DNA of 50,330 nucleotides from a virus: positions 1 to 50,330 of the IMG/VR virus record IMGVR_UViG_3300017727_000017; one strand, written 5' to 3'. This document shows positions 1-50,330 of the stretch, one piece after another. The notes beneath the pieces were generated by a model. The model did not search any database. It was given only the letters and a program-made list of their open reading frames with translations, and had not been told where the DNA came from. The translations under genes were made by a program, and so were the position numbers. The first letter of the stretch is position 1. The number at the start of each line of letters is the position of its first letter.

Positions 1-2
1 AA

Positions 3-2219
3 GATGGTAAGTATATTACTGCAAGAAAAGCGGCAGGTCTTGAAGAAGGCGTAAGAGATAAAAAAGATTTCTTGGGTGCTATAGAGTATCTTGGTTATGA
101 TGATGAAGAGTTAGAAAATTTAAAAAATCCTTTTTTATCACAAGAAGAAAAAGAAGCTAACTATGAAAAAAAATTAGACGAACTTGAAAAAGAAGGTACT
201 GGAAATTACAGATTTATTAAGGGTTCCCGAGGCGAGGATAGATATTCGATGACACCTGAAGAATATAAATTATTAAGCGAAGAATATAAAGCAGCTAATG
301 AAGGTGGAGCTTTATCTTTAGCAATTGGTAAAACTGTTGCACAAGGGTTTGAAGACTTTAAAAAAGAAAAATTTGGAACTTCAAATACTACTTTTACAAG
401 TGATGAACATATACAAAACATGCGTGAAAGGTACAGACAAAAATTAGCCGAGTCATCCGGCCTTGAAAAACCAGGAGAAGACAGCAGAACAGATTTCTAC
501 GACAAAGTTTCAAGTGAATATGCAGGAGGAGGAGCAGACCAGTCTGTATTAAATTTAGAAAAACTAGCTCAAAGTAATGAAATAAAAAATTTACAAAAAG
601 AAATAGGTTTTGAAAACCTTTCTGAAAGAACTTCTAAAGAACAAAAGAAAAGTTTTATAAGAAGTATAAGTGATTTTGCTTCTAAGTATAAAGTACCTCT
701 TACGGTTGTAGCCGGTCTTGTAGGTGGACCAGGAGGAGCTCAGCTAGCAAAACAAGTTCTTGGAGCAAACGATATGGCTCGAATGGGAGTTGACGTAGTA
801 GGTGATGTAAGAAAAGGTGACCTTAAAGGGGCCGCTGAAACAGTTGCAGGCGCTGTTATAGGTAAAAATACAGTAGATAATGTAAAAGAAGGAACTAGGG
901 TAGTAAAAGAAAAAGATATTAAAGGTGGAGTAGCATTAGGAACTGATATAGCACTTGGGAAAGGTGCAGGTGATGTTGTAAGAAAAGTTTTAGGAACAGA
1001 AGGAAATCAAACAAATGAACAAACCGCTCAAACAAATGAACAAACTGTTCCAAAACAAGAAAATCAAAAGGTTGCTAAAAGAGAGCCAGAGCCAGAGTAT
1101 GATGGTAATATAGGATCTATTTTTAGCGACGGCGGTAGAGTAAACAAAGCATTAGGCGGACCAATTGATTTAGCGGCTAGAAAAAAACAATCGCAATTAG
1201 ATTTTTTAGCAAGACAACCAGATGCGCAACTTCCACAGGCACAACCACCTGCAGTTAATCCTCAACCACCTGCAGTTAATCCTCAACCACCCGCAGCTCC
1301 ACAACCTTTTGATATGTCTAAATATCAGGGTGGTACATTTTCAGGTGGTATAGAAGATTCAAGAAATATTGCTCTTGATCAATTAGCAGGTATGGGAGTT
1401 GATACTAGTAAGTATGCTAAAATGACAGCAACAGATACAAGCGGACCAAAGTTTCAGGGTCTTTCAATGAATGAAATTTTCGCAATGGATGAACAAACAG
1501 CTAGAGACACACTTGGTTTTGATCCATCTGATCCAGACGCTAGTCCTGAGTTTGAAGAATTTTTAAGAGTTAATGATCCAGGTCCTATGGCAATAGGTCC
1601 AGGAGGCCCTCCAGGGATGCAAACTGAATTTCTGAATCAAGACGAACTTTCACAAATTCTAAACAGAGCGATTCCAAACTATATGCAAAAAGCTCAAGAG
1701 ATTGGTGAAGACTATACTCTAGATGAAATGTTAGCAATGAGTGATGATGAGCTTGCAATGATAGAAGATAGATACGATAAAAAAATGGGTTATGGTACAT
1801 ATGCTAAGAGACCAGGTAATACTCAAACAGGATATGATCCAGACGCTATGCAACAGTATAATGATATGCAAAATTTTATGGGCGAAGTTGAAAGACAATC
1901 TAAAGCTGCACAAGGCGCACCGGGTAATACTCTTAATTATTCAACAGGCGGCAGGGTTGGTTTTTCATCTGGAAGTGAGAGAAAAAGAATTGATAGAAAT
2001 ATGCAAACTGATTATTCTAATCCTTTTAATAACTTAGCTAAAGTAAATCTATCGAGAGAAAAAGCATTTACCAATGCTCTTTTTAAGCGAAATAAAAAAT
2101 TAGTTGCAGATGAGAAAAAAAGGAAAAAAAATCTTACCATACTAAATGAAGATGCTAGGGCAAAAGCATTACAACGATTAAATTTATTAAAAAGATTATA
2201 CGCTAGCGGAAAAAGATAA
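3..2219 (+). CDS. Putative internal virion protein, 5'-truncated by window edge
   Basis: The frame is open from base 3, so the gene starts outside the window; 738 residues are visible. The TTG at 72 is only an internal codon. The protein is highly charged at its N-terminus. A Gly/Ala/Val-rich segment around residues 230-330 could be membrane-interacting. A proline-rich tandem repeat lies near residues 414-432, and a Met/Asp-rich C-terminal half follows. Two short GGRV motifs (near residues 378 and 649) recur in other virion genes here. The C-terminus is very Lys/Arg-rich. The stop overlaps the next start by 1 nt, so the two large genes are probably translated together. No enzymatic domain is recognised. 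The internal or ejection role is inferred from size, composition and resemblance to marine podovirus virion proteins. Confidence 0.6.
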   Translation, partial: DGKYITARKAAGLEEGVRDKKDFLGAIEYLGYDDEELENLKNPFLSQEEKEANYEKKLDELEKEGTGNYRFIKGSRGEDRYSMTPEEYKLLSEEYKAANEGGALSLAIGKTVAQGFEDFKKEKFGTSNTTFTSDEHIQNMRERYRQKLAESSGLEKPGEDSRTDFYDKVSSEYAGGGADQSVLNLEKLAQSNEIKNLQKEIGFENLSERTSKEQKKSFIRSISDFASKYKVPLTVVAGLVGGPGGAQLAKQVLGANDMARMGVDVVGDVRKGDLKGAAETVAGAVIGKNTVDNVKEGTRVVKEKDIKGGVALGTDIALGKGAGDVVRKVLGTEGNQTNEQTAQTNEQTVPKQENQKVAKREPEPEYDGNIGSIFSDGGRVNKALGGPIDLAARKKQSQLDFLARQPDAQLPQAQPPAVNPQPPAVNPQPPAAPQPFDMSKYQGGTFSGGIEDSRNIALDQLAGMGVDTSKYAKMTATDTSGPKFQGLSMNEIFAMDEQTARDTLGFDPSDPDASPEFEEFLRVNDPGPMAIGPGGPPGMQTEFLNQDELSQILNRAIPNYMQKAQEIGEDYTLDEMLAMSDDELAMIEDRYDKKMGYGTYAKRPGNTQTGYDPDAMQQYNDMQNFMGEVERQSKAAQGAPGNTLNYSTGGRVGFSSGSERKRIDRNMQTDYSNPFNNLAKVNLSREKAFTNALFKRNKKLVADEKKRKKNLTILNEDARAKALQRLNLLKRLYASGKR
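1242..1296 (+). repeat. 21-bp tandem repeat encoding PPAVNPQ units
   Basis: A 21-bp unit beginning caaccacctgcagtt occurs at 1242-1262 and 1263-1283, followed by a partial third copy to about 1296. The length is a multiple of three, so it encodes a repeated proline-rich heptapeptide linker within the first large virion gene. Such repeats can expand or contract by slippage. Confidence 0.85.
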
Positions 2220-5200
2220 TGTACAAACCAAGTGCAGCTACTCAACAAATGTTAGATTCTCTCACAGAGAAAAATCGTAAAGGTTTTGCAATAGGTGGCG
2301 GTAATTTTTACGGTAGTAATCTTGGTACTCGTGAAGGGTTTTCTAACTACACAGGTGCGAGAGGAGCAGCTAGAAAAAAAGGAACTACTATAAATAATTT
2401 ATTTAATGAAGACCCTACGTTAGAAAAAAATATATCAAAGGAATACGAAAAAGGATCTGGCGCAGATAGAATTATAAGAGATTTAAATTTAAAAAATAAA
2501 GTTAGTCCTAAAGCTCTTCAAGATTATATTAATGAAAAATTAAGTACTGGCAAATTTAAAATTAGAAAACCAAATAAAATACCGGATACTCTTAGACAAC
2601 CAGGAGAAGAATCTAGAAAATTTATGGACTACATAGAAAATATAATAAAACAAAATCCTAATAAAAAAAATATGTTTCAAAATTTAGAAGCTTCGGATGT
2701 AGTTAAAAATTCAGGTGCAAATATTAACACAGACAATGCAACTAGAATTTTAAGTAAGATATATAATTTAGCAACTAAAGGATCTAAACTTGAAAAATTT
2801 TATCCCAACATAGAAAAAAGAACAATTGAATTAATAGATAGTGGAATGGGTACTCCAGACATAACAAACACTTTGATAGAAGAAGGTTTAATTGAGAGAC
2901 AGATAGATACAAGTAATAAAACTAGTTATAGAGCTACAAAAAATTATTTTCAAAGATTAATTGATAGTAATAAAACAAAAATTAAAAAACTAACTGCACA
3001 GCCCGGAGATATAGTAGATATAACTACAAGAAATTATAGAGATGCTGCAATTAAAAATGTACTAGACAACCAATCTTCATCTATTACCTCCAATAGAATT
3101 TCTACAATTGTTAGCGAAGAACTTGGAGAAAAAGTATCTCCCGGATATGTTAAATCTTTTTTTAAAAGAAAAAATATAGATATTGATAAATATATTAAAA
3201 CAACTGCTCAAAGAATTTTCCCTGAAGTAAAAGCCTTAGATAAAATAGTTAAAAAAAATATAAAATATTTAACAGACCCCAATGCTACCTTTATTGATAA
3301 AGGACAATTTTTAAGTGACGAGTACACAAAAGTTATGGGAAAAAATAAAGCACAAACTATAACTGCTAACGAAGCTGGATTAAGACTTAAAAAATTGTTG
3401 GCAATCTATGCCGGAACAGATCAAAGATATAGTGCAGATTTATATAATCAAATAAAACCTTTAAAAAATTATACAAATCCTTTTATACAAAAAAATTTAA
3501 TAGGTCTTACTTCTAATTTATCTCGATCTTCAAATATAGATGTAGCAAAAATGCTTGGTTTACCAAAAAAAGATATAGAGCTTTTACAAAACTTACAAAA
3601 AGCGACATCACAACTTGGAAATTTTAAAATAGCTGGAGACCATACAGATATAAAAGCTATTATGAGTGATTTTCCTAAGTACAAAAAAAATTTTATGAAA
3701 ATCCAATATATATCTAATGATTTAAATACGTTTAAATCTACTTATGACAAAAAAATAATAGCATTATATAATTCTGCAAAAGCAGGAGCGGCTCCAGAAA
3801 CAATAATGCCTAAGTTAGAAGAAATACAAAATGATTTTAAAACCAAAACTGGATATGACATAGGAGGATTTTCATTTAAGAAAAATGGTAAAATAGCAAT
3901 CGATCCTCAAACAGCAGCTATTAATGAATACAGATATCCAATAAATGATAATGTTATAGAAACTATGGGTAACATAGAAGCTTATGAAAATAAAAAATAC
4001 ACAAATGTTTTAGATAAAGAAGTAATGGGGGCTAAAGGTTCTCCAAATAAAATAAAATCTATTTATGAAAAATACAAAGGTAATAAAAAAGTTATTAATA
4101 ATAGTAAATATGTAAAAGCATTAGATAATATTCCAAAATTAAAAGGATTTAAAAAAGCACTTTTGTATGGAGGAGCCGGTGCCGGTGTAATACTTACTAC
4201 AGCTGCTAACGCAGATACAAACGGTGATATGTTTATGCCCGTTGATCCAGGTGTAATTGTTCCTCAAAAAAAACCAAAGGAAGGAACTACCGAAGGTGGA
4301 TCTGCGGCTGCTGCGGGGAGTTCTGTTTTATTAGGTAAGTATGCAAAACCTTTTTTAAAAGGAATCCTTAAAACTGTGGCCTCATTACCAGCTGCAGGAA
4401 CTTTTGCTTACATGGATATAAAACAAGGAATGAATGAAGGACAAAGTTTTATTGATGCTGCAACAGACCCTACTGTTGGATTGGAATTATTATATCCAGA
4501 ACTTTTTAAAAATGCAGGTCCATTAATGGCAAGGGCTGCAAGACTTTCTACTCCTGTTGGAACTGGAATTACTGTAGGTGGTACTCTAAAAAACAGGGCT
4601 AAAGAAATGATGAAGCAAGCTGAAGGTATAACTTCATTAGATGAAGGAGAGGAACAAAGAAGATTGATAGAAGAGTATGCAGCAAAAAATTATAAAGGAT
4701 ACAATCAAGGTGGTAGAGTAAACTTTGCAGACGGACCAGAAGATCCTAAGAAAAGAAAGTTTATGAAGATCATGGGTGGGCTTGCATCCATACCTTTACT
4801 TGGAAGATTTATTGATATTGGAACAATTGCACAAAAAGCAGCTCCTGTAGTCGCCGAAACTGTAAAAAGTGTACCACCTTATTTTTTTAGATTAGTTGAA
4901 AAAATTAAATTTATGGGTGATGATGTAACAGACGTAGCTGCAACTAGTGATAGAGAAGTTGTTAAGTCGTATAAAGATTTTGAAATGAGAGAAAATATGT
5001 CAACAGGAGAAATTATAATTAGAAAAAGAAACGAGGGTGTATTCTATGATCAAGATGGTATAATATCAGATGAGTACATGACTTATAAACCCGGCACGGC
5101 AGATGAAGCTACTAAAATGAGAACCGTAGATGAGTATGAAGAGTTTACAGTAAGACCTGATGATGAAGGTAAATTAAGAGATTCTGAAGATGGATTGGAT

Positions 5201-5260
5201 AGCATAGATGAAATTTTAAAAGAAGCAGGGGATACTGATTCTATGACACTTAAAAATTAA
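2219..5260 (+). CDS. Putative large internal virion protein (1013 aa)
   Basis: The start codon shares one base with the preceding stop. The first two thirds are Lys/Asn/Ile-rich and look helical. Residues around 650-670 form a Gly/Ala hydrophobic stretch, and a second hydrophobic stretch lies near 715-740. Near residue 833 there is a GGRVNFADGPEDPK motif followed by a short hydrophobic helix. The same FADGPEDP motif, with identical DNA, is found in the gene at 28368. The C-terminal 100 residues are strongly acidic. No lytic transglycosylase or peptidase motif was seen. By size, position beside the portal gene and composition it is most likely an injected virion protein. This is inference; no catalytic domain supports it. 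Confidence 0.55.
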   Translation: MYKPSAATQQMLDSLTEKNRKGFAIGGGNFYGSNLGTREGFSNYTGARGAARKKGTTINNLFNEDPTLEKNISKEYEKGSGADRIIRDLNLKNKVSPKALQDYINEKLSTGKFKIRKPNKIPDTLRQPGEESRKFMDYIENIIKQNPNKKNMFQNLEASDVVKNSGANINTDNATRILSKIYNLATKGSKLEKFYPNIEKRTIELIDSGMGTPDITNTLIEEGLIERQIDTSNKTSYRATKNYFQRLIDSNKTKIKKLTAQPGDIVDITTRNYRDAAIKNVLDNQSSSITSNRISTIVSEELGEKVSPGYVKSFFKRKNIDIDKYIKTTAQRIFPEVKALDKIVKKNIKYLTDPNATFIDKGQFLSDEYTKVMGKNKAQTITANEAGLRLKKLLAIYAGTDQRYSADLYNQIKPLKNYTNPFIQKNLIGLTSNLSRSSNIDVAKMLGLPKKDIELLQNLQKATSQLGNFKIAGDHTDIKAIMSDFPKYKKNFMKIQYISNDLNTFKSTYDKKIIALYNSAKAGAAPETIMPKLEEIQNDFKTKTGYDIGGFSFKKNGKIAIDPQTAAINEYRYPINDNVIETMGNIEAYENKKYTNVLDKEVMGAKGSPNKIKSIYEKYKGNKKVINNSKYVKALDNIPKLKGFKKALLYGGAGAGVILTTAANADTNGDMFMPVDPGVIVPQKKPKEGTTEGGSAAAAGSSVLLGKYAKPFLKGILKTVASLPAAGTFAYMDIKQGMNEGQSFIDAATDPTVGLELLYPELFKNAGPLMARAARLSTPVGTGITVGGTLKNRAKEMMKQAEGITSLDEGEEQRRLIEEYAAKNYKGYNQGGRVNFADGPEDPKKRKFMKIMGGLASIPLLGRFIDIGTIAQKAAPVVAETVKSVPPYFFRLVEKIKFMGDDVTDVAATSDREVVKSYKDFEMRENMSTGEIIIRKRNEGVFYDQDGIISDEYMTYKPGTADEATKMRTVDEYEEFTVRPDDEGKLRDSEDGLDSIDEILKEAGDTDSMTLKN
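4724..4746 (+). repeat. 23-bp direct repeat, copy 1 (FADGPEDP coding)
   Basis: The 23 bases starting tttgcagacgg and ending gaagatcc are identical to 28476-28498, about 23.7 kb away. Both copies are in frame in different virion genes and encode FADGPEDP. The flanking DNA differs. Confidence 0.8.
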
Positions 5261-5428
5261 ATGACAAATAAATACCCTAAATGGCATCTTTTACCACCGA
5301 AATCTGGGCCTCAACCACAAGGCTTGAATTTAAAACATAACAATGTTAAAACAGTGCGATTGGAGAAAATAAATGGCGGAAATAGACAAGGCGTTACCAA
5401 ACGTAGAAGAGACAATACAAGTAGCTGA
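5261..5428 (+). CDS. Small conserved-type protein upstream of portal (55 aa)
   Basis: ATG follows the previous stop directly, with no gap. The product is 55 residues, begins MTNKYPKWHLLPPKSGPQPQ and ends in an Arg-rich tail. Its last 56 bases overlap the portal start. The N-terminal Pro/Gly-rich sequence recalls small proteins next to portal genes in marine phages (from memory, not searched). The Arg-rich C-terminus falls in the overlap and may be shaped by the portal frame. Function unknown. It could be fortuitous, but the tight spacing argues that it is translated. Confidence 0.5.
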   Translation: MTNKYPKWHLLPPKSGPQPQGLNLKHNNVKTVRLEKINGGNRQGVTKRRRDNTSS

Positions 5429-7838
5429 AGAGGACATGGTTCAACAAATGTCTGAACCAGAAAATGTAAATTTTCCATCGGATGCATCAGAAGTAATTGA
5501 GAACGAAGACGGCTCCGTAGATATTAATTATGGTGAGGATTCAAACTTACCTGCCCCAGAAGACCATAATGCAAACTTAGCAGACTATTTAGATGAGACA
5601 GACTCTGGTAAATTAAGCTCTGAACTAATTGAAAACTATAAAGATTATAAATCATCAAGAAAAGATTGGGAACATACATACACAACTGGACTTGATTTAT
5701 TAGGATTTAAATATGAAAAAAAATCAGAACCATTTCAAGGTGCCTCGGGTGCGACTCACCCGGTTTTGGCTGAAGCTGTTACACAGTTTCAGGCTCTCGC
5801 TTATAAAGAGTTACTCCCGGCTACTGGACCAGTAAGAACACAAATTTTAGGTATCAATACTCCGGAAAAAGTTCAACAAGCGAACCGTGTAAAAGAATTT
5901 ATGAATTTTCAAATCATGGATCAAATGAGAGAATATGAACCCGAGTTTGATTCCATGTTATTTCATCTTCCACTAGCTGGATCAACTTTTAAAAAAGTTT
6001 ATTACGATGATTTATTAGGGCGAGCTGTTTCTAAGTTTGTCCCTGCTGACGATTTAGTGGTTCCATATTCTGCTACCTCATTAGAAGATGCGGAATCCAT
6101 CGTTCACGTAATTAAAATTACAGAAAATGATTTAAGAAAACAACAAATTATGGGTTTCTATAAAGATGTAGAAATACCCGAATCTAATGAAACTTCTGAA
6201 ACCGAAATTCAAAAAAAAGAACATGAATTAGAAGGTGTAAAGAAAACAGGAAGAAGTGAAGACTTACACACTCTTTTAGAATTTCATGTTGATTTAGATT
6301 TAGATGGTTTTGAAGACATTGGACAAGATGGTGAACCAACAGGAATTAAATTACCTTATGTTGTAACTATTGAAGAAGATTCACAGGAAATATTATCTAT
6401 TAGAAGAAACTATATACAAGGTGACCCATTAAAAAAGAAAATAAATTACTTTGTACACTTTAAATTTTTACCAGGACTAGGTTTTTATGGTTTTGGTTTA
6501 ATTCATATGATTGGTGGACTATCAAGAACAGCAACAGCTGCTCTAAGATCTCTTTTGGATGCAGGAACATTATCAAACCTACCTGCAGGATTTAAACAAA
6601 GAGGAATTAGAATTAGAGATGATGCACAATCAATCCAGCCAGGAGAATTTAGAGATGTAGATGCGCCAGGTGGCAGTATTAGAGATGCATTTATGATGCT
6701 TCCATACAAAGAGCCTTCACAAACTCTATTACAGCTTATGGGTGTCGTTGTAAGTGCAGGACAAAGATTTGCTTCAATAGCAGACCTGCAAGTAGGTGAG
6801 GGTAATCAGCAAGCCGCGGTGGGAACGACAGTCGCCTTGCTTGAAAGAGGAAGCAGAACAATGTCTGCAATTCACAAAAGAATTTACTCCGCATTAAAAG
6901 AAGAATTTAAATTACTTTCAGGAGTATTTAAAACATACTTACCCCAAGAATATCCTTACGACGTTGTCGGTGGTCAAAGAACTGTTAAACAAATGGACTT
7001 TGATGACAGGATAGATATATTGCCAGTTGCTGACCCAAATATTTTCTCACAATCACAGCGAATATCTTTAGCGCAAACTGAGTTACAGCTGGCAATGTCC
7101 AACCCTCAGATTCACAACACATACAATGTTTATAGAAACATGTACGAAGCGTTAGGTGTAAAAGATGTAGATTCAATATTAGTACGTCCTCAACCACCGG
7201 CTCCAAAAGACCCGGCGTTAGAACATATAGATGCAATGGGACAAAAACCTTTTCAAGCGTTTCCCGGTCAAGACCACAGAGCTCATATGACGGCGCATAT
7301 GAACTTTATGTCTACAAATATTGCTAGAAATAATCCAATGATTATGGCTAGTCTTGAAAAAAACATTTTTGAACACATTTCATTAATGGCTCAAGAACAA
7401 GTCGAGATGGAAATGGCAGAAGAAATACAACAAATACAACAAATGCAACAACAAGCGCAACAAAACCCACAGATGGCACAAAACCCACAGATGCAACAAC
7501 AATTAAAACAGTTTTCTGATAAATTCGAAGCAAGAAAAGCTGTTCTAATTGCTGAAATGACAGAGGAATTTATGAATGAAGAGAAAGAAATTACTTCTCA
7601 ATTTGATAACGACCCGCTTGCTAAGTTAAAGGCTAGAGAATTAGACCTTAGAGCCGCTGAAAATCAAAGAAGAAAAGAATATGACTCTAAAAGAATTGAA
7701 TTAGATCGTATGAAAGCGGTTATGAACCAACAAAACCAAGACAATAAGTTAGAACAAAACGAAGAATTAGCTGAAATGAGAGCTGAGACATCTATTGAGA
7801 AAACTTTATTGCAAAATGCACTTAAAAAAGATACATAA
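5373..7838 (+). CDS. Portal protein (821 aa)
   Basis: Portal proteins form the dodecameric channel at one capsid vertex through which DNA is packaged and ejected and to which the tail joins. The long, mostly soluble sequence has an acidic N-terminus. A block near residues 122-156 (motif GATHPVLAEAVTQF, then ELLPATGP) is typical of large portals of marine podoviruses. A Gln/Met low-complexity stretch lies around residues 680-720 and a charged helical C-terminus follows, as in the C-terminal barrel of podovirus portals. The start has a GGAG ribosome site 8 nt upstream. Position ahead of scaffold and capsid genes fits. The assignment rests on family recollection and gene order, not on a catalytic motif. 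Confidence 0.8.
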   Translation: MAEIDKALPNVEETIQVAEEDMVQQMSEPENVNFPSDASEVIENEDGSVDINYGEDSNLPAPEDHNANLADYLDETDSGKLSSELIENYKDYKSSRKDWEHTYTTGLDLLGFKYEKKSEPFQGASGATHPVLAEAVTQFQALAYKELLPATGPVRTQILGINTPEKVQQANRVKEFMNFQIMDQMREYEPEFDSMLFHLPLAGSTFKKVYYDDLLGRAVSKFVPADDLVVPYSATSLEDAESIVHVIKITENDLRKQQIMGFYKDVEIPESNETSETEIQKKEHELEGVKKTGRSEDLHTLLEFHVDLDLDGFEDIGQDGEPTGIKLPYVVTIEEDSQEILSIRRNYIQGDPLKKKINYFVHFKFLPGLGFYGFGLIHMIGGLSRTATAALRSLLDAGTLSNLPAGFKQRGIRIRDDAQSIQPGEFRDVDAPGGSIRDAFMMLPYKEPSQTLLQLMGVVVSAGQRFASIADLQVGEGNQQAAVGTTVALLERGSRTMSAIHKRIYSALKEEFKLLSGVFKTYLPQEYPYDVVGGQRTVKQMDFDDRIDILPVADPNIFSQSQRISLAQTELQLAMSNPQIHNTYNVYRNMYEALGVKDVDSILVRPQPPAPKDPALEHIDAMGQKPFQAFPGQDHRAHMTAHMNFMSTNIARNNPMIMASLEKNIFEHISLMAQEQVEMEMAEEIQQIQQMQQQAQQNPQMAQNPQMQQQLKQFSDKFEARKAVLIAEMTEEFMNEEKEITSQFDNDPLAKLKARELDLRAAENQRRKEYDSKRIELDRMKAVMNQQNQDNKLEQNEELAEMRAETSIEKTLLQNALKKDT

Positions 7839-7857
7839 TAATTAAAATAGGAGACTT

Positions 7858-8031
7858 ATGATCAAAACTCAATCTAAACACGTAGATTTTAAAAAATTTA
7901 CAAACAAAGACGGTCTTTTGAAAGGCGGAATACCTGTTGAGATGTCAAAACCAAATGAATCTCAAACTGACAGAGTACAAGGCCAAAAAAGAATGTTAAA
8001 AAACAAAAGATCAACTGTAACTTGGTACTAA
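7858..8031 (+). CDS. Small hypothetical phage protein (57 aa)
   Basis: ATG is preceded by AGGAG at 7848-7852. The protein is basic (MIKTQSKHVDFKKFTNKDG at the N-terminus, ending in TVTWY) with no hydrophobic segment or Cys. It fits between the portal and the two-TM gene with a single base of spacing after it. Proteins of this size occur downstream of portals in related marine phages as I recall. A minor structural or assembly role is only a guess from position. Confidence 0.6.
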   Translation: MIKTQSKHVDFKKFTNKDGLLKGGIPVEMSKPNESQTDRVQGQKRMLKNKRSTVTWY

Positions 8032-8032
8032 C

Positions 8033-8419
8033 ATGTGGTTTTCGGCACTTAAATTAGCCGTATCTGCTGGAAGTAAGATTTATGCTAATAAGCAGAAGGC
8101 AAAAGTCGCAATGTCTGATGCACAACTGTTGCATGCAGAGCGTCAAGCTCGTGGTGAAGAAGCTTATCAAGGAAAATTGCTAGAAGCAAGACAATCGGAT
8201 TATAAGGACGAGGCGGTTCTTGTAATTCTCACGTTGCCCATATTGGTGCTTGCATATGGAGTCTTTTCAGACGACGCACAAGCGATGGACAAGATAAAAA
8301 TCTTCTTTGATCATTTCCAGTCGCTCCCGTCATGGTTCACAAATTTGTGGATCCTTGTAGTGGCGAGTATTTATGGTATAAAGGGAACACAAATATTTAA
8401 AAACGGAGGAAAAAAATAA
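8033..8419 (+). CDS. Two-TM membrane protein, holin-like
   Basis: The 128-residue protein has a charged amphipathic N-terminal half (residues 1-60) and two clear hydrophobic segments at about 61-78 and 101-117. Between them is an acidic loop, and the end is a short basic tail. Such an arrangement (helical soluble domain, TM-loop-TM) is widespread in marine podoviruses between portal and capsid genes and is often labelled holin or membrane-associated virion protein. The endolysin lies 36 kb away, so the lysis role is uncertain. An alternative is a virion protein contacting the host membrane during ejection. The stop overlaps the next ATG by one base. Confidence 0.6.
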   Translation: MWFSALKLAVSAGSKIYANKQKAKVAMSDAQLLHAERQARGEEAYQGKLLEARQSDYKDEAVLVILTLPILVLAYGVFSDDAQAMDKIKIFFDHFQSLPSWFTNLWILVVASIYGIKGTQIFKNGGKK

Positions 8420-8565
8420 TGAGAACTGATTATCAACCGAAACCTAGAGTAAGACCTAGACCTGATCATGAAAAAGCAAATGGTAAAGTTTTATCTGCTA
8501 AAGATAAAAAAATGCTAGAGCTTTCACCAAAAGGTAAGATCAAAAAAAATACTCAAACTGGTTAA
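8419..8565 (+). CDS. Tiny basic protein (48 aa)
   Basis: ATG overlaps the last base of the upstream stop, and a GGAGG site lies at 8405-8409. The product starts MRTDYQPKPRVRPRPDHEKA and is rich in Lys, Arg and Pro with no Cys. It is the first of a run of five very basic small proteins. Function unknown; nucleic-acid binding or a virion component are possibilities based on charge. Confidence 0.55.
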   Translation: MRTDYQPKPRVRPRPDHEKANGKVLSAKDKKMLELSPKGKIKKNTQTG

Positions 8566-8570
8566 TACAA

Positions 8571-8702
8571 ATGTCAAAAGACAAAAAAAAGAAAAAAATA
8601 CCTGAAGGTAAAAAGGGTAAGGGAATTAGAAAATTAAAAAAAGTTGCTCCAAAAGTTGCTAAAAGAATGGGCTACAAAAAGGGGATGAGAGCCTGTGGCT
8701 AA
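8571..8702 (+). CDS. Tiny Lys-rich protein (43 aa)
   Basis: The protein is about 40% Lys/Arg, with a Lys run near the N-terminus and Gly-Lys repeats, ending RACG. ATG lies 5 nt after the preceding stop. Its 3' end overlaps the next gene's GTG start by 8 nt. The composition resembles protamine- or histone-tail-like DNA condensing peptides, but no family is recognised. Confidence 0.5.
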   Translation: MSKDKKKKKIPEGKKGKGIRKLKKVAPKVAKRMGYKKGMRACG

Positions 8703-8844
8703 GCTTTGTGCAAAAGGTAAAGCGGCAGCGAAGCGTAAATTTAAAGTTTACCCCTCGGCATACGCAAACATGTACGGTTCAGCCGTATGTTCTGGTAAAA
8801 TAAAACCAGGCGGTAAAAAGAAAAAACCTAAAAAAAGAAAATAA
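8695..8844 (+). CDS. Small basic KGKAAAKRKFKVYPSAYAN-type phage protein (49 aa)
   Basis: This gene begins with GTG, which is why simple ATG scans miss it. The core KGKAAAKRKFKVYPSAYAN with flanking Cys residues (C5, C32) is a motif I recognise from many marine phage genomes as a small conserved protein of unknown function. The C-terminus is a Lys-rich tail. It overlaps the preceding gene by 8 nt and shares one base with the next start. The gene is well supported by the motif; the role is unknown. Confidence 0.75.
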   Translation: MAKLCAKGKAAAKRKFKVYPSAYANMYGSAVCSGKIKPGGKKKKPKKRK

Positions 8845-9095
8845 TGGCCGAAACCGGTTTAAGAAAATGGGTGAAAGAAAAATGGGTGGACATTGGAGCA
8901 CCGAAGAAAAACGGGAAGTATCAACCTTGCGGGAGAAGCAAAGGCTCAAAGAGGAAATATCCAAAATGCGTCCCACTTGCAAAAGCCACACGGATGTCAA
9001 AAGGGCAAAAGGCGAGTGCTGTCAAACGAAAGAGAGCAGCTGGAAATCCGGGCGGTAAACCAACCAACGTTAAAACATTTGTAAAGAAAAAATAA
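8844..9095 (+). CDS. Conserved basic phage protein (83 aa), DUF5872-like
   Basis: The sequence carries LRKWVKEKWVDIGAPKKNGK and then CGRSKGSKRKYPKC before a Lys/Arg-rich tail. This matches a small family of aquatic phage and virus proteins I associate with DUF5872 (family name from memory). Two Cys about 15 residues apart could bind a metal, but no second pair is present. It is coupled to its neighbours by 1-nt overlaps on both sides. Other open frames over the same bases are shadows. Confidence 0.7.
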   Translation: MAETGLRKWVKEKWVDIGAPKKNGKYQPCGRSKGSKRKYPKCVPLAKATRMSKGQKASAVKRKRAAGNPGGKPTNVKTFVKKK

Positions 9096-9376
9096 TGTCT
9101 ATTAGAAAAACAACAAAAGGTCCGGGAGCTAATTACAGACCAACTAAGTCTGGAGCTGGTATGACTGCTAAAGGTGTAAAAGCTTATAGAAAAGCCAATC
9201 CTGGATCAAAATTAAAAACTGCAGTAACAGGGAAAGTTAAGAAAGGTTCGGCGGCAGCTAAACGTAGAAAGTCATATTGTGCAAGATCACTTGGACAACT
9301 TAAACGATCTTCAGCTAAAACTAGAAATGACCCGAATTCTAGAATTAGACAAGCCAGAAGACGTTGGAAATGCTAG
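9095..9376 (+). CDS. Conserved very basic phage protein (93 aa), DUF6321-like
   Basis: The segment GMTAKGVKAYRKANPGSKL, then KKGSAAAKRRKSYCARS and DPNSRIRQARRRWKC at the end form a pattern seen in many phage genomes (DUF6321-like, from memory). The protein has almost no acidic residues and two conserved Cys. It shares one base with the upstream stop. Its charge and place among head genes suggest a DNA-contacting virion or assembly role, unproven. Confidence 0.75.
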   Translation: MSIRKTTKGPGANYRPTKSGAGMTAKGVKAYRKANPGSKLKTAVTGKVKKGSAAAKRRKSYCARSLGQLKRSSAKTRNDPNSRIRQARRRWKC

Positions 9377-9507
9377 ACAGATTTATATATAAATTTTTAG
9401 GAAAACTTGATAATGTTTTTTCATTTATTGAAACCTATGCTATTAAAGCCACTGAATGGTGTTGGCAAACAAGAGTAACAATTTTAAAGAAAAGGAGAAA
9501 GAAATGA
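9370..9507 (+). CDS. Small hypothetical protein (45 aa)
   Basis: ATG overlaps the end of the previous gene by 7 nt, and the stop overlaps the next ATG (ATGA). The 45-residue product is half hydrophobic/aromatic (MLDRFIYKFLGKLDNVFSF) and ends in a basic run. The N-terminal helix may be amphipathic and membrane-associated. No family recognised. The real next gene starts at 9504, so this ORF fills the gap without conflict. Confidence 0.5.
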   Translation: MLDRFIYKFLGKLDNVFSFIETYAIKATEWCWQTRVTILKKRRKK

Positions 9508-9704
9508 AAAGAGCAATACTAGAAGCACTAGAAGCAAGATATAATGCACAGATAGCTGAAGCTGATGCAACAATTAAAATATACTTAGAAAATTCTGTAG
9601 GGATTGGTGAGCATCCACAACACATAGACGAAGTGGACAAATTAATTGCTAAAATTACAGAAGCGCAAGAAAAGTTAAAAGAACTACAGGCATTTAAAAT
9701 ATGA
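9504..9704 (+). CDS. Conserved small helical phage protein (66 aa)
   Basis: ATG at 9504 was chosen over an upstream in-frame ATG because AAAGGAG sits just before it and the family starts MK-AILEALEARY. The protein is a predicted helical hairpin with a central GIGEHPQHIDEVDKL motif. I recognise this from cyanophages and pelagiphages as a conserved small protein near head genes. Its stop overlaps the next start by 4 nt. Function unknown; a structural chaperone or minor head role is suggested only by position. Confidence 0.7.
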   Translation: MKRAILEALEARYNAQIAEADATIKIYLENSVGIGEHPQHIDEVDKLIAKITEAQEKLKELQAFKI

Positions 9705-9949
9705 TTGATCCAATAACAATTGTTTACAAAATTCAACGAATGTTGAAAGAAGGAATCAACCAAATTCAAGAAACTTATACATCTGGATCGGTTGACAATA
9801 TGGAAAAATACAAGTATCTACTTGGTAAAGCACATGCTTTACAAATAATACAACAGGAAATCTCTAACCTGCTACAAGAAAAGGAGCAAAAAAATGAGCA
9901 AGGAAACGTTATCGACTTCGGAAAATCCGAAGATAAAGATGGCTCTTGA
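9701..9949 (+). CDS. Conserved small helical phage protein (82 aa)
   Basis: ATGA overlaps the upstream stop by 4 nt. The product is all-helical in appearance: MIDPITIVYKIQRMLKEG, then a long amphipathic helix containing LLGKAHALQIIQQEI, then an acidic tail. It is a widespread marine phage protein of unknown function as I recall. The last 56 bases overlap the GroES-like gene, whose ribosome site lies inside this one, which would couple their translation. Confidence 0.65.
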   Translation: MIDPITIVYKIQRMLKEGINQIQETYTSGSVDNMEKYKYLLGKAHALQIIQQEISNLLQEKEQKNEQGNVIDFGKSEDKDGS

Positions 9950-10355
9950 AGAAAAATATAAAGAGCAAGATAAAGAAGAAAAGTTAAATAGAGTCGACGA
10001 AACAAACGTTGACAAAGTAATAGACAACCTACCAGAACCTTCTGGCTGGAGACTTTTAGTTTTACCTTTTACACCAAAAGAAAAAACTAAAGGTGGTTTA
10101 ATATTTTCACAAGAATCTTTAGATAAAGCAAGGATCGCAACTAACTGCGGTTATGTTTTAAAAATAGGACCAGATGCATATAAGGATAAAGAAAAATTTC
10201 CTGAAGGCCCTTGGTGTAAGAAAAAAGATTGGGTGATTTTTGCAAGATATGCTGGATCACGTTTACCAATAGAAGGCGGAGAAGTTCGTATTCTTAACGA
10301 CGACGAAGTTTTGGGCACTGTTGCTGACCCAGAATTTATGTTGCATTACATTTAA
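9894..10355 (+). CDS. GroES-like co-chaperonin
   Basis: A co-chaperonin caps the host GroEL ring to fold substrates; phage versions such as T4 gp31 support major capsid protein folding. The core from about residue 45 fits GroES: GWRLLVLPFTPKEKTKGGLI corresponds to the first strand and mobile-loop region, and it is followed by GYVLKIGPDAY, a WVIFARYAG segment and an ILNDDEVLGTV ending. The 153-residue length exceeds the usual ~95 because of a charged N-terminal extension of about 45 residues. AAAGGAGC precedes the start. It lies just upstream of scaffold and capsid genes, which fits a role in capsid folding. Whether it works with host GroEL is inferred. Confidence 0.8.
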   Translation: MSKETLSTSENPKIKMALEEKYKEQDKEEKLNRVDETNVDKVIDNLPEPSGWRLLVLPFTPKEKTKGGLIFSQESLDKARIATNCGYVLKIGPDAYKDKEKFPEGPWCKKKDWVIFARYAGSRLPIEGGEVRILNDDEVLGTVADPEFMLHYI

Positions 10356-10372
10356 TTTCATAGGAGGAAACT

Positions 10373-11317
10373 ATGCCAACAGACAACGAAGAAAAAAATA
10401 TTCCTATGGTAGACATTGATACATCAGGACCTGATGTAGATATTGATGTACCAGAGGAAAAAGAAGAAGTAAAAAAAGAAGAAGTAAAAGTTGAACAGGA
10501 AGAAACTGTTGAACAAGTAAGAGAAACACCGACAGAAGGTGAAGAGAAAGATGAAGAATTAGAAAGTTATAGTAAAAAAGTCAAAAGAAGAATTGATAAA
10601 CTTACTACAAAAATGAGAGAAGCTGAAAGACAAAAAGAAGAAGCTTTAGTTTATGCACAATCAGTAAAAGCAACTTCAGATAGTCTTAAGAAAAAATACT
10701 CTCAACTAGAAACAAGTGGCTTAAAAGATAGAGAAGAAAAAATTCAATCTAATCTTAAGGCTACTTATGCAACATTAGCAGCCGCAAGAGAAGCCGGAGA
10801 TTTAGAATCTGAAGTTAATGCTCAAAAAGAAATTGCTAGACTTGGTTACGAGGAAGCAAGATTAGAAGAGCAAAAAGATACTACTTCTAAAGCTGAACTT
10901 ATGGAAAGACCTGTAAATATTACACCGTCTAGACAACCCCAAAAAACTAGAGAACCTGATCCAAAAGCACAGGATTGGGCTCAAAAAAACAGTTGGTTTG
11001 GTAAAGATAGTGCAATGACTTACACTGCTTTTGATATACACAAAAAACTAGTGGATGAAGAAGATTTTGATCCAACTTCTGATGATTATTATGAAGAAGT
11101 TGATAAAAGAATAAGACTTGAATTCCCCCACAAATTTGATAGAAGTGGGGATAGGGAATCGACTAGACCTGTACGAACGGTAGCTTCGGCTAGACGTTCT
11201 GTCAAACCCGGTCGCAAAACTGTGTCTCTCACACCTTCACAGGTAGCAATTGCTAAAAAATTAGGTGTGCCACTGGAAGAATATGCGAAACAGTTAAAAA
11301 TCACGAAGGAGGTATAG
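10373..11317 (+). CDS. Capsid scaffolding protein (putative)
   Basis: Scaffolds are helical, charged, internal proteins that guide procapsid assembly and then leave. This 314-residue product has a very acidic N-terminus (residues 1-65), a long coiled-coil region (about 70-185) and a basic C-terminal part. The end, with TPSQVAIAKKLGVPLEEYAK, resembles the helix-turn-helix coat-binding tails of scaffolds from memory. It lies two genes upstream of the major capsid gene with a strong AGGAGG site. No protease gene was found nearby, so removal would be by exit rather than digestion. Confidence 0.75.
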   Translation: MPTDNEEKNIPMVDIDTSGPDVDIDVPEEKEEVKKEEVKVEQEETVEQVRETPTEGEEKDEELESYSKKVKRRIDKLTTKMREAERQKEEALVYAQSVKATSDSLKKKYSQLETSGLKDREEKIQSNLKATYATLAAAREAGDLESEVNAQKEIARLGYEEARLEEQKDTTSKAELMERPVNITPSRQPQKTREPDPKAQDWAQKNSWFGKDSAMTYTAFDIHKKLVDEEDFDPTSDDYYEEVDKRIRLEFPHKFDRSGDRESTRPVRTVASARRSVKPGRKTVSLTPSQVAIAKKLGVPLEEYAKQLKITKEV

Positions 11318-11320
11318 CAT

Positions 11321-11785
11321 ATGAAAAATGAAGAAAACAAAAAGACCACCCGTGCAAGCCAGTCTAGATCTAAAGAAAAAAGACCTACGACATGGGCTCC
11401 CCCGTCATCTTTAGATGCACCACCTGCGCCGAAAGGTTTTAAGCATAGATGGTTACGGACAGAAGTTTTAGGGTTTGACGACACTAAAAATATGTCAGGG
11501 AAACTTAGATCAGGTTATGAATTAGTGAGAGCTGATGAATATCCAGATGGAGTTTTTCCAACTATGCAAGAAGGAAAATACGCAGGAGTTATCGGAGTAG
11601 GCGGCCTTGTGTTGGCAAGGTTACCGGAAGAGATCGCACAATCTCGAACTGAGTACTTTAAAAAGCAAACTCAGGAGAGAAATGAGGCAATCGACAACGA
11701 TCTTATGAGGGAACAACATCCAAGTATGCCGATCAATAGTGATCGACAAACTCGTGTAACTTTTGGTGGTTCTAAGAAACGTTAA
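11321..11785 (+). CDS. Conserved phage protein between scaffold and capsid (154 aa)
   Basis: The start has GGAGG 8-12 nt upstream, overlapping the end of the scaffold gene. The N-terminus is basic and polar, then a compact region runs KGFKHRWLRTEVLGFDD, GYELVRADEYPD and GLVLARLPEEI, and a charged helix closes the protein. This layout is typical of a small protein conserved in marine podoviruses beside capsid genes. Function unknown. A head completion or scaffold-partner role is possible from location alone. Confidence 0.65.
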   Translation: MKNEENKKTTRASQSRSKEKRPTTWAPPSSLDAPPAPKGFKHRWLRTEVLGFDDTKNMSGKLRSGYELVRADEYPDGVFPTMQEGKYAGVIGVGGLVLARLPEEIAQSRTEYFKKQTQERNEAIDNDLMREQHPSMPINSDRQTRVTFGGSKKR

Positions 11786-11789
11786 TTTT

Positions 11790-11818
11790 TTAACAATTTT
11801 TATCCGCTAAATTAAAAT
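11790..11818 (+). promoter_or_regulatory. Sigma70-type promoter for the capsid unit
   Basis: TTAACA at 11790-11795 (5/6 match to the -35 consensus) and TAAAAT at 11813-11818 (5/6 match to -10) are separated by exactly 17 bases. The predicted transcription start near 11825 falls at the base of the hairpin at 11824-11850. Not tested; AT-rich DNA yields chance matches, but the location before the capsid genes supports it. Confidence 0.5.
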
Positions 11819-11823
11819 AAACC

Positions 11824-11850
11824 GTGCTGGAGGTCCTTAGGGACAGGCAC
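11824..11850 (+). promoter_or_regulatory. 5' leader hairpin before capsid-region genes
   Basis: GTGC (11824-11827) pairs with GCAC (11847-11850), and GTCC (11833-11836) pairs with GGAC (11841-11844) around a TTAG loop, with an internal loop between. It lies just before an AAGGAG ribosome site and would be at the extreme 5' end of a transcript from the adjacent promoter. This is a place where stem-loops can protect mRNA. Confidence 0.45.
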
Positions 11851-11867
11851 ATAAAGGAGAAACAACT

Positions 11868-12524
11868 ATGGCTAACGCTTCAACAATAGGCTTTGGTTTA
11901 AGAATGATCGAAAGATTGGGTAACACACCTTCAATCGGCGGTCAGTCTGAATACTTAGTCGAGTCAGCTCCAGGTGTAGGTATCTATAAAGGTAACCCTG
12001 TTTCACTGCAAGACGCAGCTGGATCAGAGGGATTTTTACAAGATGCTTCTTTCGCAACTACAGACGATACTGGTATTGGTGGTGCATCTTATAATGCAAC
12101 TACTCAATCAAAATTAGTTGGTGTATTTAACGGAATTTTTTACGTTGATAACACTACTAAGAAACCAAGATTTGTTAATTTCGTAGACGCGGGAACTAAC
12201 TTTGGAACTGATTATAATACAGGCAACAACAACGGGAAAGCATTTGTTAATGACGACCCAATCCAAGAATATATGGTTAAAGTTGATGCTGCTTGTCCAA
12301 CAAGTAATAATGGAAAAAACTTCAACGTAAATGATTTCACAGCAACTGATAATAAAGACGGTCAATCGACTGTAACTTTAGATTTAGCTGCTGCTGCAAG
12401 TACTTCTATGTGGAAAATTGTCAGAGTCGCAGAAGACCCTGAGAATAAAGACATAACAGCTGCAGGTGCAAACATGGTAGTTGTAATGAACCCATTAGCT
12501 AACTTGTATATAGCGTCAGTATAA
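11868..12524 (+). CDS. Putative capsid decoration or structural protein (218 aa)
   Basis: AAAGGAG precedes the ATG. The protein is beta-rich in appearance, with many Gly, Thr, Asn and Asp and no Cys-rich or TM segment apart from isolated residues. The N-terminus reads MANASTIGFGLRMIERLGN and the C-terminus VVVMNPLANLYIASV. It is directly upstream of the major capsid gene on the same leader. Similar proteins precede the capsid gene in pelagiphages in my recollection. A decoration/cement protein is the most likely role but is not proven. Confidence 0.6.
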   Translation: MANASTIGFGLRMIERLGNTPSIGGQSEYLVESAPGVGIYKGNPVSLQDAAGSEGFLQDASFATTDDTGIGGASYNATTQSKLVGVFNGIFYVDNTTKKPRFVNFVDAGTNFGTDYNTGNNNGKAFVNDDPIQEYMVKVDAACPTSNNGKNFNVNDFTATDNKDGQSTVTLDLAAAASTSMWKIVRVAEDPENKDITAAGANMVVVMNPLANLYIASV

Positions 12525-12538
12525 TAGGAGAATAGGAG
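12523..12538 (+). promoter_or_regulatory. Tandem duplicated Shine-Dalgarno before the capsid gene
   Basis: The 8-base unit AATAGGAG is present twice in direct tandem (12523-12530 and 12531-12538), starting inside the stop of the upstream gene. It lies 9 nt before the major capsid ATG. Both copies contain AGGAG. Only the second is at standard spacing; the first could act as a standby site. Confidence 0.6.
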
Positions 12539-12546
12539 AATAAATT

Positions 12547-13473
12547 ATGGCAATATCAAGATCACAACTAGTTAAAGAACTAGAGCCAGGATTGAACGCC
12601 CTGTTCGGCCTGGAATACAAAAACTACGAGAACGAACATGCTGAGATTTTCGATACTGAATCATCTGACAGAGCTTTTGAAGAAGAAGTAATGTTATCTG
12701 GTTTCGGTAATGCGCAAGTTAAAGCTGAAGGTCAAGGTGTATCATTTGATGATGCGCAAGAGACTTTCACTTCTCGTTATACGCATGAAACAATCGCTTT
12801 AGCGTTTTCAATTACTGAAGAAGCAATTGAAGACAATTTGTATGATAGACTTGCGTCTAGATATACAAAAGCATTAGCTAGATCTATGGCTAATACTAAA
12901 CAAGTTAAAGCGGCTAACGTCCTGAACAATGGTTTCGATGGAAACTTTGCAGGTGGTGACGGAGTATCACTTTTCGGTAATAATGCAGGTGGAGCAATTG
13001 TAAACCACCCTACATTAGCTGGAACATTCTCTAACCAATTGCAAACTCCTGCTGACCTTAATGAAACATCATTAGAGCAATCTCTAATTGATATTTCTGC
13101 TTTCACTGATGAAAGAGGTCTAAAAATCGCTGCTAGAGGAATGAAAATGATCATTCACCCTAATCAGCAATTTACAGCAGAGAGACTAATGGAATCAAAA
13201 GGTCAGACGGATACAGCAGATAACAATATTAATGCTATCGTATCTAGAGGAATGGTACCTCAAGGTTATGTAATTAATCATTACTTAACTGATACAGACG
13301 CGTTCTATATTAAAACTGATGTTCCTAATGGCATGAAAATGTTCAATAGATCACCTATTTCCACTAAAATGGAAGGTGACTTTGACACTGGTAACGTTAG
13401 ATACAAAGCAAGAGAAAGATACTCTTTTGGATTTTCTGATCCAAGAGGTATGTATGCTTCTGCTGGAGCGTAA
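12547..13473 (+). CDS. Major capsid protein (HK97-fold, Mu gpT-like type)
   Basis: The capsid shell subunit. The 308-residue length and order after scaffold are as expected. Features include an N-terminal MAISRSQLVKELEPGLNALF helix, a central FTSRYTHETIALAFSITEEAIEDNLYD region split by positions, several Gly/Asn loops, KMIIHPNQQFTAE and a C-terminal RYSFGFSDPRGMYAS. These match the Mu gpT-like major head subunit family found in marine podoviruses and the general HK97 fold (family knowledge). There is no cleavable N-terminal delta domain. Expression appears tuned: promoter and hairpin upstream at 11790-11850, duplicated ribosome site, and a perfect hairpin right after the stop. Confidence 0.85.
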   Translation: MAISRSQLVKELEPGLNALFGLEYKNYENEHAEIFDTESSDRAFEEEVMLSGFGNAQVKAEGQGVSFDDAQETFTSRYTHETIALAFSITEEAIEDNLYDRLASRYTKALARSMANTKQVKAANVLNNGFDGNFAGGDGVSLFGNNAGGAIVNHPTLAGTFSNQLQTPADLNETSLEQSLIDISAFTDERGLKIAARGMKMIIHPNQQFTAERLMESKGQTDTADNNINAIVSRGMVPQGYVINHYLTDTDAFYIKTDVPNGMKMFNRSPISTKMEGDFDTGNVRYKARERYSFGFSDPRGMYASAGA

Positions 13474-13484
13474 TAAATAATTAA

Positions 13485-13508
13485 ATGAGGGGCGGTTTCG
13501 CCCCTCAT
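13485..13508 (+). terminator. Perfect hairpin after the capsid gene (attenuator/terminator)
   Basis: ATGAGGGGCG (13485-13494), loop GTTT, CGCCCCTCAT (13499-13508) form a 10-bp perfect GC-rich stem. It is followed by AAATTAACTTAAT rather than a clean T-run, so it is likely a partial terminator or 3' mRNA stabiliser that gives the capsid gene excess message over downstream genes. Confidence 0.7.
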
Positions 13509-13532
13509 AAATTAACTTAATAGGAAAATAAC

Positions 13533-13862
13533 ATGGCAACAATAAACTTATTTCCAAACGACACTGTTCAAGTTGACACTTTAGTGGATGCGAATGGTGG
13601 AGCAGTTGGAGGAATAGCAAAAAAAACATACACTGAGATGGTCGCTTTACTCGATGCAGCTAATAATGCAGGGTCGGGATCTTCAGAATACTTAGCCTTA
13701 GATGGAACGTACATGGAGATAACTTCAGGTGTTCCCAACACCCCTAATGGAAAATCAGCGGTAATTATAGCTGATAATACTTTTGGCTCATTGAATGCTT
13801 CTGGTTTCTCAGGTAATAGTGGTACATTTGTTACACTATATCCTGATAACAACAATTCATAG
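13533..13862 (+). CDS. Hypothetical structural protein (109 aa)
   Basis: The start is preceded by AATAGGAAAATAAC, a moderate ribosome site. The product is small, Gly/Ala/Thr/Asn-rich, acidic and free of Cys. Its N-terminus MATINLFPNDTVQVDTLVD suggests beta structure. It is bracketed by two perfect hairpins, after the capsid and after itself. No family is recognised. Location among structural genes suggests a head accessory protein. Confidence 0.6.
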   Translation: MATINLFPNDTVQVDTLVDANGGAVGGIAKKTYTEMVALLDAANNAGSGSSEYLALDGTYMEITSGVPNTPNGKSAVIIADNTFGSLNASGFSGNSGTFVTLYPDNNNS

Positions 13863-13881
13863 ATTAATAGCTTGAAATATT

Positions 13882-13910
13882 TTATGTAGCCTTGTATAAA
13901 GGCTACATAA
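13882..13910 (+). promoter_or_regulatory. Perfect intergenic hairpin (processing/attenuation)
   Basis: TTATGTAGCC (13882-13891) and GGCTACATAA (13901-13910) form a 10-bp perfect stem with a 9-base loop. There is no T-run after it; an AAGGAG ribosome site follows 3 nt later. It is probably an mRNA processing or stability element between capsid-region genes rather than a full terminator. Confidence 0.6.
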
Positions 13911-13925
13911 CTAAGGAGAAAAATT

Positions 13926-14123
13926 ATGGGAATATACAAAAGATTAAAAGAAGCACCAGCTGATTGGAAACCAAAAAATAAAAAACAATGTTTAGAAAAC
14001 ATTGAAAATGCAATTAAAAGAAATGAACAGTTAAAAACTGTTGCATCAGGTGAGCAATTAAGTTTGGCTGAAGAAAAATTAACTTTTTTAAAAACTAAAA
14101 AAGAAGAAATTTCAGCTTTATAA
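13926..14123 (+). CDS. Small helical hypothetical protein (65 aa)
   Basis: AAGGAG lies 8 nt before the ATG. The 65 residues are Lys/Glu-rich and almost entirely helical in appearance (MGIYKRLKEAPADWKPKNKK, then LAEEKLTFLKTKKEEIS). No TM, no Cys. Unknown function, in a group of three small proteins between capsid and tail genes. Confidence 0.6.
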   Translation: MGIYKRLKEAPADWKPKNKKQCLENIENAIKRNEQLKTVASGEQLSLAEEKLTFLKTKKEEISAL

Positions 14124-14136
14124 TTTCAACAAATAA

Positions 14137-14394
14137 ATGAAAATTTTTCTGGTTAATATTTGGGCCTACGATCACCACTCTAGGTTTCAAGTTATATCAG
14201 AAGACAACCCTCAATCGCTTGAAAAAGCAATCCTTGACAAACTAGGAGAAAATAGTATAGTTTGGGAAAACCTTGGCGTCAGTTATGACAATAAGGTAAA
14301 TAGAATAACTTATGAGGAAGTTATAAATGATACAAGACCTATACAAAGCAAAAAGGTCCTTGGAGTTGAAGTGGGAACAGGAACACCTAGATAA
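14137..14394 (+). CDS. Hypothetical protein (85 aa)
   Basis: The start lacks a clear ribosome site and lies 13 nt after the previous stop. The sequence begins MKIFLVNIWAYDHHSRFQVI, giving an alpha/beta impression, with a Thr/Val/Gly-rich tail. It overlaps the next ORF by 68 bases. No family recognised, so the exact function is open. Confidence 0.5.
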   Translation: MKIFLVNIWAYDHHSRFQVISEDNPQSLEKAILDKLGENSIVWENLGVSYDNKVNRITYEEVINDTRPIQSKKVLGVEVGTGTPR

Positions 14395-14536
14395 TAATAG
14401 GTATACTCTTGAGATGGTTAGAATTGACGACAAAGTCAAAGAAATCATTACAAAGATTAAGCTAGAAGAAGCTCAAATCGCCCATAGACAGAACAACATT
14501 GAAGGTTCTGCTCCAGAAGTTTCAGTAGCTACTTAA
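14327..14536 (+). CDS. Small helical hypothetical protein (69 aa)
   Basis: The start codon is within the previous gene, with GAGGAAG upstream. The product is helical and charged (MIQDLYKAKRSLELKWEQEH, then VKEIITKIKLEEAQIAHRQ). The pattern of short charged helices matches small phage coiled-coil proteins. The 68-nt overlap is long for a phage, so a later start cannot be excluded, for example the Met at about residue 30. Confidence 0.5.
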   Translation: MIQDLYKAKRSLELKWEQEHLDNNRYTLEMVRIDDKVKEIITKIKLEEAQIAHRQNNIEGSAPEVSVAT

Positions 14537-14584
14537 TCAAAAGCTACACCGTTGGAAAAAATCTACTCCACACTGTAGGCTCTC

Positions 14585-14613
14585 TTGCACTCTATTAAAA
14601 ACTGTTGTATAAA
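14585..14613 (+). promoter_or_regulatory. Possible promoter before tail accessory genes
   Basis: TTGCAC (14585-14590, 3/6) and TATAAA (14608-14613, 5/6) are spaced by 17 bases in the largest gap of the structural region (14537-14702). The -35 is weak, so this is tentative; the predicted start would be just before the structured element at 14635. Confidence 0.3.
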
Positions 14614-14634
14614 AAACACACTATACATTTAAAA

Positions 14635-14677
14635 AGATTATAGACGCGTATAGTCGACGGCCTAGAGACTATAATCT
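14635..14677 (+). promoter_or_regulatory. Leader with two mutually exclusive hairpins
   Basis: AGATTATAG (14635-14643) can pair with CTATAATCT (14669-14677). Alternatively TATAGTC (14649-14655) can pair with GACTATA (14667-14673). The two stems share 14669-14673, so only one can form. An AAAGGAG ribosome site lies about 14 nt downstream. The arrangement looks like a small RNA switch or attenuator, although no ligand or riboswitch class is recognised. Confidence 0.4.
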
Positions 14678-14702
14678 ATTAACTAGGAAAAGGAGAAAAA
14701 TT

Positions 14703-15176
14703 ATGGCAAGAACTACATTTACAGGACCATTGGTTATCGGAAGAGCAGCAACAACTACTTCAGAAGGTGTCAATGGTGAAGTTATAATACAAAACGCAGA
14801 TGGAAGCACTTCACCAGTTGGTGGAGGCGGAGGAGTAGCTTGGGAAGTTATTACTGCAAGTAAATCTGCAGATGCAGCTACTGGATTATTTATAGATAAC
14901 AGCGCGCAAACAGCAGACATAATTATTACAATGCCTGCAACACCAACTGTTGGTGATACAATACATTTAAAAAATATTACAAATAACGCAAACGGTTTTG
15001 AATTTAATGAGTTTGTATTTTCTAGCGATGCTGGTGGAATTGAAGGAGTTGTGTCTGGAGCTAGTGGAGCCGGTGGAACAGACTATAGTAAAGGTACACC
15101 TATTCCAAGAGGATTTGGAACTACTTCAGGTCAGTACGTTTACAGCGGTTCAACTTACGGCTGGGTTAGAGTATAA
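14703..15176 (+). CDS. Putative tail or decoration protein (157 aa)
   Basis: AAAGGAG precedes the ATG. The N-terminus MARTTFTGPLVIGR resembles the start of the first tail fibre at 21523 (TSFTGPIVVGLND), so both may share a virion-attachment segment. The rest is Gly/Thr/Asn-rich and looks all-beta, with GTTSGQYVYSGSTYGWVRV at the end. No enzymatic motif. It is probably a surface-exposed structural protein; the shared N-terminal pattern is what I see, and the attachment role is inferred. Confidence 0.6.
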   Translation: MARTTFTGPLVIGRAATTTSEGVNGEVIIQNADGSTSPVGGGGGVAWEVITASKSADAATGLFIDNSAQTADIIITMPATPTVGDTIHLKNITNNANGFEFNEFVFSSDAGGIEGVVSGASGAGGTDYSKGTPIPRGFGTTSGQYVYSGSTYGWVRV

Positions 15177-15187
15177 TTAATTTTTAT

Positions 15188-15207
15188 AGAGCTACTTCGG
15201 TAGCTCT
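15188..15207 (+). promoter_or_regulatory. Hairpin with UUCG tetraloop
   Basis: AGAGCTAC (15188-15195), loop TTCG, GTAGCTCT (15200-15207) give an 8-bp perfect stem closed by C(UUCG)G, an exceptionally stable tetraloop. No T-run follows. It sits between two structural genes, 7 nt before a TAGGAG ribosome site. Confidence 0.65.
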
Positions 15208-15226
15208 GTAACTTAGGAGAAAAAAT

Positions 15227-15541
15227 ATGTCAGGAAGTGCAACATCAGATCAAACAACCTTAAACCTTGGAGTAGCTGCAGGAGCAGATACATTAGGTAG
15301 AACAGGTAGAGCTAGAATTACTTCTATTCAAGCAAAAGGAATAGCAAATTCTACTTTATTACTTTACAATGCAGCAACAGCAGGTGGAGCAGCACCTGGA
15401 AATTTATTAGCTACTTATAGGTATGGTGAAGAAGGTTTAGAAGTTTATGTTCCAGGTTCAGGTATTTTATTTAAAGAAGGAATTGTTTATAATTTAACTG
15501 GAGCAGGCGGAAGCGTTACTATAACTATTACGGGAGCGTAA
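15227..15541 (+). CDS. Small structural protein (104 aa)
   Basis: TAGGAG precedes ATG. Gly/Ala/Thr-rich, beta-type sequence starting MSGSATSDQTTLNLGVAAG, with an ARITSIQAKGIA strand and a terminal GGSVTITITGA. It has the look of a jelly-roll or Ig-like decoration/fibre accessory domain. A second protein of similar size and style is at 21112. No specific family is recognised. Confidence 0.55.
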   Translation: MSGSATSDQTTLNLGVAAGADTLGRTGRARITSIQAKGIANSTLLLYNAATAGGAAPGNLLATYRYGEEGLEVYVPGSGILFKEGIVYNLTGAGGSVTITITGA

Positions 15542-15545
15542 GCTC

Positions 15546-16274
15546 ATGGCTAATACTACTTCGGGAACAACAACCTTTGAAAAAGGTTTTTCTATAGATG
15601 ATATAGTTCACGAAGCGTATGAACGAATAAATATGACTGGTGTTACCGGTCAACAATTAAGTTCTGCTAGAAGATCATTAAACATAATGTTTCAAGAATG
15701 GTCTAATAGAGGTCTTCATTATTGGGAAATAAAAAACAATAACTTAACTTTAGTACAAGGTCAGAATTTATATACTATGTATAGATCACCTGCTGATGGT
15801 ACTTCAGATGCTAATGCTATTTATGGAGTTGACGATATCTTAGAAGCTTCTTATAGAAATCAACAAAACATAGATTTTCCATTAACTAAAATAAATAGAT
15901 CAATCTATCAATCTTTCGCTGATAAATCACAACAGGGTTCACCCACACAATTTTTTGTTCAAAGATTTATTGACAGAATAACAATAACTTTATTTTTAAC
16001 TCCAGGTGCTACTGAAGCCGGTAATAGTATTAACTATTATTATGCTTCAAGAATTCAAGATGCTGGAGCTTATACTAATCAAGCAGATGTTCCTTACAGG
16101 TTTGTACCTTGTATGGTAGCAGGACTTTCTTATTATTTAGCACTTAAATTTCAGCCAGCTGCAGTTCAAAATTTAAAAATGTTATATGAAGATGAATTAC
16201 AAAGAGCATTACAAAATGATGGATCTTCTTCTAGTTTATTTGTAACACCGAGAACTTATTTTCCGGAGATTTAA
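15546..16274 (+). CDS. Head-tail adaptor (P22 gp4-like tail accessory factor)
   Basis: Adaptors of the gp4 type dock under the portal and extend the DNA channel to the tail hub. The 242-residue protein begins with a helical region (IDDIVHEAYERINMTG, then RRSLNIMFQEWSNRGLHYWE), typical of the gp4 family, followed by a beta insertion. It ends with a helix (AGLSYYLALKFQPAAVQNL) and a C-terminal tail. Length is somewhat above P22 gp4 (166 aa). It is the first in an uninterrupted run of tail genes with 3-nt spacing. The assignment rests on motif recollection and order. Confidence 0.75.
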   Translation: MANTTSGTTTFEKGFSIDDIVHEAYERINMTGVTGQQLSSARRSLNIMFQEWSNRGLHYWEIKNNNLTLVQGQNLYTMYRSPADGTSDANAIYGVDDILEASYRNQQNIDFPLTKINRSIYQSFADKSQQGSPTQFFVQRFIDRITITLFLTPGATEAGNSINYYYASRIQDAGAYTNQADVPYRFVPCMVAGLSYYLALKFQPAAVQNLKMLYEDELQRALQNDGSSSSLFVTPRTYFPEI

Positions 16275-16277
16275 TAG

Positions 16278-17075
16278 ATGACTAATCTATCAAAAGGCAG
16301 ACACGCATTAGCAATCTCTGATAGATCAGGAATGCAGTTTCCTTACAATGAAATGGTAAGAGAATGGAACGGAGCTTTTGTGCATATTTCAGAATATGAA
16401 CCTAAACAGCCTCAATTAAATCCAATACCCATTGGGGGTGACCCACAAGGTTTACAAAACGCTAGACCTGATAGAACTGAGCCACCAACTTTTGATATAC
16501 TTCCTGAGAATCCGTTTTCTACAACTGCAGGATCAAATGTAATAATATGTAATTTTCCAAATAGTGGTTACAAAGATGGAGATTTTGTAGTTTTTAATGA
16601 ATTAAAAACTGGAGTATCAAATGTACCGATTGAAGCTATACAATTACAATCTACTTTAAATGGTGCAATTACTAATATTGCTACCACAATAACTTTAAAT
16701 GATGCAAGTAATTTTCCAAACAGCGGATTTATACTTATTGAAAAAATAAACTCAACAACACTATTATTTCAAAATGAGACAATTCAATATACAGGTAAGA
16801 TTGGTAATGATTTAACCGGTTGTGTAAGAGGAACAGCAGCTCCATTTAGAGGTGTAGTACCGGCTAATACAACAGCAGGTTCACATGATAATAGTGCAAA
16901 AGTTTATGGATCTTTTGAAATTATTGTGAATGCAAGCGTAATTCCAAATCCCGGACAACCTTCAACTATTACAGTTTTCAACAGTTTTAACTTTACTAAT
17001 CAAGTAGCAGCTAGTACAACAGCAACAGGAGGCGGTTTACAGTGCTCATCTGGACCGGTAGTATTTAAGGCATAA
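16278..17075 (+). CDS. Conserved tail/neck structural protein (265 aa)
   Basis: This gene starts 4 nt after the adaptor's stop. The N-terminal part GMQFPYNEMVREWNGAFVHI and then EYEPKQPQL is a block I recognise in many pelagiphage and cyanophage tail-region proteins. A second half contains a repeated pattern of Ile/Thr-rich strands with one CVRG motif near residue 185. The C-terminal 60 residues are beta-rich and polar. No enzymatic motif. It is most likely part of the tail-neck assembly between the two adaptor-like proteins. Confidence 0.65.
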   Translation: MTNLSKGRHALAISDRSGMQFPYNEMVREWNGAFVHISEYEPKQPQLNPIPIGGDPQGLQNARPDRTEPPTFDILPENPFSTTAGSNVIICNFPNSGYKDGDFVVFNELKTGVSNVPIEAIQLQSTLNGAITNIATTITLNDASNFPNSGFILIEKINSTTLLFQNETIQYTGKIGNDLTGCVRGTAAPFRGVVPANTTAGSHDNSAKVYGSFEIIVNASVIPNPGQPSTITVFNSFNFTNQVAASTTATGGGLQCSSGPVVFKA

Positions 17076-17077
17076 TT

Positions 17078-17764
17078 ATGAATTTTGGAGAACTAAAATC
17101 AGACATTAGAAGTTACACAGAAGTTGATAGCACAGTATTAAATGATGCTATTCTTAAAACTATTGTTAAAAATGCTGAAGCTAGAATATTTAGAGAAACA
17201 GATACAGATGAAGCTCGTTTTTATGATACAATTACTTTGACTCCAGGTAATAGAGAAGTTGCTGCACCAGCTAATACAAGATTTATAAGATATATTTACA
17301 TCAATGATACAAACGAAACACCAGCTGTTAGAAAAAATTTAGAACTTAGAGATACTTCTTTCATGCAAGAGTATTATAACACACCGGGTACAGCATCTGC
17401 TGCACCTAATAATATTCCAAAATACTATGCTAACAGAAATGCATCTACTATTTTTTTAGCTCCGACTCCCGATGCTGCTTACGTGTGTCACGTTGCATAT
17501 ATCAAGCAACCAGACAGTATTACAGCTAGTGACGCGACTACAACGTATGTATCTACAAACTACCCAGATTTAATATTGTATGCATGTTTAGCTGAAACTT
17601 ACGGTTATTTAAAAGGTCCGGGCGATATGCTTCAATTATATGAGCAATCTTATGGAAGATCTATGGCTACATATGGAATAGAACAACAAGGCAGAAGAAG
17701 AAGAGACGAATATATGGATGGTACAATTAGAACAGCTATGAAATCTCCTTCTCCTGGTGAATAG
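17078..17764 (+). CDS. Second adaptor-like tail protein (228 aa)
   Basis: The N-terminus is MNFGELKSDIRSYTEVDS followed by a helix with VKNAEARIFRETDTDEARF, characteristic of the phage adaptor family seen in marine podoviruses, from memory. The middle is beta-type with PDAAYVCHVAYIKQPDSI, and the last third is helical (YPDLILYACLAETYGYLKGP) with a basic RRRR patch near the end. Length and gene order suggest a second ring of the tail channel below the portal. Two base pairs separate it from the upstream gene. Confidence 0.7.
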   Translation: MNFGELKSDIRSYTEVDSTVLNDAILKTIVKNAEARIFRETDTDEARFYDTITLTPGNREVAAPANTRFIRYIYINDTNETPAVRKNLELRDTSFMQEYYNTPGTASAAPNNIPKYYANRNASTIFLAPTPDAAYVCHVAYIKQPDSITASDATTTYVSTNYPDLILYACLAETYGYLKGPGDMLQLYEQSYGRSMATYGIEQQGRRRRDEYMDGTIRTAMKSPSPGE

Positions 17765-17801
17765 GATTGAAAATTAAACATAACTAAAGTATAAGGAAAA
17801 T

Positions 17802-18509
17802 ATGGCATCAAGTTATTCAAATGATATAAAATTAGAACTTATGGTTACCGGTGAAAAATCTGGTCTATGGGGTAATATTACAAACACAAATCTACAAATC
17901 TTGGAGCAAGCAGCGAGTGGATATTTAAGCTTATCTGTAGGCGCAGCTGACGTCAATTTAGTATTAACAGATGGTGCTACTTCAAATGGTAAAAATTTAT
18001 ACTTTAAATTAACTGGAACATTAACAGGGAATAGAGTTGTAACTATGCCTGACTCATCGGAAAGAGTATTTGTTGTAGAAGATGCAACAGATAGATCAGC
18101 ATCACATTACACTTTAACTGTTAAAACTTTTTCAGGAACTGGAATTACTTTGGCAACAGGTGCAAAAGCTTTACTTTACTCTGATGGAACTAATGTAAAT
18201 CAAGGGATGATAAACAAAGGTTATAAGTCAACAACTACTTCTTACACAGCTGTAGATGGAGATCAAATTATTTGTGACACATCAGGTGGTGTTTTAACTA
18301 TCACATTACCAACAGGTCCTTCTATTGGTTCAGAAGTAAGTTTTATTGATGGTGGACAAAGTTATAGTGCTAATGCTTTAACTGTTGCTCCCGGAGCTGA
18401 GAATATTGCAGGTGCTCCAGGATCAATAAATATTTCAACAGATAATGAAAATTTTACCTTAGTTTATGTAAACGCAACTGTAGGATGGACCTACAAAGAT
18501 GATATATAG
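17802..18509 (+). CDS. Conserved tail structural protein (235 aa)
   Basis: The start has AAGGAA nearby. LMVTGEKSGLWGNITNTNLQ near residues 14-33 is a motif I know from numerous marine phage tail proteins. The rest is beta-rich, Thr/Gly/Ser-rich with NVNQGMINKGYKS in the middle and a carbohydrate-binding-like flavour. No catalytic motif. It is likely a tail or fibre-base protein; the family is well recognised but not functionally defined. Confidence 0.65.
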   Translation: MASSYSNDIKLELMVTGEKSGLWGNITNTNLQILEQAASGYLSLSVGAADVNLVLTDGATSNGKNLYFKLTGTLTGNRVVTMPDSSERVFVVEDATDRSASHYTLTVKTFSGTGITLATGAKALLYSDGTNVNQGMINKGYKSTTTSYTAVDGDQIICDTSGGVLTITLPTGPSIGSEVSFIDGGQSYSANALTVAPGAENIAGAPGSINISTDNENFTLVYVNATVGWTYKDDI

Positions 18510-18518
18510 GAGGTAAAA

Positions 18519-20471
18519 ATGCCTCTTAGCAAATGGCAAATCAAACCAGGTTATGATAAACAAAACTCCGAAGTTGGAGCTGTCGCACGTTATGTAGGTG
18601 GAGACAATGTTAGATTTAGATATTCATTACCAGAAAAAGTAGGCGGTTGGAAAGCAGAAGGGGGAGAAAGTATTTCTTCTGTATCAAGAAGACTACATCC
18701 ATTTAGAGGTAATGACGGTAATAAATATTTAGCTATTGGAACAGATAAGTTTTTATTAATTTACTACGAAGATAATTTTTACGATATTACACCATATAGA
18801 AGTAGTGGTTTTCCATTAACAATTGATGAATTTAAAAACAGTACTTTCACAACTGTTTCAGGTTCTAATGTTGTGACAATCACAACAACATCTATTAATA
18901 ATATATCTGCAGGAGATATAATAGAATTTGAAAATGTAACTTTACCTGTTGGTACAGGTTATGCAGATTCTGATTTTGAAGATAAATTATATGAAGTAAA
19001 AACAATTGTATCAGACACAGAACTTACCGTTACACCAGTTGCAAACGCTACAGGAAACGCAGGTCCAGGTGGTTCTTGTTCTATTATTCCATTAGAAACT
19101 ATTGGTAATCAAATACAAAAATTTACTTTTGGTTGGGGTACAGGAGTCTGGGGCGGATCTAATAATTGGGGTGAAGATGCATCTACAAATGGTGTTAATA
19201 CTCCTCCTGGTTTGTGGTCACTATCAAACTTTGGTCAAGTATTAGTTGCAACTACTTTAAATGGTAAAACATTTACATGGAACCCCGCTGCTGGTAACCC
19301 ACTCGGGCAGCGAGCATCTGTATTAACTACAGGTTTTGAAACAGATTTAAACCCAACAAATACTAGAATTACTATGGTGTCTCCAACTACAAGACACTTA
19401 ATTCACATGGGTACAGAAACAACTGTTGGTGTTCCATCAACACAGGACGATATGTTTGTAAGATTTTCTTCACAAGAACAAATAAACACATATGATATTA
19501 CAGCAGGTAATTCTGCCGGTTCACAAAGAATTCAAGATGGTACAAAAATAGTAGGTGCTATTAAATCAAAAGAAGCAATCCTTATTTGGACAGATAACGC
19601 TCTATATTTGATGAGACACATAGGTAGTCCATTTGTATTTGGTTTTGAACAAGTGGGTACTAACTGTGGTTTAATTGGACAAAATGCTGTTGTAGAAGTT
19701 GATGGTGTTGCTTTTTGGTTAAGTGATAAAGGTTTTTTTAAATATGATGGATCAGTTAAAACCATTGATTGTTCTGTTGAAGATTATGTTTATGATGATA
19801 TTGACACAACTCAAAGTCAACAAATCTATGCAGGTGTAAATAATTTATATACAGAAATTAGATGGGACTATCCATCTTCATCAGCTGATTATAATGATAG
19901 ATATGTAATATTTAATTTTACAGAAGGTGTTTGGTATACAGGGAATACACCGAGAACTTCTTGGGCTGATTCAAATGTATTTAGTAAACCGTTTGCAACA
20001 GATTTTGATAACACTGCAAATGGAGACTTTCCAGAAGTTATAGGTGAGCCTGCAGCACCAAACGGGTATGGTAAAACTATTTTATACAATCACGAAGTAG
20101 GTGTGGATCAAGAAAACTTAAATGGTAGTATAACTAGAATTACATCTAATATTGAATCATTTGATTTTGATATATCTAGTCCAGAAATAGGTGATGGTGA
20201 AGTCTTTTTATCTATGAGAAGATTTATACCTGATTTTAAAACTTTAGATGGAACAGTTAAAGTTACACTAACATTAAAAAGATATCCATCAGATACTGGA
20301 ACAGCGTCAACCTACAGTTCTTTTGATGTTACATCTACAACAGAGAAAAAAGATACAAGAGCGAGAGGTAGGTTTTTAAGTATAAAAATTGAAAATACTG
20401 GAGCGGAAGATGGTGAAAATTGGAGATATGGTACACTTAGAATTGATATACAGCCGGACGGTAGAAGATAA
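18519..20471 (+). CDS. Tail hub/stabilisation protein, P22 gp10-like (650 aa)
   Basis: AGGAGG precedes the ATG. The start MPLSKWQIKPGYDKQNSEVG, followed by YVGGDNVRFRYSLPEKVGGW, is typical of the phage stabilisation (gp10-like) proteins that form the hub connecting the adaptor to the needle and spikes. The 650-residue length is larger than P22 gp10 (472 aa). The body looks like a beta-propeller with repeated aromatic strands (for example LIWTDNALYLMRH, VAFWLSDKGFFKYDG). Its end overlaps the next start by one base. Assignment is by motif and gene order. Confidence 0.7.
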   Translation: MPLSKWQIKPGYDKQNSEVGAVARYVGGDNVRFRYSLPEKVGGWKAEGGESISSVSRRLHPFRGNDGNKYLAIGTDKFLLIYYEDNFYDITPYRSSGFPLTIDEFKNSTFTTVSGSNVVTITTTSINNISAGDIIEFENVTLPVGTGYADSDFEDKLYEVKTIVSDTELTVTPVANATGNAGPGGSCSIIPLETIGNQIQKFTFGWGTGVWGGSNNWGEDASTNGVNTPPGLWSLSNFGQVLVATTLNGKTFTWNPAAGNPLGQRASVLTTGFETDLNPTNTRITMVSPTTRHLIHMGTETTVGVPSTQDDMFVRFSSQEQINTYDITAGNSAGSQRIQDGTKIVGAIKSKEAILIWTDNALYLMRHIGSPFVFGFEQVGTNCGLIGQNAVVEVDGVAFWLSDKGFFKYDGSVKTIDCSVEDYVYDDIDTTQSQQIYAGVNNLYTEIRWDYPSSSADYNDRYVIFNFTEGVWYTGNTPRTSWADSNVFSKPFATDFDNTANGDFPEVIGEPAAPNGYGKTILYNHEVGVDQENLNGSITRITSNIESFDFDISSPEIGDGEVFLSMRRFIPDFKTLDGTVKVTLTLKRYPSDTGTASTYSSFDVTSTTEKKDTRARGRFLSIKIENTGAEDGENWRYGTLRIDIQPDGRR

Positions 20472-21106
20472 TGGCTATTACAATTAGAGTTCCTGATCCT
20501 ACAGAAGACTACGATGTTAGTAATCAAAGACAAATTGTAAGAGCAATTAATAATTTTATTCAACAAATAAATGCTCAATACAAACCTGAAGGTGATACTT
20601 TTAGTGAGATAGAACAGCTATCTTATTTTTTAGGTTATTCACCCTCTAAACCTGCAGGACCTGCCACATCTACAGTAGGTGGCACAACAGGAGGAATTAT
20701 TTGGAGCAAAATAGATTGGGCAACTAGTTTTTTCAGTGGTAGTGGTGGTGGATTTAGTTTAGGAGGTTCATTTCAAGCAAGTAGAAATAGAGGTTATCTT
20801 ATCAGTAATATAGGTTATTCACTAGACCCACCTGTTTTTAAATTACCCGTAGAACCGCCAATAGGTACACAAGTGGGAGTAGTAAATGGAGGTTATAGTA
20901 GTTCTATAAATATATCAGCAGGCTATGATTCTAGAGGTTATCAAATAAAAATAGATGGCTATTTTACTGCTTCTTTATCAGGTTATGGAAAATCTAGAAC
21001 ATATGTTTATTTTGGTGATGGCGGTTACGCAGTTGGATATACACCGGGACCGGGATATGGTGGTTTTTATAATACCTGGTATTCTATATCAAAAGGATAT
21101 AATTAG
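20471..21106 (+). CDS. Gly/Tyr-rich tail protein (211 aa)
   Basis: The start codon shares one base with the stop upstream. N-terminal MAITIRVPDPTEDYDVSNQ and a helix QIVRAINNFIQQINAQY match the anchor of tail proteins in pelagiphages by recollection. The C-terminal 120 residues are rich in Gly, Tyr and Ser (GYGKSRTYVYFGDGGYAVGY), a composition seen in adhesion tips. It may be the tail needle or a receptor-contacting fibre component, but the exact role is unknown. Confidence 0.55.
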   Translation: MAITIRVPDPTEDYDVSNQRQIVRAINNFIQQINAQYKPEGDTFSEIEQLSYFLGYSPSKPAGPATSTVGGTTGGIIWSKIDWATSFFSGSGGGFSLGGSFQASRNRGYLISNIGYSLDPPVFKLPVEPPIGTQVGVVNGGYSSSINISAGYDSRGYQIKIDGYFTASLSGYGKSRTYVYFGDGGYAVGYTPGPGYGGFYNTWYSISKGYN

Positions 21107-21111
21107 AAGTT

Positions 21112-21486
21112 ATGGCAACAAGTTTTAAAAATATGATTTACGACCTTACTCCAACAGCGAGTGAGCAAACAGTGTACGGAATTCCAACAGATTCGCACTC
21201 AATTGTAAACGCTTTTTATGTAAATAATACAGGTGGTAGTACCATTAATATAGAGGTCAGATTAGACCGAGGACCGGGCAGAAACTACGTAGCAAATCAG
21301 ACAATATTGTTTTCTACGGTCGTAGATAATGGCCAATATTTAAATTTACTTACGGGTCCACTTGTGCTAGAAGGTGGAGATAAATTAGTATTTACAACAA
21401 ATACAACCGGTAGAGTACAAGGTACAATCGCCGCCATGCAAGTAAACAGAGAAGATCAAGAAACTACACCCACGGGGTCAGTATAG
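21112..21486 (+). CDS. Small beta-rich tail protein (124 aa)
   Basis: The product is all-beta in appearance: MATSFKNMIYDLTPTASEQT, then HSIVNAFYVNNTGGSTINIE, then LVLEGGDKLVFTTN. This pattern is typical of trimeric tail or baseplate accessory proteins, including known marine phage proteins near fibre genes. It has no Cys or TM. Position immediately before the fibres suggests it helps attach them to the hub. Confidence 0.6.
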   Translation: MATSFKNMIYDLTPTASEQTVYGIPTDSHSIVNAFYVNNTGGSTINIEVRLDRGPGRNYVANQTILFSTVVDNGQYLNLLTGPLVLEGGDKLVFTTNTTGRVQGTIAAMQVNREDQETTPTGSV

Positions 21487-21522
21487 ACTTGATCAAAAAC
21501 TGAAATAAGGATATATAAAATT

Positions 21523-23205
21523 ATGGCAGAAAAAACTACATCATTTACAGGTCCAATCGTAGTAGGACTTAATGACAAAAAAGGTGAAATTCGTTTAACA
21601 GATGGTAAGGATGTTAACGAAGCAAAATATTTATCAATTAAAGCACCTGATGTAATTACATCAGATACAACTTTAACATTTCCAAATGGTGCAGGTACTG
21701 CAGGTCAGATACTTTCTACTGATGGTAATGGTGATTTAAGTTGGGTTAATGATTCAGCAGGTAATCCTGATGGATCAAATGGTCAAGTTCAAGTAAACGA
21801 TAATGGTACTTTTGGAGCAATTTCAGAAGGGACATCAGGGCAGGTTTTAACATCAAATGGTGCAGGTTCTGCACCTACATTTCAAACTGCTTCAGGTGCT
21901 GATCCTGTTACAAGTTCTTTAGATGTAAATAGTCCAAAAACTATTAAACTTAATGCTGATTATCCAACTGGAGCTAATAACGTAGTTTTAGGTGATACTG
22001 CATTAGATAGTGTTACGTCTGGTGGTCAAAACACAGCGATTGGAAGTGTTGCTTTAACAGCTTTAACTACAGCTAGTTTCAATACTGCTATAGGTTACAA
22101 AGCATTAGAAGATAATATAAGTGGTACTAAAAACACCGCTATAGGTTCAAATGCAGCTTCAAACACTACAGGCTCAAACAACGTTGCCGTTGGTGTCAGA
22201 ACTTTATTTTCTAATACATCTGGAAATAAAAATACTGCAGTTGGTGAAGAAGCTTTAGTAAGTGGAACATCAGGTAGTGAAAATGTTGCTATTGGACTTA
22301 GAGCATTAAGAAATAATAATGCAAATCAAAATACTGCAGTAGGAGCTACAGCGTTATTTACTAATACAAATGGTACAGGAAATACTGCTGTAGGTTTTAA
22401 TGCTGGTGTAAGTTCAACTGCTAATAACAATACATTTGTAGGAGCTAACGCAGGTGATGCAATTACTTTTTTTGGGGATAACACAGTTGTTGGTTTTGAC
22501 GCTTTAACACAATATAATGCTCAAAGCGCAACTGCTATAGGAAGTCGTGCTTTAAAAGAGGGTGGTGGATCAAATAATATTGGAATAGGTCCAAACAGTG
22601 GTTATAATACAAATGGTAGTAATAACGTTTTTATAGGTCAAAATACAGGTTTTTACGCTTATAATAGTAGAGAAAATGTAGTAGTAGGAACTCAATCTTT
22701 TAATGGAACAAGTGGTAACATGGTTGGATCTACTGTTTTAGGTTTTCAAGCATGTACTGGATCAAACCAGTCGGGTACAAATAATACTATTATAGGTCGT
22801 GGTGCACAACCTTCAACTACTTCAGTTTCAAATGAAATTACTTTAGGAGATGGCTCTATTTCAACTTTAAGATGTCAAGTTACATCAATTACTTCTCTAT
22901 CAGATGCTAGAGACAAGAAAGATGTTGAGGACGCAAACATAGGTCTTGATTTTATCAATGATTTAAGACCCGTTAAGTTCGTATGGGACACTAGAGATGG
23001 TGCTAAAAAAGACATTAAAGAAGTCGGATTTATTGCACAAGAACTAGATGAAGTTCAACAGAAACATGGTGTTGAAGATCATTTACAGTTAGTCTTAAAA
23101 AACAACCCTGATAAATTAGAGGCTTCACAAGGAAAACTTATACCAATTTTAGTTCAAGCTATTAAAGATTTAAAGAAAGAATTAGACGAATTAAAAAAGG
23201 ATTGA
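21523..23205 (+). CDS. Tail fibre 1 with S74 intramolecular chaperone domain
   Basis: A trimeric fibre that probably binds the host surface. The N-terminus TSFTGPIVVGLND likely attaches to the virion. Residues about 150-420 contain many copies of a YadA/Hep_Hag-like repeat with the pattern NTAxGxxAL and related forms. The C-terminal ~105 residues form a Peptidase_S74 domain: SLSDARDK at 458-465 with the Ser-Asp motif (S460), then LRPVKFVW, VGFIAQELDEVQ, and a coiled-coil end. In this family the domain folds the trimer and then cleaves itself off before the catalytic Ser. The stop codon lies inside a consensus -35 element for the next gene. Confidence 0.85.
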   Translation: MAEKTTSFTGPIVVGLNDKKGEIRLTDGKDVNEAKYLSIKAPDVITSDTTLTFPNGAGTAGQILSTDGNGDLSWVNDSAGNPDGSNGQVQVNDNGTFGAISEGTSGQVLTSNGAGSAPTFQTASGADPVTSSLDVNSPKTIKLNADYPTGANNVVLGDTALDSVTSGGQNTAIGSVALTALTTASFNTAIGYKALEDNISGTKNTAIGSNAASNTTGSNNVAVGVRTLFSNTSGNKNTAVGEEALVSGTSGSENVAIGLRALRNNNANQNTAVGATALFTNTNGTGNTAVGFNAGVSSTANNNTFVGANAGDAITFFGDNTVVGFDALTQYNAQSATAIGSRALKEGGGSNNIGIGPNSGYNTNGSNNVFIGQNTGFYAYNSRENVVVGTQSFNGTSGNMVGSTVLGFQACTGSNQSGTNNTIIGRGAQPSTTSVSNEITLGDGSISTLRCQVTSITSLSDARDKKDVEDANIGLDFINDLRPVKFVWDTRDGAKKDIKEVGFIAQELDEVQQKHGVEDHLQLVLKNNPDKLEASQGKLIPILVQAIKDLKKELDELKKD

Positions 23206-23230
23206 CAATAATATAAAATACAAATAAAAA
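23202..23230 (+). promoter_or_regulatory. Possible promoter for the second tail fibre
   Basis: A perfect TTGACA (23202-23207) overlaps the stop codon of fibre 1. TAAAAA (23225-23230, 4/6) lies after a 17-base spacer. AAGGAG and the fibre 2 ATG follow 10-25 nt downstream. The -10 is imperfect, so this is plausible but untested. Confidence 0.4.
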
Positions 23231-23251
23231 ACAACTTTAAGGAGAAAAATT

Positions 23252-25066
23252 ATGGCCGTAGGAAAAATAGCAAGCTCAACAGCAAATTACAGTACTTTAG
23301 GAAAAACATCAGTTAAAAATCAAGCTAATGGTTTTAGTGACATGACTCAATTTACTGATTGTGAAGTATTTGCACCAAGTTTAAATTTAGGTGTAAGTGT
23401 TATTAATACAGTAGCACCAGCTACACAAGGATATACAAATTATACTCAAGGTCCTGGTATAGAAGGTGGTGTTGGTTACGCTCCCACGTTTACCGAAAAC
23501 AATATTACAATAGTAAAACCTGACTCTCTTCCTACAAACCCTGCATTCGCAGATGGTCGTTCGTTTGATAGATACGAAACAAATTTTTTAGAAATGGCAA
23601 GAGGTTTAAGTAGTTCTGTTATAATTGGTGGTGATTTATTTACTGTTCAAGATTTTTACAAGGGTGGTCTAAATACACCCCAAGGATATTTTTCTGTATT
23701 TGGATCAGATAACAATATAATAGGTCAGTCTAATTTTAGAGGATCAACAGCTACATCACAAGGTTATCCAACCAGTTTCGTTCGTAGCAGCACAATAATG
23801 GGTGCTAAAAATTATAATCTCCCTTTACGATCGGATGGAAATTTTGCATATATATATCCAGATTATGGGTATAGTTTAGGTTATGACAAAAAGTTAGATA
23901 CGTCTACTATTTTTGGATTTAATAATGGAAATACACTAAACGGTTCTGGTTATTCAGAAGCTACCATTGACTCAATAATTATTGGAAACAATAATTTTAG
24001 TTGGAGAGATGGTGAAAATTCAAAACAGAGATGGGATGACGAAGAGCAGAATATGAATGGAAGTGTTTTTGTTCCTAGATTAAATGAAAAACAAAATATA
24101 ATTTTAGGAAACAATAACTATCACCAATTTGCTATGAATAACCCAGGTGGTTTTGATGGCGGAGCATTTAATGCACCAGTTATAACTTCTAGAGATAATA
24201 TACTTATTGGAAGAAGCAATTCAAGTTATGAATCTATGACAAACCATATCCCTCAGGGAGGTAATTTTCCAGGGAATATAGGAAATGGAATAAATATAAA
24301 TAGAAATGTATGTATAGGTGACCGAATAAACCTTAGAGCTAGAGCTGAAATATCGCCATCTTCTGAGTCGACGGCCTCTAGTACGGAAGAGAACACAATT
24401 GTTGGAGGTTATCATACGGCAGATAATTCTAACAAAAACGTGTTTTTTGGAAACAGAATTGCTGCTGGTAATGAATCAAGAAGTTTCGATAACGCTAATG
24501 GTTGGTCTAATTTGTATGGAAACACTATTATTGGTAATAGAGCCATGCAGCTCCACGGTGTAGCTTTCAATGAAACTAATACTAATTTTAACACAATTAT
24601 AGGGCATGAAGCTCAGGACCTAAGTACAGGGCTAGTAAACTGTACTATAATTGGGTATCAATCATCAGCATCAACAACTAATGCTAGTAATGAAATTACA
24701 CTAGGTAATAGTTCTATTTCAGCTTTAAGATGTAACGTAACTTCGATAACATCTTTATCAGATGCTAGAGATAAAGCTAACATTGAGCCAATTTCAAATG
24801 CAAGTGCTTTCATCAAAGATCTAAAACCGGTCAAATTTGATTGGAATAGAAGAGATGGCGTTAAAGCTAAAGAACATGACATAGGATTTTTAGCTCAAGA
24901 CTTGGATGAAGCTCAAAGCAAACATGGTATACAGGAACACTTAGATATTGTTTACAAATCTAATCCTGAAGCTTTAGAAGCATCATATGGCAAGTTATTA
25001 CCAATACTTGTACAGGCTTTAAAAGAGCAACAAGAAGAGATTGAAAAGTTAAAATCAACTAACTAA
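23252..25066 (+). CDS. Tail fibre 2 with S74 intramolecular chaperone domain
   Basis: A second fibre with a clearly related C-terminal S74 domain (SLSDARDK at 501-508, Ser503, then LKPVKFDW and IGFLAQDLDEAQ) and the same coiled-coil end. The N-terminal 490 residues are unlike fibre 1: Asn, Gly, Phe and Tyr-rich with scattered IIGNNN-type beta-helix turns. Because the chaperone domain is cleaved off, paralogous C-termini with different shafts suggest different receptor specificities. A possible private promoter precedes it, and a strong terminator follows. Function is inferred from the domain. Confidence 0.85.
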   Translation: MAVGKIASSTANYSTLGKTSVKNQANGFSDMTQFTDCEVFAPSLNLGVSVINTVAPATQGYTNYTQGPGIEGGVGYAPTFTENNITIVKPDSLPTNPAFADGRSFDRYETNFLEMARGLSSSVIIGGDLFTVQDFYKGGLNTPQGYFSVFGSDNNIIGQSNFRGSTATSQGYPTSFVRSSTIMGAKNYNLPLRSDGNFAYIYPDYGYSLGYDKKLDTSTIFGFNNGNTLNGSGYSEATIDSIIIGNNNFSWRDGENSKQRWDDEEQNMNGSVFVPRLNEKQNIILGNNNYHQFAMNNPGGFDGGAFNAPVITSRDNILIGRSNSSYESMTNHIPQGGNFPGNIGNGININRNVCIGDRINLRARAEISPSSESTASSTEENTIVGGYHTADNSNKNVFFGNRIAAGNESRSFDNANGWSNLYGNTIIGNRAMQLHGVAFNETNTNFNTIIGHEAQDLSTGLVNCTIIGYQSSASTTNASNEITLGNSSISALRCNVTSITSLSDARDKANIEPISNASAFIKDLKPVKFDWNRRDGVKAKEHDIGFLAQDLDEAQSKHGIQEHLDIVYKSNPEALEASYGKLLPILVQALKEQQEEIEKLKSTN

Positions 25067-25084
25067 TCTTAAACAGAATTGATG

Positions 25085-25114
25085 AAAAGCCCTTTGTTAA
25101 ATCAAGGGCTTTTT
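25085..25114 (+). terminator. Rho-independent terminator after the fibre genes
   Basis: AAAAGCCCTT (25085-25094) pairs with AAGGGCTTTT (25104-25113). The 9-base loop includes a possible extra G-C pair, and a T5 run closes the stem. This is the clearest intrinsic terminator in the window and closes the long structural transcript from the capsid region. Confidence 0.85.
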
Positions 25115-25220
25115 ATAATATACGAAAGAATGAAAATAAATAGATTATGTTACGTTCTTTCTTCAAATAAACCATTGAGAACATTTAATTATAATGTTAT
25201 CAATATAAACTAGGAGAAAA

Positions 25221-25985
25221 ATGAGAAAAATAGTATTAATTACCACTTGTCAAAATCAATTAAACATAGACGCTAGATTTGTTACATCCTTAATAAAAAC
25301 AATTGATTTATTAAAAAAAGAAGAAATTGAAGCGGAATATGTTTTTATAGAAAAAACAGATATTTCAGACGTTCATAAAAATCAAATTGTTGAAGAGTTT
25401 TTAAAGACTGAAGAAGTATCAGATTTTATATTTTTAAAATCAAATATTATATTTAAACCTCAAGACATTGTCGACATGTTAATAAAATATGAAGCTCAAA
25501 AAATTGTAGGTGGTTCATATAAAACAGATACTCATTCTCAAGTACCTCAACTTGCAATAGAATTAGATTTAGAAAAAACAGAAACAATGGTTGGAGATTT
25601 AAATTTAATTAAAGTTTCGTCTTTAGCTGATGGCTTTGTTAAAATAAATAAAAAAGTTTTTGAAGAACATAAAGATATTTTTGATAAATTTTTTTTTAAA
25701 AATGAATCAAAAGATGGAGATAGTTTTGAAGAACAAAAACCTTTTTATTTTAGCGCTCCTACTCTTGGAGAAGATAATTATTTTAAAGGTAGTTTTTACA
25801 GATTTTTAAATAAAGTAAAAACTGCAGGAGAAGATTTATGGTGTCATTTAGACTTTAATGCAAGTCAGATAGATGGAAATTATATTCATCATTATCCATT
25901 AAGAGATTTTATTAAAATGATAGAACATTTTAAAGAAAAACAAAAAAAACAAAAACCTGAAGAGGAAAAACAAGAGTTGAATTAA
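25221..25985 (+). CDS. Glycosyltransferase-like protein with degenerate DxD site
   Basis: The pattern matches GT-A glycosyltransferases of phages: N-terminal strand MRKIVLITTC, then FIFLKSNIIFKPQDIVDML at 70-87, IVGGSYKTD near 95-103, LADGFVKINKKVFEE, and ED at 184-185 followed by GEDLWCHLDFNASQ. In active members the 71-76 segment usually reads like F-I-D-A-D-I; here the expected acidic residues are Lys73-Ser74-Asn75. The metal-binding DxD is therefore missing, so it may be inactive, metal-independent or repurposed. It lies alone after the terminator, with a GGAG site and no good -35. A role in surface or virion glycan modification is inferred. Confidence 0.6.
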   Translation: MRKIVLITTCQNQLNIDARFVTSLIKTIDLLKKEEIEAEYVFIEKTDISDVHKNQIVEEFLKTEEVSDFIFLKSNIIFKPQDIVDMLIKYEAQKIVGGSYKTDTHSQVPQLAIELDLEKTETMVGDLNLIKVSSLADGFVKINKKVFEEHKDIFDKFFFKNESKDGDSFEEQKPFYFSAPTLGEDNYFKGSFYRFLNKVKTAGEDLWCHLDFNASQIDGNYIHHYPLRDFIKMIEHFKEKQKKQKPEEEKQELN

Positions 25986-25986
25986 T

Positions 25987-27510
25987 ATGGGATATTTAAA
26001 AAATTTAAAGAATGAGGTTTATGCATTAGAAAGTAATCCTTTACCGTCGGACCCTACGAAACCTATAAATCCTTTTGCACCTAAACCTACGGGGCCAACT
26101 TTACCTGATAGACAAATGGCAGCATATGGTGGTATCATGGGAGCCGCTGGAAGAAAACAGTATGGAATAGGTTCGTGGTTTCAAGAAAATATTATGGATC
26201 CAATAAAAGATAATCCTGAAGCGGCTGCGGCAGCAGCTATATATGGATTAGATACTTTTGGTGGTGACCAAGGAATTTTAGGAGGAAGGCTACCAGGTGG
26301 TAAAAGGTATATAAATGATGCTGTTGGAACTGCTGTAAATTTTATAACTGGAAGAGATAGACAAAAAAATACTGGATCAAATGACGAAATTGAAGAAGAA
26401 ATAAAAAGAGTTGTTAAAGAAAATAGAAGCGAAGGTTATAAAGATGGAAAATTTCAACTAAGTGATATTTTAGATATTGGTAAAGATGCAGTAGACTTTG
26501 TTACCGGAGGAAAAAAGGGAAACCCACAAAATAAAAACACAAATAGAAATGAAAATTACAGTGAAGGAACATATGGAAACGGTCAGTTTGAATTTAGTGA
26601 TATCTTAGATTTTTTAGGTGATAAAGAAAAAACAATACCTCTTGGAATGATAGGTACTTATATTAAAGAAAAATTTTTCCCTGGAGAAAAAGAACCTGAC
26701 CCTTATGAAAAATATTTATCTAATAGAAAAGCAGATGTAGAAAATTATTTAAGACTATATGGTCCAAAAGATTTTAAAAGAGACGTTTCTAAAAACCCGT
26801 ATTCACAAGAAGAAATAGAACAACATGTATTTGATAATACTCCAGAATATAGAGATAAAGCAGCGTCGGGTGGAATAATGAATATTCCGAGAAAAAATTA
26901 TATTTTAGGCGGCAAAATCACTGCCTCCCTTGAAGCACAACCTGGATCTGTTCCTTCTGGAAACTTAGATGATATTTTATCTGTTTTTAAAAATAAATTT
27001 GGAGGTAAATTAAATAGTGGCAAAAGTTTTGCTCCCGAAACCTCTGAAGAAAGAATTAGTCTTGATGAACTTAGCCCTGAAATGCTTTTAGGAGGTATGA
27101 AAACACCTATGGGCCTTAATGAAGAAGAAAGAGGTATAACATCTTTGTTAATGCAAGCTTTAAGAGATTTAAACTTTGATAGAACTGAAGCAGCCATGGG
27201 TGGCAGAATGAATTATTTTATGGGTGGAGACACTCCTGAAGAAAACGCGATGCAAGCAGCGGGCGTCGAGGGACTAGATATAAATATAAATCCTGAAGGT
27301 ATTAAAGAATTAGATATGAGAGAAACAGGTGGATTTATTCCACCCGTAGGTATAAAAGAAAAAGAAGATGATATTCCTGCGATGTTGTCTAATAACGAAT
27401 TTGTTTTTACTGCAGATGCTGTCAAAGGAATGGGTGATGGTGACGTAGATAAAGGGGCTGAACGTATGTACAGCATGATGAAAAAATTAGAAAATGGAGG
27501 AAGAGTATAA
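25987..27510 (+). CDS. Virion structural protein with EDDIPAMLSNNEFVF motif (507 aa)
   Basis: The C-terminus carries GGFIPPVGIKEKEDDIPAML, then SNNEFVFTADAVKGMGDGDV and a final LENGGRV. This block is common in structural proteins of marine phages of unknown function. Upstream are Gly/Ala/Met-rich patches (GGIMGAAGRKQYGIG, AMGGRMNYFMGGD). The sequence is mostly hydrophilic with low-complexity stretches. It begins 1 nt after the previous stop and overlaps the next start by one base. It is likely an internal or tail-associated virion protein; no enzyme domain is seen. Confidence 0.6.
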   Translation: MGYLKNLKNEVYALESNPLPSDPTKPINPFAPKPTGPTLPDRQMAAYGGIMGAAGRKQYGIGSWFQENIMDPIKDNPEAAAAAAIYGLDTFGGDQGILGGRLPGGKRYINDAVGTAVNFITGRDRQKNTGSNDEIEEEIKRVVKENRSEGYKDGKFQLSDILDIGKDAVDFVTGGKKGNPQNKNTNRNENYSEGTYGNGQFEFSDILDFLGDKEKTIPLGMIGTYIKEKFFPGEKEPDPYEKYLSNRKADVENYLRLYGPKDFKRDVSKNPYSQEEIEQHVFDNTPEYRDKAASGGIMNIPRKNYILGGKITASLEAQPGSVPSGNLDDILSVFKNKFGGKLNSGKSFAPETSEERISLDELSPEMLLGGMKTPMGLNEEERGITSLLMQALRDLNFDRTEAAMGGRMNYFMGGDTPEENAMQAAGVEGLDININPEGIKELDMRETGGFIPPVGIKEKEDDIPAMLSNNEFVFTADAVKGMGDGDVDKGAERMYSMMKKLENGGRV

Positions 27511-28364
27511 TGGCTATAAATAATTCAGCGGCATTAGAAGCAGCATCAAAAGGTTATTTAGGTGGAATAAATACATTAACTAACACTCCAATAGATACAT
27601 CTAAATTTGCTCCAGAGGTTATGAGAAGGTCAGACTTTTCAATGGCTAAAGACCAAGAACTGGCTAGAAGAGCTGGTCTTGGAGGTATAACTTTTGATGA
27701 TAAGGGCGGTGTAAAAAGTATTGGAGCTGGTACAGGTGTTATGTCTTTTGAACCTTTTATGGAGAGAGCGGGTCAATTCTCAGGTCCTGATGCTTACCAA
27801 CAGTTTATGTCTCCTTATCAACAAGACGTAATTGATACAACACTTACAGAATATGATTTACAGTCTCAAAGAGGAATTCAAGGTATTGCTGATAGAGCAG
27901 TATCTTCAGGAGCTTTTGGCGGTGGTAGAGAAGGTGTTGAAAGAGCAAATTATCAAACAGATTCAGATAGAAACAGAGCTGCATTACAAGCTCAATTACT
28001 CGGTCAAAATTTTGGTCAAGCACAAGCGGCAGCAGGTAGAGCATTTGGTGAACAGACAAACCTTGCATCACTACAGCCTGCATTAGAAGGACAAATGTTT
28101 GCTGCAATGGGTGCTGTAGGAGGTGAAGATTTAGCATATAGAACTGCAGTTTCAGATGCTGATAAACAAAGAGAAAGATTAGCAGCTTACGAACCATATG
28201 AAAGAGCAGCTTTTTTAGGATCTGGCATAGGATCATTAGCTTCTTCAGGAATGTCAGCACCTAGTTCTCCATTAGGAACAGGTATGAGTTCTCCACAAAT
28301 GACTCCACTTGAGACAGCTCTAAAAGCTGGAACAACATTAGGTGGAATATATGGAACTATATAA
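27510..28364 (+). CDS. Tail/internal virion structural protein (284 aa)
   Basis: Central region MSPYQQDVIDTTLTEYD, then SGAFGGGREGVERANYQTD and RAALQAQLLGQNFGQAQAAA, is a signature I recognise from many pelagiphage and cyanophage virion proteins. The protein is Ala/Gln/Gly-rich and helical. The N-terminus is polar and the last 50 residues are Ser/Pro/Gly-rich. It overlaps the upstream gene by one base, in an uninterrupted virion-protein operon. Likely an internal virion protein; the biochemical role is unknown. Confidence 0.65.
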   Translation: MAINNSAALEAASKGYLGGINTLTNTPIDTSKFAPEVMRRSDFSMAKDQELARRAGLGGITFDDKGGVKSIGAGTGVMSFEPFMERAGQFSGPDAYQQFMSPYQQDVIDTTLTEYDLQSQRGIQGIADRAVSSGAFGGGREGVERANYQTDSDRNRAALQAQLLGQNFGQAQAAAGRAFGEQTNLASLQPALEGQMFAAMGAVGGEDLAYRTAVSDADKQRERLAAYEPYERAAFLGSGIGSLASSGMSAPSSPLGTGMSSPQMTPLETALKAGTTLGGIYGTI

Positions 28365-28367
28365 AAA

Positions 28368-29372
28368 ATGAAAAATATTTTAACAAGACCTATGTTTAGA
28401 AAAGGTGGTTTGTCTCAAAGACAAAACTACAATGCAGGCGGTCTTACTCAAATACAAAATCATGGACGTATGGGTTTTGCAGACGGACCAGAAGATCCCA
28501 AAGGACCCACTAAAGCAGAAGTGCTAGAAAAATATAATATGCTAAGACAAGTTCTCCCTCAACAAAAAGATACTAGGTTTCTTAGATATTTATCTAGAGC
28601 GGGAAATCAATTAGGACAAAAACGACAGCCTGGTACTACTGCGTTGCAGAGAATTATAAATGCGGCTAGTGGTGACCCATTAGAAAAATTATATGCAGAA
28701 ACAGATGAAAGATCAGCCTATGATCAAGGATTACAATCACTAGCTTTAGAACAAACTTTAAAAGATTTAGAGAGAAAAAGAAATCTTTTCGATTCAGAAA
28801 ATGCTAGAAAAAACAAAATGGATGATGAACTTAAAGTATATAGAGATAAATTAGAAATTGAAGATGAGTTTAGTACTTCAAGTGATAATACTCCTACAGA
28901 TATTCAAATAAGAACATATGTAGAAGAGGATATGAGAAAAAGAGGTCTAGAACCATACGACGAAGATGGAAGACCTAGTAAAGATTTTCAAAGAGAATTA
29001 AAATTTACAAAACAAGGGGTGTACGCTAAAGAAGATTCAGAAATAAAATTTCCTTTATCACAAGTAGCCGGAGGTAAAAGAGAGATGGAAGCTTCTATAA
29101 AAATAAATCAAATGCAAAGAATAAAAGAAGATAATGCGAGAAGAGCCCAAAGCGCTGGAATAGATTTATCTACAGTAGAGTTTCACGAATTTGGACAGGA
29201 CCTTTTAAACTATGTATTATATATAGGAGAAGAAGGTATTGAAATAGCTGATGCAAATGGTAAACCAATGATCGTTCCAGGATCAGCATATGTTATGAGA
29301 GTCGGTGATGAAGTAATATATTACGATATTAATTTTAAAGAAATTGATGTTCCAACAGTAGATGCTCAATAG
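28368..29372 (+). CDS. Putative internal virion protein (334 aa)
   Basis: The first 45 residues have three glycine-rich segments (RPMFRKGGLSQRQ, NAGGLTQIQ, GRMGFADGPEDPKG) like those in the genes at 3, 2219 and 25987. They look like a short sorting, cleavage or membrane-contact motif. The rest is charged and helical, followed by a compact region near 270-330 with VLYIGEEGIEIADANG. The FADGPEDP DNA is 23 bases identical to that in the gene at 2219. No enzyme domain seen. Confidence 0.6.
   Translation: MKNILTRPMFRKGGLSQRQNYNAGGLTQIQNHGRMGFADGPEDPKGPTKAEVLEKYNMLRQVLPQQKDTRFLRYLSRAGNQLGQKRQPGTTALQRIINAASGDPLEKLYAETDERSAYDQGLQSLALEQTLKDLERKRNLFDSENARKNKMDDELKVYRDKLEIEDEFSTSSDNTPTDIQIRTYVEEDMRKRGLEPYDEDGRPSKDFQRELKFTKQGVYAKEDSEIKFPLSQVAGGKREMEASIKINQMQRIKEDNARRAQSAGIDLSTVEFHEFGQDLLNYVLYIGEEGIEIADANGKPMIVPGSAYVMRVGDEVIYYDINFKEIDVPTVDAQ
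28476..28498 (+). repeat. 23-bp direct repeat, copy 2 (FADGPEDP coding)
   Basis: Identical over 23 bases to 4724-4746 and in the same reading frame. The bases on both sides differ, so the identity ends sharply. Confidence 0.8.
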
Positions 29373-29380
29373 GAAATGAA

Positions 29381-32300
29381 ATGGCTTCTTACTCAGATTT
29401 TGTAAATAGAAATAAAAAAATTAAAAAAAAAGATAGAGAAAAAAACACTGATCCTTATTTAAGAAGAGACACAATTCTAAAAGGTTTAGGATTAGGTAGG
29501 TTTTATTTGCCTGGTAATGAATTAAAACCTGAAGCAGAAAACAATCAAAAACTAAGTAACATAGAATCTGGTTTGGCCGGCGTAGCGTCTGGTATGTTAA
29601 AAGTTCCCGAAGGTATTATATCTTTAGGAGCAGAATTAATTGATTTAGGTCTTGATACCAACACGGCCGCTGAAATAGAAATGCTTTTCGATAAATTAAA
29701 TCCATTTGAAGACGCTGCAAGCGAAAGAGCAATAGGAAGACTAACTGAGGCTTTAGTTCAAATAGGTGTACCAGGAACGATAGGAGCAAAGACTGCAACT
29801 AAACTAGCTACAAAAGCTTTAAATGCAAAAAAATCAGGGAATCTTTTAAACCCAGCTTCATCTAATATTAAAAAAGGTTTAGATAAATCTAGAAGACTAA
29901 ATGAATTAACAGGTAGACAAAAATTTGGAGCTATGGTTATAGGTGGTGCAACAGGTGAAACTCTTGTAGCTGACGTTGAAAGAATAGGAAGTTTCGGAGA
30001 TGTTTTTAAAAGAGGACCAACCGAGTTGGATAGAGAAGAATTTGATGATCCATCTGAAGATGCTCAAAGAAAAATATTAAACAGGATTAGATTCGGTAGT
30101 GAATCTTTAGCATTGACACCTTTTGTTTACGGTACTGGAAAATTTATAGGGGCGTTAGCTAAACAGGGTAAACATTTAGCATATAGTGATTCTGCAATCG
30201 AAAGAGCTGTGGATAAATTCGCTTCTGTCTTTAGGTTTAGAGGTGCTAAACCGGTCGAACAAGCTGTTGCAAAAGAAACAGAATCTACAAGAAAAATGGC
30301 AGATTTAAATTTTTCTATGGAACAAGTAAAAAGAATAGATAAGGAAGTAGACGCAATTTTCCCTGAAACTAAAAAATTTTTCTTTCAAGCAAATAGAAAA
30401 GAAAGAAAAGAGTTTTTAAAAGTACTGGATGAAACTTTGTTTTCTGGACCTCTTACAAAAGGCTTAGATGAAAATTTAAGAATAAAAATAGTTGATATGA
30501 TGAGTAAGGCAGGTGCTAAGCCAGAAGGTATTAAAACAGTTATGACTGGTTTGGAAAGAAGTAGAGATTATTTTGTCAGCTTAATAGAACAAGCTTCTAA
30601 TACTCCAGCAATAGTAGATTTACCAAATAATTTAACTGGAGAGTTATCTAAATTGCTAGGTAATAGAGTTAAAAATTCTATATCAAACACTTTTGAAATT
30701 TTTGATAATCCTAACGCGGGTTTTCTTCAATCTTACAAACCTACTAGAGATTCAATAGAAAAAGTAAAACAAATTTTTATAAGATATGCAGCTAAAAATA
30801 ATCAAGTGGTTACTCCTCAAATGGCTGAAGGCTATGTAAATGATATAATAAAATCTGTTTCTAAAATGGATCCTAAAAAAGACACTCTCCCAACCTTTAA
30901 TTATCCAAATTTAACAAAAGGTGCTCAAGACCCTTATAATTTTAAAACATTTAGTCAAACATTAGAAAAAAATTTACCCGACGGTAAAAAATCTATTGAA
31001 GTTATTGGTAAAGGAAGCAAAGCTTTTAGAGATTTGTTTGGTGAAATAGAAGACGCTAGACACTCTATATATGAAACAATGTCTCGTTTGTCTATAATAA
31101 CCCGTAGAGGACAAATGTTTGAAGAAATGTTAAATGCCGATAAAGCAATAAAATCAAATGTCACTTCAGCAACACCTTATGGTCAAAGAGGTTTTTTTCA
31201 TGCATCACCTATAGCAGCTAAAGAAGCTTTTGGTACTAATGCAACAGTCGTTAAGCTCCCTGAAAAATTACAAAAATATTTTCCTGATGAAAATATTTAT
31301 ACAACTCAAGAAATATCAGAAGGTTTTGAATCAGTATCTAAACTTCAGGAGTTTATGAGGGGAGAAACTGGAGGACCTTTAGGTAAAACATTTTCTTGGT
31401 TATGGAGAAATTTACTTCTTACACCTAAAGCTGGTGCGCAGTTTGCAAAAACAATTTTATCCGTTCCAACACATATAAGAAATTTTTTAAGTTCCGGAGT
31501 ATTCGCTGTTGGTAATGGAACATTACTTACAGATCCAAGATTAATTGGAAAAGCAATGAATAACGCTAGAAAAGTAGTTCAAGTAGGATTAAGACAGCCA
31601 GAAGCTATGGCTAAGTATAGAGAATATTTAGATTTAGGTATTGTAAATACAAACGTTAGAATGGGTGACTTAAAAAATCTTATGAAAGACGTAAAATTTG
31701 GAGAAGGTAATATTGCAACAGACAGTGTTTTATTTCCAATGTTAAACAGTCTAAGTAAAAACGTAAGTAAAGGTGTTAGAGGTGTTGGTAGATTTATGCA
31801 AGACGCATATGTGGCAGAAGATGATTTTTGGAAAATATATAATTTTGAAGTAGAGTTAGAAAGACTAATTCAAGCATATGAAAAATCTGGAATGAAAGTT
31901 GGACCTAATATGATAAATCAATTAAAATTAGATGCTGCTGATATTGTAAAAAACACTGTTCCTAATTATGCTAGAGTCGGGCAATTTGTTCGAGCGGCGA
32001 GAATGTCTCCTTTTGGAAATTTTATGTCCTGGCCTTCTGAGGTATGGAGAACTGGATATGGTGTATTTAGACAAGGATTAAAAGAATTAAAAGATCCAGT
32101 CACAAGAGGAATAGGTATGAAAAGATTAACAGGTATGACGTTTGCAACAGCGGCTTTACCTCTTGCAATTGTAGAAGGGTCTAAAGCTATTTTTGGAGTT
32201 TCTGATGAAGAAGCAGACGCAGCAAATTATTTTGTTGCGCCATGGGCGGTTGATTCGCAGAAAATACTTATGAAAGATTCAATTGATGATGAATATTACT

Positions 32301-33394
32301 ACATAGATTGGAGTAGAAATAATGTTTATGATACTCTTACTCGTCCTTTTCAAACGGTTTTAAATAATATTCAAAAAGGAATTGAAGATGACGATGTTTT
32401 AATAAGAGGTTTTACTGAAGGTTTAATTAAATCCTTAGGAAAACAAGCAGAACCGTTTGTGTCGGAGTCTATTTTTACAGAAGCGTTTATGGACATATTA
32501 GCTAGAAATGGAAGAACTAGAGAAGGTAAAGTTTTATATAACGAAAGAACACCGGATGGTGAAAAATATCAAATTATTACTCAGCATTTAGCAAATACTT
32601 TAATGCCTACAACTCAACCTTTTCAAAGAACTATAAAAGCTATTACAGGCGAGCCTGGACGTGGTGGAGAACTATATGAAATAGTTCCAGAAGTTGCAGG
32701 TATATTTGGTATGAGACCTATTAAGATTGATCCAAAAAAGAGTCTTGGATATTATTTGTATAAATTTCAAACGGATCAATCTGCAGACAGAAGAAATTTT
32801 ACAGGAGGTAAGTTTGGAGTTTTAAGTGGACAAAGAAAAACACCTCAAGAAGTTGTAGAAAGATTTTTTATAGCCAATAAACAATTATTTGAAACGCAAA
32901 GAGAATTTAAACAAGTAATAAATGCTGCTGAAACACTGGGAGTAAGCGAAGATGATCTCTACGAAGTTTTTGAAGATAGAGGTTTATCTCCAAAAATATT
33001 GTCTAGATTATTGGACGGTGAATTTAAACCATTTGAGCCTGGTAAAAATATTCTTAATAGATTTGAAAAAATTGCAGAGGAGACTGGAGTACCAAATCCT
33101 TATGGCCCAGCTGAACGAATCATAGATAGAATTCTTGACGATCTATATCAACAAGATTTAAATAAACCTTTTAATTTAAATATAGAAAAATATTTACCTG
33201 AAATGAATATACAAAATCAACAGTCGTCAATGAAACCTTTACCACCTACACCTATGCCGAATCCAGGGGCTTTTAAAACTCCGGTTCAACAAAATCCTAT
33301 GTTGGCCTCAGGTTTAACACCTATGGAAGAGTCATATTTATCACCCTCTGAAAAACAAATAAGACTAAGATCAAGAGGAATTAATAATGCCTAA
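29381..33394 (+). CDS. Large internal virion/ejection protein (1337 aa)
   Basis: The longest gene in the window, in the position and size class of T7-type gp16 or related ejection proteins that form a conduit through the host envelope. It starts with a Lys-rich tail, then a Gly/Ala/Leu-rich segment around 60-160 (LAGVASGMLKVPEGI, VGGATGETLV) that could be amphipathic or membrane-associated. Long charged helical domains follow, with an aromatic, hydrophobic patch near residues 930-960 (MTFATAALPLAIVEGSKAIF). No lytic transglycosylase motif was found. The C-terminus is Pro/Met/Gln-rich. The ejection role is inferred. Confidence 0.6.
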   Translation: MASYSDFVNRNKKIKKKDREKNTDPYLRRDTILKGLGLGRFYLPGNELKPEAENNQKLSNIESGLAGVASGMLKVPEGIISLGAELIDLGLDTNTAAEIEMLFDKLNPFEDAASERAIGRLTEALVQIGVPGTIGAKTATKLATKALNAKKSGNLLNPASSNIKKGLDKSRRLNELTGRQKFGAMVIGGATGETLVADVERIGSFGDVFKRGPTELDREEFDDPSEDAQRKILNRIRFGSESLALTPFVYGTGKFIGALAKQGKHLAYSDSAIERAVDKFASVFRFRGAKPVEQAVAKETESTRKMADLNFSMEQVKRIDKEVDAIFPETKKFFFQANRKERKEFLKVLDETLFSGPLTKGLDENLRIKIVDMMSKAGAKPEGIKTVMTGLERSRDYFVSLIEQASNTPAIVDLPNNLTGELSKLLGNRVKNSISNTFEIFDNPNAGFLQSYKPTRDSIEKVKQIFIRYAAKNNQVVTPQMAEGYVNDIIKSVSKMDPKKDTLPTFNYPNLTKGAQDPYNFKTFSQTLEKNLPDGKKSIEVIGKGSKAFRDLFGEIEDARHSIYETMSRLSIITRRGQMFEEMLNADKAIKSNVTSATPYGQRGFFHASPIAAKEAFGTNATVVKLPEKLQKYFPDENIYTTQEISEGFESVSKLQEFMRGETGGPLGKTFSWLWRNLLLTPKAGAQFAKTILSVPTHIRNFLSSGVFAVGNGTLLTDPRLIGKAMNNARKVVQVGLRQPEAMAKYREYLDLGIVNTNVRMGDLKNLMKDVKFGEGNIATDSVLFPMLNSLSKNVSKGVRGVGRFMQDAYVAEDDFWKIYNFEVELERLIQAYEKSGMKVGPNMINQLKLDAADIVKNTVPNYARVGQFVRAARMSPFGNFMSWPSEVWRTGYGVFRQGLKELKDPVTRGIGMKRLTGMTFATAALPLAIVEGSKAIFGVSDEEADAANYFVAPWAVDSQKILMKDSIDDEYYYIDWSRNNVYDTLTRPFQTVLNNIQKGIEDDDVLIRGFTEGLIKSLGKQAEPFVSESIFTEAFMDILARNGRTREGKVLYNERTPDGEKYQIITQHLANTLMPTTQPFQRTIKAITGEPGRGGELYEIVPEVAGIFGMRPIKIDPKKSLGYYLYKFQTDQSADRRNFTGGKFGVLSGQRKTPQEVVERFFIANKQLFETQREFKQVINAAETLGVSEDDLYEVFEDRGLSPKILSRLLDGEFKPFEPGKNILNRFEKIAEETGVPNPYGPAERIIDRILDDLYQQDLNKPFNLNIEKYLPEMNIQNQQSSMKPLPPTPMPNPGAFKTPVQQNPMLASGLTPMEESYLSPSEKQIRLRSRGINNA

Positions 33395-33566
33395 AAAATC
33401 AGCATTAGAAAAAATTGAATCTCACGAAAAACTTTGTAGAATAATGCAAAAACAAACGTTCGAACAAATAAAAGAAATGCAAGAAAGAATTAAAAGATTA
33501 GAGTATTGGATTGTTGGCGGTATGGGAGCCGTAATTGTAATTTTACTTTCAGATATTATTAATTAA
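33387..33566 (+). CDS. Small coiled-coil plus TM protein, XhlA/holin-like (59 aa)
   Basis: ATG overlaps the end of the 1337-aa gene by 8 nt. Residues 5-40 form a charged amphipathic helix (LEKIESHEKLCRIMQKQT), and residues 41-58 a hydrophobic segment (WIVGGMGAVIVILLSDII). This N-terminal coiled coil with a single C-terminal TM resembles XhlA-type and other small lysis-associated proteins. Its stop overlaps that of the minus-strand helicase by 3 nt, so it ends the late operon. It is a candidate holin, antiholin or virion membrane anchor. Confidence 0.6.
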   Translation: MPKKSALEKIESHEKLCRIMQKQTFEQIKEMQERIKRLEYWIVGGMGAVIVILLSDIIN

Positions 33567-34993
33567 ATCCAAGATTTAATTTCTTCACCCATAATTTGAC
33601 TAGCAATGTTTTGTTTTTTACGTAAAGCTAAAACTATTCTATCATCAACAGTATCTTCAGAAATAATATCAATGTAAGTCATAGGTTTAGTTTGGCCAAT
33701 ACGATCTATACGAGCTTCTGATTGAGTTCTTTTTTCTAAATCATAACCATTAGAAAAATAAACCATTGTATTTGCAGCAGTTAATGTGATACCATAACCG
33801 CCGGTTTGTGTTGTACCTATAAAAAATCTACACTTGTCATCTTCTTGAAATTTCTTTATGTTATCTTGTCTTTTTTCTTGAGGTGTTAACCCATAATAAT
33901 CAACATAACTATCTTCACCATACTCTTTTGATATAGCATTTATAATTTTATTAATATCTCTTTGATACTGAGCCCAAATAACAACCTTACCTTCAACTTG
34001 TTGTACAATATCTAAAAGTTCATCAACTCTCTTACAAGGTAAGTCTTTTGTAGAGCCATCATCAGCTACAAAGTGGCCACAAGTTATTTGATGTAGACGC
34101 ATTAGTTGAGTTAATACAGTATTAGTGGTTAATACTTTTCCATCTAAATGCGCTAAAGCAGTTTGTTTCATTTCTTTATAAACTTTTTCTTGTTCTGGAG
34201 TCATTGATACAGTTCTTTTCATCCAAGTTTTTTTAGGTAAATCTAAACAATCTTCTTTTAAAACTCTGTATGAAAAAGGTTTTAATTTATCTGAAAGCTC
34301 ACCCAAGTTTCTATAACCAACAATAACTTGAACCGTTCTTGCACCTAAATTCATATTACGCATAACAGCGTATCTAGCTCTAAAAGTAAAAAAAGAATGA
34401 TGACCTAAAAGATATGGGTCTAAAAACTCACACTGAGAATATAAATCTAGGGGTGATTTAGTAATAGGAGAACCTGTAAGTATTCTTCTATACTTGGAGT
34501 CTTTTGATATCTTTAAAATATTTTTAGTTCGTTTAGCAGAAGGGTTTTTAATAGTTGTAGCTTCATCAATGGCAATCATAGACTTATGAGAAGATAAAAA
34601 TTTATCTGCAAACTCTAAACCTTTTTTAGTAGAAAAGGCTTCAACATTCATAATTAAAATATGTAGATCAGTCCCTGTTTCAAACAAAGTGTTTAGCTCT
34701 TTTAATTTTGGTTTGGTATGTGATGCAGTCCAAAGAACAGTTTTCTTTTCAATATGATCAGCCATGTGTACCGGTATTTCAGAATCGTACCAGTTTTTAT
34801 AAACACCTTTAGGTGCAATTAAAAGAAGACCATTTATTTCTCCTTTGTCATACAGCATAGATACATTATCAATTAATACTTTTGATTTACCTGTACCCAT
34901 TTCCATAAAATAAGCGTAGACTTCTTTGTCCCAAGACATTTCTAAGGCTTTAAGTTGATGCGCAAAAGGTTTTGTTTTAAATTTATAGAACAT
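33563..34993 (-). CDS. SNF2-type SF2 helicase/ATPase (476 aa)
   Basis: An ATP-driven DNA translocase. Motifs: AHQLKAL Q-like motif at 11-17, Walker A GTGKS at 33-37, LLIAPKGVYKNWYDSE (Ia), DEAT at 143-146, LTGSP at 172-176, a second RecA domain with VIWAQYQRD and YYGLT, and motif VI QSEARIDRIGQ at 424-434. These are the hallmarks of short SNF2-like enzymes found in phages. Length matches single-module phage forms. It is on the minus strand, in a two-gene island with its own promoter. Possible roles include removal of DNA-bound proteins, replication restart or anti-defence; the substrate is unknown. Confidence 0.9.
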   Translation of the reverse strand: MFYKFKTKPFAHQLKALEMSWDKEVYAYFMEMGTGKSKVLIDNVSMLYDKGEINGLLLIAPKGVYKNWYDSEIPVHMADHIEKKTVLWTASHTKPKLKELNTLFETGTDLHILIMNVEAFSTKKGLEFADKFLSSHKSMIAIDEATTIKNPSAKRTKNILKISKDSKYRRILTGSPITKSPLDLYSQCEFLDPYLLGHHSFFTFRARYAVMRNMNLGARTVQVIVGYRNLGELSDKLKPFSYRVLKEDCLDLPKKTWMKRTVSMTPEQEKVYKEMKQTALAHLDGKVLTTNTVLTQLMRLHQITCGHFVADDGSTKDLPCKRVDELLDIVQQVEGKVVIWAQYQRDINKIINAISKEYGEDSYVDYYGLTPQEKRQDNIKKFQEDDKCRFFIGTTQTGGYGITLTAANTMVYFSNGYDLEKRTQSEARIDRIGQTKPMTYIDIISEDTVDDRIVLALRKKQNIASQIMGEEIKSWI

Positions 34994-35000
34994 AATATTT

Positions 35001-35017
35001 TATACTTTCTAAGTATA
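35001..35017 (-). promoter_or_regulatory. Palindrome over the helicase promoter (possible operator)
   Basis: TATACTT, TCT, AAGTATA form a perfect 7-bp inverted repeat spanning 35001-35017. It touches the -10 of the minus-strand promoter and covers the predicted start of transcription, so a DNA-binding protein such as the ribbon-helix-helix at 46258 could repress there. No binding data are available. Confidence 0.4.
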
Positions 35018-35045
35018 AAATAGGATAGATTAGGATAATTGTCAA
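35017..35045 (-). promoter_or_regulatory. Sigma70-type promoter for the SNF2 gene
   Basis: On the minus strand TTGACA (35045 to 35040, 6/6) and TATTTT (35022 to 35017, 4/6) are separated by 17 bases. The -35 begins immediately after the sulfotransferase stop, so the helicase can be transcribed separately from it. Confidence 0.6.
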
Positions 35046-35843
35046 CTATTTATAGTCAAATTTTTTACAGTATTTTTCATATTTACGTAAAAGAGTATTA
35101 CATATTTTTGGAAAATTTTTTCTAAATGATTCTACAGTTGCGTTTTTAGGTCTTGTTCTAGAGCCGGGAATTCTTTCTTTCGTATCTTCTATTCTATAAA
35201 CTTTTGATTTAAATGTTTTCATTTTATCCGCTAAACCTTTTATTCCTGGAATTTTTTCTTCTAAAGTTTTTATATCTTCATTCATTTTTTCGTATTTAAT
35301 TGTGTAATCTATTGTATGCTCACCATTTATTTCATAAAATTTATCAAAATCAGTGATGTTCATCTGTTGAATACAATATTCTCTAAAATCCATATGATCA
35401 CAAGCGTTAAAAAAATAATAATTAGAAATAGCAAAGTCTATTGGATTTCTTATAATTGAAACTTTAGTATATGTATTAAAAATTTCATCACCTATAAATT
35501 TTTTTATTTTTCTTGCAGGTATGTGATTATAATATCTTTTACTGTTTGGTTCAAAAACCATGACCTCATCTCTATTAACTTGATAACAAGGGTTATTCAT
35601 TATATGATTCATAACTGAATAGTCTATGTCTATTCCAATTACATGATTAAAATATTTACTTCCATTTGTATGATTTTGAGCATGAATTTTATTTCTTTCT
35701 TGACTCATCTTTTCATCATCTGGAGTACAAAGAGTTATTATATCTTCTGGACCACAATAATCTCTTAATGCTAATTCAAAAGATGTACCGGCTACTTTAA
35801 GTGGTTTTATAAAGATTAATTTATGTTTATGTGATATAATCAT
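35046..35843 (-). CDS. Sulfotransferase-like protein (265 aa)
   Basis: Transfers sulfate from PAPS to an acceptor. The 5'-phosphosulfate loop is seen as KPLKVAGTSFELAL at 13-26 after a strand LIFIKP. The 3'-phosphate motif is VSIIRNPIDFAISNYYFF at 128-145, preceded by NHIPARKIK at 106-114. Length fits the sulfotransferase family 2 type seen in marine phages. No signal peptide or TM, so action would be in the cytosol. The acceptor (host surface glycan, lipid or virion protein) is unknown. It is divergent from the gene at 35891 across a 47-bp promoter region. The catalytic base is not assigned with certainty. Confidence 0.75.
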   Translation of the reverse strand: MIISHKHKLIFIKPLKVAGTSFELALRDYCGPEDIITLCTPDDEKMSQERNKIHAQNHTNGSKYFNHVIGIDIDYSVMNHIMNNPCYQVNRDEVMVFEPNSKRYYNHIPARKIKKFIGDEIFNTYTKVSIIRNPIDFAISNYYFFNACDHMDFREYCIQQMNITDFDKFYEINGEHTIDYTIKYEKMNEDIKTLEEKIPGIKGLADKMKTFKSKVYRIEDTKERIPGSRTRPKNATVESFRKNFPKICNTLLRKYEKYCKKFDYK

Positions 35844-35871
35844 TGCTTTCTATTTAAAAAATATGTATACA
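35843..35871 (+). promoter_or_regulatory. Weak + strand promoter in the divergent spacer
   Basis: TTGCTT (35843-35848) and TATACA (35866-35871) are spaced by 17 bases ahead of the small gene at 35891. Match scores are moderate (3/6 and 4/6). The TGTATACA palindrome (35864-35871) lies in both this -10 and the minus-strand -10. Confidence 0.3.
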
Positions 35872-35891
35872 AAATAAAAAGAGAAAGTCAA
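35864..35891 (-). promoter_or_regulatory. Minus-strand promoter for the sulfotransferase
   Basis: On the minus strand TTGACT (35891 to 35886, 5/6) and TATACA (35869 to 35864, 4/6) are spaced by 16 bases. The first base of the -35 is the A of the divergent gene's start codon, so the promoters are back-to-back. Confidence 0.45.
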
Positions 35892-36229
35892 TGACTAAAG
35901 TTTATTTAACTCAAGAAATACCAACAGATAGAGAAACCGGTAAACCCAAATATAATGTTATGGGTGCATCAAAGTATGGAGAAATAAAAACTCTATTACC
36001 TATGTATTCTCAAATGATACTTTCTCCCGGTCCATTAATACAAAAACTTAGAACACTTTTAAAAGATTACACGTCAGACGATTATCTTTTATTATCAGGA
36101 GACCCTGCAACTATTGGTGTTATTTGTTCAGTTGTGTCTGATATGACAAATGGAAAATTTAAATTTCTAAAATGGGATAGACAAGAAAAAACTTATTATC
36201 CAATAGAAATAGATTTATTTAAAAATTAG
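35891..36229 (+). CDS. Conserved marine phage protein (112 aa)
   Basis: The pattern MTKVYLTQEIPTDRETGKP, then YGEIKTLLPMYSQMILSPGP, LLLSGDPATIGVI and LKWDRQEKTYYPIEIDL is a family I recognise from cyanophages and pelagiphages, without known function. It looks like a compact alpha/beta domain with no TM or Cys cluster. It is the first rightward gene of the early module, preceding a consensus promoter, and so is probably expressed early from the divergent spacer. GAGAAAG serves as a poor ribosome site. Confidence 0.65.
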   Translation: MTKVYLTQEIPTDRETGKPKYNVMGASKYGEIKTLLPMYSQMILSPGPLIQKLRTLLKDYTSDDYLLLSGDPATIGVICSVVSDMTNGKFKFLKWDRQEKTYYPIEIDLFKN

Positions 36230-36231
36230 TA

Positions 36232-36260
36232 TTGACAAAATAAAAGTCTAGGATTATATA
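36232..36260 (+). promoter_or_regulatory. Consensus sigma70 promoter of the replication module
   Basis: TTGACA (36232-36237, 6/6), 17-base spacer, TATATA (36255-36260, 5/6), followed by an AAAGGA ribosome site and ATG at 36281. It is the strongest + strand promoter match in the window and would drive the replication genes. Confidence 0.7.
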
Positions 36261-36280
36261 TAATTCATGAAAGGAATTGT

Positions 36281-36859
36281 ATGAGTATAGATTATGAAGA
36301 CGATAGATTAGAATCTGTAAAGCAAATAGATGCTGCAGCTTCTTTATCTAATAAAGTTATTGAGTTAAAAAATATTGAAGACGAAATTGAAAACGCAGAA
36401 AAAAGTATTTCAAAATTAAAAGAACAGTCTAAAGTATTATCAGAGGTAGAAATACCAAAGATGATGCAAGAGATGAACATTACAAAATTAAAGCTTAAAG
36501 ATGGTGAGTCTATAGAACTTAAACCATTTTATTATGCTTCTATTGCAAAAGGCAGAAACGAAAGTGATTCTGATTTTTTAGATAGAAAGGATAAAGCTTT
36601 TACATGGCTTCGAGATAACGGCCTAGGTGATATTATTAAAAATGATATTACCGTTACCTTTGGTCGGGACGAAGATAACAAGGCACTGCAATATGCAGAC
36701 CTTGCAAAGAGTAATGGCTTTGAACCAATTCAGCGCGAAACGGTTCATGCTATAACTCTTAAAGCGCTAGTCAGAGAGCGTCTTGAGAATAATCTTGAGA
36801 TGCCTTCTGACATTTTTAAAATCTACGCGGGTAACAGTACAAAAATCAAAAGGAGATAA
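36281..36859 (+). CDS. Conserved phage protein of the replication module (192 aa)
   Basis: N-terminal half (residues 1-70) is a coiled coil (IELKNIEDEIENAEKSISKL). The C-terminal half contains TWLRDNGLGDIIKNDITV, then FGRDEDNKALQYADL and VHAITLKALVRERLE with PSDIFKIYAGNSTKIK at the end. I recognise the second half as a conserved phage domain encoded just before the LPILKLLQNGSGE-type protein in marine phages. No catalytic motif is evident. Likely an early DNA-metabolism partner; unknown biochemically. It lies 1 nt before the next gene. Confidence 0.6.
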   Translation: MSIDYEDDRLESVKQIDAAASLSNKVIELKNIEDEIENAEKSISKLKEQSKVLSEVEIPKMMQEMNITKLKLKDGESIELKPFYYASIAKGRNESDSDFLDRKDKAFTWLRDNGLGDIIKNDITVTFGRDEDNKALQYADLAKSNGFEPIQRETVHAITLKALVRERLENNLEMPSDIFKIYAGNSTKIKRR

Positions 36860-36860
36860 C

Positions 36861-37586
36861 ATGGAAACGAGTAACGAGAAACAAGTAACTATAAAAAAAG
36901 AAAATCTGCCTTCAGATATTTTATTTGAAGCGGATGCAGCACAAGGTTTAGAAAACGTAAGAACAGAAAATCTGGCCTTACCAATTCTAAAACTTTTACA
37001 AAACGGATCTGGAGAAGCTCAGAAGCGTAATCAAAATTACGTTGAAGGCGCTGAACCAGGTATGTTCCTAAACACCGTAACTAAAAAATGTTATAACGGT
37101 GCTGAAGGAATAGAGGTTGTACCCTGCTATTACAAACTTGAGTTTCAAGAATGGGCAGACTTTGGTACAGGTTCAGGAAGACCAGAAAATATTTTTGGTC
37201 ATGATTCTGATATTTTATCTAAAACAACTAAAGATACTGGAGGTAAAGATCGTCTTGAAAACGGTAATTACATTCTAACAGTTGGTCAACATTTTGTTTT
37301 AATTGTTGATGGTGCAAATACAGAACCTGCATTAATCTCTATGAGTTCTTCTCAAGGTAAAGTGAGTAGAAAATGGAATTCAATGATGGCTTCAATTACA
37401 CTTGAAGGCAAAAATGGTCCTTTCACTCCTGCTACTTACAGTCATAAATATGTCCTGTCTTCTGTACTTAACAGTGGAAAAGGTAATCAATGGTATGGCT
37501 TTAATGTTGTAAGCGGTGCTATGATTGATAACGCATCACTCTACGAAAGAGCGAAAAAGTTTCACAACTCATTCGCCGGTAAATAG
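36861..37586 (+). CDS. Conserved phage DNA-metabolism protein (241 aa)
   Basis: ATG at 36861 is preferred because AAAGGAG lies 8 nt upstream; a longer in-frame start would sit inside the previous gene. Residues 40-75 carry LPILKLLQNGSGEAQKRN and EGAEPGMFLNTVTKK, then IEVVPCYYKLEFQEWADF. This widespread phage family is always next to replication or recombination genes. A single-stranded DNA binding or annealing role has been suggested in such contexts, but I see no proof here. The sequence is beta-rich, without an acidic C-terminal tail of the classic SSB kind. Confidence 0.6.
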   Translation: METSNEKQVTIKKENLPSDILFEADAAQGLENVRTENLALPILKLLQNGSGEAQKRNQNYVEGAEPGMFLNTVTKKCYNGAEGIEVVPCYYKLEFQEWADFGTGSGRPENIFGHDSDILSKTTKDTGGKDRLENGNYILTVGQHFVLIVDGANTEPALISMSSSQGKVSRKWNSMMASITLEGKNGPFTPATYSHKYVLSSVLNSGKGNQWYGFNVVSGAMIDNASLYERAKKFHNSFAGK

Positions 37587-37595
37587 TGTGAATAG

Positions 37596-37625
37596 TGGGC
37601 GCTTAGGGGAGACTCAAGGCGCCCA
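37596..37625 (+). promoter_or_regulatory. Hairpin preceding the primase start
   Basis: TGGGCGC (37596-37602) and GCGCCCA (37619-37625) form a 7-bp perfect GC stem with a 16-base loop in otherwise AT-rich DNA. Its last base is the first base of an in-frame ATG, so it could occlude that start and favour the ATG at 37649. No T-run, so not a terminator. Confidence 0.5.
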
Positions 37626-37648
37626 TGCAACGACAGACAGGACAGGAC

Positions 37649-39205
37649 ATGACAGACGTATTAAAAAAATTTAAAAATATATTTGAAGGTTTAGACATAG
37701 CTCGTGGTGAAACCCGTAAGACAGGTGAGGTATCTGCAAAAGGTAAGAGTATTACTAGGTCTAAAACAATTACAGAACCACCTACAGATAAACTGTGGGA
37801 AGATCATTTAAAAGGTACAGAACCTGCATTAGGTATAATTCCAATAAGAAGAGACAATACTTGTATATGGGGATGTATTGACTGGGATGTATATCCTTTA
37901 GATCACAAAGAAATAGTAAATGATTTGAAAAAGAAAAAGATACCACTAACAGTATTTAGATCAAAGTCCGGTGGTGCACATTTATTTTTATTTACAAAAG
38001 AACCCGTCCCTGCAGTTATGATGAGAGATAAGTTAAAAACATATGCTTCAGCCATTGGTCATGCAAGAGCAGAGATATTTCCAAAACAAGAAAAGATAAA
38101 TATTGATCGTGGTGATGTAGGTAGTTTTTTAAACTTACCTTATCACAACTTAGAAAATACAGTTAGATATGCTTTCAATAATAATGGTGAACCAATATTA
38201 GATATTGAAAAGTTTTTTGAACATTATGAAAACCAAGTTTTAAGTGTAGATCAATTTAACAATTTAAAATTAAAAGAAACAGAAGAAGATGATTTTCTTG
38301 AAATGCCACCATGTTTGGTTACGCTTTTATCTGAAGGTGTTGGTGAAGGAATGAGAAATGAAACTATGTATAACGTAGGAGTGTATGTAAAGAAAAGATT
38401 TTCTGAAGACGATCTTTGGAAAAAGAAAATGAATCACTACAACATAAAATATTTTAAACCACCTATTAATGCATCAGAACTTGTTAAGACTCAAGAATCA
38501 TTAGAAAACAAAGATTATTTTTATAAATGTAAAGATGAACCTTTATCATCTTTTTGTAATTCGAAGCTATGTGTAACAAAAAAATATGGTGTAGGTGATG
38601 ATGATGCACCAGTACAAACTATAACTAATATTAGAAAGTACAACTCTGATCCACCATTATTTTTCTGTGACATCGATGGACAAACAGTGATGGTTGAAAC
38701 TTCAGTTCTTCACGACCCGGATAAATTTTCAATGGCATGCTTAGAACAAATTAATAGACCACAGATGCCTATGTCTAAAATTATATGGCGTAAGATGTTA
38801 ATAAAACTTTTACAGGAGAAACAAGATACAGATGAAAAAGCTACGGCAGACCTTAAAGTTGAAAATCAATTAAAAGAATACATGGAAGACTTTATAAATA
38901 AAGTTAAAGGTAAAGATATAAATGATATTCAAAGAGGTGTTGCGTATAGTGATGATAACTATAGTTATTTTAAAATGAAAGATTTTTGGAAACATTTAGT
39001 AAAAAATAAATGGCCAGATAAAAGATATCCAAAACATGTAGTAGTACAAAAACTACAAACTCAATTAAAGATTGAGGAGGATTATCCAAAAATAAACGGT
39101 AAAACAGTGCGTTGCTTTAAGATGTTAAAGATTGTATCTGTTGAGCCAGAGAAAGCAAAATATGAAAGTCAGGAACCATCATGGAAAAGAAAAATAGAAC
39201 AGTAA
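37649..39205 (+). CDS. Archaeo-eukaryotic primase, TOTE-type (518 aa)
   Basis: Makes primers for DNA synthesis. AEP signature: IDWD at 77-80 (metal-binding Asp78 and Asp80), RSKSGGAHLFLF at 104-115 (SxxxH-type motif with His111), and EIFPKQEKINIDRGDVGSF at 142-160, followed by LNLPYHN. This third block corresponds to the FPNQ...GNLI-LP pattern of the TOTE-conflict-type primase domain. The C-terminal 330 residues are charged, with CKDEPLSSFCNSKLC (three Cys at 306-320) as a possible zinc site. ATG at 37649 follows AGGAC; a start at 37625 is also possible. The last 25 bases overlap the helicase start. Confidence 0.8.
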   Translation: MTDVLKKFKNIFEGLDIARGETRKTGEVSAKGKSITRSKTITEPPTDKLWEDHLKGTEPALGIIPIRRDNTCIWGCIDWDVYPLDHKEIVNDLKKKKIPLTVFRSKSGGAHLFLFTKEPVPAVMMRDKLKTYASAIGHARAEIFPKQEKINIDRGDVGSFLNLPYHNLENTVRYAFNNNGEPILDIEKFFEHYENQVLSVDQFNNLKLKETEEDDFLEMPPCLVTLLSEGVGEGMRNETMYNVGVYVKKRFSEDDLWKKKMNHYNIKYFKPPINASELVKTQESLENKDYFYKCKDEPLSSFCNSKLCVTKKYGVGDDDAPVQTITNIRKYNSDPPLFFCDIDGQTVMVETSVLHDPDKFSMACLEQINRPQMPMSKIIWRKMLIKLLQEKQDTDEKATADLKVENQLKEYMEDFINKVKGKDINDIQRGVAYSDDNYSYFKMKDFWKHLVKNKWPDKRYPKHVVVQKLQTQLKIEEDYPKINGKTVRCFKMLKIVSVEPEKAKYESQEPSWKRKIEQ

Positions 39206-40725
39206 TACCTGGACCACCGGGAACCGGGAAAACATATAGATTATTAAATCATTATATGGCCAAAGAAATAAAAGAAAATAAAACTGATCCTAAAAAAATT
39301 TGTTACATTACTTTTAGTAAAGCAGCTGCAGAAGAAGCAACTGAAAGATTTGAAGAATTATTTCCTAAAGAAAAACTTGGATACATAGGCACTATGCATG
39401 CATTAGGGGTAAGAGAATTAAACATAGATGTAGGTGCAAAATTATTAAGAGGTAATAGTCAATGGAATCAATTTAAACTTTATGAGCCAATGGCGGCTAA
39501 ATTAAATACTGATATGAGTATTGATTCAATTACTGGTAAAACTAGATTTAAAGACCCTATACTAACTACAAGAGACTATGCAAAAAATAAAAAAATATCT
39601 TTGAATGAAGCTGCGATACAAAAAGGTATGGCGGGTTGGTCAGACATACACATCGCAGAAAAAATAGATGGTGCACTAACACAATATAAAAAAGACACAG
39701 GAGTCATAGAATTTTATGACATGATAGGTTTGTTTACGGATAAAATAAAAACTAAAGATAGTTTTTATGACGTTATATTTTTAGATGAAGCTCAAGACTT
39801 GAATGCACTACAGTGGGATATGTTTTTTGAATTAGAGAAACTAAGTAATAGGTCCTTCATTGCTGGTGATGATGATCAAACTATCTACGGTTTTCAAGGA
39901 GCAGATGCATCTACATTTATAAACCTAGAAGGAACTATAGATGAACAAGTAAAGTCGAGACGAGTACCGAGAAGCGTGCATCGAGTGGCTTTAAATATAT
40001 TAGATAGACTCAACGAACGTAGGACAAAGAATTGGGAAGCGAGAGACGAGGAAGGTGAAGTTAATTATGAAACATCACTAGAAAACATAGACTTTGCAAA
40101 AGGTAAGTGGATGATACTTGGTAGAACTAATAGACTTTGTGAGAAGGCAAGAGATCATTTGTATATGAAAGGTTTAAGATATGAATTTACAGGTGATAAA
40201 TATTTAGATAAAAATTCTATGCTAGCATTTACTACCTGGAAAAGATTAAATAATGGTGCAAGTATTGATTCAAAAGATGTCAAAGTAATGTATTCTTTTT
40301 TAAAAGTAAAACTAGGTCATATACAAAGAGGGTTTGCTAGTGGTAAAACTTTAGATTCTGTTTTTTCTGTGACGTTAGAAGAACTAAAGAAAGATCATGG
40401 TTTACTTGTTGAAGGTAGTTGGGAACATCTTGACTTTGATGAAGATACAAAAGTTTTCATGAAACATTTAATACAAAACAATTATGATCTTATGAAAGAA
40501 GCTGACATAAAGATAATGACCTTACATGGATCAAAGGGAAAAGAATGTGAAAACGTAGTTTTATTTACAGATTTTGGTGCGGATGAATATCAAAGTAATT
40601 TTATTGAAGGTGAGTTTGAAAAGTCACCAGACAATGAACATAGATTATTTTTTGTTGGAGTTACCAGAGCTAAACAAAAACTTTATTTACTACAATCAGA
40701 GGAGGGTACAGGGTATGTCATATAA
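39181..40725 (+). CDS. UvrD/Rep-like SF1 helicase (514 aa)
   Basis: Unwinds DNA for replication. Motif I GPPGTGKT at 11-18, motif Ia YITFSKAAAEEA at 42-53, motif Ic IGTMHALG at 69-76, motif II DEAQD at 202-206, motif III GDDDQTIYGFQGA at 229-241, motif IV-like region, motif V IMTLHGSKGKE near 445-455, and motif VI VTRAKQKLYLL near 494-504. All key residues are present. The length is shorter than UvrD (720 aa) because accessory domains are reduced, usual for phage forms. Overlap with primase by 25 nt and position before PolA suggest a replication complex. Confidence 0.9.
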   Translation: MEKKNRTVIPGPPGTGKTYRLLNHYMAKEIKENKTDPKKICYITFSKAAAEEATERFEELFPKEKLGYIGTMHALGVRELNIDVGAKLLRGNSQWNQFKLYEPMAAKLNTDMSIDSITGKTRFKDPILTTRDYAKNKKISLNEAAIQKGMAGWSDIHIAEKIDGALTQYKKDTGVIEFYDMIGLFTDKIKTKDSFYDVIFLDEAQDLNALQWDMFFELEKLSNRSFIAGDDDQTIYGFQGADASTFINLEGTIDEQVKSRRVPRSVHRVALNILDRLNERRTKNWEARDEEGEVNYETSLENIDFAKGKWMILGRTNRLCEKARDHLYMKGLRYEFTGDKYLDKNSMLAFTTWKRLNNGASIDSKDVKVMYSFLKVKLGHIQRGFASGKTLDSVFSVTLEELKKDHGLLVEGSWEHLDFDEDTKVFMKHLIQNNYDLMKEADIKIMTLHGSKGKECENVVLFTDFGADEYQSNFIEGEFEKSPDNEHRLFFVGVTRAKQKLYLLQSEEGTGYVI

Positions 40726-40936
40726 ATCATTAGACAAACAAGTTCAGGGAAATCACTATCAAGATTTCAAGATTCAACCTGCAGAGTTTGTAAATCAAAA
40801 TAAACTCTTGTTTGCTGAGGGAAATGCTATAAAATATATTTGTAGGCATTCTAAGAAAGGTAAACATTACGACATTAAAAAGGCAATACATTATTTAGAA
40901 ATGATTCTAGAAAGGGATTATGGAGAATTTATTTAA
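40715..40936 (+). CDS. DUF3310-type small phage protein (73 aa)
   Basis: The true start is ATG at 40715, with AGAGGAGG just upstream; longer open frames are shadows. The motif QGNHYQDFKIQPAEFVNQN, then AIKYICRHSKKGKHYDIKKA and HYLEMILERDY, defines DUF3310, sometimes called a nucleotide kinase-like or SaV-like protein. There is no P-loop. It overlaps the helicase end by 11 nt and the polymerase start by 17 nt. DUF3310 proteins commonly sit beside phage DNA replication genes; their function is not known. Confidence 0.8.
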   Translation: MSYKSLDKQVQGNHYQDFKIQPAEFVNQNKLLFAEGNAIKYICRHSKKGKHYDIKKAIHYLEMILERDYGEFI

Positions 40937-42794
40937 CGAAGAGATGTGGAATTCACCGGATGAGTTTAAAGATTTAAGTAGTTATAAATACATAGCAATT
41001 GACTTAGAAACAAGAGATCCAAACCTAAAGAAAATGGGTTCAGGTTCTGTAAGAGGTGATGGAGAAATAATTGGAGTAGCTGTTGCAGTAGATGGTTGGT
41101 CTGGATACTATTCTTTTGGTCATGAGCAAGGTAATTTTTTTGCAAAAGAATCTGTAATGAAATGGGTAAAAAGTATTTGTGCATTACCTTGTCCTAAAAT
41201 ATTTCATAATGCAATGTATGACGTATGTTGGTTAAGAGCATATGGTGTAAAGATAAATGGAATCATTGTAGATACAATGATGATGGCAGCTGTATTAGAT
41301 GAAAACAGATTGTATTACTCATTGAATTCATTATCTTTTATAGAGCTAGGTAAAGTTAAAAATGAAAAAGCCTTACAAGATGCAGCAGACAAAGCTGGCA
41401 TAGATGCAAAGTCTGAAATGTATAAGCTTCCCGCATCAATGGTTGGAGCATATGCTGAAGCAGATGCTGAACTAACCTTACAACTATTTAAAAAATTTTC
41501 AGGGCAAATAAGAGATCAAAACTTACAGAGGATATTTAACTTGGAGACAAGTTTATTTCCTATGTTGGTAGATATGAAATTTAAGGGCGTTCGAGTAGAC
41601 GTCGATAAAGCGCTTCGACTGAAACATGTGCTAGAGAAAAGAGAAGGGCTATGCCTTGCAAAAGTGAAACAAGTAACAGGAGTAGAAGTACAAATATGGG
41701 CAGCAAGATCGATCGCCAAAGTATTTGACAACCTTGGACTACCTTATTCCAGAACTGCAAAAAGTAACGCACCATCATTTACAAAAGCTACACTAGAAAA
41801 CCATGAAAATCCAGTGGTAAAAAACATTGCAGAAGCTAGGGAATTAAACAAAGCACATACAACATTTATAGATACAATATTAAAACATGAACACAATGGA
41901 CGTATTCATGCTGACATAAATCAGTTAAGATCAGATGCAGGTGGAACTGTAACCGGGCGTTTCTCATATTCTAATCCAAACTTACAACAAATACCTGCAA
42001 GAAACAATTTATTAGGTCCTGCAATTCGTGGACTATTTATACCAGAGCAGGGCTGTGATTGGGGTTGTTTTGATTACTCACAACAAGAACCTAGATTAGT
42101 TTTACACTATGCAGCAGAACATCCTATCTTAAAAAATTCTGAGTCTGTAACTGAAATGGTTTCTAAGTTTAATAGAGACCCCAAAATGGACTTTCATGGA
42201 ATGGTAGCTAAACTTGCAAACATAAAAAGAAAAGAAGCTAAGACTATTAACTTAGGTTTGTTTTATGGAATGGGTAAAGCAAAACTTCAACAGTCTTTGG
42301 ATTTAGAAAACAAAGAAGATGCTGATAAACTTTTTAATAATTATCACGACAGTGTACCTTTTGTAAAAGGTTTGATGGACGCTACAATGAGAGACTCACA
42401 AAGAGACGGAGAGATTCAAACAATTGCAGGTAGAGTATGTAGATTTGATAAATGGGAAGAGGCAAGGTTTGCTCCAGGTGAGTTGAGAGCACCTATGACT
42501 TATGAAGAAGCTAAGGGAAAATATGGTGAAGATAGAATTAGAAGAGCCTATACATACAAAGCTTTAAATAAATTAATACAGGGTTCTGCGGCAGATATGA
42601 CCAAACAAGCTATGCTAGATTTATATAACGAAGGTATTACACCGCATATACAAGTACACGATGAACTTGATATATCTGTTGAATCAGAGCATCAGGCTCA
42701 AAAAATCATTGCAATTATGCAAGATGCAGTTAAACTTTCTGTCAAAAATAAAGTTGATTATGAAAAAGGTCCTACTTGGGGCGATGTAAAATGA
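40920..42794 (+). CDS. polA: DNA polymerase I (family A) with 3'-5' exonuclease
   Basis: Replicative polymerase of the phage. Exonuclease domain: IAIDLETRDP with Asp28 and Glu30, FHNAMYDVCWL with Asp101, and YAEAD with Tyr178 and Asp182. Polymerase motif A FDYSQQEPRL (Asp385), motif B RKEAKTINLGLFYGM (Lys441, Tyr449), motif C HDEL at 580-583. No 5'-3' exonuclease domain. In motif B the residue at the E. coli Phe762 position is Leu445, a substitution that has been linked in viral PolA surveys with altered fidelity or speed and a slower or temperate lifestyle. Length 624 aa is typical for viral PolA. Confidence 0.95.
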   Translation: MENLFNEEMWNSPDEFKDLSSYKYIAIDLETRDPNLKKMGSGSVRGDGEIIGVAVAVDGWSGYYSFGHEQGNFFAKESVMKWVKSICALPCPKIFHNAMYDVCWLRAYGVKINGIIVDTMMMAAVLDENRLYYSLNSLSFIELGKVKNEKALQDAADKAGIDAKSEMYKLPASMVGAYAEADAELTLQLFKKFSGQIRDQNLQRIFNLETSLFPMLVDMKFKGVRVDVDKALRLKHVLEKREGLCLAKVKQVTGVEVQIWAARSIAKVFDNLGLPYSRTAKSNAPSFTKATLENHENPVVKNIAEARELNKAHTTFIDTILKHEHNGRIHADINQLRSDAGGTVTGRFSYSNPNLQQIPARNNLLGPAIRGLFIPEQGCDWGCFDYSQQEPRLVLHYAAEHPILKNSESVTEMVSKFNRDPKMDFHGMVAKLANIKRKEAKTINLGLFYGMGKAKLQQSLDLENKEDADKLFNNYHDSVPFVKGLMDATMRDSQRDGEIQTIAGRVCRFDKWEEARFAPGELRAPMTYEEAKGKYGEDRIRRAYTYKALNKLIQGSAADMTKQAMLDLYNEGITPHIQVHDELDISVESEHQAQKIIAIMQDAVKLSVKNKVDYEKGPTWGDVK

Positions 42795-42803
42795 GGAGTA
42801 ATT

Positions 42804-43454
42804 ATGGCTTATCTAAACGCAAACATACCAACAGTTTATGCACAAATTAGAAAAGAGTATTTATATGATCTTAAAAAACATCATGGAGAAGTTGAAGAGT
42901 GTATTATCTTTGGCATTACTAGTATGGGGGGCCGTGCTATACTATTCCACGCTCTTATGGGTAACGGTGCAATATTTTATCGCCTGCCAATTAGCGCGTT
43001 TATTCAAAAGGGATTTGAACCATCCGGAGTGCCCACAAGAAGACTTGATGAATTGGAGCTTTGGAATTGTTTTTCTTACTATCCTACTGTCACTAGTTGG
43101 TCTATTTTAACTGCAGCTTCAGGTTATTATTTCGGTAAAGATAAAAAAAAGCATCACGGTCGTTATTTATTTACTATTGACTGGGCTCATCCAGATGTTA
43201 ATATGTTAGATACTGATCATTCAGAGATTCCGCACGAACATAAGTGCGCTCACATAATTGCCTTAGATGAGGGTAATTTTGCAGCACAACCAAATAATAG
43301 ATGTATATGGGACCTACCTTCTTTTACTGTAAAAGATAATACTCCCGATTGGAAAGTGCAAACTAATGAATGGAACGTAGAAGATAGCGGAGCTTGGCGT
43401 ACAGAAGATACAGATAAGTTCTTCTATGAAATAGAGGAGAAAAAAAATGATTAA
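42804..43454 (+). CDS. Conserved phage protein of unknown function (216 aa)
   Basis: ATG is preceded by GAGGAG. The product is polar, with GITSMGGRAILFHALMGNG near 37-55, a HHGRYLFTIDWAHPD segment and Asp/His-rich HEHKCAHIIALDEGNFAAQ near 145-165. It ends with WNVEDSGAWRTED, and no TM is predicted. I recall homologues directly after PolA in pelagiphages and cyanophages, with no known role. The His/Asp/Cys cluster might bind a metal. It overlaps the Trp-rich peptide start by 8 nt. Confidence 0.6.
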   Translation: MAYLNANIPTVYAQIRKEYLYDLKKHHGEVEECIIFGITSMGGRAILFHALMGNGAIFYRLPISAFIQKGFEPSGVPTRRLDELELWNCFSYYPTVTSWSILTAASGYYFGKDKKKHHGRYLFTIDWAHPDVNMLDTDHSEIPHEHKCAHIIALDEGNFAAQPNNRCIWDLPSFTVKDNTPDWKVQTNEWNVEDSGAWRTEDTDKFFYEIEEKKND

Positions 43455-43530
43455 AAAAACTTTAAAATGGGTTTGGAATATAATTTGCTGGCCCTGGAAA
43501 AAATTTAAACAATGGGTTTGGTCTAGTTAA
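43447..43530 (+). CDS. Trp-rich 27-aa cationic peptide
   Basis: A strong GAGGAG ribosome site ends 7 nt before ATG. The peptide (MIKKTLKWVWNIICWPWKKF and a short WVW end) has six Trp and seven Lys in 27 residues and one Cys. It is amphipathic and cationic like membrane-active peptides. It begins inside the end of the previous gene and stops exactly at the next ATG. It opens the lysis cassette, so a tiny membrane-active lysis or accessory peptide is plausible. Not recognised from any family. Confidence 0.5.
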   Translation: MIKKTLKWVWNIICWPWKKFKQWVWSS

Positions 43531-43692
43531 ATGACCAGCTGCAAGACATGTTTTCATCCTTGTCATTGCGGTGAAGATAGAGATCTTCACGCAGATGAAT
43601 ATGGTGTGTGCACCTGCGAAAAGTGTACTTGCAAACGAACTTACAAAAAAGAAAAAGATCACAGTACGGACATAACATACGAAAATGAGTAA
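43531..43692 (+). CDS. Cys-rich small protein (53 aa)
   Basis: ATG directly abuts the previous stop. Cysteines at 4, 7, 11, 13, 27, 29, 32 and 34, with His at 9, 12 and 20, indicate probably two zinc sites (CKTCFHPCHC and CTCEKCTC). The C-terminus is charged. It overlaps the next start by 8 nt. Function unknown; zinc-binding regulator or structural protein possible. Confidence 0.6.
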   Translation: MTSCKTCFHPCHCGEDRDLHADEYGVCTCEKCTCKRTYKKEKDHSTDITYENE

Positions 43693-44065
43693 CAAACCTT
43701 TGGATATCGGAGAAGAGGCAAGAGTTCAAATGCCAATGAAGACAGTAGCATCGCTGATCGTGCTGGTAGCAATGGGCGTTTTCGCTTATACCGAGCTGAC
43801 TGCGAGGTTAGTATCGTTAGAGACATCAAGAGAATTATTTGAAAATGATTTACTTAAAAAATCTGAACAAGTTCCTACAGATCAGGAGCAACATTTTTTA
43901 TTGGAAGATCTTTATAAAAGTGTCGAGCAGATAGAAACGAGAATCGAGGACATGATGCACAACAAAGTAAACATACAGTTTATACAAAAACAAACTGAGA
44001 AGCTTTTAGTTGATGTTGAAAATTTAAAAGATAAAGTAAGAGCAAACGGTAACGGAGCGCATTGA
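43685..44065 (+). CDS. TM plus coiled-coil protein of the lysis region (126 aa)
   Basis: N-terminus MSNKPLDIGEEARVQMPMKT is a conserved start in marine phages, followed by one TM segment at about 18-36. A long coiled coil runs from 40 to 122, with MMHNKVNIQFIQKQTEKLL near 90-108. One TM with a long soluble helix resembles inner-membrane spanin subunits or small holin regulators. It overlaps the Cys-rich gene by 8 nt and shares one base with the next gene. The lysis role is inferred from order beside the endolysin. Confidence 0.65.
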   Translation: MSNKPLDIGEEARVQMPMKTVASLIVLVAMGVFAYTELTARLVSLETSRELFENDLLKKSEQVPTDQEQHFLLEDLYKSVEQIETRIEDMMHNKVNIQFIQKQTEKLLVDVENLKDKVRANGNGAH

Positions 44066-44277
44066 TGACAGAGTTAGTGGTAGCCTTACTTATGATTGTA
44101 CATGGAGAGATTAAAGAAGCACGTATTCAGACTTCAATGTCTGAATGTCTTAAAGGAGCACGTACAGCTAGGCGTGATTCTAAATCGCACGTAAAGTACC
44201 AGTGTCTAAAACAGATGGCCGAGCTTGAAAAAAATATAGATGGATCTTTGTCTATAAAAAAGTTAATATTGGAGTAA
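44065..44277 (+). CDS. Small membrane/secreted protein of the lysis region (70 aa)
   Basis: ATG at 44065 overlaps the upstream stop by one base. The N-terminal 12 residues (MTELVVALLMIV) are hydrophobic and could be a signal or short TM. The remainder is basic with two Cys (CLKGARTARRDSKSHVKYQC). I recognise similar proteins in cyanophages and pelagiphages next to endolysin genes. An outer-membrane spanin-like or periplasmic role is possible, though no lipobox is visible. Confidence 0.55.
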   Translation: MTELVVALLMIVHGEIKEARIQTSMSECLKGARTARRDSKSHVKYQCLKQMAELEKNIDGSLSIKKLILE

Positions 44278-44753
44278 TGAATCTTTCACGGAATTTCACT
44301 CTTTTAGAATTAATTAAATCGGACACAGCTGTTCGTAAAGATATTAATAATAATCCAAATGCAGGTCAAATAGAAAAATTAAAAGGACTGTGTGAAAATA
44401 TTTTACAACCCGTCCGGGACCATTTCGGTAGAGTTAAGGTCACATCAGGGTTCCGTTCAGAAGACCTTTGCTATGCCATAGGTTCAAGTCGGGACAGCCA
44501 GCATGCAAAAGCTGAGGCCGCAGACTTCGAATGTGTTGGAGTTGACAATGCAGAAGTTGCTGATTGGATTAAAATGAATCTTGAAACAGATCAATTGATT
44601 CTTGAGTTCTACACACCAGGAGAACCTAATTCCGGATGGATACATTGTAGTTGGATACCTGAAGGAAGACGTGAGCAATATATGCATGCATTTAAGTCGG
44701 AAGGTAAGACAAAATACAAACCAATAATAGGAAAGGCGAAAGATATAGTATGA
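44277..44753 (+). CDS. M15-family peptidase endolysin (158 aa)
   Basis: Cleaves the peptide cross-links of peptidoglycan, a zinc DD- or LD-endopeptidase. Motifs: TSGFRSEDLCYAIG at 56-69, SQHAKAEAADFE at 74-85 with His76 and Asp83 as zinc ligands, and GWIHCSW at 120-126 with His123; Glu110 is the candidate catalytic base. The 158-residue, single-domain size matches phage M15A peptidases. No signal sequence is present, so a holin is needed for export. It lies in a run with start/stop overlaps, which supports a lysis cassette. Confidence 0.9.
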   Translation: MNLSRNFTLLELIKSDTAVRKDINNNPNAGQIEKLKGLCENILQPVRDHFGRVKVTSGFRSEDLCYAIGSSRDSQHAKAEAADFECVGVDNAEVADWIKMNLETDQLILEFYTPGEPNSGWIHCSWIPEGRREQYMHAFKSEGKTKYKPIIGKAKDIV

Positions 44754-44977
44754 GTATAATAGATAAGAAATCAGCTAAATTATTTAGTAAAATAGATACA
44801 GTACATGGAACTTGTGAAGAATGTCAGGAAGAAGCGATTTTAGTTGCAATTGTTTCAGAATTTTATAGATGTACTAACTGTGGTCATGATACCAAACAAC
44901 ATATCAATGGCAGGATCAGATATCTTAAATTAGATGAGTCTGATAAGAAATGGATAAAAGATAATTATATTGAATAA
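44750..44977 (+). CDS. Zinc-ribbon protein (75 aa)
   Basis: The pairs CEEC (22-25) and CTNC (41-44) form a probable zinc ribbon. The rest is charged, with GRIRYLKLDESDKKWIK near the C-terminus. It overlaps the endolysin by 4 nt (ATGA) and the next gene by 1 nt. Phage zinc ribbons of this size may regulate transcription or bind nucleic acid. The specific function is unknown. Confidence 0.7.
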   Translation: MSIIDKKSAKLFSKIDTVHGTCEECQEEAILVAIVSEFYRCTNCGHDTKQHINGRIRYLKLDESDKKWIKDNYIE

Positions 44978-45108
44978 TGGCTAAGAAGTTTAAATCATTC
45001 GAGACACGTGATAAACCTAGAAAACGTGGACCTCGTCAGCACAAGAAAAATAAAAATAAACACGAGAAACGTCAGAAAAAACAAAAGAGATACAAAGGCC
45101 AAGGATAA
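44977..45108 (+). CDS. Very basic small protein (43 aa)
   Basis: ATG overlaps the upstream stop by one base. MAKKFKSFETRDKPRKRGPR and a Lys/Arg/Gln-rich tail match a small phage protein I know from cyanophages and pelagiphages. More than half the residues are basic. Probably nucleic-acid binding; the exact role is unknown. Confidence 0.65.
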   Translation: MAKKFKSFETRDKPRKRGPRQHKKNKNKHEKRQKKQKRYKGQG

Positions 45109-45127
45109 AAACATAAAGGAGAAAGAA

Positions 45128-45694
45128 ATGGTAGATATATTTAAACATTTTACTTTTGTAAAAAAGTATAATGAAATCAAAGATTTAAAAGAAAAAGTTT
45201 TAAAATACACAAAAGAAGACTGGGAAAAATATGATTACAGGCAAAAAAATTATATTGTTCACAGTAGCACAAAAACCATACCTTTAATATGGAATGAAAT
45301 GAATAAAGACAATTTAAGAAATTTAAAAAAAGACGACAGAAAATTTTGGCCTGAAGCAGAAAAATATAAAACAGATTTAGATTCTCTTTCACAAATGTTT
45401 ACAGAAAAATACGGTAAAGGTTTTATTTCTAGTGCTATGTTAATCAACCTACCTTCAAGAACTGTAATTAAACCTCACGTAGATAACTACGATCCTTATT
45501 TTGATCTTGTTAAAAGAACTCATTTAGCGATCGTGACTGATGACGAAGTAATATTTACAGTTGGGGGTGAGGAAAGAAATATAAAAGAAGGTGAAATATT
45601 TGAAATAGATAATAGCAATAAACTACACTCTGTTATAAATAACTCAGAAGAAATAGATAGAGTGCATTTATTGGCAGACTGGTTAACAACATAA
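45128..45694 (+). CDS. 2-oxoglutarate/Fe(II) oxygenase, Asp/Asn hydroxylase-like (188 aa)
   Basis: ATG at 45128 (AAAGGAG just upstream) is preferred to an in-frame ATG at 45008. The double-stranded beta-helix fold is suggested by MLINLPSRTVIKPHVDN with His117 and Asp119, AIVTDDEVIFTVGGEE, and NKLHSVINNS with His167, completing the HxD...H iron triad. Arg178 in DRVHLLAD is the likely 2-oxoglutarate ligand. This matches the aspartyl/asparaginyl hydroxylase family. It could hydroxylate a protein side chain or a small molecule; the substrate is unknown. No signal peptide. It lies after a small basic gene with a 19-nt gap. Confidence 0.75.
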   Translation: MVDIFKHFTFVKKYNEIKDLKEKVLKYTKEDWEKYDYRQKNYIVHSSTKTIPLIWNEMNKDNLRNLKKDDRKFWPEAEKYKTDLDSLSQMFTEKYGKGFISSAMLINLPSRTVIKPHVDNYDPYFDLVKRTHLAIVTDDEVIFTVGGEERNIKEGEIFEIDNSNKLHSVINNSEEIDRVHLLADWLTT

Positions 45695-45705
45695 AGGAGA
45701 AAGAA

Positions 45706-45927
45706 ATGACTGAGAAAAAACTAACATTAAAAGCAACAGGCGCAACTCAGAAGCAATGGGGTGTACTTGTTCTTGAACTTAACATACTTAAGAAAGCATG
45801 GAAGAGTTATGGAGTAGATATAGATTTGTCTGGTCACGGAATTAAATCTATTGTTGAAAAAGGTACGAGAATTTACGAATTTAAAAACGCTGATGAAAAA
45901 ACTAAGAAAAATGAATTAAGCGGGTAG
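45706..45927 (+). CDS. Small hypothetical phage protein (73 aa)
   Basis: AAAGGAG precedes ATG. The sequence MTEKKLTLKATGATQKQWGV, then a LVLELNILKKAWKSYG helix and GTRIYEFKNADEKT looks like a conserved small protein of aquatic phages, function unknown. It ends 12 bases inside the convergent gene at 45916. Confidence 0.6.
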   Translation: MTEKKLTLKATGATQKQWGVLVLELNILKKAWKSYGVDIDLSGHGIKSIVEKGTRIYEFKNADEKTKKNELSG

Positions 45928-46191
45928 CTTAGGTTTTCTCGGTGGAACAGTAATATCTGGAAGTTTTATTTCTCTACATTCAAATTTGATAACAAGTCTA
46001 TTTTTTTCAATGTGGTCTGCATCAACATTTTCAAGTTTTTTTAATTCCATATAAGTTTTTTGAGCAATTGCATATCTATTTAATGCACAATCATAGTGCG
46101 TTTCAAAACCATTTTTTACTGAAAAATGACTAGAGGGACATTGTCCTGTAATCATGGAACATAAATGTAATACAATTATAAATTTAGTCAT
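45916..46191 (-). CDS. Secreted/periplasmic Cys protein (91 aa)
   Basis: On the minus strand, with CAGGAG upstream of ATG at 46191. The N-terminal 15 residues (MTKFIIVLHLCSMIT) look like a signal sequence; Cys at 11 and 18 could be lipobox-like but no clear LxxC is present. Three further regions carry Cys (C18, C35, C72). The C-terminus is Pro/Lys-rich. Proteins of this layout occur in pelagiphages as isolated minus-strand genes by recollection. A periplasmic or outer-membrane role, perhaps superinfection exclusion or spanin-like, is a guess. Confidence 0.55.
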   Translation of the reverse strand: MTKFIIVLHLCSMITGQCPSSHFSVKNGFETHYDCALNRYAIAQKTYMELKKLENVDADHIEKNRLVIKFECREIKLPDITVPPRKPKLPA

Positions 46192-46220
46192 TGACTCCTG
46201 TTGTAATTTTAATATATAAT
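46191..46220 (+). promoter_or_regulatory. Near-consensus promoter for the RHH operon
   Basis: TTGACT (46191-46196, 5/6) and TATAAT (46215-46220, 6/6) with an 18-base spacer. It overlaps the start of the divergent secreted-protein gene and precedes the ribbon-helix-helix gene by 38 nt. The TATATATAAT tract may also serve the minus strand. Confidence 0.7.
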
Positions 46221-46257
46221 CCTATATGTCAGAAATAACTTTGAAAGGATATAACAA

Positions 46258-46428
46258 ATGACAGATATAAGCAAATACAAAAGTATAGCAATTGATCATG
46301 ACTGCTATAATAAATTAACAAAACTATCAAAACATCTCGCTCCTAAGCATGCCAAATTGTCTAGGGCACAAGTCGTAAGAGTATTAGTCGAAGAGAAAGT
46401 GGAGAAGTTAAATGGCAAACTTAGATAG
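46258..46428 (+). CDS. Ribbon-helix-helix DNA-binding protein (56 aa)
   Basis: AAAGGA precedes ATG. The pattern of an N-terminal strand KYKSIAIDHD, helix YNKLTKLSKHL and second helix LSRAQVVRVLVEEKVEKL fits Arc/MetJ-type regulators, which bind DNA as dimers through the strand. The size is typical. It is transcribed from a near-consensus promoter and could auto-regulate it, or act on the palindrome near 35001. Its last 17 bases overlap the next gene. Target sites are unknown. Confidence 0.7.
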   Translation: MTDISKYKSIAIDHDCYNKLTKLSKHLAPKHAKLSRAQVVRVLVEEKVEKLNGKLR

Positions 46429-46684
46429 AGAAATATGTCCCGTGTGCAGTGGAAATGGGTATGTATTATCTGGTGAGACTTTTTATCAATGTAGTTACTG
46501 TGAATCTCAAGGCGAGATACCCGTTCGAGAGGCGAGCGTCGAGGAGTTAAAAAAAGTAATTTCAGAACTTCAGATACACAGAAGTGTGTTGCAAGGAAAA
46601 ATAAAACAACAAGCTTCAAAAATTACTGAGTTAGAAAACACATTAAACATTCAAGAATTTAAAAACCCATGGTCGGGACAATGA
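46412..46684 (+). CDS. DnaJ-like zinc-finger protein with coiled coil (90 aa)
   Basis: Residues 9-38 include CPVCSGNGY and CSYCESQGE, which match the CxxCxGxG pattern of DnaJ zinc domains (the second half is altered). Residues 40-80 form a coiled coil (VEELKKVISELQIHRSVL). Likely a small zinc-binding phage protein; no J-domain is present. It starts inside the RHH gene and ends overlapping the endonuclease start by 4 nt. Confidence 0.65.
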   Translation: MANLDREICPVCSGNGYVLSGETFYQCSYCESQGEIPVREASVEELKKVISELQIHRSVLQGKIKQQASKITELENTLNIQEFKNPWSGQ

Positions 46685-47109
46685 TATCGGAAATTGATTG
46701 CGCATACATTGCAGGTTTGTTTGATGGTGAGGGTTCAATACACATAAGACGTGGTATTGAAAAAAAGAAAAAACACAAAGGTAAACCTGGATACAGGATT
46801 TCTAATTCTATGCGTATCAGTATGGAAATTACAATGACAGATAAATCTGTTTTAGTTTGGGTCCATGAAGTATTGGGTGTAGGTACACTTACACCTAAGA
46901 AAGTAAAAGGAAACAGAGTTGATGGTACACCTTACCTTAAACAATATAGATGGCGTTGTACATTTCGTGATGCTTATCGTGTGTGTTGTATGCTTTGGCC
47001 TTTTGCTCATACAAAACTACCTAAGATACAAGAAGTAATAGATCATTACTCAGACAGTAATATAGTTGATTTAACAGAGTACAGAGTAGCAAAGGAGTTA
47101 GAGGTTTGA
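46681..47109 (+). CDS. LAGLIDADG homing endonuclease (142 aa)
   Basis: Starts ATGA, overlapping the previous stop. The single LAGLIDADG-type motif is YIAGLFDGEGSI at 8-19, with acidic Asp and Glu for metal binding. After this comes a Lys-rich loop, then MRISMEITMTDKSVLVWVHE and a second basic half with CTFRDAYRVCCMLW. Single-motif size (about 140-160 aa) implies a homodimer. It is not inside a recognisable intron or intein; free-standing endonucleases often mobilise themselves to an adjacent gene. The target site is not known, and the gene may be a domesticated nuclease. Confidence 0.85.
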   Translation: MISEIDCAYIAGLFDGEGSIHIRRGIEKKKKHKGKPGYRISNSMRISMEITMTDKSVLVWVHEVLGVGTLTPKKVKGNRVDGTPYLKQYRWRCTFRDAYRVCCMLWPFAHTKLPKIQEVIDHYSDSNIVDLTEYRVAKELEV

Positions 47110-47285
47110 ACTGTTGGCACTGTAAAACAGAATTAATATGGGGTGGTGACCACGATACCGAAGATAATCAGGATTATGATATAGTTAGTAATTTATCATG
47201 TCCTAAGTGTCATTCAGCGGTTGATGTGTGGCATCCATCAGAAAAATTAATGGAGGAGTATAAAAAATATGAAGACGATAAGTAA
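47106..47285 (+). CDS. Zinc-ribbon protein with TTG start (59 aa)
   Basis: The start codon is TTG, overlapping the endonuclease stop by 4 nt (TTGA), with AAGGAG upstream. Four cysteines in two pairs, CWHC at 3-6 and CPKC at 32-35, flank a WGGDHDTEDNQDYDI segment. This is a family I recall from cyanophages and other marine phages. It is missed by ATG-only searches. Function unknown; a zinc-binding nucleic-acid or protein-interaction module is likely. Confidence 0.7.
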   Translation: MNCWHCKTELIWGGDHDTEDNQDYDIVSNLSCPKCHSAVDVWHPSEKLMEEYKKYEDDK

Positions 47286-47340
47286 TAAAAGATGGAATAA
47301 GAAGTACGGATTTAGATCAAAAAGGAGAAAAAATAAATGA
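47269..47340 (+). CDS. Tiny basic peptide (23 aa), coupled
   Basis: A 23-residue ORF (MKTISNKRWNKKYGFRSKRR then KNK) starts within the preceding gene, and its stop overlaps the next ATG (ATGA). It may exist only to couple translation of the next gene, whose AAGGAG lies within it. No ribosome site of its own is clear. Weakly supported. Confidence 0.35.
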   Translation: MKTISNKRWNKKYGFRSKRRKNK

Positions 47341-47687
47341 AGCTGAAGGATAATGTAACACTAGCTGAAGAAGTTAGAACTGAAAAATTTAGAAACGAAA
47401 AGCTACATAAAAAATGTAACAAATTAATGAAACAATCTAAAAACCAAGAAGAGGAAATTTTAGAACTGAATGAATATATTGATTCTTTAGAAGCACAGAT
47501 TGCAGACTACAAGAGAAGATTTGTACCTGACTTTGATATGCTTCAAAAAGGTGGTGAGTCGGTCCCAATATCTGATTTAAAAATTATGTCAGATAAAGCT
47601 AAACGTTCTATGGCAAAAAGATTCCTTAAAAAATATGGTGAGGAATGGGTAAAGAAAAATATAATTGATAATGAAGATTTAAAATAA
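47337..47687 (+). CDS. Coiled-coil hypothetical protein (116 aa)
   Basis: AAAGGAG precedes ATG. Residues 5-62 form a long coiled coil (LAEEVRTEKFRNEKLHKKC), followed by a segment with PDFDMLQKGGESVPISDLK and a basic helix KRSMAKRFLKKYGEEW. No catalytic motif. It shares one base with the next start. Role unknown; part of the small-gene early cluster. Confidence 0.6.
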   Translation: MKLKDNVTLAEEVRTEKFRNEKLHKKCNKLMKQSKNQEEEILELNEYIDSLEAQIADYKRRFVPDFDMLQKGGESVPISDLKIMSDKAKRSMAKRFLKKYGEEWVKKNIIDNEDLK

Positions 47688-47896
47688 TGCCTAGGAAATG
47701 TTATGTTAAAAAAGAAATAAAGATAAGCAAACATAAATTTTTACTAGAAATTTATTATGCTTTAGAAGGACATAAAGATGTTTGTTGGGAAGTATTTCCA
47801 TTTGATAACCAGGCGTCTTTGTATGCTTTTGAAAATAAACACAAAATAGAAAAAATAGTAGAAAGAAAACATTTGTATGAATCTAAAGTGGAATAA
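47687..47896 (+). CDS. Small hypothetical protein (69 aa)
   Basis: ATG shares one base with the previous stop. The product is an alpha/beta type with MPRKCYVKKEIKISKHKF, then CWEVFPFDNQASLYAFENK. No TM. It overlaps the nuclease start by 20 nt. Family not recognised. Confidence 0.55.
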   Translation: MPRKCYVKKEIKISKHKFLLEIYYALEGHKDVCWEVFPFDNQASLYAFENKHKIEKIVERKHLYESKVE

Positions 47897-48596
47897 AAAA
47901 TTTATCTACCCTACGTCAACAAGATCACTGTTAAATGATGAGAGAGTCTATGACGTATCTCAAGAAAAGTTACCAAGTGTTACAACCATACTATCAGCTA
48001 CTCAGCCTCAAGATAAGCTAGACTCTATCGCGAAATGGAAAGCTAGGGTTGGAGACGTTGAAGCGGATAAAATTAAGAATACTGCAGCTAATAGAGGAAC
48101 TATCATGCATAGCATTTTAGAGGGTTATATAATTGAAAAAGAGGTCCTAGATATGACTGAGGCGGGCGTACAAGCTCATTCGATGGCTAAAACGATCATC
48201 GATAAGGGTTTGCCTGATTTAGAGGAGATATGGGGCTCTGAGGTGGTAGTAAGCTATCCTGGACTGTATGCCGGTGCAACTGATCTAGTTGGAGTTTATA
48301 TGGGACGTGATAGTATAATAGACTTCAAGCAATCGAACAAGCCCAAACGTATCGAGTGGATAACTGATTATAAGTTGCAGATGGTGGCTTATGCGATGGC
48401 CCACAACTACGTTCACGGCTCTGAGATCGAGCAAGGAGTTATATTGATGTGTACTCCTGATAATTTTTTTCAACGATTCATAATCAATGGCTCCGAGTTT
48501 CGAGCACTTAGTCACGAGTGGCTGGCCCGAGTCGATGCTTATTACAAGGTTCGAGCAGCTAGGAGCGAGAGTCGAGAAACGGGGAAAAATGAGTAA
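47877..48596 (+). CDS. PD-(D/E)XK nuclease, RecB/Cas4-like (239 aa)
   Basis: A single-domain exonuclease. Motifs: LPSVTTILSATQP near 32-44, RGTIMHSILEGYI at 73-85 (His78), GATDLVG at 133-139 (Asp136), IIDFKQ at 147-152 (Asp149, Lys151), and YKLQMVAYAMA at 165-175 (Gln168, the QxxxY-type motif). All catalytic residues of RecB-family nucleases are present. Length and order fit phage recombination/host-DNA degradation exonucleases. The GC content of its 3' half is visibly higher than in neighbouring genes. The putative origin region follows directly. Confidence 0.85.
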   Translation: MNLKWNKKFIYPTSTRSLLNDERVYDVSQEKLPSVTTILSATQPQDKLDSIAKWKARVGDVEADKIKNTAANRGTIMHSILEGYIIEKEVLDMTEAGVQAHSMAKTIIDKGLPDLEEIWGSEVVVSYPGLYAGATDLVGVYMGRDSIIDFKQSNKPKRIEWITDYKLQMVAYAMAHNYVHGSEIEQGVILMCTPDNFFQRFIINGSEFRALSHEWLARVDAYYKVRAARSESRETGKNE

Positions 48597-48604
48597 AATT
48601 AATT

Positions 48605-48864
48605 TGTGGAACTTTTGTGGAAACGACGAAAATTTTGTGGAAAAACGTTTTTACTTTAGAATGATTCTAAACTTTTGTTACATTCTGACGCAGATTTTAG
48701 CCATTTTCCACATTTTCCACATTTTTTTTCGACGAAATGTGGAAGATTTTGTGGAACTTTTATTCAATGATTTCAGCTACTTAAGGGTTGTTTTTATGAT
48801 TTCCACATTTTCCACAGCGTTTCAGAAATATTTTCAGAATTTTTATATTTATATATATTTATAT
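48605..48864. other. Putative replication origin: DnaA-box-like cluster and AT-rich run
   Basis: Nine TGTGGAA/TTCCACA elements occur in about 210 bp. Forward sites lie at 48605, 48616, 48636, 48738 and 48750. Reverse sites lie at 48706, 48715, 48801 and 48810 (core starts). Four extend to full TTTTCCACA or its complement: 48636-48644, 48704-48712, 48713-48721 and 48808-48816. This matches the cyanobacterial DnaA-box consensus and is one base from E. coli TTATCCACA. A 27-bp run of only A/T (48838-48864) lies beside the cluster as a possible unwinding element. An open frame across it has no credible protein features. The role is inferred from sequence only. Confidence 0.6.
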
Positions 48865-48889
48865 CTTATAGAGTGGAAAGGAGTCAGCT

Positions 48890-49216
48890 ATGAATAAAAA
48901 ATCAAAAAATAAAAATAAAAAAACAATTCCGTTGAATTTAAAGTCATTGGGTAACAATATATTAGACTACCCTTTTGTAGAAATAGAGTGGTTGGATATC
49001 GAGGGGGACGCCGGTTGGAGTACCACAAAAGATTTGAATAAAGAAAAATTACCTACATGTGTTTCCAAAGGATACTTAGTCAGTCAAAAAAACGGAGTGA
49101 CTAGAATATTTACTGACTATATTAAATCAAAAGAAAAACCTACATTTGACAGTATTGGTAATACTACTATTATCCCAACCTCTGTAATTAAATCTATTAA
49201 AAAAATATTATTGTAA
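48890..49216 (+). CDS. Conserved marine phage protein (108 aa)
   Basis: AAAGGAGT precedes ATG. After a Lys-rich start, the region VEIEWLDIEGDAGWSTTKD, CVSKGYLVSQKNGVTRIFTDY and IIPTSVIKSIKKIL forms a pattern I recognise from many cyanophage and pelagiphage small proteins with no known function. It is compact alpha/beta with one Cys. Its stop overlaps the convergent terminase small subunit gene by 9 nt. Confidence 0.65.
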   Translation: MNKKSKNKNKKTIPLNLKSLGNNILDYPFVEIEWLDIEGDAGWSTTKDLNKEKLPTCVSKGYLVSQKNGVTRIFTDYIKSKEKPTFDSIGNTTIIPTSVIKSIKKILL

Positions 49217-49795
49217 TGAAGGTTCTGGCTCTTCTGGAATGGGTTCTTCAAGTAACTCTTGCTCTGTTTCTTCTATGGTTTCTATTTCATCTTCCGGCTC
49301 TGATGATAGCTCTATTTGCGGTTGTTCTTCTGTAGATTGACCCTCGATTATTTTTGAATGATCATCAACCATTTTTTCTAATTTAGACATTAACTGATCT
49401 CTATCAAGATCATCAATCTTACCTGTCTTAATCATTTTTCTATCAATGTAATATCCGGCAACTTTCCCTCTGGCTACTTCCATGTTACCCGCTGCAGAAT
49501 ATGCTCCCTTCTTCAACGCTTGGTCACGTATTTTTGCAAGCTGCTCAAGGTGTCTGTCCATAGTAACTTCGTACTTCTTCCTGGCTTCCTCACGCAGATC
49601 ACCAATGTACTGAACTACAAGAGGGTATAATTTAGGATTAGTTAGTTTTGAAGAGGCGACTCTCGCTGCAAGATCAGATGTTGGGCCGTAGCCGGCTTCC
49701 TTCGCACACTCCCAAGCATCTCTGCTTCCGTCGTTGTACACAATAAGCTCAGCGAATTTTTTCTGTTTCTCTGTTAATCTTTTAGTTAATCCCAT
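49208..49795 (-). CDS. terS: Terminase small subunit (195 aa)
   Basis: Recognises phage DNA and recruits the large terminase for packaging. N-terminus LTEKQKKFAELIVYNDGSRD, then AWECAKEAGYGPTSDLAARVASSKLTN split across 28-54, fits the Terminase_2 small-subunit family with its helix-turn-helix DNA-binding domain. A helical central oligomerisation domain and a long acidic C-terminal tail (about 150-195) follow. Unusually it is on the minus strand, opposite to all structural genes. The large subunit is not in the window. Start at 49795 is a clear ATG; the 38-bp spacer to 49834 is divergent. Confidence 0.8.
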   Translation of the reverse strand: MGLTKRLTEKQKKFAELIVYNDGSRDAWECAKEAGYGPTSDLAARVASSKLTNPKLYPLVVQYIGDLREEARKKYEVTMDRHLEQLAKIRDQALKKGAYSAAGNMEVARGKVAGYYIDRKMIKTGKIDDLDRDQLMSKLEKMVDDHSKIIEGQSTEEQPQIELSSEPEDEIETIEETEQELLEEPIPEEPEPSLQ

Positions 49796-49833
49796 GTTTG
49801 ACTTTTACCCTAACATTTTATAAAAGGCAAGGC

Positions 49834-50001
49834 ATGAGAGATACAAAGAAATTGACTGAATATGCAGAGCAAACCAAACGAAAACTAAAAGAAAACTTCT
49901 TGTTTAAACACCTGGTTAAGGCTGTTGAATCAGGAGCAAATGGAACATTAAAATACATAATCAAAGAGGGCCCAGGAAAAGGAAAGGAACCAAAAAAATA
50001 A
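49834..50001 (+). CDS. Small hypothetical protein (55 aa)
   Basis: ATG at 49834 follows AAAGGCAAGG and is preferred over a TTG at 49798 that would overlap the promoter-like region. The protein is basic and helical (MRDTKKLTEYAEQTKRKL, then KAVESGANGTLKYIIKEGPG). No TM or Cys. It ends overlapping the next start by one base. Function unknown. Confidence 0.6.
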   Translation: MRDTKKLTEYAEQTKRKLKENFLFKHLVKAVESGANGTLKYIIKEGPGKGKEPKK

Positions 50002-50231
50002 TGTACGTAAGACACCTTCAAGAATATCTTGACAAATTTACAGATGGTACTAAAGGCAACGCCGTAAGTAATGCTACGATCTACATGGATAACGGCAGCG
50101 GAAATATTTTCCCGATTGGTAAAATTGAAGTACAGGAATCGACTATAATAGGCAAACCTTCTGTTAGAGTTGTGATCAAACCTGACCTCAAAGATCAGAT
50201 ACCAAAACTGAAAAAATTCATACTTACATAG
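50001..50231 (+). CDS. Small hypothetical protein (76 aa)
   Basis: ATG shares one base with the previous stop. Sequence MYVRHLQEYLDKFTDGTKGN, then NGSGNIFPIGKIEVQESTI and VRVVIKPDLKDQIPKLKK has an alpha-beta-beta character. It may be a conserved small phage protein near terminase genes. No family recognised. Confidence 0.6.
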   Translation: MYVRHLQEYLDKFTDGTKGNAVSNATIYMDNGSGNIFPIGKIEVQESTIIGKPSVRVVIKPDLKDQIPKLKKFILT

Positions 50232-50253
50232 GCACCTGTTAGGGTGAATATTA

Positions 50254-50330
50254 ATGAAACCTGAGACGAAATTTTGGCATGAAATTAAGAAAAATACTAA
50301 GCAAATTAGTTGGACTAGACTTGAAAACCT
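50254..50330 (+). CDS. VRR-NUC-like nuclease, 3'-truncated by window edge
   Basis: Only 25 residues are visible, starting MKPETKFWHEIKKNTKQISW and continuing TRLEN at the edge. This N-terminal pattern, acidic and Trp-containing, is typical of small phage VRR-NUC or Holliday-junction-resolvase-like PD-(D/E)XK nucleases, where the catalytic residues follow later. The gene runs off the window, so this is an inference from a start signature only. No clear ribosome site: AGGGTG lies 13 nt upstream. Confidence 0.5.
   Translation, partial: MKPETKFWHEIKKNTKQISWTRLEN

Follow-up and report, generated by a model that had tools for sequence, protein, structure and literature searches.

In the plasmid ColE2-P9, a single protein, Rep, is both initiator and primase, and the plasmid carries two iterons (PMC4980987). 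In the PolpTN2 and PrimQH families, an archaeo-eukaryotic-type primase (AEP) domain is accompanied by a middle domain and by a C-terminal winged helix that has been proposed to read the origin (PMC5862659). Lambdoid phages encode an initiator, O, that acts on iterons beside an A/T-rich region (PMC7466680), an arrangement like the one that we propose here. In P4, the alpha protein is a primase that acts at origin repeats (PMC4234260); we propose the same, from sequence, for the AEP-type primase of an uncultured phage, whose gene lies ∼10 kb from an array of short repeats. The phage is represented by an IMG/VR viral record of 50,330 bp, the whole of which we analyzed and refer to as the window; no end repeats were found in these 50,330 bp.

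The phage and its replication genes

Judging from its portal and replication genes and from its gene order, the window phage is related to the HTVC023P-type pelagiphages. Its portal protein shares 67% identity with that of pelagiphage HTVC027P and 61% with that of phage 023Pt_psg01, and HTVC027P has the same order of primase, UvrD-type helicase, polymerase A, peptidase, exonuclease, gap, small gene and terminase small subunit (terS). SAR11 infection is known only for relatives, the window record being uncultured, and on its sequence a SAR11 host is likely for the window phage as well.

The primase gene (37625–39205, plus strand) matches phrog_21866 (E 6e-88) and is accompanied by genes for a UvrD-like helicase (39181–40725, plus strand; PF00580, E 1.5e-32), a candidate partner, and for a family A DNA polymerase (40920–42794, plus strand; PF00476, E 5.5e-59). 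The sequence-only reading had remarked that primase, helicase and polymerase are present without a visible initiator, and indeed no separate initiator was recognised among the genes. Between close relatives, the primase and UvrD helicase genes (37625–40725) are often far more divergent than their neighbours; for instance, relatives G010 and G032 share 65% identity in the primase and 64% in the helicase, but 89–92% in the neighbours, as if the pair were exchanged or were evolving fast together. Ahead of the portal gene, 72–5260 contains two long open frames, of 715 and 1013 aa, with no match in PHROGs and no significant match in Pfam. Scans of the window for Rfam families and tRNAs gave no matches.

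The array lies in a gap of 293 bp (48597–48889), within which, as had been claimed, there is no credible gene. The left border of this slot is an exonuclease gene (47877–48596, plus strand; phrog_298, E 1.7e-44) and the right border is the gene for a small conserved protein (48890–49216, plus strand; phrog_25889), which is followed by terS (49208–49795, minus strand; phrog_51, E 3e-13). Alleles of the small protein can be quite different even where relatives are otherwise close; in G005 and G014, it is only 34% identical beside a TerS that is 95% identical.

A nine-copy array of TGTGGAA

A scan of the window sequence found nine exact copies of TGTGGAA or TTCCACA within 212 bp (48605–48816), and just three more copies of TGTGGAA in the other 50 kb (at 1231, 12409 and 40945). 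As a control for chance, we shuffled the window 30 times under a first-order Markov model, and the maximum in an equal span was 2 copies of TGTGGAA and 5 copies of any 7-mer; the runner-up 7-mer cluster in the real window also has 5 copies. Chance is excluded as the source of the nine-copy array. The copies form two modules, each with a direct pair or triplet that faces an inverted pair over a spacer of 45–65 bp. In module 1, the three direct copies of TGTGGAA (iterons 1–3, 48605–48642, plus strand; starts at 48605, 48616 and 48636), which are kept in close relatives, face two inverted copies, TTCCACA (iterons 4–5, 48706–48721, minus strand; starts at 48706 and 48715). Module 2 begins with two copies of TGTGGAA (iterons 6–7, 48738–48756, plus strand; starts at 48738 and 48750), facing two of TTCCACA (iterons 8–9, 48801–48816, minus strand; starts at 48801 and 48810). 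The cluster and its order (+++--++--) are as the sequence-only reading described them, and its count of full TTTTCCACA sites (TGTGGAAAA) is also correct, at four of the nine copies. The array thus has the features of an iteron array, that is, several copies of a short word that is specific to the phage and lies in noncoding DNA.

Two further features were read in the slot. The spacer of module 1 holds the palindrome TTTAGAATGATTCTAAA (48655–48671, no strand assigned), and a run of 27 bp made up of A and T only (48838–48864, no strand assigned) follows the array; this is, as reported, the longest such run in the window and is a candidate either for an unwinding region or for the promoter of the next gene. 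The run is weak evidence alone, because a second A/T-only run, of 26 bp, sits inside the primase gene. GC skew climbs through the window except for dips over minus-strand genes, and because the dips track those genes the skew is uninformative about an origin.

The position of the array is conserved, but its word is not

We collected relatives by their similarity to the exonuclease and the small protein. An array with a score of at least 15 occupies the equivalent slot in 185 of 235 non-redundant relatives (79%), while 0 shuffled slots, and 0 of 178 stretches of the same length taken upstream of the exonuclease gene, reached this score; about a fifth of the 235 slots hold no detectable array. 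In close relatives (exonuclease identity of 95% or more), the array is unchanged or nearly so, with eight or nine sites retained, and the absence from close relatives that had been named in advance as a reason to abandon a DnaA-recruiting origin is therefore not the case.

In distant relatives, the slot holds other words, among them TGTAGAA, TTTGTAAC, TTGACAG, GGTAGTA, TGTGGTG, TGGCACA (the word of 023Pt_psg01), AAAGTTGG and AAAGTCGG. The arrays yielded 73 different top words, some of which are shifted forms of one motif. The word differs between phages and the copies inside one phage agree; in the related pair G021 and G042, AAAGTTGG has become AAAGTCG in all four listed copies. Most words, when aligned by hand, fit a common scaffold of NGT plus four variable bases, and TGT or ACA occurs within the word in 84% of array records compared to 20% of background. 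Word switching combined with agreement within each phage is the behaviour expected of an iteron array whose phage-encoded binder changes specificity.

This result bears directly on the proposal of the sequence-only reading that the array is an origin to which host DnaA is recruited to start replication. The four TTTTCCACA sites do fit the general DnaA box, TTWTNCACA, but the words TTTGTAAC, TTGACAG, GGTAGTA, TGGCACA and AAAGTTGG that relatives carry in the slot are not DnaA boxes, and across 270 sites in 32 distinct TGTGGAA arrays, A occupies bases 8 and 9, those needed to complete the 9-mer, at only 63% and 52% of sites. A host factor with a single fixed box would not switch words in this way, and on the strength of word switching we rejected host DnaA as the binder; covariation of the word with a phage protein (see below) also argues against it. 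In SAR11 genomes, TTWTNCACA is in slight excess over a reversed control and its matches are unclustered; we sought SAR11 oriC sequences for a comparison of DnaA boxes and found none, so these genomes gave no host box to set against the array. We consider recruitment of DnaA highly improbable. The origin half of the proposal, in contrast, is well supported, though indirectly, and the alternative offered alongside it, iterons for an unnamed phage initiator, is the better reading, with the primase as the best candidate since the word covaries with the primase.

The word covaries with a C-terminal domain of the primase

We compared word distance with protein distance, controlling for overall divergence, in 48 phages that carry 20 words. 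The C-terminal segment of the primase ranked first among 20 protein segments (partial r = 0.275, permutation P = 0.001, with words aligned by hand and permutations that handle the shared ancestry of relatives only in part). Within the primase, only this segment correlates with the word given the rest of the protein (r = 0.230, P = 0.0005); the correlation persists when the discovery records are left out (r = 0.247, P = 0.0005), and the signal of the domain holds in six multiple regressions (P = 0.002 in each). No such covariation was seen for the products of the genes beside the array (partial r of −0.12 for the exonuclease, −0.06 for the small protein and −0.13 for TerS), and the value for PolA is 0.03. 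On these grounds, we rejected the exonuclease and the small protein (48890–49216) as binders.

Weaker covariation was also observed for F10 and for an SNF2-like helicase. Either might be the protein that reads an iteron origin, with the primase domain hitchhiking, given a partial r of 0.17 for F10 (P = 0.003) and P = 0.010 for the helicase in one regression of 16 records. However, the primase domain is the strongest in every joint regression, and its signal is confined to a domain that resembles DNA-binding domains, which hitchhiking would not produce; we regard a binder other than the primase as improbable.

The values for TerS also weigh against a role of the array in packaging, in which the repeats would be pac or cos sites for the small terminase subunit. 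Although the array lies <400 bp from terS, TerS does not covary with the word, and a distinct array beyond terS, whose word is stable, is the better candidate; of the readings that we weighed, packaging is the least probable. This second array, which has a CAAGC/GCTTG core, is found 0–2.2 kb beyond terS in relatives, and its word, unlike that of the iterons, is constant. The core occurs 18.7 times per 2.2-kb region compared to 2.5 expected (171 regions). Examples are found in G044 (record 4997), G016 (record 9397) and HTVC027P (locus L202:15488), and the window ends before it would reach such an array. The CAAGC array is a candidate recognition site for the terminase.

The covariation is clearest in pairs of phages whose nearly identical primases diverge chiefly in this domain and which carry different words. 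The primases of G031 (word TGTAGAA) and G010 (word TTTGTAAC) are 91% identical outside the C-terminal domain, 78% inside it and 64% in its putative recognition helix. Similarly, those of G011 (word TTGACAG) and G046 (word TGTAGAA, taken from G025, which overlaps G046 over 4,558 identical bases) are 92% identical outside the domain, 66% inside and 57% in the putative recognition helix. There are exceptions in both directions: in G010 and G032, different helices go with the same word, and in G021 and G042, a nearly identical helix goes with different words. At one helix position, Q appears to go with base G and E or D with base A, which is suggestive of a possible residue–base code.

The covarying domain is predicted to be a winged helix

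The primase contains an AEP catalytic domain, based on its Pfam match (PF22548, AEP-TOTE, the sole match in that search) and on its CAPP Prim-Pol fold. The AlphaFold model of the whole protein has a mean pLDDT of 81, and its N-terminal part matches the folds of CAPP Prim-Pol (E 5e-10) and the RepB′ primase. Modelled alone, the C-terminal domain (residues 405–507; 38837–39145, plus strand) has a pLDDT of 88 and a pTM of 0.79, and its secondary-structure elements run helix, helix, strand, helix, helix, strand, strand. It is thus predicted to be a winged helix; the models and the word covariation together make it the proposed iteron-binding domain, with a putative recognition helix, also from the models, at residues 468–481 (39026–39067, plus strand). 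In structure searches of the PDB, the winged helix had weak, non-significant matches, of which the best was TcpK bound to oriT DNA (E 0.1), and in a viral library it matched the primase of a Dinoroseobacter phage (E 1.5e-5). A sequence search of the PDB with the primase returned nothing significant.

Spacer cores and similar arrays in phages of gammaproteobacteria

In many relatives (for example, G005, G018, G031 and L201), a core, CTAGAANCNTTGGTAT, lies between the facing iterons, whatever the word. It is exact in 17 of 189 arrays and has one mismatch in 20 more, compared to a shuffle mean of 4.7 mismatches, and it is possibly an unwinding site or the site of a second factor. The best match to CTAGAANCNTTGGTAT in the window has 5 mismatches, which is no better than shuffles, and we dropped the idea that the window shares this core. 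The window palindrome TTTAGAATGATTCTAAA likewise has no match above chance to the relatives' core.

Arrays are also found with more distant primases. Salmonella phage PMBT28, Providencia phage Kokobel2 and Acinetobacter phage JeffCo encode primases 31–32% identical to that of the window, and directly upstream of the primase gene they have repeats of CGTTCCA, GGTTCCA and GTTACC, respectively, all of which fit the NGT scaffold. In PMBT28 and Kokobel2, a spacer separates three direct copies from two inverted ones. DSL-LC04 has no clear matching array. In PMBT28 (L647 43644–43901) and Kokobel2 (L646 14182–14299), the phage's own word recurs in a second array that lies far away from the primase gene; this array is followed by a strong promoter-like sequence and could be a second origin or a regulatory site.

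The main rival to an origin is an operator array, through which the primase or another phage protein would regulate downstream genes, with a role in replication optional. In the window, as in its relatives, the array does have a gene downstream, and in PMBT28 and Kokobel2 an array precedes the promoter-like sequence. In the window, however, promoter-like matches are no better than those in shuffles; quite different alleles of the small downstream gene replace one another beside an array that persists; and the identity of the covarying protein, a primase, points towards replication. We therefore consider an operator unlikely, although it is less so than the other alternatives.

A primase as the proposed reader of a candidate origin

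We think it probable, at roughly three chances in four, that the array is an iteron origin bound by the phage's AEP-type primase through its C-terminal winged helix. Based on the sites and the covariation, we infer that replication starts at the array in the following order. Primase molecules would bind the TGTGGAA sites, and their binding would open either the spacer or the A/T run next to the array; entry of the UvrD-type helicase would follow, and the primase would lay the first primers for polymerase A. Such a phage would need neither host DnaA nor a separate initiator.

With somewhat less assurance, though still on balance, we favour a broader interpretation, in which a stand-alone AEP primase serves as the origin-recognition protein in a widespread system. 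A winged helix whose specificity changes often would have given relatives in a single phage group dozens of words on the NGT scaffold, and this diversity may bar co-infecting phages from each other's origins. The analysis names a candidate origin and a candidate initiator and tabulates primase helices against DNA words; such origin words could help to link fragmented viral contigs to a primase type.

Comparison with known systems

The proposed system appears analogous to P4 alpha and ColE2 Rep and a member of neither family. The primase of P4 belongs to the bacterial Toprim type, while that of the window is of the AEP type and is thus not in the P4 alpha family. The P4 primase is fused to its helicase, whereas the window phage has a separate, UvrD-like helicase. 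The winged-helix origin-binding domain at the C-terminus of P4 alpha may have a counterpart in the predicted winged helix of the window primase, whose PDB matches are weak. ColE2-P9 has two iterons, but the phage arrays have 4–9 or more sites in facing modules, and we found no match between ColE2 Rep and the window primase in searches of PHROGs, Pfam and the PDB. The lambdoid initiator O, by contrast, is no primase; its origin is inside the O gene, and its iterons are nearly constant between the phages compared.

Closer to the window, HTVC027P shares the portal, the replication genes and the gene order and has its own repeats in the slot, around TTACAA, TGTGACAA and TTTCAC (seen by eye, the automatic search having found no word). 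HTVC023P shares the portal and replication genes, but its array, of ACTAGGAAAA, is located upstream of terS instead. A text search of a genome survey of the HTVC023P group found no mention of iterons or of a replication origin (PMC9599517). For the PolpTN2 and PrimQH families, origin reading was proposed from domain prediction, whereas here it is proposed from sites and covariation, and our coevolution data support the earlier suggestion that the C-terminal winged helices of AEP primases read origins (PMC5862659). Relative to the open-access literature, what is new here is the identification of the sites, the evidence from covariation and the extent of word switching within an abundant group of marine phages.
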